From Candidatus Nitrosopumilus sp. (GTDB taxonomy: Archaea; Thermoproteota; Nitrososphaeria; Nitrososphaerales; Nitrosopumilaceae), in the NCBI GenBank assembly GCA_028351415.1, contig JAOMJV010000001.1, positions 1 to 40,897 on the forward strand: a stretch of DNA of 40,897 bases, read 5' to 3'. Below the pieces are notes generated by a model that did not search any database, was not told the DNA's origin, and saw only the letters and a list, made by a program, of their open reading frames with translations. Numbering within the stretch: position 1 is the first letter of the stretch; each line of letters starts with the position of its first letter. Both the position numbers and the translations under genes were made by a program. Shown piece by piece: positions 1-40,897 of this stretch.

Positions 1-1393
1 ACAAAGATGAGATCATCGGAGTGATTGCAATCTTTACTGCCTCCTTGAAGTACGGGTTTTCACGCTCGTAATCAGCTACAATTGGGCTAAACGAATAGTA
101 AATGTCGTTGAACATTCCCATGAATGCGGTTCCTGATTTGGTTTGTAGCAATTGGTTGTCACGAAGTTCTCTGAGTTGTTGAACTTGTTGCGACATTTCA
201 GAACCGTATGTTGCAGTTGCAATTAGACAACCTCCACCTTCTTCAGAACCTCCTTCCGCCATTATAGGAGATTTTTGTGAAAGTATTCTAAAAGAATCAA
301 GTGATTCTTGAAATTTTGTAGTATGATTATCAAAATTATCAACTGAATTACTATATGCAAACGTGTATGACTTTTGTTCTGAAACAATCATTACTTCTAA
401 GAATTTAATTTTTAATGGCAAATCAGCAACTTCAAAATTTCCTATAGCTTCTATTTGATAAACATTAGATTTAATTAATTTTTGTGAAAGTATTTCTAAT
501 TTATTTAGATAAACTGCTTCAGCAAGAACATTATTTTTTTCTAAAATTAAATCCTCAATAGTTTTATCATTTGTATCTTCAATTGTTAGTGAAATTACAG
601 GATTTATTTCGCCAACTTTAGGACCAACTGCAGCAACATCTGGAGCTCCATCAATACCATCTGGTTGTTGTAATAACCAGCCTACTGGTGCACTAAATGT
701 AATACCAAGTTCTTGACTTTCAAAAATTTGGTTTTGATCACCACTAAATTCGGATATACTAGATTCTGTTAATTCGGGTATACCTAAATCCAGAATATCT
801 GGAATATCAGCCCTACTAGCAATTGTAATTTTTATGATTTTAACTTGTTCTGGATCTATTGGTCTATCATTGGTACCTGTTTGAACGGCTGCAATTTTAT
901 CCAATGTATCAAAACTTGATTCAGTTACAAGTCTTCCAAATACAGTGTATTCTTCATCAAGAGAATTTGAATCCCGATGAACAATAAAAAATTGTGAGCC
1001 TGCACTATTTGGATCTGCTGATCTTGCCATAGAAACAATACCACGATTATGTTTAATTTTATTAAATTCTGCGTCCAATGTTTCATCAGGACCTCCTTGA
1101 CCCCAAGTGTTTGGATCACCACTAATGGTATTAGGGTCTCCTCCTTGAATCATAAATCCGGGAATTATTCTATGAAATAATGTCCCATCATAAAATCCAT
1201 CTCTAGATAAATTTATAAAATTTTGAACATGATTTGGTGCAGCGTCAGATAAAAATTCTATAACAATATCTCCAAGATTAGTTTCAATTATTGCTACAGG
1301 TTGAAAAGTGACTTCAACAGATTGTGCGAATGAATAATTTCCAAATCCAATTAAAATTAAGAAAACAGTAAACATAAAAATAATTTTATTCAA
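1..1393 (-). CDS. Secreted cyclophilin-type peptidyl-prolyl isomerase with CFI-box C-terminus (partial)
   Basis: The gene runs off the left edge, so its C-terminus is missing. I translated it from the reverse strand. An N-terminal signal peptide ends near YSFAQS. A cyclophilin domain follows, with the catalytic-loop motif FHRIIPGFMIQGGDP and the GSQFFIV motif. Next comes a PsbP-like segment (ITFSAPVGW...YTFAYSNS), then a CLIATATYGS motif of the CFI-box sorting domain seen in many archaeal secreted proteins. It probably catalyses prolyl isomerisation during folding of extracytoplasmic proteins. I chose the TTG at 1393 because it restores a lysine-bearing signal-peptide N-terminus and lies 27 nt from a TATA-like CTTTTAAG (1416-1423). 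The ATG at 1375 is the alternative. Confidence 0.88.
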   Translation of the reverse strand, partial: MNKIIFMFTVFLILIGFGNYSFAQSVEVTFQPVAIIETNLGDIVIEFLSDAAPNHVQNFINLSRDGFYDGTLFHRIIPGFMIQGGDPNTISGDPNTWGQGGPDETLDAEFNKIKHNRGIVSMARSADPNSAGSQFFIVHRDSNSLDEEYTVFGRLVTESSFDTLDKIAAVQTGTNDRPIDPEQVKIIKITIASRADIPDILDLGIPELTESSISEFSGDQNQIFESQELGITFSAPVGWLLQQPDGIDGAPDVAAVGPKVGEINPVISLTIEDTNDKTIEDLILEKNNVLAEAVYLNKLEILSQKLIKSNVYQIEAIGNFEVADLPLKIKFLEVMIVSEQKSYTFAYSNSVDNFDNHTTKFQESLDSFRILSQKSPIMAEGGSEEGGGCLIATATYGSEMSQQVQQLRELRDNQLLQTKSGTAFMGMFNDIYYSFSPIVADYERENPYFKEAVKIAITPMISSL

Positions 1394-1415
1394 TATTTTA
1401 AAAAAAAATATCTCA

Positions 1416-1423
1416 CTTAAAAG
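1416..1423 (-). promoter_or_regulatory. TATA-like element of the cyclophilin gene
   Basis: On the minus strand this reads CTTTTAAG. Its centre is about 27 nt upstream of the TTG at 1393, the normal archaeal TATA-to-start-site distance, so the mRNA would begin at or next to that codon. Inferred from spacing only. Confidence 0.4.
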
Positions 1424-1466
1424 GTAATTGTATTAGTTTTTAACAAAGTCAAATAAATATCGTAAT

Positions 1467-1958
1467 ATGGAACATAATGAAAAAATTCAAGCGCATTTAG
1501 TTTCAGTTTGGAGAGAATCTAAAAAATTCTTCTCAGTTGGTGGAAGAGAAGGAATGCTAGTTTTAACTGATAAGCATTTGACGTATGTGCATAAAACAGA
1601 ATCAAAGATGAACTGGTGGAAGGCTATTACTCAAAGACAAGTAATTAATTTTATAAAATCAAAAGATACAATGATTCGTCATGATGGTTATGATGAAAAA
1701 GAACTTTCAGATGATTTAGAAAATAGTAAAAATGTTGAACTAGAATTTGATGATATTAAGAAAATTAGTTTTGAAGAAAAAACTTGGGGGAGTGCTTTGT
1801 ATTTAGAATATGAAAAAGATGATAAAAAAGAAAATTATCAATATGCAATAGCCCAAGATTGGGTAAAATATCCTATTAAGGAGCCTACAAAATTCATGAA
1901 GGTAGATTGGGCACCATTTGTTCAATATATTAAAGAAAGGCAAAAATTTACCGAATAA
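1467..1958 (+). CDS. Conserved hypothetical protein, PH/GRAM-like
   Basis: A 163-residue soluble protein with no signal peptide or membrane segment. The N-terminal part (SVGGREGMLVLTDKHLTYVHK, about residues 23-43) and the later KISFEEKTWGSALYLEY stretch resemble the strand pattern of PH/GRAM-like folds, in which a short loop is followed by 'vLTdkhltyv'. A charged middle region (about 60-90) is rich in Lys, Asp and Glu. It starts 2 nt before cbiE, so the two genes are probably co-transcribed, but nothing in the sequence ties it to cobalamin synthesis. Function unknown. Confidence 0.75.
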   Translation: MEHNEKIQAHLVSVWRESKKFFSVGGREGMLVLTDKHLTYVHKTESKMNWWKAITQRQVINFIKSKDTMIRHDGYDEKELSDDLENSKNVELEFDDIKKISFEEKTWGSALYLEYEKDDKKENYQYAIAQDWVKYPIKEPTKFMKVDWAPFVQYIKERQKFTE

Positions 1959-1960
1959 AA

Positions 1961-2677
1961 ATGGGAAAAGTTTTTGCTGTTGGTGTTGGACCAGGTTCAC
2001 CCAAATATGTAACAGAAATTGTAAAAGAAATTCTTCAAAATTGTGATATCATAATTGGTTACAAATACACTCTAAAAACAATAGAGAAACTAATTGAAGG
2101 AAAAGAAATCTATGAGATAACTATGAATGATCAAGAAAAGTCTTATCAAAAAATACTTCCTGAGCTTGGCGATAGAACATTAGTAATTCCATTTACAGGG
2201 GATGTAAATTTTTCAGAATCTGAAGTTGTTGATAGATTAATAGAAATTTTTGGAGAAGTTGAAATTATTCCAGGAATAAGTTCAATTCAAGTTGCTGCAT
2301 CAAGGACCAAAGTGCCTTTGGATAAATCTAAAGTAATTACAATGCATGTTACAACTCCAATTGAAGATAAAAAATTAGAATTGCAAAAAGCACTGATAGA
2401 CGGTTTTAGCGTAGTTTTAGTTCCTAGACCATGGCCAAAACAACCAGACAAACACTTTATGCCATCTGAAATAGCAATTTATCTTCGAGAAAATGGTTTT
2501 GATACTGCTAAAATGAAAGTTCATGTTTTTGAATCAATCACAAATGAAAATGAAACTAATTTTGAGGGAAATGTAAAGGATCTAGAAGGAAAGGAATTTT
2601 CGGATTTATCTGTAATGGTGTTTAATCAAGCAAGTTTAGATTCTTACATGAATTATAGATGGCAATGGGAAAATTAA
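1961..2677 (+). CDS. cbiE: Cobalt-precorrin-7 (C5)-methyltransferase CbiE
   Basis: A SAM-dependent tetrapyrrole methylase of cobalamin (vitamin B12) synthesis, acting on C5 of the corrin precursor in the cytoplasm. The N-terminal GVGPGSPKYVT (residues 8-18) is the family's glycine-rich loop. The segment IPFTGDVNFSES is the GDxxF substrate/SAM region, and IIPGISSIQVAASR is the conserved 'pGiSs' motif. The 238-residue length fits stand-alone CbiE. The fused CbiT decarboxylase domain found in CobL-type proteins is absent, so CbiT must be elsewhere. It starts 2 nt after the upstream gene's stop codon, consistent with one transcript. Other methylases of the pathway (CbiL, CbiF, CbiH) share the fold, but overall the sequence looks most like CbiE. 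Confidence 0.88.
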   Translation: MGKVFAVGVGPGSPKYVTEIVKEILQNCDIIIGYKYTLKTIEKLIEGKEIYEITMNDQEKSYQKILPELGDRTLVIPFTGDVNFSESEVVDRLIEIFGEVEIIPGISSIQVAASRTKVPLDKSKVITMHVTTPIEDKKLELQKALIDGFSVVLVPRPWPKQPDKHFMPSEIAIYLRENGFDTAKMKVHVFESITNENETNFEGNVKDLEGKEFSDLSVMVFNQASLDSYMNYRWQWEN

Positions 2678-2686
2678 TTATCTAGA

Positions 2687-3241
2687 TTATAATCCGGGCA
2701 TTTCAATACTTTCGTTTTGAGCTAATTCAATCATGTAAAATTCAACATATCCGCCTGCAAAAAGAAGTGCTATTACAATTCCAATTTCGATAATTGTTGG
2801 TTTGATAAATTGGGATAAACTTGTTTTTGTAATTATTGCTTTAATCAAAATATAACTTCTAGAAATTCCTAATGAATACGAAAAAATTTCCATTAACCCA
2901 AACGGAGTTAAGAATAGGATAGATAATGGCGAAATATTAGCTATTTCAGGCATAGAAGTTACAATTGCGGCAAAAGCATATCCTGTAGACCATGAAGCGA
3001 AGAGTCCCCAAAAAATACCAAATCCAGGAATAAACATTGGCAATGCAATGGTTGTATTATGTACAAAAATACCAAATGCATCAATATCTAAAACTAATTT
3101 TTCAAATTCTTCCATGAACAAATTTGCTTCTTCTTCACTTACAGTAGACATTGAACCAAGTTGAAAAATAACTGTAAAAATTACTAGAAATACAAAAAAT
3201 ATAACAATTCTAATTTTGTTCATACTACCTTGTTTTTTCAA
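2687..3241 (-). CDS. SpoIIM/DUF95 family integral membrane protein
   Basis: A 184-residue membrane protein. The first hydrophobic helix is at about residues 8-28, a loop with a Glu-rich patch follows (about 35-48), and then four or so helices include the family-typical NTTIALPMFIPGFGIFWG (about 62-79) and LTPFGLMEIFSYSLG. This 'N..i...m..pG.G...g' pattern and the later 'pHG.fE'-like region (here TPFGLMEI) are seen in the SpoIIM/DUF95 family, which is widespread in archaea. Its role in non-sporulating archaea is unknown; membrane remodelling or ion handling are guesses. It is convergent with cbiE (9 nt gap) and divergent from the PolD small subunit. Confidence 0.8.
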   Translation of the reverse strand: MKKQGSMNKIRIVIFFVFLVIFTVIFQLGSMSTVSEEEANLFMEEFEKLVLDIDAFGIFVHNTTIALPMFIPGFGIFWGLFASWSTGYAFAAIVTSMPEIANISPLSILFLTPFGLMEIFSYSLGISRSYILIKAIITKTSLSQFIKPTIIEIGIVIALLFAGGYVEFYMIELAQNESIEMPGL

Positions 3242-3299
3242 ACAATATTTGAGGGTTAGTTTAGAGCAGATTTAATTAAACCAAAGGATATTTTTTGAT

Positions 3300-4763
3300 A
3301 TGAAAAAAGAGTTGTCCTTTGCATTAAACTATGCATTAAACAAAGGGTTTCAAATTCATCCAGATGCATTTAAAATTTTAGATGATATTACTGATGTTAA
3401 ACAGTTAGAGAAAATTATTAAAGAAATTATTCAAGAAAAAACTAAACAAAAACTATTTCAAATTAATCAAGATGATCTAGAGACATATCTTGGGATTAAA
3501 GACGATCCCAATTTTCAAAATGAATTAAAAATATTATCTGATGTTACTAGTAAAGTTACATCAGGGGAGGGGGTTAAAGGATACAATGCCTTGTTTTCTA
3601 GTCGTTTTAACAAGCTTAAGCGAATTATCTCAGACAGACCAGAATCAAAAAAGATTAAATCGGCCGCAGTTGTTAAATCAAAACTTCAAAAAGAATGGGA
3701 AGTTGAAAAAGATGTCTATGTCTGCGGTTTAGTTAATGCAAGAAATGCTGAAAGAAACATCACAAAATTAGTGTTAGAAGACCCTTCAGGCTCACTTGAG
3801 GGCATAATTTTTGATGAGGAATTGCAAAAAACTGCTGGAACTCTGTTAATTGATCAGTTTGTTATGGCAAGAGTATCTTCAGGCAAAAATTCAGGATTAA
3901 TTATTAAAGATTTGATTTTTCCAGATGTTCCAGATCAAAAAATTAACAAGTCAGAAAATGAGGTATATGCCGTATTTTTGTCTGATTTACACATTGGAAG
4001 TAAATATTTCATGGAGGATGAATTGGAGGAATTTGTAACTTGGCTATCTAGTCCAGATCCTGTTGCAAGAAAAGTTGGTTTTGTCTTAATTGGAGGCGAC
4101 ATAATTGATGGGGTTGGAATATATCCAAATCAGAACAAAGAGTTGGTTTGCCAAACCATAGAAGAGCAGTTAGAAAAAGCAGAAAATTTACTAGATAAAA
4201 TTTCAAAAAAAGTTAAAATTATCATTATGCCTGGGAATCACGATCCAGGTAGAAGAGCTTTGCCTCAACCAGCAATACCAAAAAAATACAATTCAGGTTT
4301 ATGGGAAAGAGAAAATATCGAAATGGTTGGAAATCCAGCCCTAATTTCATTAAACGGGGTTAGAGTATTGATGTTTCATGGCCAAAGTATAGACGATATT
4401 GTAAAGACTACTCCTGGTCTAAGTTATGATAGACCTACAGATGTTATGAAAAATCTTCTCAGAGCTAGACATCTAAGTCCAATTTATGGTAGTTCAACAC
4501 CAATAGCACCAGAAGTAGAGGATCTTTTAGTAATTGAAGACATTCCTGATATTTTTCATGTAGGACATGTCCATAAGGCTCAATTAGACATGTACAAGGG
4601 AATTTTACTAGTTAATTCAGGTTCTTGGCAAAAACAAACACCTTTTCAAGCAAGTGTTGGAATGGTTCCAAATCCAGGTCTTGCCATTATTGTAAATTTA
4701 AAAACATTCCAAGTATTTCATGAGAATTATAGTTCAAACTCAAATAATATCTTGCAAAGTTAA
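3300..4763 (+). CDS. polB: DNA polymerase D small subunit (DP1), 3'-5' exonuclease
   Basis: The proofreading subunit of replicative polymerase D. It has an N-terminal helical region (1-80), an OB-fold (about 135-210: VCGLVNARN...LEDPSGSLEGIIFD) and a calcineurin-like phosphoesterase domain. The active-site set is complete: SDLHIGS (D229, H231), GGDIIDG (D267), MPGNHDP (N313, H314), FHG (H360) and VGHVHKA. It should therefore be an active Mre11-like exonuclease, unlike the dead B-subunits of eukaryotic polymerases. At 487 residues it is shorter than many euryarchaeal DP1s, which have a longer linker. Its last 24 nt overlap the convergent cdc6 gene. The catalytic partner DP2 is in the window at 9053-12430. 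Confidence 0.95.
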   Translation: MKKELSFALNYALNKGFQIHPDAFKILDDITDVKQLEKIIKEIIQEKTKQKLFQINQDDLETYLGIKDDPNFQNELKILSDVTSKVTSGEGVKGYNALFSSRFNKLKRIISDRPESKKIKSAAVVKSKLQKEWEVEKDVYVCGLVNARNAERNITKLVLEDPSGSLEGIIFDEELQKTAGTLLIDQFVMARVSSGKNSGLIIKDLIFPDVPDQKINKSENEVYAVFLSDLHIGSKYFMEDELEEFVTWLSSPDPVARKVGFVLIGGDIIDGVGIYPNQNKELVCQTIEEQLEKAENLLDKISKKVKIIIMPGNHDPGRRALPQPAIPKKYNSGLWERENIEMVGNPALISLNGVRVLMFHGQSIDDIVKTTPGLSYDRPTDVMKNLLRARHLSPIYGSSTPIAPEVEDLLVIEDIPDIFHVGHVHKAQLDMYKGILLVNSGSWQKQTPFQASVGMVPNPGLAIIVNLKTFQVFHENYSSNSNNILQS

Positions 4764-5942
4764 TTCATTTTTGAAGGACTTTTTTATCATTTCTGATGAA
4801 ACTGTTAGTTTGTATTTTTTTGTTCTTCCATGAATTCCTTGATGAATTAATCGTCCGGAAATAATTCCTGACAGTTCAATTTCACTTAACATTTGTGTAA
4901 CTCTTCTTTGAGTCAGTTCATCCTTTCCAACTGCTTTACAGAGGTTTTTGTAGGAAGAGTAAATTTCACCAGTGGATGAGCCATTGGCCTTCATTATGGC
5001 CAAAAGTACGATTTTTTCATGAAGCGGGTATGATTTTAGGGAGGCTTCCTCTTTATTTTCTTCAATTTTTAGGGAGGCTTCTCTAACATGCTCAACTGTA
5101 ACTTTATCAGATTGCTGTCTTTCGGCAAGTTCTCCTGCTACTCGAAGTAAATCAATGGCTCGTCTGGCATCACCATGTTCTCCTCCTGCAAGGGCAGCAC
5201 AGAGATTTAAGGCTGGTCCCTCAACGGTATTTTCTATAAAAGATTCACTAATTCTCTCTTCAAGTATTTTTTTAATTTGCTCAGCATCATAATTAGTAAA
5301 TACGATTTCTTCTTCACCTAGACTGCTAATTACTCTAGGATCAAGTTTTTCTTTAAACGTCAAGTCATTTGAAATCCCTACCAAAGTTAGAGATCCTTGA
5401 TCTAATTGCTCATTAGCCCTTGTTAGTTGGTATAGAATATCTTTTCCAGTCTTTACTACTAGTTGAGCAAGATAGTCAATTTCATCAATTACAAAAACTG
5501 CGTTAAGTTTTTCGGTATTAATTCTATTTAGTAGTCTTTTGAAGACTTCGCTAATAGCAAGTCCGGTTGTGGGTAATTCCTTCTCATTTAGCCCTAATTG
5601 CCTGCCTATACTGACCAATAATCCGTATAGTGTTGTCTCATTTTTAGAATTAGAGTATACAAGTTTAATTGGAAAGTTTGATTTCTCAACTCTTTCCTGT
5701 ATTTTGAAAAGTACTTTTTTAACAACCAAAGTTTTGCCAGTTCCAGGTTTTCCATAAACAAGGAGATTGGACGGTCTGGATTGTTTTAGAATTGGTAGTA
5801 ATGATTGAGCAACTTGTTCTTGTTCAGAATCTCTATGAAATATTACGTTTGGAATATATGTAAAATGAAGAATTTCTCTATTCTTAATTATTGATTTACC
5901 GGATTCTGCTGCATCAAGCATTCTATCAATTGGGTCAGACAT
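4740..5942 (-). CDS. cdc6: Orc1/Cdc6-type replication initiator
   Basis: An origin-binding AAA+ ATPase that recognises ORB elements and helps load MCM helicase. Visible parts: Walker A GKPGTGKT (residues 64-71), Walker B VFVIDEID (about residue 150), sensor 1 LVGISND, sensor 2 GDARRAIDLLR, and a C-terminal winged helix (about 300-400). The 400-residue length is normal. It reads away from the repeat-rich block at 5943-6430, the classic arrangement for an archaeal initiator next to its own origin. One ORB-like element (5949-5968) lies directly ahead of its start codon, so autoregulation is plausible. The 3' end overlaps the convergent DP1 gene by 24 nt. Confidence 0.95.
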   Translation of the reverse strand: MSDPIDRMLDAAESGKSIIKNREILHFTYIPNVIFHRDSEQEQVAQSLLPILKQSRPSNLLVYGKPGTGKTLVVKKVLFKIQERVEKSNFPIKLVYSNSKNETTLYGLLVSIGRQLGLNEKELPTTGLAISEVFKRLLNRINTEKLNAVFVIDEIDYLAQLVVKTGKDILYQLTRANEQLDQGSLTLVGISNDLTFKEKLDPRVISSLGEEEIVFTNYDAEQIKKILEERISESFIENTVEGPALNLCAALAGGEHGDARRAIDLLRVAGELAERQQSDKVTVEHVREASLKIEENKEEASLKSYPLHEKIVLLAIMKANGSSTGEIYSSYKNLCKAVGKDELTQRRVTQMLSEIELSGIISGRLIHQGIHGRTKKYKLTVSSEMIKKSFKNELTLQDII

Positions 5943-5948
5943 ACTCAG

Positions 5949-5968
5949 ACACCTTCATTTCCTAACTG
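5949..5968 (-). promoter_or_regulatory. Weak ORB-like element ahead of cdc6
   Basis: The minus strand reads CAGTTAGGAAATGAAGGTGT, which keeps the GGAAA...AAGG core of archaeal origin recognition boxes. It lies 7-26 nt upstream of the cdc6 start, so initiator binding here could also repress cdc6. Confidence 0.4.
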
Positions 5969-6090
5969 CTTCATCTTACTCATCCTTCAATTAAGAGAGT
6001 ATAGAATACAGTAGTAATTCTAGTTTAGTTTATGATTAGTTATTTTTAGTTAGATTTAGATTTTCTAAAAAAAATAAATTTAAAAAAAGA

Positions 6091-6111
6091 TAGAGTGGAA
6101 ATATTGGTGTG
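6091..6111 (+). promoter_or_regulatory. Weak ORB-like element, inverted relative to the strong pair
   Basis: The plus strand reads GAGTGGAAATATTGGTGTG: the GTGGAAAT half matches the box at 6248-6269, while the G-rich half is degraded. It lies at the edge of the AT-rich stretch and faces the two strong boxes, as ORBs often do around an unwinding element. Confidence 0.35.
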
Positions 6112-6186
6112 TGAGTTCTTGTTGAAATGAGAGTTGTTAACATATTGTTAAAATTATGTGAAGAAAATCAAAAAAAACCTAATTTT

Positions 6187-6208
6187 GACCCCCTTATTTC
6201 CTTTCCAG
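6187..6208 (-). promoter_or_regulatory. ORB-like element 1
   Basis: The minus strand reads CTGGAAAGGAAATAAGGGGG followed by TC. It shares 19 of 22 positions with the element 61 bp away and carries the GGAAA plus G-run core of archaeal origin recognition boxes bound by Orc1/Cdc6. Confidence 0.65.
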
Positions 6209-6247
6209 GCGTCAAAAATGATGTTAACAATGTGAATATCTCAAAAT

Positions 6248-6269
6248 TACCCCCTTATTTCCACTCCAG
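6248..6269 (-). promoter_or_regulatory. ORB-like element 2
   Basis: The minus strand reads CTGGAGTGGAAATAAGGGGG followed by TA, close to the archaeal ORB pattern (CCAGTGGAAAC-AAGGGG). It has the same orientation as element 1. A TAAGGGG at 6288-6294 forms an inverted partner to its CCCCTTA half. Confidence 0.7.
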
Positions 6270-6329
6270 TCATGATTATGTCTTGACTAAGGGGCTTAAT
6301 TTAGAATAAAATGTTAATAACAAAAAATT

Positions 6330-6350
6330 GGCTAGGCAAGGGCTAGGCAG
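6330..6350 (+). repeat. Tandem GGCTAGGCA repeat
   Basis: GGCTAGGCAAG (6330-6340) is followed directly by GGCTAGGCAG (6341-6350), a short GC-rich tandem repeat in very AT-rich surroundings between ORB element 2 and the last TGTTAACA boxes. Function unknown. Confidence 0.5.
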
Positions 6351-6430
6351 TCAATGTTAACAAACTACAATGTTAACAAAACTGATCAGATCACTTGAAC
6401 CGTTAACATTAGATCCTTTAGATCTCAAAG

Positions 6431-6820
6431 ATGACAAAAAAACGTATACGAATAGATGTAGAGGATGCAGATGGTGCACGATATGATATCAAGGTAGAGG
6501 GCAATGTTACCCGAGAGAAGATTCTCAAAATATTTGAAATGATGGACTTGATGAATATTGAAGAAGAACCAGAATCATCTGTAAAAATGGATTCAACCGG
6601 GTCAAAAATTTGGCATATTGTGGATAAATTCTTCCCAACAGGCAAGTTTACTTCAACAAATATTCTTGAAAAATATGAAGACGAACTTAACGAGCCTGTA
6701 AAACTTAGCATAATCTCCACATATTTATCACGATTTGCAGCAAAAGGTAGGGTGGACAGAGTAAGAACTGGTCGAGAATGGACCTATCAATCAATCAAGA
6801 TAGCTCAAAAACAACAATAA
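6431..6820 (+). CDS. Small winged-helix DNA-binding protein beside the origin
   Basis: A 129-residue basic protein. The N-terminal part (1-45) forms a strand-rich segment (IRIDVEDADGARYDIKVEG). The middle is acidic (about 40-58). The C-terminal half (about 62-122) has a winged-helix pattern: IWHIVDKFFPTGKFTSTNI, then VKLSIISTYLSRFAAKGRVDRVRTGREWTY, where the last part looks like recognition helix plus wing. It starts 22 bp after the last TGTTAAC-type box and reads away from the candidate origin. I infer a DNA-binding regulator, possibly autoregulated by those boxes. A role in origin firing is possible from position alone. I do not recognise a named family. Confidence 0.72.
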   Translation: MTKKRIRIDVEDADGARYDIKVEGNVTREKILKIFEMMDLMNIEEEPESSVKMDSTGSKIWHIVDKFFPTGKFTSTNILEKYEDELNEPVKLSIISTYLSRFAAKGRVDRVRTGREWTYQSIKIAQKQQ

Positions 6821-6824
6821 ATTA

Positions 6825-6986
6825 TTAAGTAATAGTAACTTTTTTAATAATTAATCTATTATTTCCAAGTGTCATTTTTACATATTCACCCTTTTGTATG
6901 TCCATAAATTTTCTATACTGTTTTGGTATTGAAACTGTACCTGCTGAGGTAATTTTTACTAACACCGCATTTTCTTGTACTGACAT
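6825..6986 (-). CDS. AbrB/SpoVT-type small transcription regulator
   Basis: A 53-residue ORF. The reverse-strand translation begins MSVQENAVLVKITSAGTVSI and continues PKQYRKFMDIQKGEYVKM, then ends NRLIIKKVTIT. This is the AbrB swapped-hairpin pattern: 'vkit.gg.vsIPk.yrk.l.i..Gd.v.......liikk'. Such proteins bind DNA as dimers through the N-terminal strands, and some are antitoxins, but no toxin partner is adjacent. The gene ends 5 bp from the convergent winged-helix gene at 6431-6820. The upstream sequence is almost pure A/T, with several possible TATA boxes. Confidence 0.85.
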   Translation of the reverse strand: MSVQENAVLVKITSAGTVSIPKQYRKFMDIQKGEYVKMTLGNNRLIIKKVTIT

Positions 6987-7108
6987 ATTATTGTTATAAT
7001 TTAATAATATATATAATTTAATATTTTCATATATTATTAAATAATTAATAATTAGTCTAATTTTCAGTCAAAAATAACATTTTGTTAACAAATTAACTCT
7101 GTAATTCT
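6987..7108. other. Extremely AT-rich intergenic block
   Basis: About 80 bp (6987-7065) are nearly all A or T, with TAATATATATAATTTAATA-type runs. It carries the AbrB gene promoter and, at 7081-7092, another TTTGTTAACAAA box. It could also be a second DNA-unwinding region near the origin. No gene is seen. Confidence 0.45.
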
Positions 7109-7711
7109 CTATCCAACAACTTGATCAGATGTAATATTATTTATTTTTTCTTTTCCTTTTTCAGTAATTGAATATGAATATGGTTTGGTTTCTGTGTTCC
7201 TTTGAACTAAACCACTCTCAAATAATTTCTTCATTAGTCTAGATGTGTGCTCTCTACTTCTTTTTGTTGTGATTTGTATATCACGTGATGTCATAGCTTT
7301 GTTTGTGATTAGTTGTAACACATAATCAACCGGACTCACAGGTTCAATATTTGACAGATTAGGCGTAGAAACTTGCTTTTCAAGAACAATTTCAGGCTCT
7401 CTAACCACTTCAATTTCTTTTTCAGGCTCCCTTGTTTCTACTAATTTTTCTATAAATTGTTTTAATTCTAAGTTTGGATCAATTGGATTTTCTTCCACCC
7501 CTTGTATTTCTAATGAATCTAGGCGTATTTTCATATCGATTAATTGTCTTTCATAGTATTCCAGGCGTTCTACTTGTGTTGGATCTGCAACATCACTACT
7601 AGATTTTATGAATGGGCGTATTTTAAAGAAAAAATACAATCCTCCTAAACCTATTAAAAATGCTAAAATCACACCTAAAATCACTTCAGGGTCGGGAATT
7701 TCTATTAACAT
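7109..7711 (-). CDS. Membrane-anchored winged-helix regulator
   Basis: About 200 residues. One N-terminal transmembrane helix (VILGVILAFLIGLGGLYFFF) is followed by a basic stop-transfer, then an acidic predicted coiled coil (about 45-125) with heptad-like VERLEYYERQLIDMKIRLDS. The C-terminal winged-helix domain (about 128-195) includes ITTKRSREHTSRLMKKLFES and a YSITEKGKEKI wing typical of MarR/ArsR-like archaeal regulators. The domain order suggests a DNA-binding domain tethered at the inner face of the membrane by a stalk. I chose the ATG at 7711 over the GTG at 7714. The upstream region carries six AATCACA/TGTGATT boxes, likely its operator. Confidence 0.75.
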   Translation of the reverse strand: MLIEIPDPEVILGVILAFLIGLGGLYFFFKIRPFIKSSSDVADPTQVERLEYYERQLIDMKIRLDSLEIQGVEENPIDPNLELKQFIEKLVETREPEKEIEVVREPEIVLEKQVSTPNLSNIEPVSPVDYVLQLITNKAMTSRDIQITTKRSREHTSRLMKKLFESGLVQRNTETKPYSYSITEKGKEKINNITSDQVVG

Positions 7712-7731
7712 CACTATTTTTATGACTATGT

Positions 7732-7856
7732 TGTGATTTATTGTGATTGAGTAATATTATTTGACACTTTAGATTAACAAAATCACAACTATAATCACAG
7801 ATAATTAAATATGTAATCACATTTGATTAAGATTAACCTTAACTGATCTAATCACA
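7732..7856. repeat. Array of six TGTGATT/AATCACA boxes
   Basis: TGTGATT occurs at 7732-7738 and 7742-7748, and its reverse complement AATCACA at 7781-7787, 7793-7799, 7815-7821 and 7850-7856. The boxes fill the 150-bp gap upstream of the membrane-anchored winged-helix gene. Related AATCAC motifs continue into the next gene. This is most likely a multi-site operator. The repeats are too short and irregular for CRISPR. Confidence 0.55.
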
Positions 7857-7860
7857 AGTA

Positions 7861-8223
7861 TCACATATTTGATGCCTGTCTGATAAGCTTTTCAATGACA
7901 TTAATCACTTCATCTTCTCTTTCAGGAAAGATATCACTATTATTAATCACACTAATCTGTTCAGAAAGTTTTGATATCACATCAATATCATCAGGCAAAA
8001 GTATGCCTAAACCTCGTAAAAGTATGATTGAATAGAATAATGCAACTAATTTCTCTCTAGATTGACCTACTTGCCTGTAATACGCTCCTCTAGATATAGA
8101 AAAACTTGAATCTAAAAGATCCTTTTGATTTAGAATAATTTCAATTTGTCGCTCTGTAAACAGTGATTTTTTGATAATTTTCCTAATAATGTTGTTAAAA
8201 TTAGATTCTTTAGACTCTGTCAT
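7861..8223 (-). CDS. Conserved hypothetical protein with HTH-like segment
   Basis: A 120-residue soluble protein starting MTESKESNFNN. A central segment, LFTERQIEIILNQKDL followed by SFSISRGAYYRQVGQSREKL, has a helix-turn-helix look: a helix, a short turn, then a Ser/Arg-rich helix. The rest is helical and acidic. An ATG at 8286 would add 21 residues, but it would erase the spacer to the divergent GGGP synthase gene and run through a perfect palindrome. I therefore prefer the ATG at 8223, which lies right after that palindrome. Function unknown; a regulator is a reasonable guess given the neighbours. Confidence 0.62.
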   Translation of the reverse strand: MTESKESNFNNIIRKIIKKSLFTERQIEIILNQKDLLDSSFSISRGAYYRQVGQSREKLVALFYSIILLRGLGILLPDDIDVISKLSEQISVINNSDIFPEREDEVINVIEKLIRQASNM

Positions 8224-8226
8224 AGC

Positions 8227-8246
8227 TATACAGATCTGTATACAGA
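8227..8246. promoter_or_regulatory. Overlapping palindromic operator
   Basis: TATACAGATCTGTATA (8227-8242) is a perfect 16-bp palindrome, and TCTGTATACAGA (8235-8246) is a second perfect palindrome overlapping it. Together they give three ACAGA/TCTGT half-sites. They lie 4-23 nt upstream of the ATG at 8223, on the expected start of its transcript, which fits a repressor site. Confidence 0.6.
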
Positions 8247-8260
8247 CATTACAATTAAAC

Positions 8261-8266
8261 TTTAAA
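8261..8266 (+). promoter_or_regulatory. TATA-like element of the GGGP synthase gene
   Basis: TTTAAA is centred about 26 nt ahead of the ATG at 8289, giving a predicted leaderless transcript. Inferred from spacing. Confidence 0.45.
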
Positions 8267-8288
8267 GTGTCATATACAAACCACATCT

Positions 8289-9038
8289 ATGGTCGGAAAA
8301 GTTGAATTATTTTTAAAATCAGAATTAGAAAAAAAGAATGCACTACTGTTTGTCTTAATTGATTCTGAAGTTTCAAATTTAGAGGCTTCAAGTAAACTTG
8401 CTCAGGATGTTGAGAAAATTGGTGCCTCTGCTATCTTAGTTGGAGGCTCATCTGCTACTGATCAAATTGAAATGTCTCAAGTTGTTAAAGGCATTAAGCA
8501 AGGCATAAAAATTCCAATAATTCTCTTTCCTGGTAATGTTACAGGTGTTGTTCCTGATGCAGATGCTATTTTGTTTAGTTCACTAATGAATTCAGAAAAT
8601 CCTTATTTTATAACACAAGCACAGGCACTAGCAGCTCCAAGTGTTGCAAAATTTGGTTTAGAGCCATTACCAACTGCCTACTTAGTAGTAGGTGATGGCA
8701 CATCTGCTTGGTTTGTTGGTTCTGCAAGAGGAATTCCTTTTGAAAAACCTAAAATCGCTGCTGCATATTCATTAGCTGCACAGTTTTTGGGCATGAGATT
8801 TGTGTATTTAGAAGCAGGTTCTGGTGCAAAAACCCATGTAACTCCTGAAATGGTTAAAACTGTAAGACGTGCATTTAATGGATTTTTGATAGTTGGGGGT
8901 GGAATCAAAGATGTTGAAACTGCCGAAAGTCTAGTTAAAGCAGGAGCTGACGCCTTAGTAATTGGAACCTTCCTTGAACAGGGAGGAAGTATTACAAAAC
9001 TTGAAGAAATAACAAAAGCAATTCAAAGAAGCAAGTAA
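8289..9038 (+). CDS. Geranylgeranylglyceryl phosphate synthase
   Basis: Joins a geranylgeranyl chain to sn-glycerol-1-phosphate, the first committed step of archaeal ether-lipid synthesis. It is a 249-residue TIM-barrel protein of the GGGPS/PcrB family. Phosphate- and G1P-binding motifs are visible: ILVGGSSATD near residue 50, PIILFPGNVTGV near 75, VYLEAGSGAKTHV near 172, FLIVGGGIKD near 197 and ADALVIGTFLEQ near 220. The length matches group II archaeal enzymes. The PolD large subunit gene follows after 14 nt, so the two are probably co-transcribed, linking lipid and replication genes. Confidence 0.95.
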   Translation: MVGKVELFLKSELEKKNALLFVLIDSEVSNLEASSKLAQDVEKIGASAILVGGSSATDQIEMSQVVKGIKQGIKIPIILFPGNVTGVVPDADAILFSSLMNSENPYFITQAQALAAPSVAKFGLEPLPTAYLVVGDGTSAWFVGSARGIPFEKPKIAAAYSLAAQFLGMRFVYLEAGSGAKTHVTPEMVKTVRRAFNGFLIVGGGIKDVETAESLVKAGADALVIGTFLEQGGSITKLEEITKAIQRSK

Positions 9039-9052
9039 TACTATATTCTATA

Positions 9053-12000
9053 ATGTCTGAAAACGATGCAATTTCTCGTATTCGTCATATTGACATGCCC
9101 GAATATTATTTGAATTATTATTCGCATCTCTCAACTGAAACATATTCAATATTTGAGCATGCAGCACTAGCAAAATCTACCTTAGTCGACTCTTCAGGTA
9201 TAATTGAGCCTAAAATCGCATTTGATTTAGCAGATCGAGTTGCAAAAATGCACGATATTGATATTGCTGATCATCTAAGAGAAATTTTAAAAATTAAATC
9301 TAAAGAGCTTTCTGCATTAATTTTAGCAAAAGAGATTGCTTCAGGAAATTATTCTCTTCCTGATGCTTCTTTGGAAGATAAACTAGATCTTGCAGTTCGT
9401 GTAGGTTTGGCAATAATTACTGAGGGTGTTACCATTGCACCTCTACAAGGAATTAGTGAAGTGAAAATAAAAAAAAATAAAGATGGAACTGACTATCTTT
9501 CAGTTTCAATTGCAGGACCTATGCGTGCAGCAGGTGGAACAGAATCTGCAGTCACTTTGTTGATTGCCGATTATGTTCGACAAATAGCAGGATTATCAAA
9601 ATTCCAAGCAAATTCTTTTGATGATGAAACAGGTAGATTTGTTGAAGAACTACGAATTTATGAAAGAGAAGCTAGTAGCTTTCAATTTCATATATTGGAT
9701 GAGGATATTGAGCATGTTATTTCTAATCTTCCCGTTGAATTGGCTGGAGTAGATACTGATCCATATGAAGTTGTAAATCATAAGGGAATGACACGAATTA
9801 AAACTGATAGAGTTAGAGGCGGAGCTTTACGTGTTCTAAACGACGGTCTGATTGGAAGATCAAAAAAACTACTAAAAAGAGTAGAAATGTACAATTTAGA
9901 TGGATGGGAGTGGTTAGCGGATCTCAAAGGTGCAGTTCAAACAGGTGATAATCAGGAAGATGCTGCAGCAAAAAGGATGCGTGAGGTGATTACAGGCAGA
10001 TCAGTTTTATCTATGCCTAACAAATTAGGCGGATTTCGGCTTCGATATGGAAGGGCCTGTAATACTGGCTTTGCCGCAATAGGATTTCATCCAGTTGTTG
10101 CTGAAATTCTAGATCATACAATTGCTGTTGGAACTCAAGTCAAAATTGATATTCCTGGGAAGGGAGCAACTGTCGCATTTGTTGACTCTATTGAAACTCC
10201 AACTGTACGTCTTGATAACGGCGATGTTGTAAAAATTAAAGATGTTAGACATGGAATAGAAATTAAAAATAAAATTGAAAAAATATTACATTTAGGAGAC
10301 GTTTTAATTACATTTGGGGACTTTCTTGAAAATAATGCCCAACTAGTACCATCAGGATATGTTGAGGAAATTTGGATAGAAGAATTAAAACTAATTATTT
10401 CAAAATTTGAGACTGAAAATCAATATCTAAAACAATTTTTGATTAAAATACCTACAATTGAAGAAGCATTAAAAATTTCACTTGATTTTGATTTTTCATT
10501 ACATCCACACTATCTTTATTTTTGGGATAAAATTTCATCAGAGGAATTGGTTCAACTTTTAGAACCAAAAAGTTTCAATGAAAATAACATTGAGTATCCA
10601 ATTAAAATAAAAAAAATTCTTGAAAAACTAGGAACTCCTCATAAAGTTAAAAATGAATCTATAATTTTAGAAAATGAAGAAGCAAAAATTTTCTTTAATT
10701 TGTTATTTATAGAAAAACCAACAATTGATGACTCATCCGTTCCTCAAATTTTAACAAAATCATCAAAAATTAAAATTAATAATAAATTTTCAACTTCTGT
10801 TGGAATTAGAATAGGAAGACCTGAAAAAGCATCAGCTCGACAAATGAAGCCTCCTACACATACATTGTTTCCAATTTCTGATAAAGGTGGACCTACTAGG
10901 GACCTTCTTAAGGCATCACGAAATGAACATTTTTTTGCAAATCTTCACAACAGGCACTGTGAGCAGTGTAATGAACCATCCATTGGAATAAAATGTTCTA
11001 AATGTGGCACTAAAACAGTAGTTACTTTCAGATGTAATAGCTGCAGAGATAGCTTAACAGAGCCATATTGTGAAAAGTGTAAGCGTAAAGCTCCGGCTCA
11101 CTCTCATAAGGAATTTCCACTAAAAGCACGATTACTTTTGGCTCAAGAAAAAATGGGAATTCGTGCAAAAGAGCCTTTCAAAGGTCTTAAGGAACTAATC
11201 AGCGAAGACAAAATTGCAGAGCCTCTTGAAAAGGGACTTGTACGTCAAAGTCTTGGCTTAACTACCTTCAAAGACGGAACGATTAGATTTGATGCAACAA
11301 ATTCCCCTTTAACTCAATTCAAACCATCATGGATTGGAACGTCTATTGAAAAACTCAAGGAATTAGGTTACTCACACGATATTGATGGTAAACCCATTGA
11401 AAGTATAGATCAAATTATTGAACTTCGAATGCAGGATGTAGTAATTCCTAATGAAAGTGGAAGATATTTGGTTTCTACTTGTAAATACATTGATACTCTT
11501 TTAGTAAAATTTTATGGTAAAACTTCATTTTACAATGTTAAAAATACTGAAGAATTACTTGGCCATTTAATAATTGGATTGGCACCTCATACTTCTGTTG
11601 GAATTGTAGGAAGAATAATTGGATATACCGAAACTCATGTTTGTTTTGCAACACCAAATTGGCATTCTGCAAAAAGAAGAGATGCTGATGGTGATGCTGA
11701 CTCTATTATGCTTTTAATGGATAGTTTACTTAATTTTTCAAGACAATATCTTTCTGATAGAATAGGAGGTTTGATGGATGCACCATTGCTTATTCAACCT
11801 CTTGTTTTACCACATGAGTCTCAACCTCAAGCACATAATCTTGAAGTAACAAAAATACTTCCTTTGGACTTCTTTGAATCCACATATCAAGAAAGTAAAG
11901 CATCAGATGCAAATTCAGTTGAAATTATTAAATCAAGAATAGGTACTAAGAGACAATTTTATGATTTTCATTTTACTCATTCAACTTCATCATTAACTAC

Positions 12001-12430
12001 CTCAAAACCTCGAAGTGCGTATTCAACATTAGGTTCAATGCTTGATAAATTTGATATGCAAGTTAGAAATGCTGAATTAATTGATGTAGTTAATCCCTCC
12101 GAACTAGTTTCAAATGTTATTTCAACACATCTTGTTCCAGATATTATGGGAAATCTTCGAGCATATGCAAGGCAAAGTTTTAGGTGTACTGCATGTGGAA
12201 AATCCTATCGTCGAATGCCTCTTATTCAAACATGTGTATGTGGCCATAAATTAATTGCAACAATTACGAGAGGCTCAGTTGAAAAATATCTTAAACTTGC
12301 AAAAAGACTAGTTGACAAATATGATGTTGGTGCATATCAGCGTGGAAGAATCTATGCTTTGTCTGATGAAATAGACTTGGTTTTTGGTAAAAGTGAAGGA
12401 GATCAATCACTTCTTACAGATTATGCATAG
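9053..12430 (+). CDS. polC: DNA polymerase D large catalytic subunit (DP2)
   Basis: The catalytic subunit of archaeal replicative polymerase D (1125 residues). The N-terminal half contains GPMRAAGGTESAV and the KRMREVITGRS region. The catalytic double-psi-beta-barrel motif KRRDADGDADSIMLLMD carries the Mg-binding aspartates. Zinc modules are CEQCNEPSIGIKCSKC with FRCNSCRDSL/YCEKCKRK (about 650-690) and, near the C-terminus, FRCTACGKSY...CVCGHK. The last residues, QSLLTDYA, resemble a PCNA-interacting (PIP) box. No intein interrupts the DGD motif, a known insertion site in Pyrococcus. It ends 2 bp from the convergent glyA gene. Confidence 0.97.
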   Translation: MSENDAISRIRHIDMPEYYLNYYSHLSTETYSIFEHAALAKSTLVDSSGIIEPKIAFDLADRVAKMHDIDIADHLREILKIKSKELSALILAKEIASGNYSLPDASLEDKLDLAVRVGLAIITEGVTIAPLQGISEVKIKKNKDGTDYLSVSIAGPMRAAGGTESAVTLLIADYVRQIAGLSKFQANSFDDETGRFVEELRIYEREASSFQFHILDEDIEHVISNLPVELAGVDTDPYEVVNHKGMTRIKTDRVRGGALRVLNDGLIGRSKKLLKRVEMYNLDGWEWLADLKGAVQTGDNQEDAAAKRMREVITGRSVLSMPNKLGGFRLRYGRACNTGFAAIGFHPVVAEILDHTIAVGTQVKIDIPGKGATVAFVDSIETPTVRLDNGDVVKIKDVRHGIEIKNKIEKILHLGDVLITFGDFLENNAQLVPSGYVEEIWIEELKLIISKFETENQYLKQFLIKIPTIEEALKISLDFDFSLHPHYLYFWDKISSEELVQLLEPKSFNENNIEYPIKIKKILEKLGTPHKVKNESIILENEEAKIFFNLLFIEKPTIDDSSVPQILTKSSKIKINNKFSTSVGIRIGRPEKASARQMKPPTHTLFPISDKGGPTRDLLKASRNEHFFANLHNRHCEQCNEPSIGIKCSKCGTKTVVTFRCNSCRDSLTEPYCEKCKRKAPAHSHKEFPLKARLLLAQEKMGIRAKEPFKGLKELISEDKIAEPLEKGLVRQSLGLTTFKDGTIRFDATNSPLTQFKPSWIGTSIEKLKELGYSHDIDGKPIESIDQIIELRMQDVVIPNESGRYLVSTCKYIDTLLVKFYGKTSFYNVKNTEELLGHLIIGLAPHTSVGIVGRIIGYTETHVCFATPNWHSAKRRDADGDADSIMLLMDSLLNFSRQYLSDRIGGLMDAPLLIQPLVLPHESQPQAHNLEVTKILPLDFFESTYQESKASDANSVEIIKSRIGTKRQFYDFHFTHSTSSLTTSKPRSAYSTLGSMLDKFDMQVRNAELIDVVNPSELVSNVISTHLVPDIMGNLRAYARQSFRCTACGKSYRRMPLIQTCVCGHKLIATITRGSVEKYLKLAKRLVDKYDVGAYQRGRIYALSDEIDLVFGKSEGDQSLLTDYA

Positions 12431-12432
12431 AA

Positions 12433-13755
12433 TTATCTTAATTTGACGTATTCGTAGGCACCAAGTTTATTGTCAAAACAATATTTGACTTTTTGATATT
12501 CTTTTCTCCAAGATTTGACTTTTGGAAGAATCTTTTTTGGATCCTTTTTCTCGATAATAATTTGTTTCATGAATGTTGCAATCTCCTGCATTTCATTCTC
12601 TTTCATTCCTAGTCTTGTAATTTCAGAAACACCTAACCTAATTCCACCAGGATGGAAATAATTTCTTCCAGCTTTAATGTCTCCAGGAATAAGTTGTCTG
12701 TTTACAATTATGTTGGCTTTTTCTAATTCTGCTTCTACTTTACCGCCGTCAAAATAATCTAAAACATTAACTGCAATTTGATGTGATTGTGTGAATCCTC
12801 TACTTTCACCCAATACTTTGAATCCTGCATCACTTAATGCCACTGCAAATGATTTGGCATTTTTAATTACTTGTGTAGCATAATCTTTTCCAAATTCTAA
12901 GGCTTCTGCAAAGGCAACTGCCTTTCCTGCCATGTTGTTAATGTGATGGCTACTTGTAAGGCCTGGGAATGTTGCTTTCTTAATTGGCTCTTCATGTTCT
13001 TCAGAACCTAAAACCAATCCACCTTGAGGACCAAATAGTGTTTTATGAGTACTCATTGTCATTGTATCTGCACCTTCACGTAATGGATCTTGGAATTTAC
13101 CACCTGCAATTAGTCCTGCAACATGTGCTGCATCATAATTGATGTGTATGTCATAACTTTTAAGAAAATCTGATAATTCCTTAACTGGATGTGGGAATAA
13201 AAATAATGAACCTCCAAACATTGCCATTTTAGGAAGACGATTATTTTTTTCTAATTCCTTAACTTTTGCTTTAGTTTTATCAACGTCAATTGTCATTTCT
13301 TCGGCATTAAATGGATAAAATTCAATTTCTAATCCGTGAACTAATCCAGCAGTGCCGGAATGTTCTTTTTTACCATGTGAAATATGGCCTCCCGCAGGAA
13401 TGGATGGTGCAATCATGATATCTCCTGGATCTGAGTAAGCTGAATATACTGCCAAATTTGCAATTACACCGGAAATTGGTCTAACATCAGCAAATTTTGC
13501 TTTGTATAGTTTTTTAGCTAATTTCATACATTCAAACTCTACCTCATCAATGTAGATACAACCAGCATAGACTCTTTCTCCAGGCCAGCCTTCTGCATAT
13601 CTATTACCAAAATCGGAAATAATTGCTTCTCTAACTGCTGGACTAGGAATATTTTCACTAGCAATTAGTGGTATGGAATTCTCAAACCATTTGTGATGCT
13701 CTTTTAATTTTGTAAATATTTTATTGTAAGATTCCTTATTTTTTGACTTTACCAT
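12433..13755 (-). CDS. glyA: Serine hydroxymethyltransferase
   Basis: A PLP enzyme interconverting serine and glycine, with one-carbon transfer to a pterin cofactor. It has 440 residues. The PLP-lysine motif MSTHKTLFGPQGG is present, as are NYDAAHVAGLIAGG (PLP-binding Asp/His) and an N-terminal SENIPSPAVREA substrate loop. The start ATG lies 27 nt from AATTTAAAAA (13777-13786), a good TATA box, so the mRNA should be leaderless. It is divergent from the thermosome gene across 103 bp and convergent with DP2. It probably supplies glycine and C1 units for purine and thymidylate synthesis. Confidence 0.96.
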   Translation of the reverse strand: MVKSKNKESYNKIFTKLKEHHKWFENSIPLIASENIPSPAVREAIISDFGNRYAEGWPGERVYAGCIYIDEVEFECMKLAKKLYKAKFADVRPISGVIANLAVYSAYSDPGDIMIAPSIPAGGHISHGKKEHSGTAGLVHGLEIEFYPFNAEEMTIDVDKTKAKVKELEKNNRLPKMAMFGGSLFLFPHPVKELSDFLKSYDIHINYDAAHVAGLIAGGKFQDPLREGADTMTMSTHKTLFGPQGGLVLGSEEHEEPIKKATFPGLTSSHHINNMAGKAVAFAEALEFGKDYATQVIKNAKSFAVALSDAGFKVLGESRGFTQSHQIAVNVLDYFDGGKVEAELEKANIIVNRQLIPGDIKAGRNYFHPGGIRLGVSEITRLGMKENEMQEIATFMKQIIIEKKDPKKILPKVKSWRKEYQKVKYCFDNKLGAYEYVKLR

Positions 13756-13776
13756 GTCTAGTAATTTATTTTTCCC

Positions 13777-13786
13777 AATTTAAAAA
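13777..13786 (-). promoter_or_regulatory. TATA box of glyA
   Basis: The minus strand reads TTTTTAAATT, centred 27 nt upstream of the glyA ATG at 13755. It shares the 103-bp spacer with the thermosome promoter on the other strand. Confidence 0.55.
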
Positions 13787-13827
13787 CACCGATACTAGAT
13801 TATTTTCCCCAATCTTGATCTGGAAGG

Positions 13828-13837
13828 TATAAAAAGG
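13828..13837 (+). promoter_or_regulatory. TATA box of the thermosome gene
   Basis: TATAAAAAGG, the strongest TATA match in the window, starts 31 nt before the ATG at 13859 and predicts a leader of only about 5 nt. A purine-rich GGAAGG just upstream may serve as the TFB recognition element. This fits a highly expressed chaperonin. Confidence 0.7.
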
Positions 13838-13858
13838 GAATCTGGACTTTTACCATTT

Positions 13859-15571
13859 ATGGGTATGCAAGCAACTTCAAAAGGAAATATGCCTGTTGTC
13901 TTATTGAAAGAAGGCGGTACAGAAACCAAGGGCAAAGAGGCTCAAAAAAACAATATTGCAGCAGCTAAAATTATTGCTGAAATTGTTCATACCAGTTTAG
14001 GTCCACGTGGAATGGATAAAATGCTAGTTGATTCCTTAGGCGACGTTACAATTACAAATGACGGTGCTACTATTCTTAAAGAAATTGATGTTCAACACCC
14101 AGCAGCAAAAATGCTAGTTGAAATTTCTAAAACTACTGATAATGAGGTGGGTGATGGAACAACTTCTGCTGTTATTTTAGCAGGCTCATTACTAGAACAT
14201 GCTGAATTATTAATTGATCAAGATGTGCATCCAACAATTATTGTTGATGGATATAAAAAAGCTGCAAGAAAAACTAAAGAGTATCTTGAAGAAATTGCAG
14301 ATACAATTTCCCCAGTTGATAAAAACATGTTAACAAAAATTGCAAAAACTTCAATGCAGACTAAATTAGTTAGAAAAGATTCTGATTTACTTGCAGAAAT
14401 AATTGTAAAATCTGTAGTGGCTGTTTCTGAAAAAGAAGGAGAAAATTATGAAGTTGATATTGATGATATTAAAGTAGAAAAGAAAGCAGGAGGATCAATT
14501 AAAGATTCTGTTATTATTGAAGGGATTGTTCTTGACAAAGAGATTGTTCATGGTGGTATGCCTAGATCAATTGCTGACGCAAAAATTGCATTAATCAACA
14601 CCGCTTTAGAAATTAGTAAAACTGAAACAGATGCAAAAATTAACATTTCAAATCCTCAACAACTAAAATCATTTTTAGATGAAGAAAATAAAATGCTAAA
14701 GACAATGGTTGACAAAGTTATTGGTTCTGGTGCAAATGTAGTATTATGTCAAAAAGGACTTGATGACATGGCACAACATTATCTAGCTAAAGCAGGAATT
14801 ATTGCAGTTAGGAGAATTAAAGAAAGTGATCTTACTAAACTTGCAAAAGCAACTGGTGCAAGAATTGTTACAAACCTTGATGATTTATTTGAAAAAGATT
14901 TAGGTAGTGCAGCAATTGTTGAAGAAAGAAAAATTGAAGAAGACAAATGGGTCTTTATTGAAGGTTGTAAACATCCTAAATCTGTAACTTTACTTTTACG
15001 TGGTGGTTCTCAAAGAGTGGTAGATGAAGTTGAACGCTCTGTTCATGATGCATTAATGGTAGTAAAAGATGTAATTTTAAAACCACAAATTGTTGCAGGC
15101 GGAGGGGCTCCTGAAACATTTGCTTCAACAAAACTTAGAGGTTGGGCAAAATCATTAGAAGGAAGAGAGCAATTAGCTGCAGAGAAATTTGCAGATGCCT
15201 TAGAAGCAATTCCATTAACTCTTTCTGAAAATGCAGGAATGGATCCAATTGATACTCTCACATTACTTCGTTCTAAACAACAAAAAGGTGAAAAATGGAC
15301 TGGAATTGATGTTATGAAAGGAAAAATTGGAAATATGAAATCAAGTGATATTATTGAACCGCTCGCAGTTAAACTTCAAATTGTTTCAGCAGCAGCTGAA
15401 GCAGCATGTATGCTTCTTAGAATAGATGATGTAATCGCTACCCAAAGTTCTGGTGGCGGTGGAGGAGAAGGAGGAATGCCACCTGGAATGGGCGGTGGAG
15501 GAATGCCACCTGGAATGGGTGGAATGCCACCTGGAATGGGTGGAATGCCTGATATGGGCGGAATGATGTAA
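13859..15571 (+). CDS. Thermosome subunit (group II chaperonin)
   Basis: A 570-residue ATP-dependent folding-ring subunit. The ATP-binding motifs [26 protein letters not shown] and [13 protein letters not shown] are near the N-terminus, and the second half of the equatorial domain holds [10 protein letters not shown] and [12 protein letters not shown]. The apical domain lies between. The C-terminus is a Gly/Met/Pro tail (GGMPPGMGG units) encoded by tandem DNA repeats at about 15472-15560; such GGM tails line the chamber of chaperonins. Only one subunit gene is in this window; others may be elsewhere. Strong TATA box at 13828. Confidence 0.97.
15472..15560 (+). repeat. Short tandem repeat encoding the thermosome GGMPP tail
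   Basis: Units of the form GGAATGCCACCTGGAATGGG occur three times in tandem, followed by a degraded copy. They encode GMPPGMGG repeats. Such repeats can change copy number by slippage and so may vary between strains. Confidence 0.7.
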
Positions 15572-15618
15572 AATTATTTTAAAAATTTCTTCTTTCAAAA
15601 ATTTATTTTATAATTACA

Positions 15619-15897
15619 ATGGATAATATTTCGTCTAAAGTATTTTCAAGTTTAAAATATGTTTATTTAATTATTTTTTTTGTATTACTTTCTGGCTTCT
15701 TTCATCCATTAATCACAGGTCAAAGTTTTGATGTGGTAATTTTTGGAATTTTGATTTTATTTGTAGGTCTTGCTGGTTGTATTTTATTATATAAAAGTAG
15801 CATGTGTGAAAACAAAAAAGGAATATTTTTTGTATCTGGATTCAGTTTAATAATAATTTCACTTTATTTTATTTTTCAGATGACTGGAATAGTCTAG
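15619..15897 (+). CDS. Small integral membrane protein
   Basis: A 92-residue protein with three predicted transmembrane helices at about 13-33, 37-58 and 68-88, and a short loop MCENKKG between the last two. No recognisable domain. The stop codon overlaps the convergent glnA gene by 4 bp. The thermosome gene ends 47 bp upstream. Function unknown; a small hydrophobic gene with ordinary codon usage and no overlapping alternative, so probably real. Confidence 0.6.
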   Translation: MDNISSKVFSSLKYVYLIIFFVLLSGFFHPLITGQSFDVVIFGILILFVGLAGCILLYKSSMCENKKGIFFVSGFSLIIISLYFIFQMTGIV

Positions 15898-17369
15898 ACA
15901 TCAAAGTATAGATAAAATTCGTGTGGATGTGGTCTAATTGAAATTTCTCTTTGGTCTCTTCTTTCTAATTCAATAATTTTATCAATTACATCATTGGTAA
16001 AAATTGGATTTAAGAATTTTCTATCACTTTCTAATTCATCTAATGCTTCACCAAGACTTTTTGGTAAAACTCCAATTCCACGTTTAGCTCTATCTGATTT
16101 TGTCATTTTAAATATATCATCACGTACTTGGTCACCTGGATCCATTTTCTTTTTAATTCCGTCCATTCCAGCTGCTGTTACTGCTGCAAATACGAGATAT
16201 GGATTTGATGAAGGGTCTGGTGCTCTAAATTCTAATCTTTTTAATTTAGCATGTTGTTTTCCTTTCAAATGTTTAGGAACTCTTACAATAGCTGAACGAT
16301 TTCCTGCACTCCATGCAATATATGCTGGAGCCTCATAACCTGGAACCAATCTATGGTATGAATTGGTAGTAGGATTACAAATTGCAGATAATGCTTTTGC
16401 GTGATTAATAATTCCGCCACAAAAATATCTACCAACTTGACTTAATTCAATTTCATCATCAGGATCATAAAATGCATTTTCCTTTCCTTTCCATAAACTA
16501 ACATTAACATGCATTCCAGAACCTGCATCCATTGCAATTGGTTTTGGCATACATGTTGCAACTTTTCCATATTTTTGTGCAACATTTTTGATTACATATT
16601 TGTAAGACTGTGCAGCATCTGCAGCATTTGTCATATGATCATACATGATATCAATTTCACATTGTCCTGCAGTTGCAACTTCATGGTGATGATTATCACA
16701 TAAAATTCCAAAATTATTACTTAAAATATTTACACATTCATTTCTGTATGGTGTTAGAGTATCTGCAGGTGGTGAAGGGTAATATCCTTCTTGTAATCCC
16801 ATTGGATATCCATCTCCAGTTTGACTCCATGGTGCTTCTGCTGATTCAATTGAATATGATTGTCCTTTATATGGTGTTAAAACATCCCAATGAACTTTAT
16901 CAAAGACAAAAAATTCTACTTCTGGACCCCAGGTACTGAAATCAAATCCCTGAGTTTTAATATATTCCTCAGCTTTTTGAGAAATACCTCTAGGATCTCG
17001 AGATAATCTTCCTCTACCTTCGCCCCAATGTACATCACAAAGAAGTCTAGCAGTTTTATTTTCAGTCATCCAAGGAATAATTGCAAATGTATTTGGATCT
17101 GGTTTTAATAATAAATCTGAGTCTTCAATTGATGTAAAACCTATAATTGATGAACCATCCAATTTTGGTAATCCATCCTTCATTTGTTGAGGAGTAAAAG
17201 TACTTGCTGAAATTGTAGTATGATGGAAATGACCTGTAAGTCCTGTAAATTGTAAATCGATAAATTGAATACCTTCGTGTTGAATTCTTGAGAAAACTTC
17301 ATCAATTGAGTAGGTTGTTTGAACTGCTTTTCCGTGGCTAACTTTGTATGGCAATATTTTATACTTCAA
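15894..17369 (-). CDS. glnA: Glutamine synthetase 1 (type I, alpha-like)
   Basis: Makes glutamine from glutamate, ammonia and ATP; in an ammonia oxidiser it is a main assimilation route. It has 491 residues. Metal and substrate ligands are present: WGPEVEFF (E150, E152), HEVATAGQCE (E230, E238), GMHVN (H287), RLVPGYEAP (R340), GNRSAIVR (R358) and RLEFR (E380). HVN rather than HVH resembles the GSI-alpha class. The adenylylation-site tyrosine is replaced (DDIFKM, F420). The glutamate-loop Asn of bacterial GS is Ala (MDAGSGMH, A282). A TATA-like CCTTAAA is centred 26 nt upstream. A diverged paralogue lies at 30550-31995. Confidence 0.94.
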   Translation of the reverse strand: MKYKILPYKVSHGKAVQTTYSIDEVFSRIQHEGIQFIDLQFTGLTGHFHHTTISASTFTPQQMKDGLPKLDGSSIIGFTSIEDSDLLLKPDPNTFAIIPWMTENKTARLLCDVHWGEGRGRLSRDPRGISQKAEEYIKTQGFDFSTWGPEVEFFVFDKVHWDVLTPYKGQSYSIESAEAPWSQTGDGYPMGLQEGYYPSPPADTLTPYRNECVNILSNNFGILCDNHHHEVATAGQCEIDIMYDHMTNAADAAQSYKYVIKNVAQKYGKVATCMPKPIAMDAGSGMHVNVSLWKGKENAFYDPDDEIELSQVGRYFCGGIINHAKALSAICNPTTNSYHRLVPGYEAPAYIAWSAGNRSAIVRVPKHLKGKQHAKLKRLEFRAPDPSSNPYLVFAAVTAAGMDGIKKKMDPGDQVRDDIFKMTKSDRAKRGIGVLPKSLGEALDELESDRKFLNPIFTNDVIDKIIELERRDQREISIRPHPHEFYLYFDV

Positions 17370-17410
17370 TCAAACACAAATACAACCAGCATTTAAGGAT
17401 TAGCTAGAAT

Positions 17411-17968
17411 ATGTCTGAATCAAACCAAATTGATATCAATTCATTACATCATACAGTTTTACTAGAAACTGAAAATGATTCCTTGTTAGAAATCAAACCA
17501 AATTTTTATCGAAACTTATCTGATTTTATTGGAAATTTAAGAAAACAAGAATTTGATGGTGTAGAAAATAAAATTAAAGATACTATGATAGAAATGGCAA
17601 CTGAATTAACATCATTATTGATACATATCCGATTAGAAAAAATTTCTAATCCTGATAATTTTGACATTAGTCATCTTCTTGATGAAGAAAAATTCATTTT
17701 AGATTCACATGAAGAACAAAATGAAAGAATAGAGATGATTCTATCTGCAACAATCAGTGGAAAATCAAAATTTCTTGAATCATTAGCAGAAAATCATAAA
17801 ATAAAGAAAGTAGTAATTAGATTTCTTAGTGATGTTGATGAAATTATAGGTGCAGATCTTGAAAGATATGGTCCGTTTAAGCTTGAAGATATAGCTACAA
17901 TCCCGTATGAAAATGCTCAGGCCTTAATTGCTAAAAAAATTGCAATTAAAGTTAGATGGGAAGATTAG
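17411..17968 (+). CDS. GINS complex subunit (GINS51 type)
   Basis: A 185-residue replication factor of the CMG-like helicase complex (Cdc45/RecJ-MCM-GINS). The N-terminal A-domain is helical (about 25-120). The short C-terminal B-domain carries the hallmark ADLERYGPFKLEDIATIPYE (about 150-170) with ENAQALI after it, characteristic of archaeal Gins51 (Sld5/Psf1 side, A-then-B order). It is divergent from glnA with about 40 bp between the start codons. With PolD, Cdc6 and PCNA in the same window it fits a replication-gene neighbourhood. A Gins23 partner is not seen here. Confidence 0.88.
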   Translation: MSESNQIDINSLHHTVLLETENDSLLEIKPNFYRNLSDFIGNLRKQEFDGVENKIKDTMIEMATELTSLLIHIRLEKISNPDNFDISHLLDEEKFILDSHEEQNERIEMILSATISGKSKFLESLAENHKIKKVVIRFLSDVDEIIGADLERYGPFKLEDIATIPYENAQALIAKKIAIKVRWED

Positions 17969-17999
17969 GTAGAAATTATACCCATTATTATTACAAATT

Positions 18000-18284
18000 A
18001 TGTCTCATACTGGAGTAGAAGTTTTTGATTATCTTTTATATACAATTTATCCCGTAATTGGAATTTTTATCGTTGAAATGATTAGTAGATTAATCAAAGC
18101 TCCAAAATGGATTAAACTTTGGACTCAGGCAGCTGTATCTGTATCTTTTGGCATTTACTATTGGTTCATCTTACCTGCACCACAAAATTTTCCATTAACT
18201 GCAATGGTCATGTTTGCATTAGCAATTGCTTTAATCTATCAAGGAAGACGTGCAAAAATTTCTCCTGAAAAAAGTCCTTATTGA
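18000..18284 (+). CDS. Small integral membrane protein
   Basis: A 94-residue protein with three predicted transmembrane helices (about 10-30, 38-60, 64-86) and a positively charged C-terminal tail (GRRAKISPEKSPY), which suggests a cytoplasmic C-terminus. Spaced 31 bp after the GINS gene and convergent, with a 2-bp gap, to the AN1 zinc-finger gene. No family recognised. Confidence 0.62.
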   Translation: MSHTGVEVFDYLLYTIYPVIGIFIVEMISRLIKAPKWIKLWTQAAVSVSFGIYYWFILPAPQNFPLTAMVMFALAIALIYQGRRAKISPEKSPY

Positions 18285-18286
18285 TT

Positions 18287-18508
18287 TTAAGATTTTCCAA
18301 AAATTCGTTTAAAAATACTTCCTTTATTTTTACTTCCATCACGAATTATTTTCTTCTCTCCAAATCTTTCTGATCTAATTTGGCGTAATTTTACACATCT
18401 GTGTTCTTCTGGAAGTCTATGTTCTGCACAAAATGGATCCTTGCAATAACTACAATGAAATGGCATCTCTGTCATATCTCCACAATAAGCACAATTTTCC
18501 GATATCAT
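18287..18508 (-). CDS. AN1-type zinc-finger protein
   Basis: A 73-residue protein. The N-terminal part has the AN1 pattern CAYCGDMTEMPFHCSYC, then FCAEHRLPEEHRC: Cys-x2-Cys, Cys-x2-Cys, Cys, His, His, Cys ligands binding two zincs. A basic tail follows (KKIIRDGSKNKGSIFKRIFG). AN1 fingers are best known in eukaryotic ubiquitin- and stress-linked proteins; small archaeal versions are common but uncharacterised. The basic tail could contact nucleic acid or membrane. The gene is complete within 222 bp. Confidence 0.86.
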   Translation of the reverse strand: MISENCAYCGDMTEMPFHCSYCKDPFCAEHRLPEEHRCVKLRQIRSERFGEKKIIRDGSKNKGSIFKRIFGKS

Positions 18509-18615
18509 AAGTTAGCATAGGTTTTTTCTTTTAAAAAAGTTGTTAGATTATTTTTTAAAATTATACTAGATTTCTAAACATTTTTACTATTGTTGTATCA
18601 AAATTTAGATGATAT

Positions 18616-19359
18616 ATGATGATTAATGGTAAAGTTGCAATAATTACTGGAGCAAGTAGTGGTATTGGGGAAGCTACTGCTTTAACACTGGCCAAAGCTG
18701 GTGTTAAAGTTGCAATTGGTGCTAGACGAATAGAAAGATTAGAAGAATTATCTAAAAAAATTATTGCTAACGGTGGAGAAGTATTCTTTCAAAAATTAGA
18801 TGTAACAAAAAATGAAGAATGCAAAAATTTTGCTAAAGCAGTTTTAGACAAATGGGGTTCAATTGATATTTTAGTAAATAATGCAGGTCTAATGCCATTA
18901 AGTTTTTTCAAAAATCTCAAAATTGATGAATGGGATAGAATGATAGATGTAAACATTAAAGGCGTCTTATACTGTACAGGCTCAGTTATTTCTCATATGA
19001 AAGAAAAAAAATCAGGACATATAGTTAATATTTCATCTGTAGCTGGCAGAGTTGTATTTCCAGCAGGTAGTGTTTATTGTGCAACAAAATTCGCTGTAGC
19101 TGCATTTACTGAAGGATTAAGGCAAGAATTTAGTGTTCGTTCTAATATTCGAGTAACTAGTATTGAACCTGGAATAGTTGCGACAGAACTAACTGATACA
19201 ATAACTGATGAATCTCTTCAACAATTTGTAGAAAATGGGAAAAAAATGGAAACTTTACAAGCACAAGATATTGCAAACGCAATTTTGTATGCAGTAGACT
19301 CTCCATCACATGTTAATGTCAATGAAATTTTGATTAGACCTACAACCCAAGAAAAATAA
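18616..19359 (+). CDS. SDR-family oxidoreductase
   Basis: A 247-residue classical short-chain dehydrogenase/reductase. The cofactor motif TGASSGIG is at residues 11-18, ARR after strand 2 suggests NADP(H) preference, NNAG is near residue 90, and the catalytic Ser (NISSVAG) and YCATK follow. Best guess is reduction of a 3-oxo- or hydroxy-substrate; the actual substrate cannot be told. The next gene's TTG start lies 1 nt after its stop codon, so it probably forms an operon with the flavoprotein. ATG at 18616 is kept; a second ATG follows at 18619. Confidence 0.9.
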   Translation: MMINGKVAIITGASSGIGEATALTLAKAGVKVAIGARRIERLEELSKKIIANGGEVFFQKLDVTKNEECKNFAKAVLDKWGSIDILVNNAGLMPLSFFKNLKIDEWDRMIDVNIKGVLYCTGSVISHMKEKKSGHIVNISSVAGRVVFPAGSVYCATKFAVAAFTEGLRQEFSVRSNIRVTSIEPGIVATELTDTITDESLQQFVENGKKMETLQAQDIANAILYAVDSPSHVNVNEILIRPTTQEK

Positions 19360-19360
19360 T

Positions 19361-20509
19361 TTGTCAAATATTCCACATGTTGTAATTTTGGGTGGAGGAT
19401 TTGGTGGTCTTTCTGCAGCTAATGAAATAAGAAATTCATTAGATCCATCTAAGGTAAAAATTACAATTATTGATAAAAAAGACTGGTTTATGGTCGGATA
19501 TGCAAAATTATGGATAATGAATGGAACTAGAACTTTTGAAAATTCTATTGGCTCATTAAATGAACTACCAAAAAAACAAATTAATTTTATTAAAGATGAA
19601 ATTATTGAAATTAATTATAATAATAATTTTGTAAAAACAAAATCTGAAGATATTTCATTTGATTTTCTTATCATTTCGATGGGAGCTATATTGGCACCAG
19701 AAAAAATTCCAGGTTTAGTAGAAAATGGATTTAATTTGTATGATCATAATCAGCTTGATGAGATTCATCAAAAATTAGATAAAATAGAATCTGGAAAAAT
19801 TGCTATTGTAATTATGGGTATGCCTTACAAATGCCCTCCAGCACCTTTTGAGGCTAGTTTACTAGTTGATTCGATGCTTAGAAAGAGAGGAGTCCGAAAT
19901 TCTGTTCAAATTGATTTTTACAGCCCTGCCCCAATTACACTACCTGCAGCAGGTCCTGAAGTAAGTAAAAAAATTCTTGACTTAGTAAATTCAGAAAAAA
20001 TTACTTTTCATAATTCTAAAAAAATTACTCGTGTAGAATCTAAAAAATTAATTTTTGAAAATGATGAATATACTTTTGATATTCTTTTAGCAATTCCACC
20101 ACATATTGCACCTAAAGTCATCTATGATTCTAATTTAGCAAAGGAGCCGGGATTTATTCCAATTAATAGAGATTGTAAAACACCACATGAAAATATTTTT
20201 GCAGTTGGTGATGTTACAAGCTTAGTTGTTACTGATTCAATGGCAGTACCTAAAGCAGGAATTTTTGCAGAAGGGGAAGGAATTACAGTTGCAAAAAATA
20301 TTGTCTTAAAACTTGAATCAAAAGAATCATCTGCTTTGTTTGATGGTAAAGGTGGATGCTTTTTAGAATCTGGTAGAGATACAGCTTCAATAATTGAAGT
20401 AGACATGTTTGCAGATCCAAAACCTTCTACTCGTTTAACAGAATCTACTAAAGACAATCTTTCTAAAAAATTAGATTTTGAAAAAGAAAGATTATCGAAA
20501 TGGTTATGA
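19361..20509 (+). CDS. FAD-dependent oxidoreductase, sulfide:quinone oxidoreductase-like
   Basis: A 382-residue flavoprotein of the SQR/FCSD/type II NADH dehydrogenase superfamily. The Rossmann FAD motif VVILGGGFGGLSAA is at the N-terminus, a redox-active-type Cys sits in MPYKCPPAPFEA, and the second FAD motif HENIFAVGDVTS is followed by PKAGIFAEGEG. A later Cys is in GKGGCFLESG. Classical SQRs use a cysteine pair; here the spacing suggests two of the usual three cysteines, so the substrate is uncertain. It starts with TTG directly after the SDR gene, so co-translation is likely. It overlaps the convergent gene by 6 bp. Confidence 0.85.
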   Translation: MSNIPHVVILGGGFGGLSAANEIRNSLDPSKVKITIIDKKDWFMVGYAKLWIMNGTRTFENSIGSLNELPKKQINFIKDEIIEINYNNNFVKTKSEDISFDFLIISMGAILAPEKIPGLVENGFNLYDHNQLDEIHQKLDKIESGKIAIVIMGMPYKCPPAPFEASLLVDSMLRKRGVRNSVQIDFYSPAPITLPAAGPEVSKKILDLVNSEKITFHNSKKITRVESKKLIFENDEYTFDILLAIPPHIAPKVIYDSNLAKEPGFIPINRDCKTPHENIFAVGDVTSLVVTDSMAVPKAGIFAEGEGITVAKNIVLKLESKESSALFDGKGGCFLESGRDTASIIEVDMFADPKPSTRLTESTKDNLSKKLDFEKERLSKWL

Positions 20510-20719
20510 ACTATCTTTTTGATTTGTTTCTCTAGTTAGATGTCCCAATATTGCTTTTATTTCAACTCCTAAATCTTGATTATTTTTTGATAAATTTAGT
20601 TTTTCAGTAATTTCATTTTTAAAATTTTCATCTTCTAACTCTATACTTCTTCTTTGAACACAATCTATATGATCTTTGTCGGTAGCTGAAATTTTATGAC
20701 AAATATTGCATAATTTCAT
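20504..20719 (-). CDS. Small zinc-finger-like hypothetical protein
   Basis: A 71-residue protein beginning MKLCNICHKISATDKDHIDC. The Cys-x2-Cys plus His-x2-Cys pattern (C4, C7, H17, C20) suggests one zinc knuckle. The remainder is helical and charged. It overlaps the flavoprotein's 3' end by 6 bp and is divergent from the tRNA-Pro gene. Function unknown. Confidence 0.6.
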   Translation of the reverse strand: MKLCNICHKISATDKDHIDCVQRRSIELEDENFKNEITEKLNLSKNNQDLGVEIKAILGHLTRETNQKDSS

Positions 20720-20743
20720 AATTTCTATTTGATTATGGGACGA

Positions 20744-20752
20744 TTTAATAAT
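20744..20752 (+). promoter_or_regulatory. TATA-like element of the tRNA-Pro gene
   Basis: TTTAATAAT is centred about 28 nt before the tRNA 5' end, so transcription may start at or next to the mature 5' end. Confidence 0.5.
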
Positions 20753-20775
20753 TTCATTTTATGCCTGTGATCCTA

Positions 20776-20849
20776 GGGATCGTGGTCTAGCTTGGTATGA
20801 TACTAGCCTGGGGGGCTAGTGGTCGCAGGTTCAAATCCTGCTGATCCCA
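20776..20849 (+). tRNA. tRNA-Pro (anticodon GGG)
   Basis: A complete 74-nt cloverleaf. The acceptor is GGGATCG paired with TGATCCC (20842-20848), discriminator A at 20849. The anticodon stem is CTAGC/GCTAG (20803-20807, 20815-20819) around loop CTGGGGG, giving anticodon GGG (20810-20812) for CCC/CCU proline codons. The T arm is GCAGG-TTCAAAT-CCTGC (20825-20841). There is no intron, and CCA is not encoded, so it relies on the CCA-adding enzyme (21586-22935). The stop codon of the convergent kinase gene begins at the very next base. Confidence 0.96.
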
Positions 20850-21611
20850 TTACAATTTCAATATTTTGAGTAAATTTTCAAAATTTTCTCGTGTTTTTTC
20901 TAATTTGTATGATTTTAAAGCATCAATAATTTTTTCTTTAGAAGAATTTTTATAAATTTTTTGAGATTGTTTTGCAATACCTGATCCAATAAAGAATGCT
21001 TGAGTGATTGATGTAACATTTGAAGGCCTTCTTTTTGTACTAGAACTTTCAAAATCAATTAGAGAAACTTTTGTTTTACCTACAATAACATGTTTTGAAA
21101 TATTACTTAATTCACCATGGTCAAATCCAATTTGATCTAATCTATAACAATCTTCTAAAGTACTTTTTATTGTCGATTTTAATTGTTTTACACTACCAGT
21201 ACCTTTTAACATTTCAATCCAATCACTAAATTTTTCTCCTTCAAGATATTCCATAACTAAAAAATTTTTACTTACATCAATTATTTTTGGACCTACATTA
21301 ACTGAATTAACTAATTTTAACAATACTGATTCATTTTTCATATTTTTTCTTTGAGAATCAATTCTTCTAATTTTTAGTGCAACTTCTTTATTTCCTCTTT
21401 TTACAAGTACTACAACTCCAACGTATCCCTTTCCTAAAATTTCTAAATTTCCAATTTTGGTAGGACCTGTAAAACAAACTGATTTTATTTTTAATTTTTC
21501 TAATTCATTAATTCTTGATTTAATTTGACGATTAGTTGCATTTGGATATCCTAAAACATTTGAGTATGGTTTTTCTGCAAGTTTTTTAATTGAAATGAAG
21601 GAGTGTGCCAT
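20850..21611 (-). CDS. Predicted Ser/Thr protein kinase, archaeal COG2112-like
   Basis: A 253-residue protein with an N-terminal helical extension (1-45) and a small kinase-like domain. Glycine loop GKGYVGVVVL (60-69), ATP-binding Lys in ALKIRR (K80), hinge VMEYLEGEKF (about 119-128), catalytic loop FDHGELSN (D164, N170) and metal-binding DFE in LIDFESS (D186). The compact form and DFE in place of DFG resemble archaeal RIO/Bud32-like and COG2112 kinases. Substrate unknown. Its start overlaps the upstream cca gene by 26 nt, indicating translational coupling, so it may act in tRNA or ribosome maturation. It ends flush against the tRNA-Pro gene. Confidence 0.82.
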   Translation of the reverse strand: MAHSFISIKKLAEKPYSNVLGYPNATNRQIKSRINELEKLKIKSVCFTGPTKIGNLEILGKGYVGVVVLVKRGNKEVALKIRRIDSQRKNMKNESVLLKLVNSVNVGPKIIDVSKNFLVMEYLEGEKFSDWIEMLKGTGSVKQLKSTIKSTLEDCYRLDQIGFDHGELSNISKHVIVGKTKVSLIDFESSSTKRRPSNVTSITQAFFIGSGIAKQSQKIYKNSSKEKIIDALKSYKLEKTRENFENLLKILKL

Positions 21612-22935
21612 CTACTGAAATCAACTCAGCTACTTCCTCTTTAATTGATTTACTTAGAGCTTTATTTCCTAGGAATACCTTAAAACCGCCTTTGAAATCC
21701 TTTTCAAGACCTTTTGGTATGCCTATTTGAAGATTTTTTTTCAAAAATTCTTTCATAAAACTTTCGGCATTCGTATGTTTTCTTTTTTCTAATGAAATTA
21801 TTTTTCTATTATTTCCAACCCACACTAATTCTGCATTATTGAGATTTTTAGAAATAAAACTGTGGGCGCTATCTTCTCTAAAAAATTCTGGTCCACTTTT
21901 TTGATATATTTCACTTATTTTTGTAGACTCTAAAAAGAAGATGAGATATGCTTCTTTTTCTTCATCTGTATGGGATTTGCTTCTAAGTACTGTGAATCCT
22001 CCTAATTCCAATTGTGTAGACAATGTTGATGTTGCTCTTTTAATCTGTCCCCAAATAATATCGGAACTTCTGGTTTTAAATTCAAATTTTACAATTAGTA
22101 AATTACTCCAAAATTTTTTTGATATTTTTGATTTTTTAATTTTAAAAAATTCTAAACTTGGTTTTTCTTTTAATGCTCTACAAATTAGAATAAATTTTCC
22201 AATATTTTCATTTGAAATAGCAGCGGCTAAATTTCTATTACTGTCAATTGGATCAATTACAACTATCGCGGTATCAAAAGATTTTGATGTTGTTCCAATA
22301 ATTTGATTTTCTTTAATATTTGATATTGATTTTATTAGATTTTCAAAATTACCAAATTCAAAAATTAAAACTTCTGAAATATACCCACTAAAGCCTTGTT
22401 TTGCAATTTCTGCACCATAAATTTTATTAGATTTTAAAAATGTCTTGAGAATTCTAACTTCATTCTTCATCTTTAACGTCAATGATTTTTTCATAAATTT
22501 TGTATGAAATGGTGATCTATCTGCAGCACTTTTCCATTCACCACTTTTGACATCATAGCATGGCACGATGTTAATTTTTGTGTCTTTAATTTTAGCTTCA
22601 ACATAGGGATGTTGAGAATATCTAACATACGGAGAATATTTTTTTAGTGATTCAAAACCAATTTTCTTTGAAATACTTTCTAATTTTTCTTCAGAAGTAC
22701 TTATTTTAAATTTAATAAAAATATCAATATCTGCATTTTTTGATAACCATGTATCTTTAGCATATGAACCCCCAAATTCTAATTCTACTACTTCTGAATA
22801 TTTTTCAATTTCTTTTTTAACTAATTTGTATACTTTATCTGCAATTTCTTTTTTTGCCTTTTGAATTACATTTGACGGAATTGTTGTTTTTGCAATTTTA
22901 GAAATTATTTGTTTCATTATTTTGGTACTATTCAT
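21586..22935 (-). CDS. cca: CCA-adding tRNA nucleotidyltransferase (class I)
   Basis: Adds or repairs the 3' CCA of tRNAs without a template. It has 449 residues, typical of archaeal class I enzymes. The nucleotidyltransferase signature is LEFGGSYAKDTWL with ADIDIFIKF (G55, S57, D69, D71). The central and C-terminal regions (SPFHTKFMKKSL, NEVRILKTFLKS, KQGFSGYISEVLI) match the archaeal body and tail domains. It overlaps the kinase gene downstream by 26 nt. The need for it is evident: the tRNA-Pro gene 0.7 kb away has no encoded CCA. Confidence 0.95.
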   Translation of the reverse strand: MNSTKIMKQIISKIAKTTIPSNVIQKAKKEIADKVYKLVKKEIEKYSEVVELEFGGSYAKDTWLSKNADIDIFIKFKISTSEEKLESISKKIGFESLKKYSPYVRYSQHPYVEAKIKDTKINIVPCYDVKSGEWKSAADRSPFHTKFMKKSLTLKMKNEVRILKTFLKSNKIYGAEIAKQGFSGYISEVLIFEFGNFENLIKSISNIKENQIIGTTSKSFDTAIVVIDPIDSNRNLAAAISNENIGKFILICRALKEKPSLEFFKIKKSKISKKFWSNLLIVKFEFKTRSSDIIWGQIKRATSTLSTQLELGGFTVLRSKSHTDEEKEAYLIFFLESTKISEIYQKSGPEFFREDSAHSFISKNLNNAELVWVGNNRKIISLEKRKHTNAESFMKEFLKKNLQIGIPKGLEKDFKGGFKVFLGNKALSKSIKEEVAELISVDGTLLHFN

Positions 22936-23017
22936 TTTTTAATTGATTTTATATTAATTTGATTATTCTGATTAGTATCTAATAGTTAACTTCATAGACG
23001 AGTATTTTTTTTGATAT

Positions 23018-23569
23018 ATGTTGAGTAAATTACTTGTATGTTTAACAGGCATGCCTGGTGCTGGCAAATCTACTATCGCTGAAGGTTTGAAATCTGAAGG
23101 TTATGAAATTATTAATTTAGGAAATGCAGTAAGAAGTGAAGCTAAAAAAAGAAATCTAGATGCAAGTAGGGAAAATCTTGGAAAATTAATGTTAGAACTT
23201 AGAGAGAAAAATGGACCTGGCGCGATTGCTGAATTAGTTGAAACACAAATACAATCATCTAATGCAAGTGTACTGTTAATTGATGGAGTTAGATCCAATG
23301 ATGAAATACAGGTACTTAGAAAATTTGGAACTGTAAAACTATTAGCAATACATGCTTCAACTGATACTCGATTTAATTTCTTACAAAAAAGAGGAAGATC
23401 TGATGATCCACAAACAAAAGAACATTTCAATGAAAGGGATAATCGTGAATTAGGGGTTGGTATTAGCAACTCCATTGCACTATCTGATTTTGCAATATCT
23501 AATATTGGGTTAACAAAAGATGAATTAATAAAAAAATCATATGAAATAATTCAAAGATGGATTGAATGA
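23018..23569 (+). CDS. UPF0200-family P-loop kinase-like protein
   Basis: A 183-residue P-loop NTPase resembling nucleoside-monophosphate or dephospho-CoA kinases. Walker A GMPGAGKST (residues 11-19), LIDGVRSNDEI (Walker B-like, about 90) and a LID-like KRGRSDDPQT (about 127) are visible. This is the UPF0200 group common in archaea, whose substrate is not settled. It overlaps the next gene by 4 bp (ATGA), and UPF0200-UPF0201 adjacency or fusion is a recurrent archaeal arrangement, which suggests joint action, perhaps on RNA or nucleotides. Confidence 0.85.
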   Translation: MLSKLLVCLTGMPGAGKSTIAEGLKSEGYEIINLGNAVRSEAKKRNLDASRENLGKLMLELREKNGPGAIAELVETQIQSSNASVLLIDGVRSNDEIQVLRKFGTVKLLAIHASTDTRFNFLQKRGRSDDPQTKEHFNERDNRELGVGISNSIALSDFAISNIGLTKDELIKKSYEIIQRWIE

Positions 23570-23961
23570 AAATCCCAAACCTTAGTTGCAAAATAGAAAT
23601 GTTTTGTACTGTAAATCCTTCTGAATCTATCGAAAAAATAGAACAAGCAATTTCTAATATTTTTCCTTATGCAATCATAAACAATAACGACGTTTCAATT
23701 AATGCACACTCTAAAGAATTAAGATCTTTTGAAAAAATTTATCAATTTATACATAATAATAAACTACAAAAAATTTACTTACGTTCACTTGAAGATAATT
23801 TACAAGATGACACTACATGGTTCTATCTTAACAAACAAGCAGCATTTGTTGAACAAATAGCAATTTGTGAAGAATCCAATGAATCTCCATTAGGACCAAT
23901 TAAAGTCACTTTAACATCATCTAATATTGATGCAATCATTGACTGGATAGTTTTTGATTAG
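23566..23961 (+). CDS. UPF0201 RNA-binding-like protein
   Basis: A 131-residue protein of the UPF0201/COG1325 group (RNA-binding domain family, proposed as exosome-associated). Recognisable segments are IEMFCTVNPSESIEKIEQAI near the N-terminus, SRE-like HSKELRSFEKIYQFI, then FYLNKQAAFVEQIAICEE and SPLGPIKVTL near the end. It is translationally coupled to the UPF0200 gene through an ATGA overlap. Function is not established experimentally as far as I know; RNA processing is the usual suggestion and fits nearby tRNA-maturation genes. Confidence 0.85.
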   Translation: MKIPNLSCKIEMFCTVNPSESIEKIEQAISNIFPYAIINNNDVSINAHSKELRSFEKIYQFIHNNKLQKIYLRSLEDNLQDDTTWFYLNKQAAFVEQIAICEESNESPLGPIKVTLTSSNIDAIIDWIVFD

Positions 23962-24045
23962 ATAAAACTACTTAAAAAAATTCACTCATTTTTGATTATT
24001 TTTTTTAGTTTGAATTTAAAATGAATTTTTTAACAATACGATAAC

Positions 24046-24459
24046 ATGTTGATAAAATTAGCCATAATTGTAGCTGTTTTCGTTTTAGGTGGTATGATAT
24101 TTTCTTCAGAAATTACTGAATTATTTCCAAATACATCTGTGCTATTGTCTGATTCTTTAAAAAATGACATTAGTTCCCTTAATACAAAAATAACTAATTC
24201 TTTTGAGAATCGTCTAGACACTTCTATTGATAAAACAATTCAAAGTGTCAGTGATAGTGTATATGAAGGAATTACAGAAACAGGAGATAAATTAGTTGAA
24301 AATGTTAATGAAAAAATTTCTGAAGGAATTACAGAAGCTGGAGATAATATTAAGAATGAAATTATAGAATCAAGTGAATCCTCTAAAGAAAATCTTACAA
24401 ATGAAATCTCTAGTTTTGACCCATTTAGCTTTATAAAAAATATATTCAAAACTATTTAA
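24046..24459 (+). CDS. Membrane-anchored repeat protein of unknown function
   Basis: A 137-residue protein with one N-terminal hydrophobic helix or signal anchor (IKLAIIVAVFVLGGMIFSS), then an acidic, helical extracytoplasmic domain. Two similar units, VYEGITETGDKLVENVNEKI and SEGITEAGDNIKNEIIES, sit at about 67-108, suggesting a short amphipathic or coiled-coil repeat. It is convergent, with 3 bp between stop codons, to RNase Z. No family recognised. Confidence 0.62.
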   Translation: MLIKLAIIVAVFVLGGMIFSSEITELFPNTSVLLSDSLKNDISSLNTKITNSFENRLDTSIDKTIQSVSDSVYEGITETGDKLVENVNEKISEGITEAGDNIKNEIIESSESSKENLTNEISSFDPFSFIKNIFKTI

Positions 24460-24462
24460 TTT

Positions 24463-25362
24463 TTATTTAATTTCTACTTCTAAAAGATCTCTTGCAGTAA
24501 TTACTGAATCATGAATTTTTCCTGCTTCATTTTTATGTTCAATTTCATCTTTATATCTTGCAGAAAAATGTGTTAAGATTAAATTTTTTACATTTGCATT
24601 TTTTCCTAACTCAGCAGCTTGTTTTGCTGTTGAATGACAAGTATCTTGTGCTTTTTGTTTTTCTTCATCAAGAAATGTTGAATCAAATACCAAGTAATCG
24701 CATTCATTAAAAAATAATTCCAATTCTTTTGTTGGCATTGTATCGCCTGAAATTCCTATTTTTTTTCCTGGACGTTTTGTACCTAATACTTGTTTAGGTC
24801 TAATTAATTTTCCATTATTACTTACTTCTTCTCCATTTTGTAATTTATTCCATAATTCACCTTCTGGTATGCCTAATTCGTTTGCTTTTTGAACATTAAA
24901 TCTTCCTGGTTTATCTTTTTCTTCAAACAAATATGAAAATGCAGTTATTGAATGACTTGCTTTAGCCGCACGAATTAAAAATTTATTATTTTCATATATT
25001 TTTCCTTCACTAACAATTGTAATTAAAATAGAAAATGGTAAGCTAAAGTTTAATATTTTAATATTGGCTGCAAGAAATTCATCAATTCCCTTAGGACCAA
25101 AAATTTCTAAAGACTCTGTTCTATTTTGCATTGACATTGTTTGTAATAATCCCAATATTCCTACACAATGATCTCCATGCAAATGTGTTACAAACAATTT
25201 CATTTTTTTATTCCATCCTAAACCAGCTTTTGTATATGAAATCTGTGCAGATTCACCTGCATCAAACATTATGATTTCACCTTCCCTTTCTAAACATATG
25301 CAAGATAATCCTCTTTTTTGTGTAGGTTGTGCAGCTGATGTTCCTAAAAATACTAGTTTCAT
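24463..25362 (-). CDS. rnz: Ribonuclease Z (tRNA 3' endonuclease)
   Basis: Cuts the 3' trailer from pre-tRNAs directly after the discriminator base. A 299-residue short-form metallo-beta-lactamase enzyme. The zinc motif THLHGDHC (HxHxDH) is at about residue 60. FLGTSAAQPT at the N-terminus, GKKIGISGDT (third metal-ligand motif) and ILTHFSARY near the C-terminus are typical. The start codon overlaps the stop of the Trm-G10-like methyltransferase by 4 bp (ATGA). Substrates include CCA-less tRNAs such as the tRNA-Pro in this window. Confidence 0.95.
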   Translation of the reverse strand: MKLVFLGTSAAQPTQKRGLSCICLEREGEIIMFDAGESAQISYTKAGLGWNKKMKLFVTHLHGDHCVGILGLLQTMSMQNRTESLEIFGPKGIDEFLAANIKILNFSLPFSILITIVSEGKIYENNKFLIRAAKASHSITAFSYLFEEKDKPGRFNVQKANELGIPEGELWNKLQNGEEVSNNGKLIRPKQVLGTKRPGKKIGISGDTMPTKELELFFNECDYLVFDSTFLDEEKQKAQDTCHSTAKQAAELGKNANVKNLILTHFSARYKDEIEHKNEAGKIHDSVITARDLLEVEIK

Positions 25363-26306
25363 TTAATCAAAATAGTTCTTGTGAGACTTTTATGCCTATA
25401 GATCTGATACTTTTTCAGTCCTTTTAATTTCATTTTAGGATCTAATTCTTTTTTATACATTATAGCGATTTTCTTATGTTTAGGAATAATTGCAATAAAT
25501 TTTTTTAAAATTTCTTCAGGTTTTTCTGATGCTTTTGAAGATCTACCATATGGTAAATCCGTAACAATTCCATCAAAATCCTTTGATATTTTTACTAATT
25601 CTTGAAAATCTGATTTTAAAATTTTAGATTTGTAATTATTAATTTTAATATTTTCTTTAGAAATTTCACACATTTTTTCATCAAAATCTATCCCAATTGC
25701 ATTGATGCCCATTGATTCTGATTCAAGTAATGTTGTGCCTGTACCACAAAATGGATCACACACAGTTTCCCCTTTTTCCAATCCAATTAAATTTATCATA
25801 ACTCTTGTCAATTTCCAATCCAATTCATGTGGGTATTTTTTACTTTTTTTAGGCCGTTTTCTATCTTCATTTTTTTCTGAAAAACCAAAAAAATTTTCTT
25901 CATTTGTAAAAATTAGATATACTGTAATGTCAGGATTTTCTAAATTTACTTTTGCATGTGTAAACTTAGATATCATATCCCCCATTGAACTCTCTAATTC
26001 TAATATATTCAATTTATTTGAGGATAAGTTAACTACTCTACACACAAAACTTTTTGTATTTTTCAGAACTTGAAAATTTTCATCATCTAAAAATAATCCT
26101 GACATTTTTCTTAATATTTGTCCAGATGTTTTTACAAATGTAGCACGCTCTGTAATTTTATTCCAATTAGTTTTTGATTGAATAATTATTAGATTTGAAA
26201 TTATTTTTATTTTACTAAATCTATCATACATTTTTACAATTGCTACAACTTCATCAATTGCAAGTTCTAAATTATCTTTAGATACAATAAAAAAACTTTC
26301 TGGCAT
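25359..26306 (-). CDS. tRNA (guanine-10 N2)-methyltransferase, Trm-G10/Trm11-like
   Basis: A 315-residue SAM methyltransferase, predicted to methylate N2 of G10 in tRNA. The N-terminal half (1-150) is the THUMP-containing RNA-binding region; the C-terminal half is Rossmann-like with FCGTGTTLLES (SAM loop), INAIGIDFDEKM (motif II acidic residue) and the catalytic TDLPYGRSS (D/N-PPY-like). ERKRPKKSKKYPHELDWKL bridges the domains as in Trm-G10 enzymes. It overlaps prs by 1 bp upstream and rnz by 4 bp downstream, so all three are co-transcribed. Confidence 0.9.
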   Translation of the reverse strand: MPESFFIVSKDNLELAIDEVVAIVKMYDRFSKIKIISNLIIIQSKTNWNKITERATFVKTSGQILRKMSGLFLDDENFQVLKNTKSFVCRVVNLSSNKLNILELESSMGDMISKFTHAKVNLENPDITVYLIFTNEENFFGFSEKNEDRKRPKKSKKYPHELDWKLTRVMINLIGLEKGETVCDPFCGTGTTLLESESMGINAIGIDFDEKMCEISKENIKINNYKSKILKSDFQELVKISKDFDGIVTDLPYGRSSKASEKPEEILKKFIAIIPKHKKIAIMYKKELDPKMKLKGLKKYQIYRHKSLTRTILIK

Positions 26307-27184
26307 TACATTATTGCCTTTGCAATAGTTTTTGAAATATCCACTTTTGATGTTTTTCCTGGAATTGTATTTGTACTTATGATGCTTGTAACTCCTGCTT
26401 TCTTTATTTTATTTTCAGCATCATTCATTAGAAGTGCATGTGTACATGCAACATAGATTCTTTTACATTTTTGTTTTTTAAGAAATTGTGTAGCTTTGAT
26501 TATACTGCCACCAGTACTTATCATGTCATCCACCAAAATTAAATCTCTATTTTCAACTTCCGCTAAATTTTTTGTTTTAATTTTTACTTTACCTGTTTTT
26601 TTATCTCTTGTTTTCTCTAATGCGATATAATCTGAATTGAATTCTTTTGCAAATTCTTTTGCTCTTTCTTTTCCACCTTGATCTGGCGATACAACTAAGG
26701 GGTTTTTCAGGCTCAATTTCTTAAAATATTCTACAAGATCTGGAATTGCAGTTACGTTTTTTGTTTTGATAGTAAAATATTTCAATCCAATTAAACTATG
26801 GATATCTACAATAATTATTTTTGATGCTCCTGCACTTTTGAATAATTTACCAAGTACATTCATTGTAACAATCTCACCAGGTAAAAATTCTCTATCTTGT
26901 CTTGCATATCCCATATATGGAATTACGGCAATTACTTCTGATGAATTTTCTTTAGCTTTAGTGATTAATGATAATGCTTGAACTAAGTTGGTATCTACAG
27001 GTGGATATATTGATTGTACAACGATTGATTTTTTTTTTGACAACTTTCCAATTAATGTTATTTTACTTTCACCATCAGGAAAAACTCGAATTTCTGATTT
27101 TACAAAATTTGCCTTTATTGTTTTTGATAATTCTTTTGCTAAATTTTCAGAAGACTTTCCTGAAACCACTGATAATTCACTCAA
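26306..27184 (-). CDS. prs: Ribose-phosphate pyrophosphokinase
   Basis: Makes PRPP from ribose-5-phosphate and ATP for nucleotide, histidine and tryptophan synthesis. A 292-residue archaeal form, a little shorter than bacterial enzymes. YARQDREFLPGE (ATP loop), VVSPDQGGKERAKEF and the PRPP-binding LILVDDMISTGGSI motif are present. It is the first gene of the overlapping prs-Trm-rnz unit. Regulation by the short upstream gap to the MscS gene (48 bp) cannot be read from sequence. Confidence 0.95.
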   Translation of the reverse strand: MSELSVVSGKSSENLAKELSKTIKANFVKSEIRVFPDGESKITLIGKLSKKKSIVVQSIYPPVDTNLVQALSLITKAKENSSEVIAVIPYMGYARQDREFLPGEIVTMNVLGKLFKSAGASKIIIVDIHSLIGLKYFTIKTKNVTAIPDLVEYFKKLSLKNPLVVSPDQGGKERAKEFAKEFNSDYIALEKTRDKKTGKVKIKTKNLAEVENRDLILVDDMISTGGSIIKATQFLKKQKCKRIYVACTHALLMNDAENKIKKAGVTSIISTNTIPGKTSKVDISKTIAKAIM

Positions 27185-27232
27185 TAATAAAACATAATTT
27201 GAAGGGATTCTTAAGTTTTGAGAATTTTTTTT

Positions 27233-28966
27233 CTATTCGTCGCCTTCTCCACGACCTATGTCGCCTAATCCATACTCGTCAATCACTTTATTTCTGGATT
27301 CATCTTTTTCATCAATTTCATTTTGCTCTTTCTTTTCATCTCCTTGGTATACAGTTCTAATTGGCCATGGAATTCTAATGTCATATTTTTTAAACTCTTC
27401 ATACATTATCATTCTTAGATCTGTTTTTGTCTTAAATTGTGCTCCATAATCTTTAACGTATAACCACATTGAGAAATCTAATGCAGAATCATTGAATTGA
27501 TTAAATCTTACAACTGGTTGTGTAATGTCTACATGTAGATCCTTGTCACATCCACAACTTGATTTATTTTCATCCAAATATGAACATCGATTTTGTCTAA
27601 TTAGGTGCCTTCCTTTACCGTCTTTAATTTCAATCATACCACGTTTTCCAATTTTTACTAAAATTGCTGCAACTTGTTTTGGATCATTAAGATATGAAAC
27701 TCCTACGGTAACTACTGCTGGAACAAGTCTATTTTCTTTTGTATAATTGATAATTTGTGCTGTTACTAATTGTCTTGTAGGAATTATTGCTACAGATTCA
27801 TGTAACCCATCTCTGACATAGGTAACTCTAGGTGTAATTTTATGAACATATCCGTTATATCCTGATTCTAATTGCACTCTTTCCCCTTCTTTGAAAATAT
27901 TGTCTTTTCTAATCATTAAATATGCAAAATAATTTTGCATTGTTTCTTGTAATGCTAAACCAATACCAATTGCAAGACCGCCTGTTGCAGTAGCTAACAC
28001 AAACAAATCTACTCCCCACCAAGATACTACTCCAAGAATTGTTGCAGCAAAAATTCCTACAGGTAAGATTTGCTTAAATGATTTAGGAATACCTTCTCTT
28101 TTTTTACGTGCATATCCTACTGGCCGAGAACTTGGAATTAATGGCTCAAAACCATTAATTCTTTTTTCTTCTCTCCAAATATCTATTGCAAATATTTCGT
28201 CTGGTTTTGCACCTGGTTTTAATTTTCTTCCTGATTGATTATTTCCAGTTACACAATTGTTAAAATATTTTAAATATTTTCCTCTTTCAGATTTTTTCCA
28301 TTTTTCAAAGGGACTAGTTACTAATTTTTCATAACTTCCAATAGGATTTCCTTTTGAAGTGCGGTATTGTTCTAATTGAATAATGCCTTCTTTTGTTTTA
28401 CAGAGATTCTTGAATTCTTCATCAGTAAAATCATCAGGTGTAATAGTTGGTGGAATCCATTTGTATAATTTGTGAAAAAGACCATCATCATCTGAAAAAC
28501 CTTGCATATCATACCAAACTTGAAAATCTTGTTTTTCAAGAATTGATTTATCACGTTTGGTAAGCATTATTGGAATTAAATGAGAAATTGTATAACCAAT
28601 AACTAGAATATTGAAAGTATTGAGAATCTTTGCAAAAGTTTTTTCAGGAGTTAATTCCGTTGTAGAGATACCTGAATCTTGTTCAAATAATTCTGAAGTT
28701 TGAATGTATGCATTAGTTGATGAAATTAGAGCAATTGCAAAAAATGGTAATACTGCATTTTGTACAAATCTTGACAAATGTGGTCTAGTGTAAAATATTT
28801 TTTTTGATTTTATCATTGATGAAAATGTTCTATATGCAGCAGCTATCATAACAATACCGACTATCATTATGACAAAAGCTAACTGAAGTGATTCTGATGA
28901 AGCCAATAACTGTGAAACTGTCTCAAATTCTCCAACTGAAATTTGTGAAATATCTCCTTCGCTCAT
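27233..28966 (-). CDS. MscS-family mechanosensitive channel
   Basis: A 577-residue membrane channel. Transmembrane helices are at about 28-50, 69-88 and 115-135, then a long cytoplasmic loop (140-290). The pore region is LATATGGLAIGIGLALQETM (Gly/Ala-rich TM3), followed by MIRKDNIFKEGERVQLESGY, the MscS beta-domain start. A C-terminal alpha/beta domain contains an unusual cysteine-rich insert (RCSYLDENKSSCGCDKD). MscS channels open on hypo-osmotic swelling and release small solutes. It is divergent from the KamA-like aminomutase (146-bp spacer), which may link it to an osmolyte. Confidence 0.92.
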   Translation of the reverse strand: MSEGDISQISVGEFETVSQLLASSESLQLAFVIMIVGIVMIAAAYRTFSSMIKSKKIFYTRPHLSRFVQNAVLPFFAIALISSTNAYIQTSELFEQDSGISTTELTPEKTFAKILNTFNILVIGYTISHLIPIMLTKRDKSILEKQDFQVWYDMQGFSDDDGLFHKLYKWIPPTITPDDFTDEEFKNLCKTKEGIIQLEQYRTSKGNPIGSYEKLVTSPFEKWKKSERGKYLKYFNNCVTGNNQSGRKLKPGAKPDEIFAIDIWREEKRINGFEPLIPSSRPVGYARKKREGIPKSFKQILPVGIFAATILGVVSWWGVDLFVLATATGGLAIGIGLALQETMQNYFAYLMIRKDNIFKEGERVQLESGYNGYVHKITPRVTYVRDGLHESVAIIPTRQLVTAQIINYTKENRLVPAVVTVGVSYLNDPKQVAAILVKIGKRGMIEIKDGKGRHLIRQNRCSYLDENKSSCGCDKDLHVDITQPVVRFNQFNDSALDFSMWLYVKDYGAQFKTKTDLRMIMYEEFKKYDIRIPWPIRTVYQGDEKKEQNEIDEKDESRNKVIDEYGLGDIGRGEGDE

Positions 28967-29112
28967 GATTTGTCTTCCTACTTCATTTTATTTTCTAGAA
29001 TAAAATGTTAAGCCATTTTGATTATTTTAAAAGAAAAAATTAGATAATTATTCATTATTTTATGCCTAGAATTGATGCAACATTTAACAAGGGTTGACAC
29101 ATTATCTACAAG
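28967..29112. promoter_or_regulatory. Divergent promoter region, MscS / KamA
   Basis: A 146-bp AT-rich spacer. TTTAACA (29083-29089) is centred 27 nt before the GTG start of the KamA gene, giving a likely leaderless transcript. On the other strand a possible TATA lies about 37 nt before the MscS ATG. Shared regulatory DNA would allow coordinated control. Confidence 0.45.
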
Positions 29113-30459
29113 GTGAGCTCTCAAGAATCAATTTGGAATGATGCTCCTAATATGAGATCATACACATTATCAAATTTTCGTAAACTTCCACAAATTCAAC
29201 AACTTTCTGAAGAAAAGCAATTTGAAATGGAAGTTGTAGGAAATGTTTTACCATTTAAAGCAAATAATTATGTCGTTGAACAATTAATTGATTGGAATAA
29301 TATTCCAAATGATCCAATTTTTGTTTTAACATTTCCTCAAAAAGGAATGTTGAAACCTGAACATTATGAAAAAATGGCTACTGCATTAAAAAATAATGCT
29401 GATAGAAAAGAAATAGCAGCAATTGCAAATGAAATTCGTTTACAATTAAATCCCCACCCTGCAGGTCAAATGGAACTTAATGTTCCAACATTAAAAGATG
29501 GGACTAAATTGTATGGAATGCAACACAAGTATAAAGAAACTTGTCTCTTCTTTCCTAGTCAAAGTCAAACCTGTCATGCATATTGTAGCTTCTGTTTTAG
29601 ATGGCCTCAATTTGTTGGTATGGACGAAATGAAATTTGCAATGCAAGAAGGTGAACAACTAGTTCAATATCTAAGAGAGCATCCTGAAATTACTGATGTA
29701 TTATTTACTGGTGGTGATCCGATGATAATGAAAGCAAAAATTTTCGCAAGATATGTGGATACTCTAATTGATGCAAATCTTCCAAATCTTAAAACTATTA
29801 GAATTGGAACAAAAGCACTTGCGTATTGGCCTTACAAATTTTTAACTGATGATGATTCTCAAGAAATGTTAGAAGTTTTTAAAAAAATTACTGATAGTGG
29901 TTTACATCTTGCATTTATGGCTCACTTTAATCATCTAAATGAATTATCAACAGATGCTGTAAAAGATGCGATTAGGGAAGTGAGAAAAACAGGCGCTCAA
30001 ATTAGGACTCAATCACCTCTCTTAACACATATCAATGACGATGCAGGAATGTGGGCTAAAATGTGGACTAAGCAGGTTGAATTGGGTTGTATCCCATACT
30101 ACATGTTTGTAGTTAGAGATACAGGAGCACAACATTATTTTGGAATTTCTTTAATTAAGGCACATGAAATTTTCAAAAAAGCATATTCTTCAGTTAGTGG
30201 ATTGGCTAGAACAGTTCGTGGACCAAGTATGTCCGCAACACCAGGTAAAGTCCATGTAATTGGAACTGCAAATTTTAAAGATGAAAAAGTAATTGTTTTA
30301 AGATTTTTGCAAGGTAGAAATCCTGATTGGGTAGAAATTCCATTTTTTGCAAAATACGATGAAAATGCAATTTGGTTAGATGATTTGAAACCCGCATTCA
30401 CTGACAAATTTTTCTTTCAAGATGAAATGGAAAAGATTAAACAAATTAATCCAATTTAA
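29113..30459 (+). CDS. KamA-family radical SAM aminomutase; acidic substrate suspected
   Basis: A 448-residue radical SAM/PLP protein of the lysine 2,3-aminomutase family, starting at GTG. The cluster motif is CHAYCSFC (C154, C158, C161) with R163 after it; TGGDPM and AHFNHLNE (270-277) match KamA. From PYY (328-330) to SG (362-363) it aligns with clostridial lysine aminomutase (recalled) without gaps. There, the lysine-binding Asp293 becomes R335 and Asp330 becomes S372, while the PLP lysine is kept (K379). A positively charged pocket fits an acidic amino acid, as in glutamate 2,3-aminomutase. The C-terminal zinc tail of clostridial enzymes is absent. Upstream of glnA2, divergent from MscS. 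Confidence 0.85.
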   Translation: MSSQESIWNDAPNMRSYTLSNFRKLPQIQQLSEEKQFEMEVVGNVLPFKANNYVVEQLIDWNNIPNDPIFVLTFPQKGMLKPEHYEKMATALKNNADRKEIAAIANEIRLQLNPHPAGQMELNVPTLKDGTKLYGMQHKYKETCLFFPSQSQTCHAYCSFCFRWPQFVGMDEMKFAMQEGEQLVQYLREHPEITDVLFTGGDPMIMKAKIFARYVDTLIDANLPNLKTIRIGTKALAYWPYKFLTDDDSQEMLEVFKKITDSGLHLAFMAHFNHLNELSTDAVKDAIREVRKTGAQIRTQSPLLTHINDDAGMWAKMWTKQVELGCIPYYMFVVRDTGAQHYFGISLIKAHEIFKKAYSSVSGLARTVRGPSMSATPGKVHVIGTANFKDEKVIVLRFLQGRNPDWVEIPFFAKYDENAIWLDDLKPAFTDKFFFQDEMEKIKQINPI

Positions 30460-30549
30460 GATCATTCTGAATCATAAGCTTTACCTGACTTTATTGACAA
30501 TTCTATCTCACTAAACTAGATTAGTAAAGTCATTTCTTATGACTAGTAA

Positions 30550-31995
30550 TTGGATTATAAACAAGTTTTACAGATTGTTAACGATGAAAGTATTTCTTTC
30601 ATTGACTTTTGGTTTGTAGATATTTTTGGTGAACTTCATAATGTTGGAATGCCAAGCTATGCAATTGATGAAAATAGTTTTGTAAATGGTCTTGAAAAAT
30701 TAGATGCAAGTTCAATCACTGGATTCAAATCTGTAAATAATTCTGATATGATTTTAATGCCTGATCCAAATTCATTCAAAATTTTACCTAATGATTATGA
30801 TCCTGGACACAGAAAAAATGCACGTATATTTTGTGATCTATATGATGGTAGTACAAGAAAGGAATCACGCTATACTAGAGATTCTAGAGGAATTGCGCAC
30901 AAAGCAGCTGACAAACTTGGTGAATTTGGATTTACTCATACTAATTGGGGACCTGAAATAGAATTTTTTGTCTTTGATTCAATCAATGTTTATCCGTCCC
31001 CTTATGCTGCAACTCATTCTGGTGGAGGTTCTGGCTATTCCATTGACTCTAAAGAATCACCATGGTCTAAAGGAAATGTTAGTACGGCAATAAATTTCAA
31101 AGAGGGATACTACCCATCACAACCAAAAGATACACTTGCAGGGTTTAGAAAAGATGTGTGTGAAGATTTGTATAATTATTTTGGAATAAAAATTGAAGCT
31201 GAACATCATGAAGTAGCAACTTCTGGTCAATGTGAAATTAATCTAGTTTATGATGAGATGATTACTATGGCAGATAATGTCATTGCAGTTAAAAATTTAG
31301 TTAAAGTTAAAGCTAAAAGAAAAAATAAAGTAGCAACTTTTATGCCAAAACCAATTTTTGGTGATAATGCATCAGCTATGCATACACATCAGAGTTTATG
31401 GAATGGAAATTCTAATGTAATGTATGATGCAGATGATGAAGTTGCACAGTTAAGTCAAATTGGTAGGTATTATGTTGGAGGAATTTTAAATCATGCATCA
31501 GCGTTATGTGCAATTTCAAATCCCACCACTAATTCTTACAAACGTCTTGTTCCAGGATTTGAAGCACCAGTCAATGTTTGTTGGGGATTAGGAAATCGTT
31601 CTACTGCAGTTAGAATTCCAATGTATAATAGAAATCAAGAAAAAAGTAAAAGAATGGAATATCGTGTGCCTGATCCTACTGCAAATATCTATCTTTTAGA
31701 AGCTGCATTATTGTTAGCAGGACTGGATGGAATTAAAAAGAAAATGGATCCTGGTGATCCTATTAAAGAAAATGTTTACAAACTTTCTGCAGAAAAGAAA
31801 AAAGAATACAATATTGGTTCTCTACCTGTTTCATTAAAGGGATCACTGGATTCTCTTGGTAGTGATTCTGAATTTTTAGAAGAAGTTTTTTCATCTGATT
31901 TTCTTGAGGCGTATTCTGAATTAAAATATAAAGAATACACTGCATTTGCACAAACCCCAACTGCTTGGGAAGTTTCAATGTATGCAGATGCATAA
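30550..31995 (+). CDS. Glutamine synthetase 2 (diverged GSI paralogue)
   Basis: A 481-residue type I glutamine synthetase with a TTG start; the nearby ATG at 30539 is out of frame. Metal ligands are intact: E136, E138 (GPEIEFF), E221, E229, H278 and E370. R332 and R350 are present. Differences from GS1: the glutamate-binding loop is DNASAMHTH (NGSG changed to NASA), DGSS is DASS (52-55), HTH replaces HVN, and Y410 (ENVYKL) sits where bacterial GSI-beta is adenylylated. It follows the KamA gene by 90 bp on the same strand. Ordinary glutamine synthesis is possible; a beta-glutamate substrate is a hypothesis from context. Confidence 0.9.
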   Translation: MDYKQVLQIVNDESISFIDFWFVDIFGELHNVGMPSYAIDENSFVNGLEKLDASSITGFKSVNNSDMILMPDPNSFKILPNDYDPGHRKNARIFCDLYDGSTRKESRYTRDSRGIAHKAADKLGEFGFTHTNWGPEIEFFVFDSINVYPSPYAATHSGGGSGYSIDSKESPWSKGNVSTAINFKEGYYPSQPKDTLAGFRKDVCEDLYNYFGIKIEAEHHEVATSGQCEINLVYDEMITMADNVIAVKNLVKVKAKRKNKVATFMPKPIFGDNASAMHTHQSLWNGNSNVMYDADDEVAQLSQIGRYYVGGILNHASALCAISNPTTNSYKRLVPGFEAPVNVCWGLGNRSTAVRIPMYNRNQEKSKRMEYRVPDPTANIYLLEAALLLAGLDGIKKKMDPGDPIKENVYKLSAEKKKEYNIGSLPVSLKGSLDSLGSDSEFLEEVFSSDFLEAYSELKYKEYTAFAQTPTAWEVSMYADA

Positions 31996-32047
31996 CTGGT
32001 AAAATTATCAAAAATAACATTTTTAAAATTAGATTTATTTTAAAAAA

Positions 32048-32728
32048 ATGATGAAGTATACTTTCTTGATACTATCATTGTTACTAATTCCTAGTATTGG
32101 TGGAATTGCATATGCTCATACAGTTGATGCAGTTGGAGAGTATCGTATAGAAATTGGTTGGATGAACGAACCAGTTATGTCTGGTGATACAAATGGACTT
32201 GAATTGTATGTTAGTCCACTGGTAGATTGTCCTGATATTTCAATACCTTTGGAATGTGCAAATTCTCAAGAATTTCAAAATGGTATTGAAGGATTGAGAA
32301 AATTATTAAAAATTCAATTTGTATATGATAAAACACAAACAATTACTTTACCTTTAGTAGTTGATCATAATATTCCAGGAAAATATTATGCTTTCATTAC
32401 TCCTACAGTGTCTGGATATTTTCAAGCAAATCTTGTTGGAAAAATTTTAGATACACCTGTCAATTTATCTATGCATCCACCTCCAATTGCAGAAAGATCT
32501 TATATTGAATTTCCTCAATTAGCTGATCTTGCTTTAACTGAAGTTATTGATGATAATACAAAACTTGTTGAACGCATTACTTCTTTAGAAAATAGTATTC
32601 AAAATCTAGAAAATTCTAGTAATCAAATGCAAAATGAAATAGATATGAATGATATTTGGGGAACAGTAATTGGAATAATTGCTATTATCATAGCTATAAT
32701 CGCTTTGGTAAAAACAAGAAAAAATTAA
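32048..32728 (+). CDS. Secreted C-terminally membrane-anchored protein
   Basis: A 226-residue protein. Signal peptide ends near IAYAHTVDA (about residues 22-26). The beta-rich extracytoplasmic domain (25-155) begins GEYRIEIGWMNEPVMSG, a pattern resembling copper/metal-associated YtkA- or CopC-like Ig folds, followed by two Cys (DCPDISIPLEC) that could form a disulfide. A short coiled coil (about 170-200: ERITSLENSIQNLENSSNQM) and a C-terminal transmembrane helix (IIAIIIAIIALVKTRKN) follow. Probably faces the exterior. Alternative start: second Met at 32051. Confidence 0.7.
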   Translation: MMKYTFLILSLLLIPSIGGIAYAHTVDAVGEYRIEIGWMNEPVMSGDTNGLELYVSPLVDCPDISIPLECANSQEFQNGIEGLRKLLKIQFVYDKTQTITLPLVVDHNIPGKYYAFITPTVSGYFQANLVGKILDTPVNLSMHPPPIAERSYIEFPQLADLALTEVIDDNTKLVERITSLENSIQNLENSSNQMQNEIDMNDIWGTVIGIIAIIIAIIALVKTRKN

Positions 32729-32834
32729 TTTTATGAGTAATTTTGATAGAATTTTCCAAATCATTGATATGTTGTAATGTGATAAACTACAAGTATAGGA
32801 AAATGAGTACTGATCCTAACTAGGTTGATAAAAA

Positions 32835-33989
32835 ATGGTTGAATCTAATTATGATATTTTAGGAATTGTTGAGGGAACAACAGAGAAGGACATTAGGGAT
32901 GCATTTAGAAGATTAGCTTTACAATTTCATTCTGATCGTGGAGGAGAAAATGATCAATTTATTAAAATTAAACAAGCATATGATGATCTAAAAATTGGCA
33001 AAAAATATCCTGATACTGATATTGAAAAAATAAAAAATTCTAGAGTTTATTCTGATGAAAGTGAAGAAGATGTTAGAAGAAAAAATCAGATTTTAGGCCA
33101 AGAATTATCTAAAGAAATGAAAAGTGCTGAAGAATGGGCAACTGCATTAAATGAATCAAATTCTACAGCCACTAGATTATTTGGTTCAAAAACTCTTGGT
33201 GAAATTGAATTAGAAAGAAAAGCAACTGGTACTTTATCTATTAAGGGTAACTTTATGGCTGGAAGTTTAACCTATGACGGTCCAATAATTATGCAAGGAA
33301 GTATTACCAGTCCCTCTTGGACACAAGAATTTAAAACTAATATTCATCTAACTAAAGGAGATTTCAAATTCATTAATCCATTGGAAAATAAGTATAAAAT
33401 TGAAAATGGCGCAAGAATTATTGTAGATAATGGAAATGTTGTTGTAGGTAATATTTATGGTAGAAAATATAGGGTTGAGGATAAAGATGGTAGAGTTGGA
33501 ATTTTTCAAATTCAAGAAAATAGAACAAGTATTTCAGCTCTAAACGGAAAAATTATTGCTGAAGATATTTCAAATACTGTGTCACTTGATGCTGATACTA
33601 TTATTGTTCTTAATGTGGAACAAGACTCAATACTATTGGGACGTGAAATTTTATTTTATGGAGAAAAATTAACTTTTGATTCTGTAATTAAATTAAAAAA
33701 AAATGGTACAATTAGATTCTTTGAAAAGTTTTCAATACAAGGATTAAGTGGTGATGCAATGATTGAATTAGAAAATGGTAAAAAAATTAGATTATTTGAT
33801 CTTAAAACTAAAAAAATTAAAGATTTATCTGATGACCTTATTTCTCATAAAGAAAATTATGACAAGGATGCCACTTTGGTTGGTAATGGATTTACAATCA
33901 CATATGATATGTTGGATAATCTTTCAAAAAAACAAGAAACTAAACAAAAAAGCAACTGGTCATCAAAATTTGGATTTTCTAAAAAATAG
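32835..33989 (+). CDS. J-domain protein with HSD in place of HPD
   Basis: A 384-residue cytoplasmic protein. An N-terminal J domain (1-60: YDILGIVEGTTEKDIRDAF then LALQFHSDRGGENDQF) has lost the HPD proline, needed in known J proteins to stimulate Hsp70 ATPase; the codon is TCT, one change from CCT. The long C-terminal part (about 125-345) is rich in short beta strands (LSIKGNFMAGSLTYDGPII, GNVVVGNIYGRKYRV) and could form a beta-solenoid. There is no zinc-finger domain as in DnaJ. It probably does not act as an ordinary co-chaperone. Function unknown. Confidence 0.78.
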   Translation: MVESNYDILGIVEGTTEKDIRDAFRRLALQFHSDRGGENDQFIKIKQAYDDLKIGKKYPDTDIEKIKNSRVYSDESEEDVRRKNQILGQELSKEMKSAEEWATALNESNSTATRLFGSKTLGEIELERKATGTLSIKGNFMAGSLTYDGPIIMQGSITSPSWTQEFKTNIHLTKGDFKFINPLENKYKIENGARIIVDNGNVVVGNIYGRKYRVEDKDGRVGIFQIQENRTSISALNGKIIAEDISNTVSLDADTIIVLNVEQDSILLGREILFYGEKLTFDSVIKLKKNGTIRFFEKFSIQGLSGDAMIELENGKKIRLFDLKTKKIKDLSDDLISHKENYDKDATLVGNGFTITYDMLDNLSKKQETKQKSNWSSKFGFSKK

Positions 33990-34072
33990 TTAATTTTTCC
34001 TTATTTTGATTAATTGTGTATGAACTCAGAAAAGTAAAATAATAAAAAGAAATTAAAAATTGTAGAACTAAT

Positions 34073-34372
34073 CTAATCGATTAATTCGGTCCAACCTTTA
34101 ACGAAGACTGAGTCTTTGTGGAGTGGGACTGGTTGTCCGACTGTAAAGTCCATTGGTCTCATCCAAAAGATTGCTTTTGTTGGGCATACACCTATGCATG
34201 CACCATCAGTAATACATCTCTCTGGATAGAAAACGAATGCTTTTCCTCTTTTCCAGCCTTCGACTGGTTTTACTCTTAAGACATCTGGTCCAAGTGTTGT
34301 ACAGATTTCTACGCATAGTGCGCATCCGATACACATTTGTTCACTGATGTCAGGAAGTATTGCTACTGGCAT
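34073..34372 (-). CDS. Dicluster ferredoxin with an Asp in one cluster motif
   Basis: A 99-residue electron carrier. First motif CIGCALCVEIC (Cys-x2-Cys-x2-Cys-x3-Cys). Second motif CITDGACIGVCP, in which the middle cysteine is aspartate: C-x2-D-x2-C, as in Pyrococcus ferredoxin, whose Asp-ligated cluster is labile and can lose iron. A Trp/Arg-rich stretch (GWKRGKAFVFYP) separates the motifs. Predicted TATA is AATTATATTAAG on the minus strand (about 34397-34410), and a tandem 20-bp repeat lies further upstream. It probably passes electrons to or from oxidoreductases or complex I; partner not visible. Confidence 0.85.
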   Translation of the reverse strand: MPVAILPDISEQMCIGCALCVEICTTLGPDVLRVKPVEGWKRGKAFVFYPERCITDGACIGVCPTKAIFWMRPMDFTVGQPVPLHKDSVFVKGWTELID

Positions 34373-34426
34373 TATGAATTAAAATCATGATTTGAGCTTA
34401 ATATAATTTTCTTAACTTTATCTATC

Positions 34427-34466
34427 TATAACACCGTTTGAAATTTTATAACGCCGTTTTAAATTA
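34427..34466. repeat. Tandem 20-bp repeat upstream of the ferredoxin gene
   Basis: TATAACACCGTTTGAAATTT (34427-34446) is followed at once by TATAACGCCGTTTTAAATTA (34447-34466), two near-identical 20-bp units with three differences. They lie 55-94 nt upstream of the ferredoxin start, beyond its TATA box, a position suited to an activator or co-regulator binding two turns of helix apart. Confidence 0.55.
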
Positions 34467-34484
34467 GATCGCTACAAAATTCAC

Positions 34485-35075
34485 TTAATTATTTTTAGAT
34501 TTACTCGTGTTATTGTCTACTAATTTGATAATTAGATCATTTTTATTTTTTTTAAGAAAATAAACTCCTGTTTTTGCTGATTTCATAATATGTTTTCCTC
34601 CTGGTGATAATATCCATTCACTATTTTCTTTTTTTCTACTCATTGCAGTTATCAAAATTGTAGAATTAGCTTGTTTTCCTAATGACGAGAGTAACATTAT
34701 ACATGAATTGACAAATCTGGCAGATTCTAAATCATCAAATAAATTGTAAATTCCATTAAATGAATCAATAATGATTAGAAATTCTTTTTCTGATATTTTA
34801 GTAATAATTTCTGATAGTTTTTCTTTCCAATTTAGCTTATTTGGTTGAAAAATCATCAAATTATTTTTTTTTTGAATAATTTTGGATTCAATATATCCTG
34901 AATACAGTAAATCCATATCTACAAAAATAATTGGTTTATCTATAGAGGTAATTATTTTATTCAAAAATTCTATCTTATGAAAAGAATCTGAACATAATAC
35001 TAAATTTGGTACATTTTTTTTAAATTCTTTTTGAACATCATTGAAAATTATCTCAGGATTTTTATCCAACACCAT
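34485..35075 (-). CDS. RecA-like protein lacking a P-loop
   Basis: A 196-residue protein. A Walker B-like LIIIDSFNGIYNLFDD (about 98-113) and a following sensor-like NSTILITAMSRK and SPGGKHIMKSAKTGVYFLKK fit a RecA/RadA/KaiC core fold. The expected GxxGxGKT before strand 1 is replaced by NLVLCSDSFHKIEFL, so ATP binding is doubtful. It looks like a degenerate RadB/KaiC paralogue, possibly a scaffold or regulator. Its start is 24 bp from the divergent class V aminotransferase. Function unknown. Confidence 0.65.
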   Translation of the reverse strand: MVLDKNPEIIFNDVQKEFKKNVPNLVLCSDSFHKIEFLNKIITSIDKPIIFVDMDLLYSGYIESKIIQKKNNLMIFQPNKLNWKEKLSEIITKISEKEFLIIIDSFNGIYNLFDDLESARFVNSCIMLLSSLGKQANSTILITAMSRKKENSEWILSPGGKHIMKSAKTGVYFLKKNKNDLIIKLVDNNTSKSKNN

Positions 35076-35098
35076 AATACTATTTTACAGATATAATA

Positions 35099-36250
35099 AT
35101 GAATTTAGCATCAAAAGATATTTCTGATGATTTCCATTCATCAAAAAAAATCTATCTGAATAATGCATCTGTATCTTTGATGCCATTACAAAGCATAGAT
35201 GCCATGAAGGAATTTTTAATTTCATACAATTCCATAGGTCCTGATTCTAAGGATTCAGAATCTTTTATTGCAGAAAAATTAGATAATGTGAGAAAAATTA
35301 TTGCAAAAATTATTTCTTGCCAACCTGATGAAGTTGTTCTAACCCAGAGTACTACTGATGGAATTAATATTGTTGCAAATGGACTTTCATTTGATAATAA
35401 ATCTAATATTATAATTCGTGGAATGACTCATGAACACCATTCAAATTTTTATCCGTGGATTAAATTAAAAGATAAACTTTCAGTAAGAAGTCTTTTAATC
35501 GATAAAAATGGATTTTTTGAATTAGATAATTTAAAATCAAATATTGACGAAAATACAAAATTAGTTGCTTTAAGTCATGCTTTGTACAATACTGGTTCAA
35601 TATTACCAATAGAAAAAATTTCTAAAATTCTTAATAATAAAATTCCATTTTTTATTGACAGTGCACAAACAATAGGATGTATTGGTGATCATGATGTTTC
35701 CAAACTTAAATGTAATTTTATGTCGTTTAATGGTTCTAAATGGCTCTGTGGTCCAATGGGAACTGGTTTATTTTATTGTAATCGAAAGTCTAGCGAATTA
35801 TTAGAATCAAAAACAATTGGTGGTGAATCTGCAATTACTGATGCTGAAAATAATTTAATTTTTAAAGATTTACCTGATAAATTTCAAACTGGTTTTAGAA
35901 ATTATGTTGGAATTGTTGGATTAGAATCTTCTGCAAAATATTTGTTAAATTTTGGCATGGAAAATATTCGTAAAAAAAATCAACACCTATCCACTCTTTT
36001 TAGAGAGGAATTACTAAAAATACCTAAAGTTGTTTTGTATGGTCCAGAAGATCCAAATCAACGAACTAGCATTGTATCTTTCAATATCGAAGGTTTAGAT
36101 TCACAAAAAATAGTGGATAAACTTGAAAAACAAAATATTATTTTAGCTGTAAGGGAGATTATGGAAAAAAAGATTATTCGTGTTTCTCCTCATTTTTTTA
36201 ATACTGATTCAGAAATGCTTAAAGTTATTGATGAAATTAAAAAACTATAG
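35099..36250 (+). CDS. Class V aminotransferase (PLP), not a typical cysteine desulfurase
   Basis: A 383-residue PLP enzyme. YLNNASVSLMP at the start, HEHHSNFYPW (H114 stacks on PLP), FFIDSAQTIG (D187, Q190) and MSFNGSKWLCGPMGTG (Schiff-base K214) place it in the SufS/isopenicillin-epimerase-like group. The active-site cysteine of desulfurases (usually in an RxGxHC-type loop) is not present: the segment here is VREIMEKKIIRVSPHF. It may be an epimerase, lyase or aminotransferase instead. It overlaps the convergent RAM-domain gene by 6 bp. Confidence 0.85.
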   Translation: MNLASKDISDDFHSSKKIYLNNASVSLMPLQSIDAMKEFLISYNSIGPDSKDSESFIAEKLDNVRKIIAKIISCQPDEVVLTQSTTDGINIVANGLSFDNKSNIIIRGMTHEHHSNFYPWIKLKDKLSVRSLLIDKNGFFELDNLKSNIDENTKLVALSHALYNTGSILPIEKISKILNNKIPFFIDSAQTIGCIGDHDVSKLKCNFMSFNGSKWLCGPMGTGLFYCNRKSSELLESKTIGGESAITDAENNLIFKDLPDKFQTGFRNYVGIVGLESSAKYLLNFGMENIRKKNQHLSTLFREELLKIPKVVLYGPEDPNQRTSIVSFNIEGLDSQKIVDKLEKQNIILAVREIMEKKIIRVSPHFFNTDSEMLKVIDEIKKL

Positions 36251-36502
36251 ATTTTCTTGTTCTTCAATTACAATCATAGTTAATGTTGATTGAACTCTAC
36301 TGATTTTTCTAATTTTATTAGTGATTAATGCACGTAATTTTTCAGCATCATCTGATGTTAATTTTAAAACTATATCATATACTCCGTATACCCCTCTAAC
36401 CTCGAATTTTATATCTTCATTTGCGAGTTTTTCTTTTATTTCTGTAATTATTGATACATCTGATCCTAAGTCTGAATTTAGTAAAACATACGCAGTAGGC
36501 AT
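36245..36502 (-). CDS. Stand-alone RAM (Lrp/AsnC ligand-binding) domain protein
   Basis: An 85-residue protein with the beta-alpha-beta-beta-alpha-beta RAM fold: AYVLLNSDLGSDVSIITEI, VRGVYGVYDIVLKLTSDD and RKISRVQSTLTMIVI. It lacks the helix-turn-helix of full Lrp/AsnC regulators. Such proteins oligomerise and bind amino acids, and may regulate partner Lrp proteins. The 3' end overlaps the aminotransferase gene by 6 bp. Confidence 0.88.
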   Translation of the reverse strand: MPTAYVLLNSDLGSDVSIITEIKEKLANEDIKFEVRGVYGVYDIVLKLTSDDAEKLRALITNKIRKISRVQSTLTMIVIEEQENL

Positions 36503-36618
36503 GATCTTTTTTTTATCAAAAGAGTATTTAACTTTTCATAATTTAAAATTTAAATTTTTTATTTTTAATAAATATTATTTCGCAATGCTAAAAATATAGT
36601 AAATATGATTATATCTTA

Positions 36619-37113
36619 ATGAGTAAACCTGGTAATATTTGGAGAAAAGTTCATGGTAAAATTACAAAAAAACCTACTAATTTTTCTTGGTTAATTGAGG
36701 AAAAATTAGCTGGTTCTGGAATTCCTACATCTTTAGATGAATTTGAGTGGCTTCTAAATCAAGGAGTAAAATCTATTGTAACTATGACTGAAAACTCATT
36801 ACCTGATGATTGGACTCAACAAATTGATTATCTACATATACCAACAGCTGACTTTCATGCTCCAAATATGGAAGAAATAGATTCTGCAGTTGAATTTATT
36901 CAAAACCAAATTCAAAATAATCAATCAGTGATGGTTCATTGTGCTGCTGGATTAGGAAGAGCTGGAACAATTCTTGCATGTTATTTTATAAAATACAAAA
37001 AACTTTCAGCTATTCAAGCAATTAAAAAAATTCGAGATGAAAGGCCTGGTTCAATTCAATCTGATGTACAAGAATTAGCAATTAGTTATTATGAAAAATA
37101 TGTAAGAAATTAG
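36619..37113 (+). CDS. Dual-specificity protein phosphatase
   Basis: A 164-residue cysteine-dependent phosphatase. Signature VHCAAGLGRAGT gives C108 and R114 of the CX5R loop; the general-acid Asp is D78 in PTADFHAP. The RPGSIQSDVQE segment after it is characteristic of the small archaeal/DUSP23-like group. Likely dephosphorylates phosphotyrosine or phosphoserine in the cytoplasm; it could counter the predicted kinase at 20850-21611, though there is no direct evidence. Confidence 0.9.
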   Translation: MSKPGNIWRKVHGKITKKPTNFSWLIEEKLAGSGIPTSLDEFEWLLNQGVKSIVTMTENSLPDDWTQQIDYLHIPTADFHAPNMEEIDSAVEFIQNQIQNNQSVMVHCAAGLGRAGTILACYFIKYKKLSAIQAIKKIRDERPGSIQSDVQELAISYYEKYVRN

Positions 37114-37114
37114 T

Positions 37115-37261
37115 TTAAACCCAATCTGAAACTAATTTTCCGTCAACGTTTTTAATTTTTAACGTTTTATTCTCTTGAAAGTACAAAGTTAATCCACCTT
37201 CAGCATCTGGATCTTCAACCTTTACCAATTCTAACATTTTAATTTGATCATATTTTTCCAT
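37115..37261 (-). CDS. Small protein of a tandem pair (48 aa)
   Basis: A 48-residue ORF found by reading the reverse strand: it starts MEKYDQIKMLELVKVEDPDA and ends VDGKLVSDWV. It matches the neighbour at 37272-37424 in order and spacing (M-x-KYD, then VEDPDAEGG versus VEEPDKDGG, a hydrophobic strand, and a closing VDGK). Predicted all-beta, acidic N-terminal half. Upstream copy ends 10 bp from this start, so the two are one transcript. Function unknown. Confidence 0.72.
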   Translation of the reverse strand: MEKYDQIKMLELVKVEDPDAEGGLTLYFQENKTLKIKNVDGKLVSDWV

Positions 37262-37271
37262 TCATAATCAC

Positions 37272-37424
37272 CTATTCTGGAATTGATATGGTCTCAATTT
37301 TTCCATCAACTGGTTTGATAAACATAAACCTGTTATCTTTAAAGATAAAAGTAATACCTCCATCTTTATCAGGTTCTTCGACTTCAAGAATTGGTTGTCC
37401 TAATAGACCATCATATTTTGCCAT
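37272..37424 (-). CDS. Small protein of a tandem pair (50 aa)
   Basis: A 50-residue ORF: starts MAKYDGLLGQPILEVEEPDK, then DGGITFIFKDNRFMFI, and ends KPVDGKIETISIPE. It is the paralogue of the 48-residue gene immediately downstream. Both carry a P-D-x-x-GG turn between two strands and a VDGK segment, suggesting a minimal beta-sheet domain. Both genes lie between the phosphatase and the hypothetical gene at 37456-37992. No family recognised. Confidence 0.74.
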   Translation of the reverse strand: MAKYDGLLGQPILEVEEPDKDGGITFIFKDNRFMFIKPVDGKIETISIPE

Positions 37425-37455
37425 TACTTATCCCAGAAAAAAGTTCCTTATATCC

Positions 37456-37992
37456 CTAATTGATTATGACTTCTATTTCATTAGAACTATTTTTGATACT
37501 TCCAGGCTCAGTAAAATCGTGTTTTTGCCATGATGAAAATGCTTCAGCTCCAATCTTGTGTTTACCTTTTCCTAAATCAGATGCTTTGAAAACAAATTTT
37601 TCATTAAAGTCAAAGAATTCTTCTCTTACTTCTTCTTCAGAAAGTCTGATGAATGGTTCAAAGTTTTTTGCTATTTGAACCCAAATTCTTCTATCTTTCA
37701 TTGGATTTACTAATTTTGGATTTCTTGTCCAGAAAATTGCAGCTTTTCGGTATGAATCTACAATTTTCCCTAATCCCTTCTTTCTAAATCCACCAGATGT
37801 CAATTTTACACCGTATTTCAGCTTCATTGAAACATCATTGTTATTGTATGCTTTAGTCCAATTTGCTTCATTGAACGAATTTCTTATATCACCTTGAACT
37901 GAAAATTGGACATTTATCTCAATATTTTCATCAGATGAGTACTCCTCCTTGGATTTTACTAGTGTTATTTCTGATATTTTGCTTTCTGCCAT
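37456..37992 (-). CDS. Conserved hypothetical soluble protein
   Basis: A 178-residue protein without signal peptide or membrane helix. The N-terminus has alternating strand-like stretches (KISEITLVKSKEEYSSDENI, EINVQFSVQGDI) that recall a beta-sandwich. A basic middle (GGFRKKGLGKIVDSYRKAAI) is followed by an acidic helix (RLSEEEVREEFFDFNEK) and a final DLGKGKHKIGAEAF. It shares a strand with the two tandem small genes downstream (31-bp gap) and is divergent from rpo11 (50-bp spacer). Function unknown. Confidence 0.7.
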   Translation of the reverse strand: MAESKISEITLVKSKEEYSSDENIEINVQFSVQGDIRNSFNEANWTKAYNNNDVSMKLKYGVKLTSGGFRKKGLGKIVDSYRKAAIFWTRNPKLVNPMKDRRIWVQIAKNFEPFIRLSEEEVREEFFDFNEKFVFKASDLGKGKHKIGAEAFSSWQKHDFTEPGSIKNSSNEIEVIIN

Positions 37993-38009
37993 TGTTCCTG
38001 TTCATATGA

Positions 38010-38018
38010 TTTATATCC
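38010..38018 (+). promoter_or_regulatory. TATA box of rpo11
   Basis: TTTATATCC is centred 29 nt before the ATG at 38043, predicting a leader of a few nucleotides. It drives the transcription/replication gene cluster that follows. Confidence 0.55.
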
Positions 38019-38042
38019 GCAATAAGTGCCTTTTCTGAATAC

Positions 38043-38315
38043 ATGGATGCGCAAGTTATTAGTTCAGAAGCTAAAGAAATGACTATTTCTATCACAGAAA
38101 CTGATATTGGAATATTATACATTATTCAACATGACCTTCTAAAGGCTTCAAATGTTGATTTTGCAGGTGTAATTATTAAACATCCATTAACCAATGAATG
38201 TTGGATGAGAATTAATTCTAGTACAAAACCGTTATCTGAAGTTAAAAAATCAACAGAATCCTCAATAAAAATGGCAGAAGAATTTAAACAATTATTCATT
38301 TCAAAATTAGGGTAA
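38043..38315 (+). CDS. rpo11: RNA polymerase subunit Rpo11 (RpoL)
   Basis: A 90-residue assembly subunit that pairs with Rpo3 as the counterpart of eukaryotic Rpb11/bacterial alpha-NTD. Diagnostic segment: LYIIQHDLLKASNVDFAGV followed by KHPLTNECWMRI, matching the 'L..l...V.fAgy...HPl' motif. Length is standard. The tfs gene starts 6 bp downstream. Confidence 0.9.
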   Translation: MDAQVISSEAKEMTISITETDIGILYIIQHDLLKASNVDFAGVIIKHPLTNECWMRINSSTKPLSEVKKSTESSIKMAEEFKQLFISKLG

Positions 38316-38321
38316 ATTAGA

Positions 38322-38639
38322 TTGAAATTTTGCCCCAAATGTGAGGTTAAACTAAAAAAAGGTGATTCTGGCCTTGAATGTTCAAAATGTGGTTACGTTG
38401 AAGGAGAGAAAGTAACAAAAAAGAAAAAAATTATTACTGAAGATGAACCTGATTTCTCACTTCTTGCTTTTGAAGGCGATGAAGGTGAAGATACTAATCC
38501 TACAACAAAGATTGATTGTGAAAAATGTGGACATGATGAAGCAGTAGCTTGGATGTTTCAAACTAGAAGTGCAGATGAACCAACAACCCGATTTTATCGT
38601 TGTCAAAAATGTAAATACACTTGGCGTGATTACACATAA
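38322..38639 (+). CDS. tfs: Transcription factor S (TFIIS/RpoM-like)
   Basis: A 105-residue RNA-cleavage factor that rescues backtracked RNA polymerase. N-terminal zinc ribbon CPKC...CSKC (4-23); acidic linker; C-terminal ribbon CEKCGHDEAVAW and RSADEPTTRFYRC with CQKCKYTW. The DE pair in RSADEP is the catalytic hairpin. TTG start 6 bp after rpo11, with no clear ribosome-binding site; probably translated through coupling. Confidence 0.93.
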   Translation: MKFCPKCEVKLKKGDSGLECSKCGYVEGEKVTKKKKIITEDEPDFSLLAFEGDEGEDTNPTTKIDCEKCGHDEAVAWMFQTRSADEPTTRFYRCQKCKYTWRDYT

Positions 38640-38673
38640 GGTTTAACTGGAACTTATAGTCAAGAAAAATGAA

Positions 38674-39420
38674 TTGACTTTTGGTGCAAAAACAAATGGC
38701 TCAGATGATCTAAAAGCCATAATTTCTGCAATATCTACACTGGTTGAAGAAGCAACTTTTGTTGCAACAGCTGAAGGAATTACTTTTCGAGGAATGGATC
38801 CATCTCACGTTGCTCTTATTGATATATCCTGGCCAAATTCAGCATTTGAAAAATATGAATGTGATAGTGATATTAAATTTGGAGTTCGAATAGATGAATT
38901 TTCTAAACTTATCAAACGAGCAGATAAAAAAGATAGTATTGAAATCAGTATTTCTGAAGAAAAAATGTTACTTGTAACAGTTGGAAAAAATAAAAAATAC
39001 AAAATTCGCTTAATTGAAAGTTCTGCAACTGATACACCATTACCAAAAATTCCATATGATTCAAAAATCGTTTTAACTTCTTCAAAATTTGATAAAATTC
39101 TTGGTGATGTCCAAGTTGTATCTGACTATCTTACTATCAATACATCCGATTCTAAGGGTGATTTTTCAGGAAAAGGTGATTCTGGTGAAGTAATTATTGA
39201 ATTGGATAAAGATGCTGACGATATTGAAGAAATTTCTTCAAAAGCAGATAGTGTTGGTACTTACAGCCTTGAATATCTTAATCCTGTAGTTAAAGCAGTG
39301 GGCAGTAATGCTGGATTTATCACATGTGAATTTTCAAGCGCAAAACCACTCAGAATTGAATTTAAGGTTGCAAATATTGGTAGAATCCACTTTTATCTTG
39401 CTCCACGAGTGGAAACTTAA
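38674..39420 (+). CDS. pcn: PCNA sliding clamp
   Basis: The replication processivity clamp, 248 residues, forming a ring that tethers polymerase D, ligase and FEN1. Recognised from FRGMDPSHVALIDISWP (about 48-64), RIDEFSKLIKRADKKDSIEI and the C-terminal NIGRIHFYLAPRVE. It starts at TTG with TTTAAC (38642-38647) about 29 nt upstream, so a promoter of its own is likely besides read-through from tfs. The polymerase subunits in this window (3300 and 9053) are its partners; DP2 ends in a PIP-like sequence. Confidence 0.95.
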   Translation: MTFGAKTNGSDDLKAIISAISTLVEEATFVATAEGITFRGMDPSHVALIDISWPNSAFEKYECDSDIKFGVRIDEFSKLIKRADKKDSIEISISEEKMLLVTVGKNKKYKIRLIESSATDTPLPKIPYDSKIVLTSSKFDKILGDVQVVSDYLTINTSDSKGDFSGKGDSGEVIIELDKDADDIEEISSKADSVGTYSLEYLNPVVKAVGSNAGFITCEFSSAKPLRIEFKVANIGRIHFYLAPRVET

Positions 39421-39424
39421 AGCA

Positions 39425-39430
39425 TTTAAA
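39425..39430 (+). promoter_or_regulatory. TATA-like element of the aspartokinase gene
   Basis: TTTAAA is centred about 28 nt before the TTG at 39456, which supports that TTG as the start and a leaderless transcript. Confidence 0.45.
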
Positions 39431-39455
39431 GATTGAATAATTTAGTTAGTTTGAA

Positions 39456-40856
39456 TTGAAACTCGTTTTAAAATATGGTGGAACCTCAATCTCCAACACA
39501 AAAAATATTCAATTAATCTGTAAGCATGTTAGTGAACTATCTAAAAAACATCAAATTGCAATAGTTTGTTCTGCAACAAGTGGAACTACTGATGATTTAA
39601 TTGAAATATCTGAATCTATAAAAAAAGAAAATAAATCTAAGGCAGAACAACTTGCCTCAAAAATTATCAATCGACATAATCAATTAGCAAAACAAACTAT
39701 CAAAAAATCTGATATTCAAAAAAAATTATTAGTAAAATTAAATGAAGATTTTACAGAACTACTTGCATTGATAGATGGTTTGGTTTTGTTAGGAGAAGTA
39801 ACATCCAGATCAATGGATTATTTAATTTCATTTGGTGAAAGATTATCTATAAAATTAATTGCTGCTGCAATTAATGATTTATCAAAAAAATCAATTTCTT
39901 TAACTGGTAAGGAAGTAGGTATTGTAACTGATTCTAATTTCGGTGAATCAAAACCGCTTATAGATACAACTAGATTGAGAGTATCAAAATGTATTGATAA
40001 TTTATTTTCTAAAAAAGTAATTCCTGTAATTGGAGGATTTGCAGGTGCAGATCAACATGGACATACAACTACATTTGGTAGAGGAGGTTCTGATTATTCA
40101 GCAACTATCATTGGTTCTTGTATCAAAGCAGATGAAATTTGGTTAATGAGTGATGTTGATGGACTAATGACTGCAGATCCAAAAATTGTTAAAAATGCAA
40201 AGTTACTCAAAGAAGTTTCATATGTTGAAGCAATTGAAATGGCTTTGTTTGGTGCAAAACAAATTCATCCAAGAACATTTGAGCCTCTATTGACAAAAAA
40301 AATCCCCATGAAAATTAGAAGTTCTCTTATGACAAATAATGAGGGAACTTTAGTAAGCGCATCACCTTCTGCATCTGTAAAAAATACTGTAAAATGTGTC
40401 AGTAATATTCGTAACAATGGACTAATAGATATTCAGAATGGACAGATTGGAACGCCTGGAACTGCATCTAAAATATTTGCAACTTTAGCAAAAGCTGAAA
40501 TTAATGTTATGATGATTTCTCAAAATCCTTCTGAGTCAAGTATTACAATCGTAGTAAAAAATACTGATCTTGATAAAGCTGTTAGCATATTGGAAATGGA
40601 TCTCTTAGGAAAAATCATTAAAAAATTAGAAGTTACTACTGGAGTATCTATTATTGCATTAATTGGATCTGGAATGAGAGGAACAATTGGTGTTGCATCA
40701 AAAGTTTTTACTGCAATTGAGAAAAACAAGGTCAATGTATCTATGATTACTCAAGGTTCATCAGAACTTAACCTTGCATTAGTAGTAAAAAATTCTGATA
40801 CAAATACAGCAGTACGTGCAATACATGACGCATTTACACTTGATAAAATCAATTAG
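39456..40856 (+). CDS. lysC: Aspartokinase
   Basis: Phosphorylates aspartate, the first step toward lysine, threonine and methionine. It has 466 residues with N-terminal VLKYGGTSI (kinase loop), TTFGRGGSDYSATI and EIWLMSDVDGLMTADPK, then two C-terminal ACT domains (about 310-385 and 390-466) that usually mediate feedback inhibition by end products. Start is TTG, with a TATA-like element in place. Located 35 bp after pcn on the same strand, but metabolically unrelated. Confidence 0.95.
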   Translation: MKLVLKYGGTSISNTKNIQLICKHVSELSKKHQIAIVCSATSGTTDDLIEISESIKKENKSKAEQLASKIINRHNQLAKQTIKKSDIQKKLLVKLNEDFTELLALIDGLVLLGEVTSRSMDYLISFGERLSIKLIAAAINDLSKKSISLTGKEVGIVTDSNFGESKPLIDTTRLRVSKCIDNLFSKKVIPVIGGFAGADQHGHTTTFGRGGSDYSATIIGSCIKADEIWLMSDVDGLMTADPKIVKNAKLLKEVSYVEAIEMALFGAKQIHPRTFEPLLTKKIPMKIRSSLMTNNEGTLVSASPSASVKNTVKCVSNIRNNGLIDIQNGQIGTPGTASKIFATLAKAEINVMMISQNPSESSITIVVKNTDLDKAVSILEMDLLGKIIKKLEVTTGVSIIALIGSGMRGTIGVASKVFTAIEKNKVNVSMITQGSSELNLALVVKNSDTNTAVRAIHDAFTLDKIN

Positions 40857-40897
40857 GACACGCTAAACGGATAAATTAGTTAAGAAAAAAATTATTT
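40857..40897. other. Right-end spacer
   Basis: The last 41 bases follow the aspartokinase stop codon. They end in an A-run then ATTATTT, and contain no gene that I can see. Confidence 0.6.

Follow-up and report, generated by a model that had tools for sequence, protein, structure and literature searches.

The window analysed here is a stretch of 40,897 nucleotides from a Candidatus Nitrosopumilus sp. (contig JAOMJV010000001.1), in which a mechanosensitive channel gene, a gene for a KamA-like protein and a second glutamine synthetase gene lie side by side. The MscS-type channel, of 577 aa, is encoded on the reverse strand (27,233-28,966) and is separated by a 146 bp intergenic region (28,967-29,112) from the divergent gene of a KamA-like radical-SAM/PLP protein of 448 aa (29,113-30,459, forward strand, GTG start), which is proposed to be a glutamate 2,3-aminomutase. 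The latter is followed on the forward strand by GlnA2, a second type I glutamine synthetase of 481 aa (30,550-31,995, TTG start); GlnA1, the genome's other glutamine synthetase (15,894-17,369, reverse strand), is located approximately 13 kb away and served as comparison sequence. The open reading frames, their strands and their Pfam and NCBIfam matches bear out the gene trio as described in the initial annotation.

Matches to the KamA-like protein with at least 66% identity were found in 52 of 398 genomes of the phylum, all of them in a single family (52 of its 63 sampled genomes), and matches outside this family showed at most 33% identity, except for one 70-residue piece at 38%. Among 137 Nitrosopumilaceae genomes, 104 encode KamA; GlnA2 is present in 78 of these 104 versus two of the 33 genomes lacking KamA, and MscS in 90 of 104 versus two of 33, this co-occurrence having been evaluated by Fisher tests that make no correction for phylogeny. 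The same coupling of GlnA2 to KamA is visible within genera (6/6 KamA-positive versus 0/6 KamA-negative genomes in g4, 7/7 versus 0/12 in g8, and 4/6 versus 0/6 in g2), but is not seen in the window's own genus, g1 (45/56 versus 2/3). The linkage is thus conserved beyond the source strain, within one family: of 76 named contigs, 74 have MscS next to KamA in divergent orientation, and GlnA2 often, though not always, adjoins KamA (in 52 of 74 named contigs, and in nine of 20 more distant loci, or ten with L164). The long MscS does not neighbour KamA in nine of 19 distant loci. The three genes are contiguous in genome G102, which we take to be N. maritimus SCM1.

Could this be no more than the conserved gene order of the Nitrosopumilaceae, with GlnA2 simply making alpha-glutamine as a second synthetase and the MscS channel unrelated to either gene? 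Genes for RNaseZ, a methyltransferase and PRPP synthase are likewise kept beside the locus in most genomes; at L110 and L170, Cenarchaeum loci that probably represent the same record, MscS has kept PRPP synthase and not KamA as its neighbour. The retention of GlnA2 in two of three KamA-negative genomes of g1 points the same way. Against this, KamA and GlnA2 remain adjacent at five g8 loci where RNaseZ and PRPP synthase were not found alongside, and GlnA2 is missing from every KamA-negative genome of g2, g4 and g8, while it persists at other sites in some KamA-positive genomes (e.g. G096, G156 and G307). Moreover, at five g2 loci the neighbour of KamA is a small MscS of another kind; one of these loci, L155, has the order KamA-DUF432-small MscS-AsnC-GlnA2, and the four others carry a similar DUF432/MscS pair. 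The linkage therefore exceeds general synteny and has been re-formed with a different MscS, and we consider mere gene order an unlikely explanation. At a further locus, L162, a Na+/H+ antiporter is divergent from KamA.

GlnA2 scores 511.3 bits with the type I glutamine synthetase model TIGR00653 (cut-off 429), and the catalytic residues D50, E129, E131, E212, E220, H269, R321, E327, R339, R344, E357 and R359 (E. coli numbering) are kept in 63/63 orthologues. All 63 also carry two clade-specific pocket substitutions in the substrate loop, G265A and G267A (same numbering), which, together with the co-occurrence with KamA, suggest that GlnA2 may amidate beta-glutamate. GlnA2 is dispensable, since it is absent from 26 of the 104 KamA-positive genomes. 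The channel protein exceeds the cut-offs of both MscS domain models (MS_channel_2nd, the beta domain, 31.0 bits against 20.2; MS_channel_3rd, the C-terminal domain, 27.7 against 21) and has four invariant cysteines (C238, C461, C471 and C473); its linkage to KamA is what suggests a role in solute release.

The best NCBIfam matches of the KamA-like protein are KamA/AblA models, with strong E-values, yet all six KamA-family models remain below their curated cut-offs: 133.1 bits for the KamA subfamily (TIGR00238, cut-off 199.2), 113.9 for lysine 2,3-aminomutase (LAM; TIGR03820, 525.4), 105 for EpmB (TIGR03821, 369.3), 97.6 for arginine 2,3-aminomutase (TIGR04468, 600) and 91.2 for glutamate 2,3-aminomutase (EAM; TIGR04368, 650). 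The features that broadly define a KamA-type enzyme, namely the CxxxCxxC motif, the PLP lysine and the carboxylate arginine, are nevertheless present in 109/109 aligned family rows. These rows comprise 30 loci from the genome search (the window's own copy included) and 79 of 80 named contigs, so that some genomes are represented twice; L084 was left out because of undetermined residues. The radical-SAM cluster motif C154-x3-C158-x2-C161 and R163 (29,572-29,601, forward strand) are invariant in all rows and in 8/8 bacterial homologues, R163 presumably being the equivalent of Arg134, the carboxylate-binding arginine of LAM. K379 (30,247-30,249, forward strand), which matches LAM's PLP lysine in the alignment, is likewise invariant in the 109 rows.

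The side-chain end of the active site is different. From an ungapped comparison, the initial annotation had placed R335 and S372 at the positions of LAM Asp293 and Asp330, which we take to be the residues gripping the lysine side chain, and K379 at that of the PLP lysine; the multiple alignment upholds all three assignments. The charge inversion at R335 (30,115-30,117, forward strand) is found in 109/109 rows, in 8/8 bacterial homologues and in 20/20 more distant rows. S372 closes the segment R366-TVR369-GPS372 (30,208-30,228, forward strand), of which R366 is conserved in 109/109 and R369 in 106/109 rows; L154, missed by the motif filter of the distant rows, has R335, R366, R369 and K379, with Ile at 372. 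The tested cationic-substrate enzymes (AblA, EpmB and BlsG) have Asp where the KamA-like protein has R335; this Asp is present in E. coli EpmB, an AblA-AblB fusion, one AblA_like_2 protein, two proteins above the arginine-aminomutase cut-off and 15/15 archaeal LAM-side rows. Although these 15 rows match the EAM model, they were rejected as EAMs and used as Asp controls, because the lysine model (cut-off 525.4) is the top-scoring one for each of the three that were scanned, with 755 bits for L123, 491 for L133 and 451 for L136, and because L123 gives a good alignment to the LAM structure 2A5H. From the alignment, R335 with the nearby R366 and R369 is predicted to form an acid-binding pocket.

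Structure prediction gave an AlphaFold model (pLDDT 72.7, pTM 0.72) with a predicted lysine 2,3-aminomutase fold, the top match being 2A5H (Z 23.6 over 310 residues, 23% identity; next entry, Z 11.0). Confidence is low in active-site loops (pLDDT <50 for residues 142-154, 164-170 and 334-342), and T143 presumably occupies the site of LAM R116, a contact of the PLP phosphate.

EAM, reportedly the subject of work by Ruzicka and Frey in 2007, would have Lys and Asn where the KamA-like protein has Arg and Ser; a basic residue at the first of these side-chain positions would then be common to both, as would the reaction proposed here. The two differ in the score against TIGR04368 and in the hosts, which are aerobic archaea for the KamA-like protein. 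No sequence above the TIGR04368 cut-off was found in 24 archaeal genomes, 14 controls and four plasmid proteins (two of the latter exceeding the arginine-aminomutase cut-off), and of the records matched by a lysine-type query, none of the best 60 of 137 from plasmids or the best 20 of 21 from phages carries a glutamate 2,3-aminomutase annotation. In a tree built without EAM, the KamA-like protein falls in a joint clade with proteins on bacterial plasmids; the inner branches are very long (8.3 and 4.0 changes per column) and give no firm deep order, and therefore this joint archaeal-bacterial clade alone is used.

The expectation that such cells contain beta-glutamate agrees with the published metabolome of N. 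maritimus SCM1, where beta-glutamic acid is given as the most abundant identified metabolite, at 730 mM (PMC8269262); beta-glutamine is absent from the passages on N. maritimus. A word search of open-licence literature brought up, in the text it covered, no gene assigned to beta-glutamate in these archaea. The compound can be made by another route, since early NMR work in methanogens ruled out a glutamate aminomutase as its source (PMC1224877). The KamA-like protein might use a different amino acid, acidic or neutral (aspartate, 2-aminoadipate or glutamine), with beta-glutamate arising elsewhere in the cell: R335, R366 and R369 point to no more than a probably anionic side chain, Arg would suit aspartate and 2-aminoadipate too, and the bacterial homologues (46-53% identity) are found in diverse gene contexts, which include natural-product clusters. 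This possibility is made improbable by beta-glutamate being the dominant identified metabolite, by the coupling of KamA to a glutamine synthetase, by the finding that the genome of the window has no further KamA match above noise, and by the absence of the methanogen-type 2-hydroxyglutaryl-CoA dehydratase (PF06050) from 17/17 genomes, the control M. jannaschii being positive. A diverged lysine 2,3-aminomutase producing beta-lysine or N-acetyl-beta-lysine as osmolyte, which would fit the best model matches and the 'lysine 2,3-aminomutase' annotation of several bacterial homologues in PLSDB records, is very improbable and was rejected, given the low TIGR03820 score, the replacement of both gripping Asp residues by Arg and Ser, and the absence of AblB from 17/17 genomes (control M. 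acetivorans positive).

We thus regard the KamA-like protein as probably a glutamate 2,3-aminomutase supplying beta-glutamate as an osmolyte, with putative amidation by GlnA2 and venting through MscS. SAM would be cleaved at the 4Fe-4S cluster to give a 5'-deoxyadenosyl radical, while L-glutamate would form an aldimine with PLP (K379); R163 would bind the alpha-carboxylate of the substrate, and R335, together with R366 and R369, the carboxylate of the side chain. The amino group would then move from C2 to C3, and the resulting beta-glutamate would be stored; GlnA2 most likely amidates part of this pool to neutral beta-glutamine, and the divergent channel may vent both solutes on hypo-osmotic shock. 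Of the osmolyte module as first suggested, the synthesis step has good support, on the strength of the charge-inverted site, the PLP and radical-SAM residues, the conserved linkage and the 730 mM beta-glutamate, from which we infer substrate, product and direction; amidation and release remain inferences.

The proposed module resembles the methanogen AblA-AblB pathway to N-epsilon-acetyl-beta-lysine (PMC1224877) in combining a radical-SAM aminomutase with a second enzyme to yield a neutral beta-amino-acid osmolyte, but would use an acidic substrate and has a glutamine synthetase in place of the acetyltransferase. Methanogens accumulate the same beta-glutamate and beta-glutamine, and in Methanohalophilus beta-glutamate is amidated by a glutamine synthetase; their proposed route, in contrast, runs via 2-hydroxyglutaryl-CoA with no aminomutase (PMC1224877). 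By description, bacterial eam genes associated with Na+ riboswitches (PMC9337991) also tie radical-SAM glutamate aminomutases to osmotic stress, and IdnL4 of incednine biosynthesis (PMC11284099) ties one to beta-glutamate; unlike the present genes, both are bacterial.

More tentatively, the trio may be a dedicated beta-glutamate/beta-glutamine module. Its aminomutase, which shares a clade with bacterial plasmid proteins, would have arisen apart from clostridial EAM and would function in ammonia oxidisers that live aerobically; its partners would be a glutamine synthetase specific for beta-glutamate and a cysteine-bearing MscS valve. The module could then be a main source of the ocean beta-glutamate that increases with depth. 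The module spans ammonia-oxidising archaea, marine and other. If it makes beta-glutamate, one marker gene would tell the producers among them, an ocean nitrogen compound would be linked to its source, and an oxygen-sensitive enzyme type in aerobes would become directly testable.

At gathering thresholds, Rfam yielded nothing but one tRNA in the whole window. The intergenic region contains a conserved element of inverted-repeat character, AACATTTAACAAGGGT (29,079-29,094, forward strand), 34 nt upstream of the KamA start. The pattern AACNTTTAACAAKRG has one match in each of four of 12 genomes, every time just upstream of KamA, and its reversed control has one match in each of two of the 12, so that no regulon is shown. 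Since the window holds one match versus 1.47 expected at up to three mismatches, it is conservation at a fixed distance, not rarity, that gives the element its weight as a putative core promoter or operator.

The genes for a 577-aa MscS channel (27233-28966, reverse strand), a divergent 448-aa KamA-like radical-SAM/PLP protein (KamA; 29113-30459, forward strand) and a second type I glutamine synthetase (GlnA2; 30550-31995, forward strand) were found at the positions named in the initial annotation, whose observation is correct. The genome assembly, comprised of 50 contigs and 1.07 Mb with a completeness of 78%, carries a single KamA-like gene, the second match (17.5 bits) being noise-level, and at that completeness two glutamine synthetases, both within the window. 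Among the matches listed, the nearest relative of KamA belongs to an uncultured Nitrosopumilus (L035, 97% identity).

In a multiple alignment of 109 family rows, the cluster cysteines C154, C158 and C161, R163 and the PLP lysine K379 were invariant; R163 corresponds to the arginine of lysine 2,3-aminomutase (LAM, PDB 2A5H) that grips the alpha-carboxylate. The proposed replacement of LAM Asp293 and Asp330 by R335 and S372, with K379 and the cluster cysteines kept, was borne out in 109/109 rows, R366 was invariant as well, and R369 was Arg in 106. The charge of the KamA pocket is therefore inverted, which would suit an acidic side chain; such an inversion alone would not tell glutamate from other acids. 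The same residues occur in 20 more distant family rows (R369 being Lys once) and, save for Ile at 372, at locus L154, while eight bacterial homologues possess R335, R366 and R369 with Val (five) or Ser (three) at position 372. On the cationic-substrate side, Asp occupies position 335 in 15/15 archaeal rows (L123-L137; for the three that were scanned the lysine model was best, its cut-off being passed by one), and also in E. coli EpmB, an AblA-AblB fusion, one AblA_like_2 protein and two proteins above the arginine-aminomutase cut-off. A separate archaeal KamA-like group outside the family (L138-L142, L147-L152) carries Arg where LAM has Asp293 in 11/11 rows, and may also act on an acidic substrate.

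Compared with the NCBIfam models, KamA was placed in the KamA group yet under every curated cut-off: 133 bits for TIGR00238 (cut-off 199), 113.9 for lysine 2,3-aminomutase (525), 105 for EpmB (369), 97.6 for arginine aminomutase (600), 97.2 for AblA_like_2 (396) and 91 for glutamate aminomutase (650). An AlphaFold model, whose input alignment of 35 rows comprised the window's protein and 34 orthologues from the 80 named contigs (mean pLDDT 72.7, pTM 0.72), predicts a LAM fold, with 2A5H as top match in both Foldseek (E 7e-14) and VIA-align (Z 23.6, rmsd 4.0, 310 residues; runner-up Z 11.0). Because the poorly modelled regions include loops of the active site, residue roles were based on the sequence alignment.

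The likeliest function of KamA is that of a glutamate 2,3-aminomutase, with the osmolyte beta-glutamate as its product. A section of PMC8269262 reports beta-glutamic acid as the top identified metabolite of N. maritimus SCM1, at an intracellular 730 mM; the compound was absent from the phytoplankton cultures, and its abundance was higher at depth. A passage of PMC8281238 cites this finding; its own exometabolome study did not detect the compound, with an extraction said to miss polar molecules of this type. In genome G102, GlnA2 (1617866-1619299), KamA (1619411-1620742) and MscS (1620873-1622603) are contiguous. For methanogens, part of PMC1224877 describes glutamate aminomutase as ruled out by NMR, proposes a route via 2-hydroxyglutaryl-CoA, and states that in Methanohalophilus beta-glutamine is made by a glutamine synthetase, a conversion that the initial annotation had also mentioned. 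Neither the dehydratase family PF06050 nor AblB was found in 17 Nitrosopumilaceae genomes, the window's own incomplete genome included (0/17 each; the respective controls M. jannaschii and M. acetivorans were positive). Bacterial eam genes are linked to Na+ riboswitches, according to an extract of PMC9337991, and IdnL4 is described in a portion of PMC11284099 as a likely glutamate aminomutase whose in vitro activity was not seen. Word searches of the open-licence literature listed no paper that attributes the beta-glutamate of ammonia-oxidising archaea to an aminomutase.

The other steps of the osmolyte module initially proposed, amidation by GlnA2 and venting by MscS, would be plausible additions to the KamA mechanism. 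All 63 GlnA2 orthologues retain those residues of E. coli GlnA for catalysis and glutamate binding that were checked, and carry G265A and G267A in the substrate-side loop (NASAMH vs NGSGMH), changes that would fit an altered substrate. The window's other glutamine synthetase (15894-17369, reverse strand) retains both loop glycines and has its own changes, N264A and H271N. MscS cysteines 238, 461, 471 and 473 are invariant in 83/83 aligned orthologues, three of them forming a C-x9-C-x-C segment, and could possibly give this mechanosensitive channel a site for metal binding or redox chemistry.

Co-occurrence was scored in 137 Nitrosopumilaceae genomes (completeness at least 90%, plus the window's own), in which KamA was found in 104 (E up to 1e-100), GlnA2 in 80 (matches of at least 54% identity) and MscS in 92 (E up to 1e-120). 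GlnA2 was present in 78/104 genomes with KamA versus 2/33 without it (Fisher 7e-13, kinship ignored), and MscS in 90/104 versus 2/33 (1e-17, kinship likewise ignored). The exceptions all come from three genomes: in G435 and G404 the contig ends inside MscS or 232 bases beyond, and in G444 GlnA2 lies on an 11.9-kb contig without KamA. No KamA was found in the 1.5 kb upstream of the separate GlnA2 of G435; a similar locus, L101, has a 1.4-kb gap at that place. Within genera, GlnA2 accompanied KamA in 6/6 genomes of g4 versus 0/6 without KamA (one-sided p 0.001), in 7/7 versus 0/12 of g8 (2e-5) and in 4/6 versus 0/6 of g2 (0.03). In the window's own genus, GlnA2 occurs in 45/56 genomes with KamA and 2/3 without, so no coupling is seen there. 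Six genomes (G096, G132, G156, G307, G346 and G061) retain GlnA2 though it lies more than 300 kb from KamA or on another contig. GlnA2 appears broken or split at L016, L054 and G068:C1:17603-18541 (best tblastn match 174 residues; in-frame TGA in G068), and looks as if undergoing loss while KamA remains.

The linkage of the three genes extends beyond this strain, MscS being divergent from KamA at a distance of at most 700 nt in 74/76 named contigs and GlnA2 following within 600 nt in 52/74; among 20 loci of more distant genera, MscS adjoins KamA in 10/19 and GlnA2 follows in 9/20. Linkage alone is weak, since the surroundings, among them RNaseZ and PRPP synthase, are in large part conserved too. 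Stronger evidence than such plain conservation comes from five g8 loci where KamA and GlnA2 are adjacent and neither RNaseZ nor PRPP synthase was found within about 5 kb (the L164 GlnA2, at 52% identity, was missed by the 55% filter of the adjacency count); two of the five also retain a diverged MscS. The long MscS was not found in six g2 loci examined. At one of these, L155 (6689-10004), the genes after KamA encode, in order, a DUF432 protein, a different kind of MscS (279 aa), an AsnC-type regulator and GlnA2; L156-L159 have a like DUF432/MscS pair, judged by N-terminal sequence and length rather than Pfam, and within L155-L159 an AsnC-like regulator and GlnA2 occur in three loci each. DUF432 may be part of the channel or of the osmolyte system. 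The pair was not found beside KamA at L154, nor were the pair or a Na+/H+ exchanger at L161 and L164; at L162 such an exchanger is divergent from KamA. Genes of osmotic or ionic function are thus found next to KamA repeatedly, though not always the same ones.

A conserved element with inverted-repeat character, AACMTTTAACAAGGGT (29079-29094, forward strand), lies 34 nt upstream of the KamA start. With at most three mismatches it occurs 31-46 nt before KamA in 72/80 named contigs (at 34 nt in 62); in the stretch from -130 to -60 the best match has at least five mismatches in 80/80. Exact copies of the pattern were found in 4/12 genomes, one apiece and each time upstream of KamA. The element may serve as an operator, or else as the core promoter if the message is leaderless.

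In a phylum survey of 398 genomes, matches of at least 66% identity occurred in 52, all among the 63 Nitrosopumilaceae sampled; other matches were at most 33% identical, except for one 70-residue piece at 38%. A plasmid collection, the sole bacterial set searched, contained homologues at 46-53% identity filed under Nonomuraea, Mycetohabitans, Burkholderia, Nocardia, Amycolatopsis, Rhodococcus and Streptomyces. In a 43-row tree, which included no glutamate 2,3-aminomutase or BlsG row, the eight bacterial homologues retrieved group with the archaeal KamA family on a very long branch (support 100/100), and neither the LAM rows nor EpmB nor the second archaeal group with Arg fall within this clade. 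Annotation was present for six of the eight and absent for two; three of the six adjoin NRPS or AMP-binding/carrier-protein genes, the other three not clearly so. Those adjoining such natural-product genes are L119, L120 and L122, and the one from Rhodococcus among them neighbours a SidA-type monooxygenase, a class I tRNA-ligase-family protein and a cupin.
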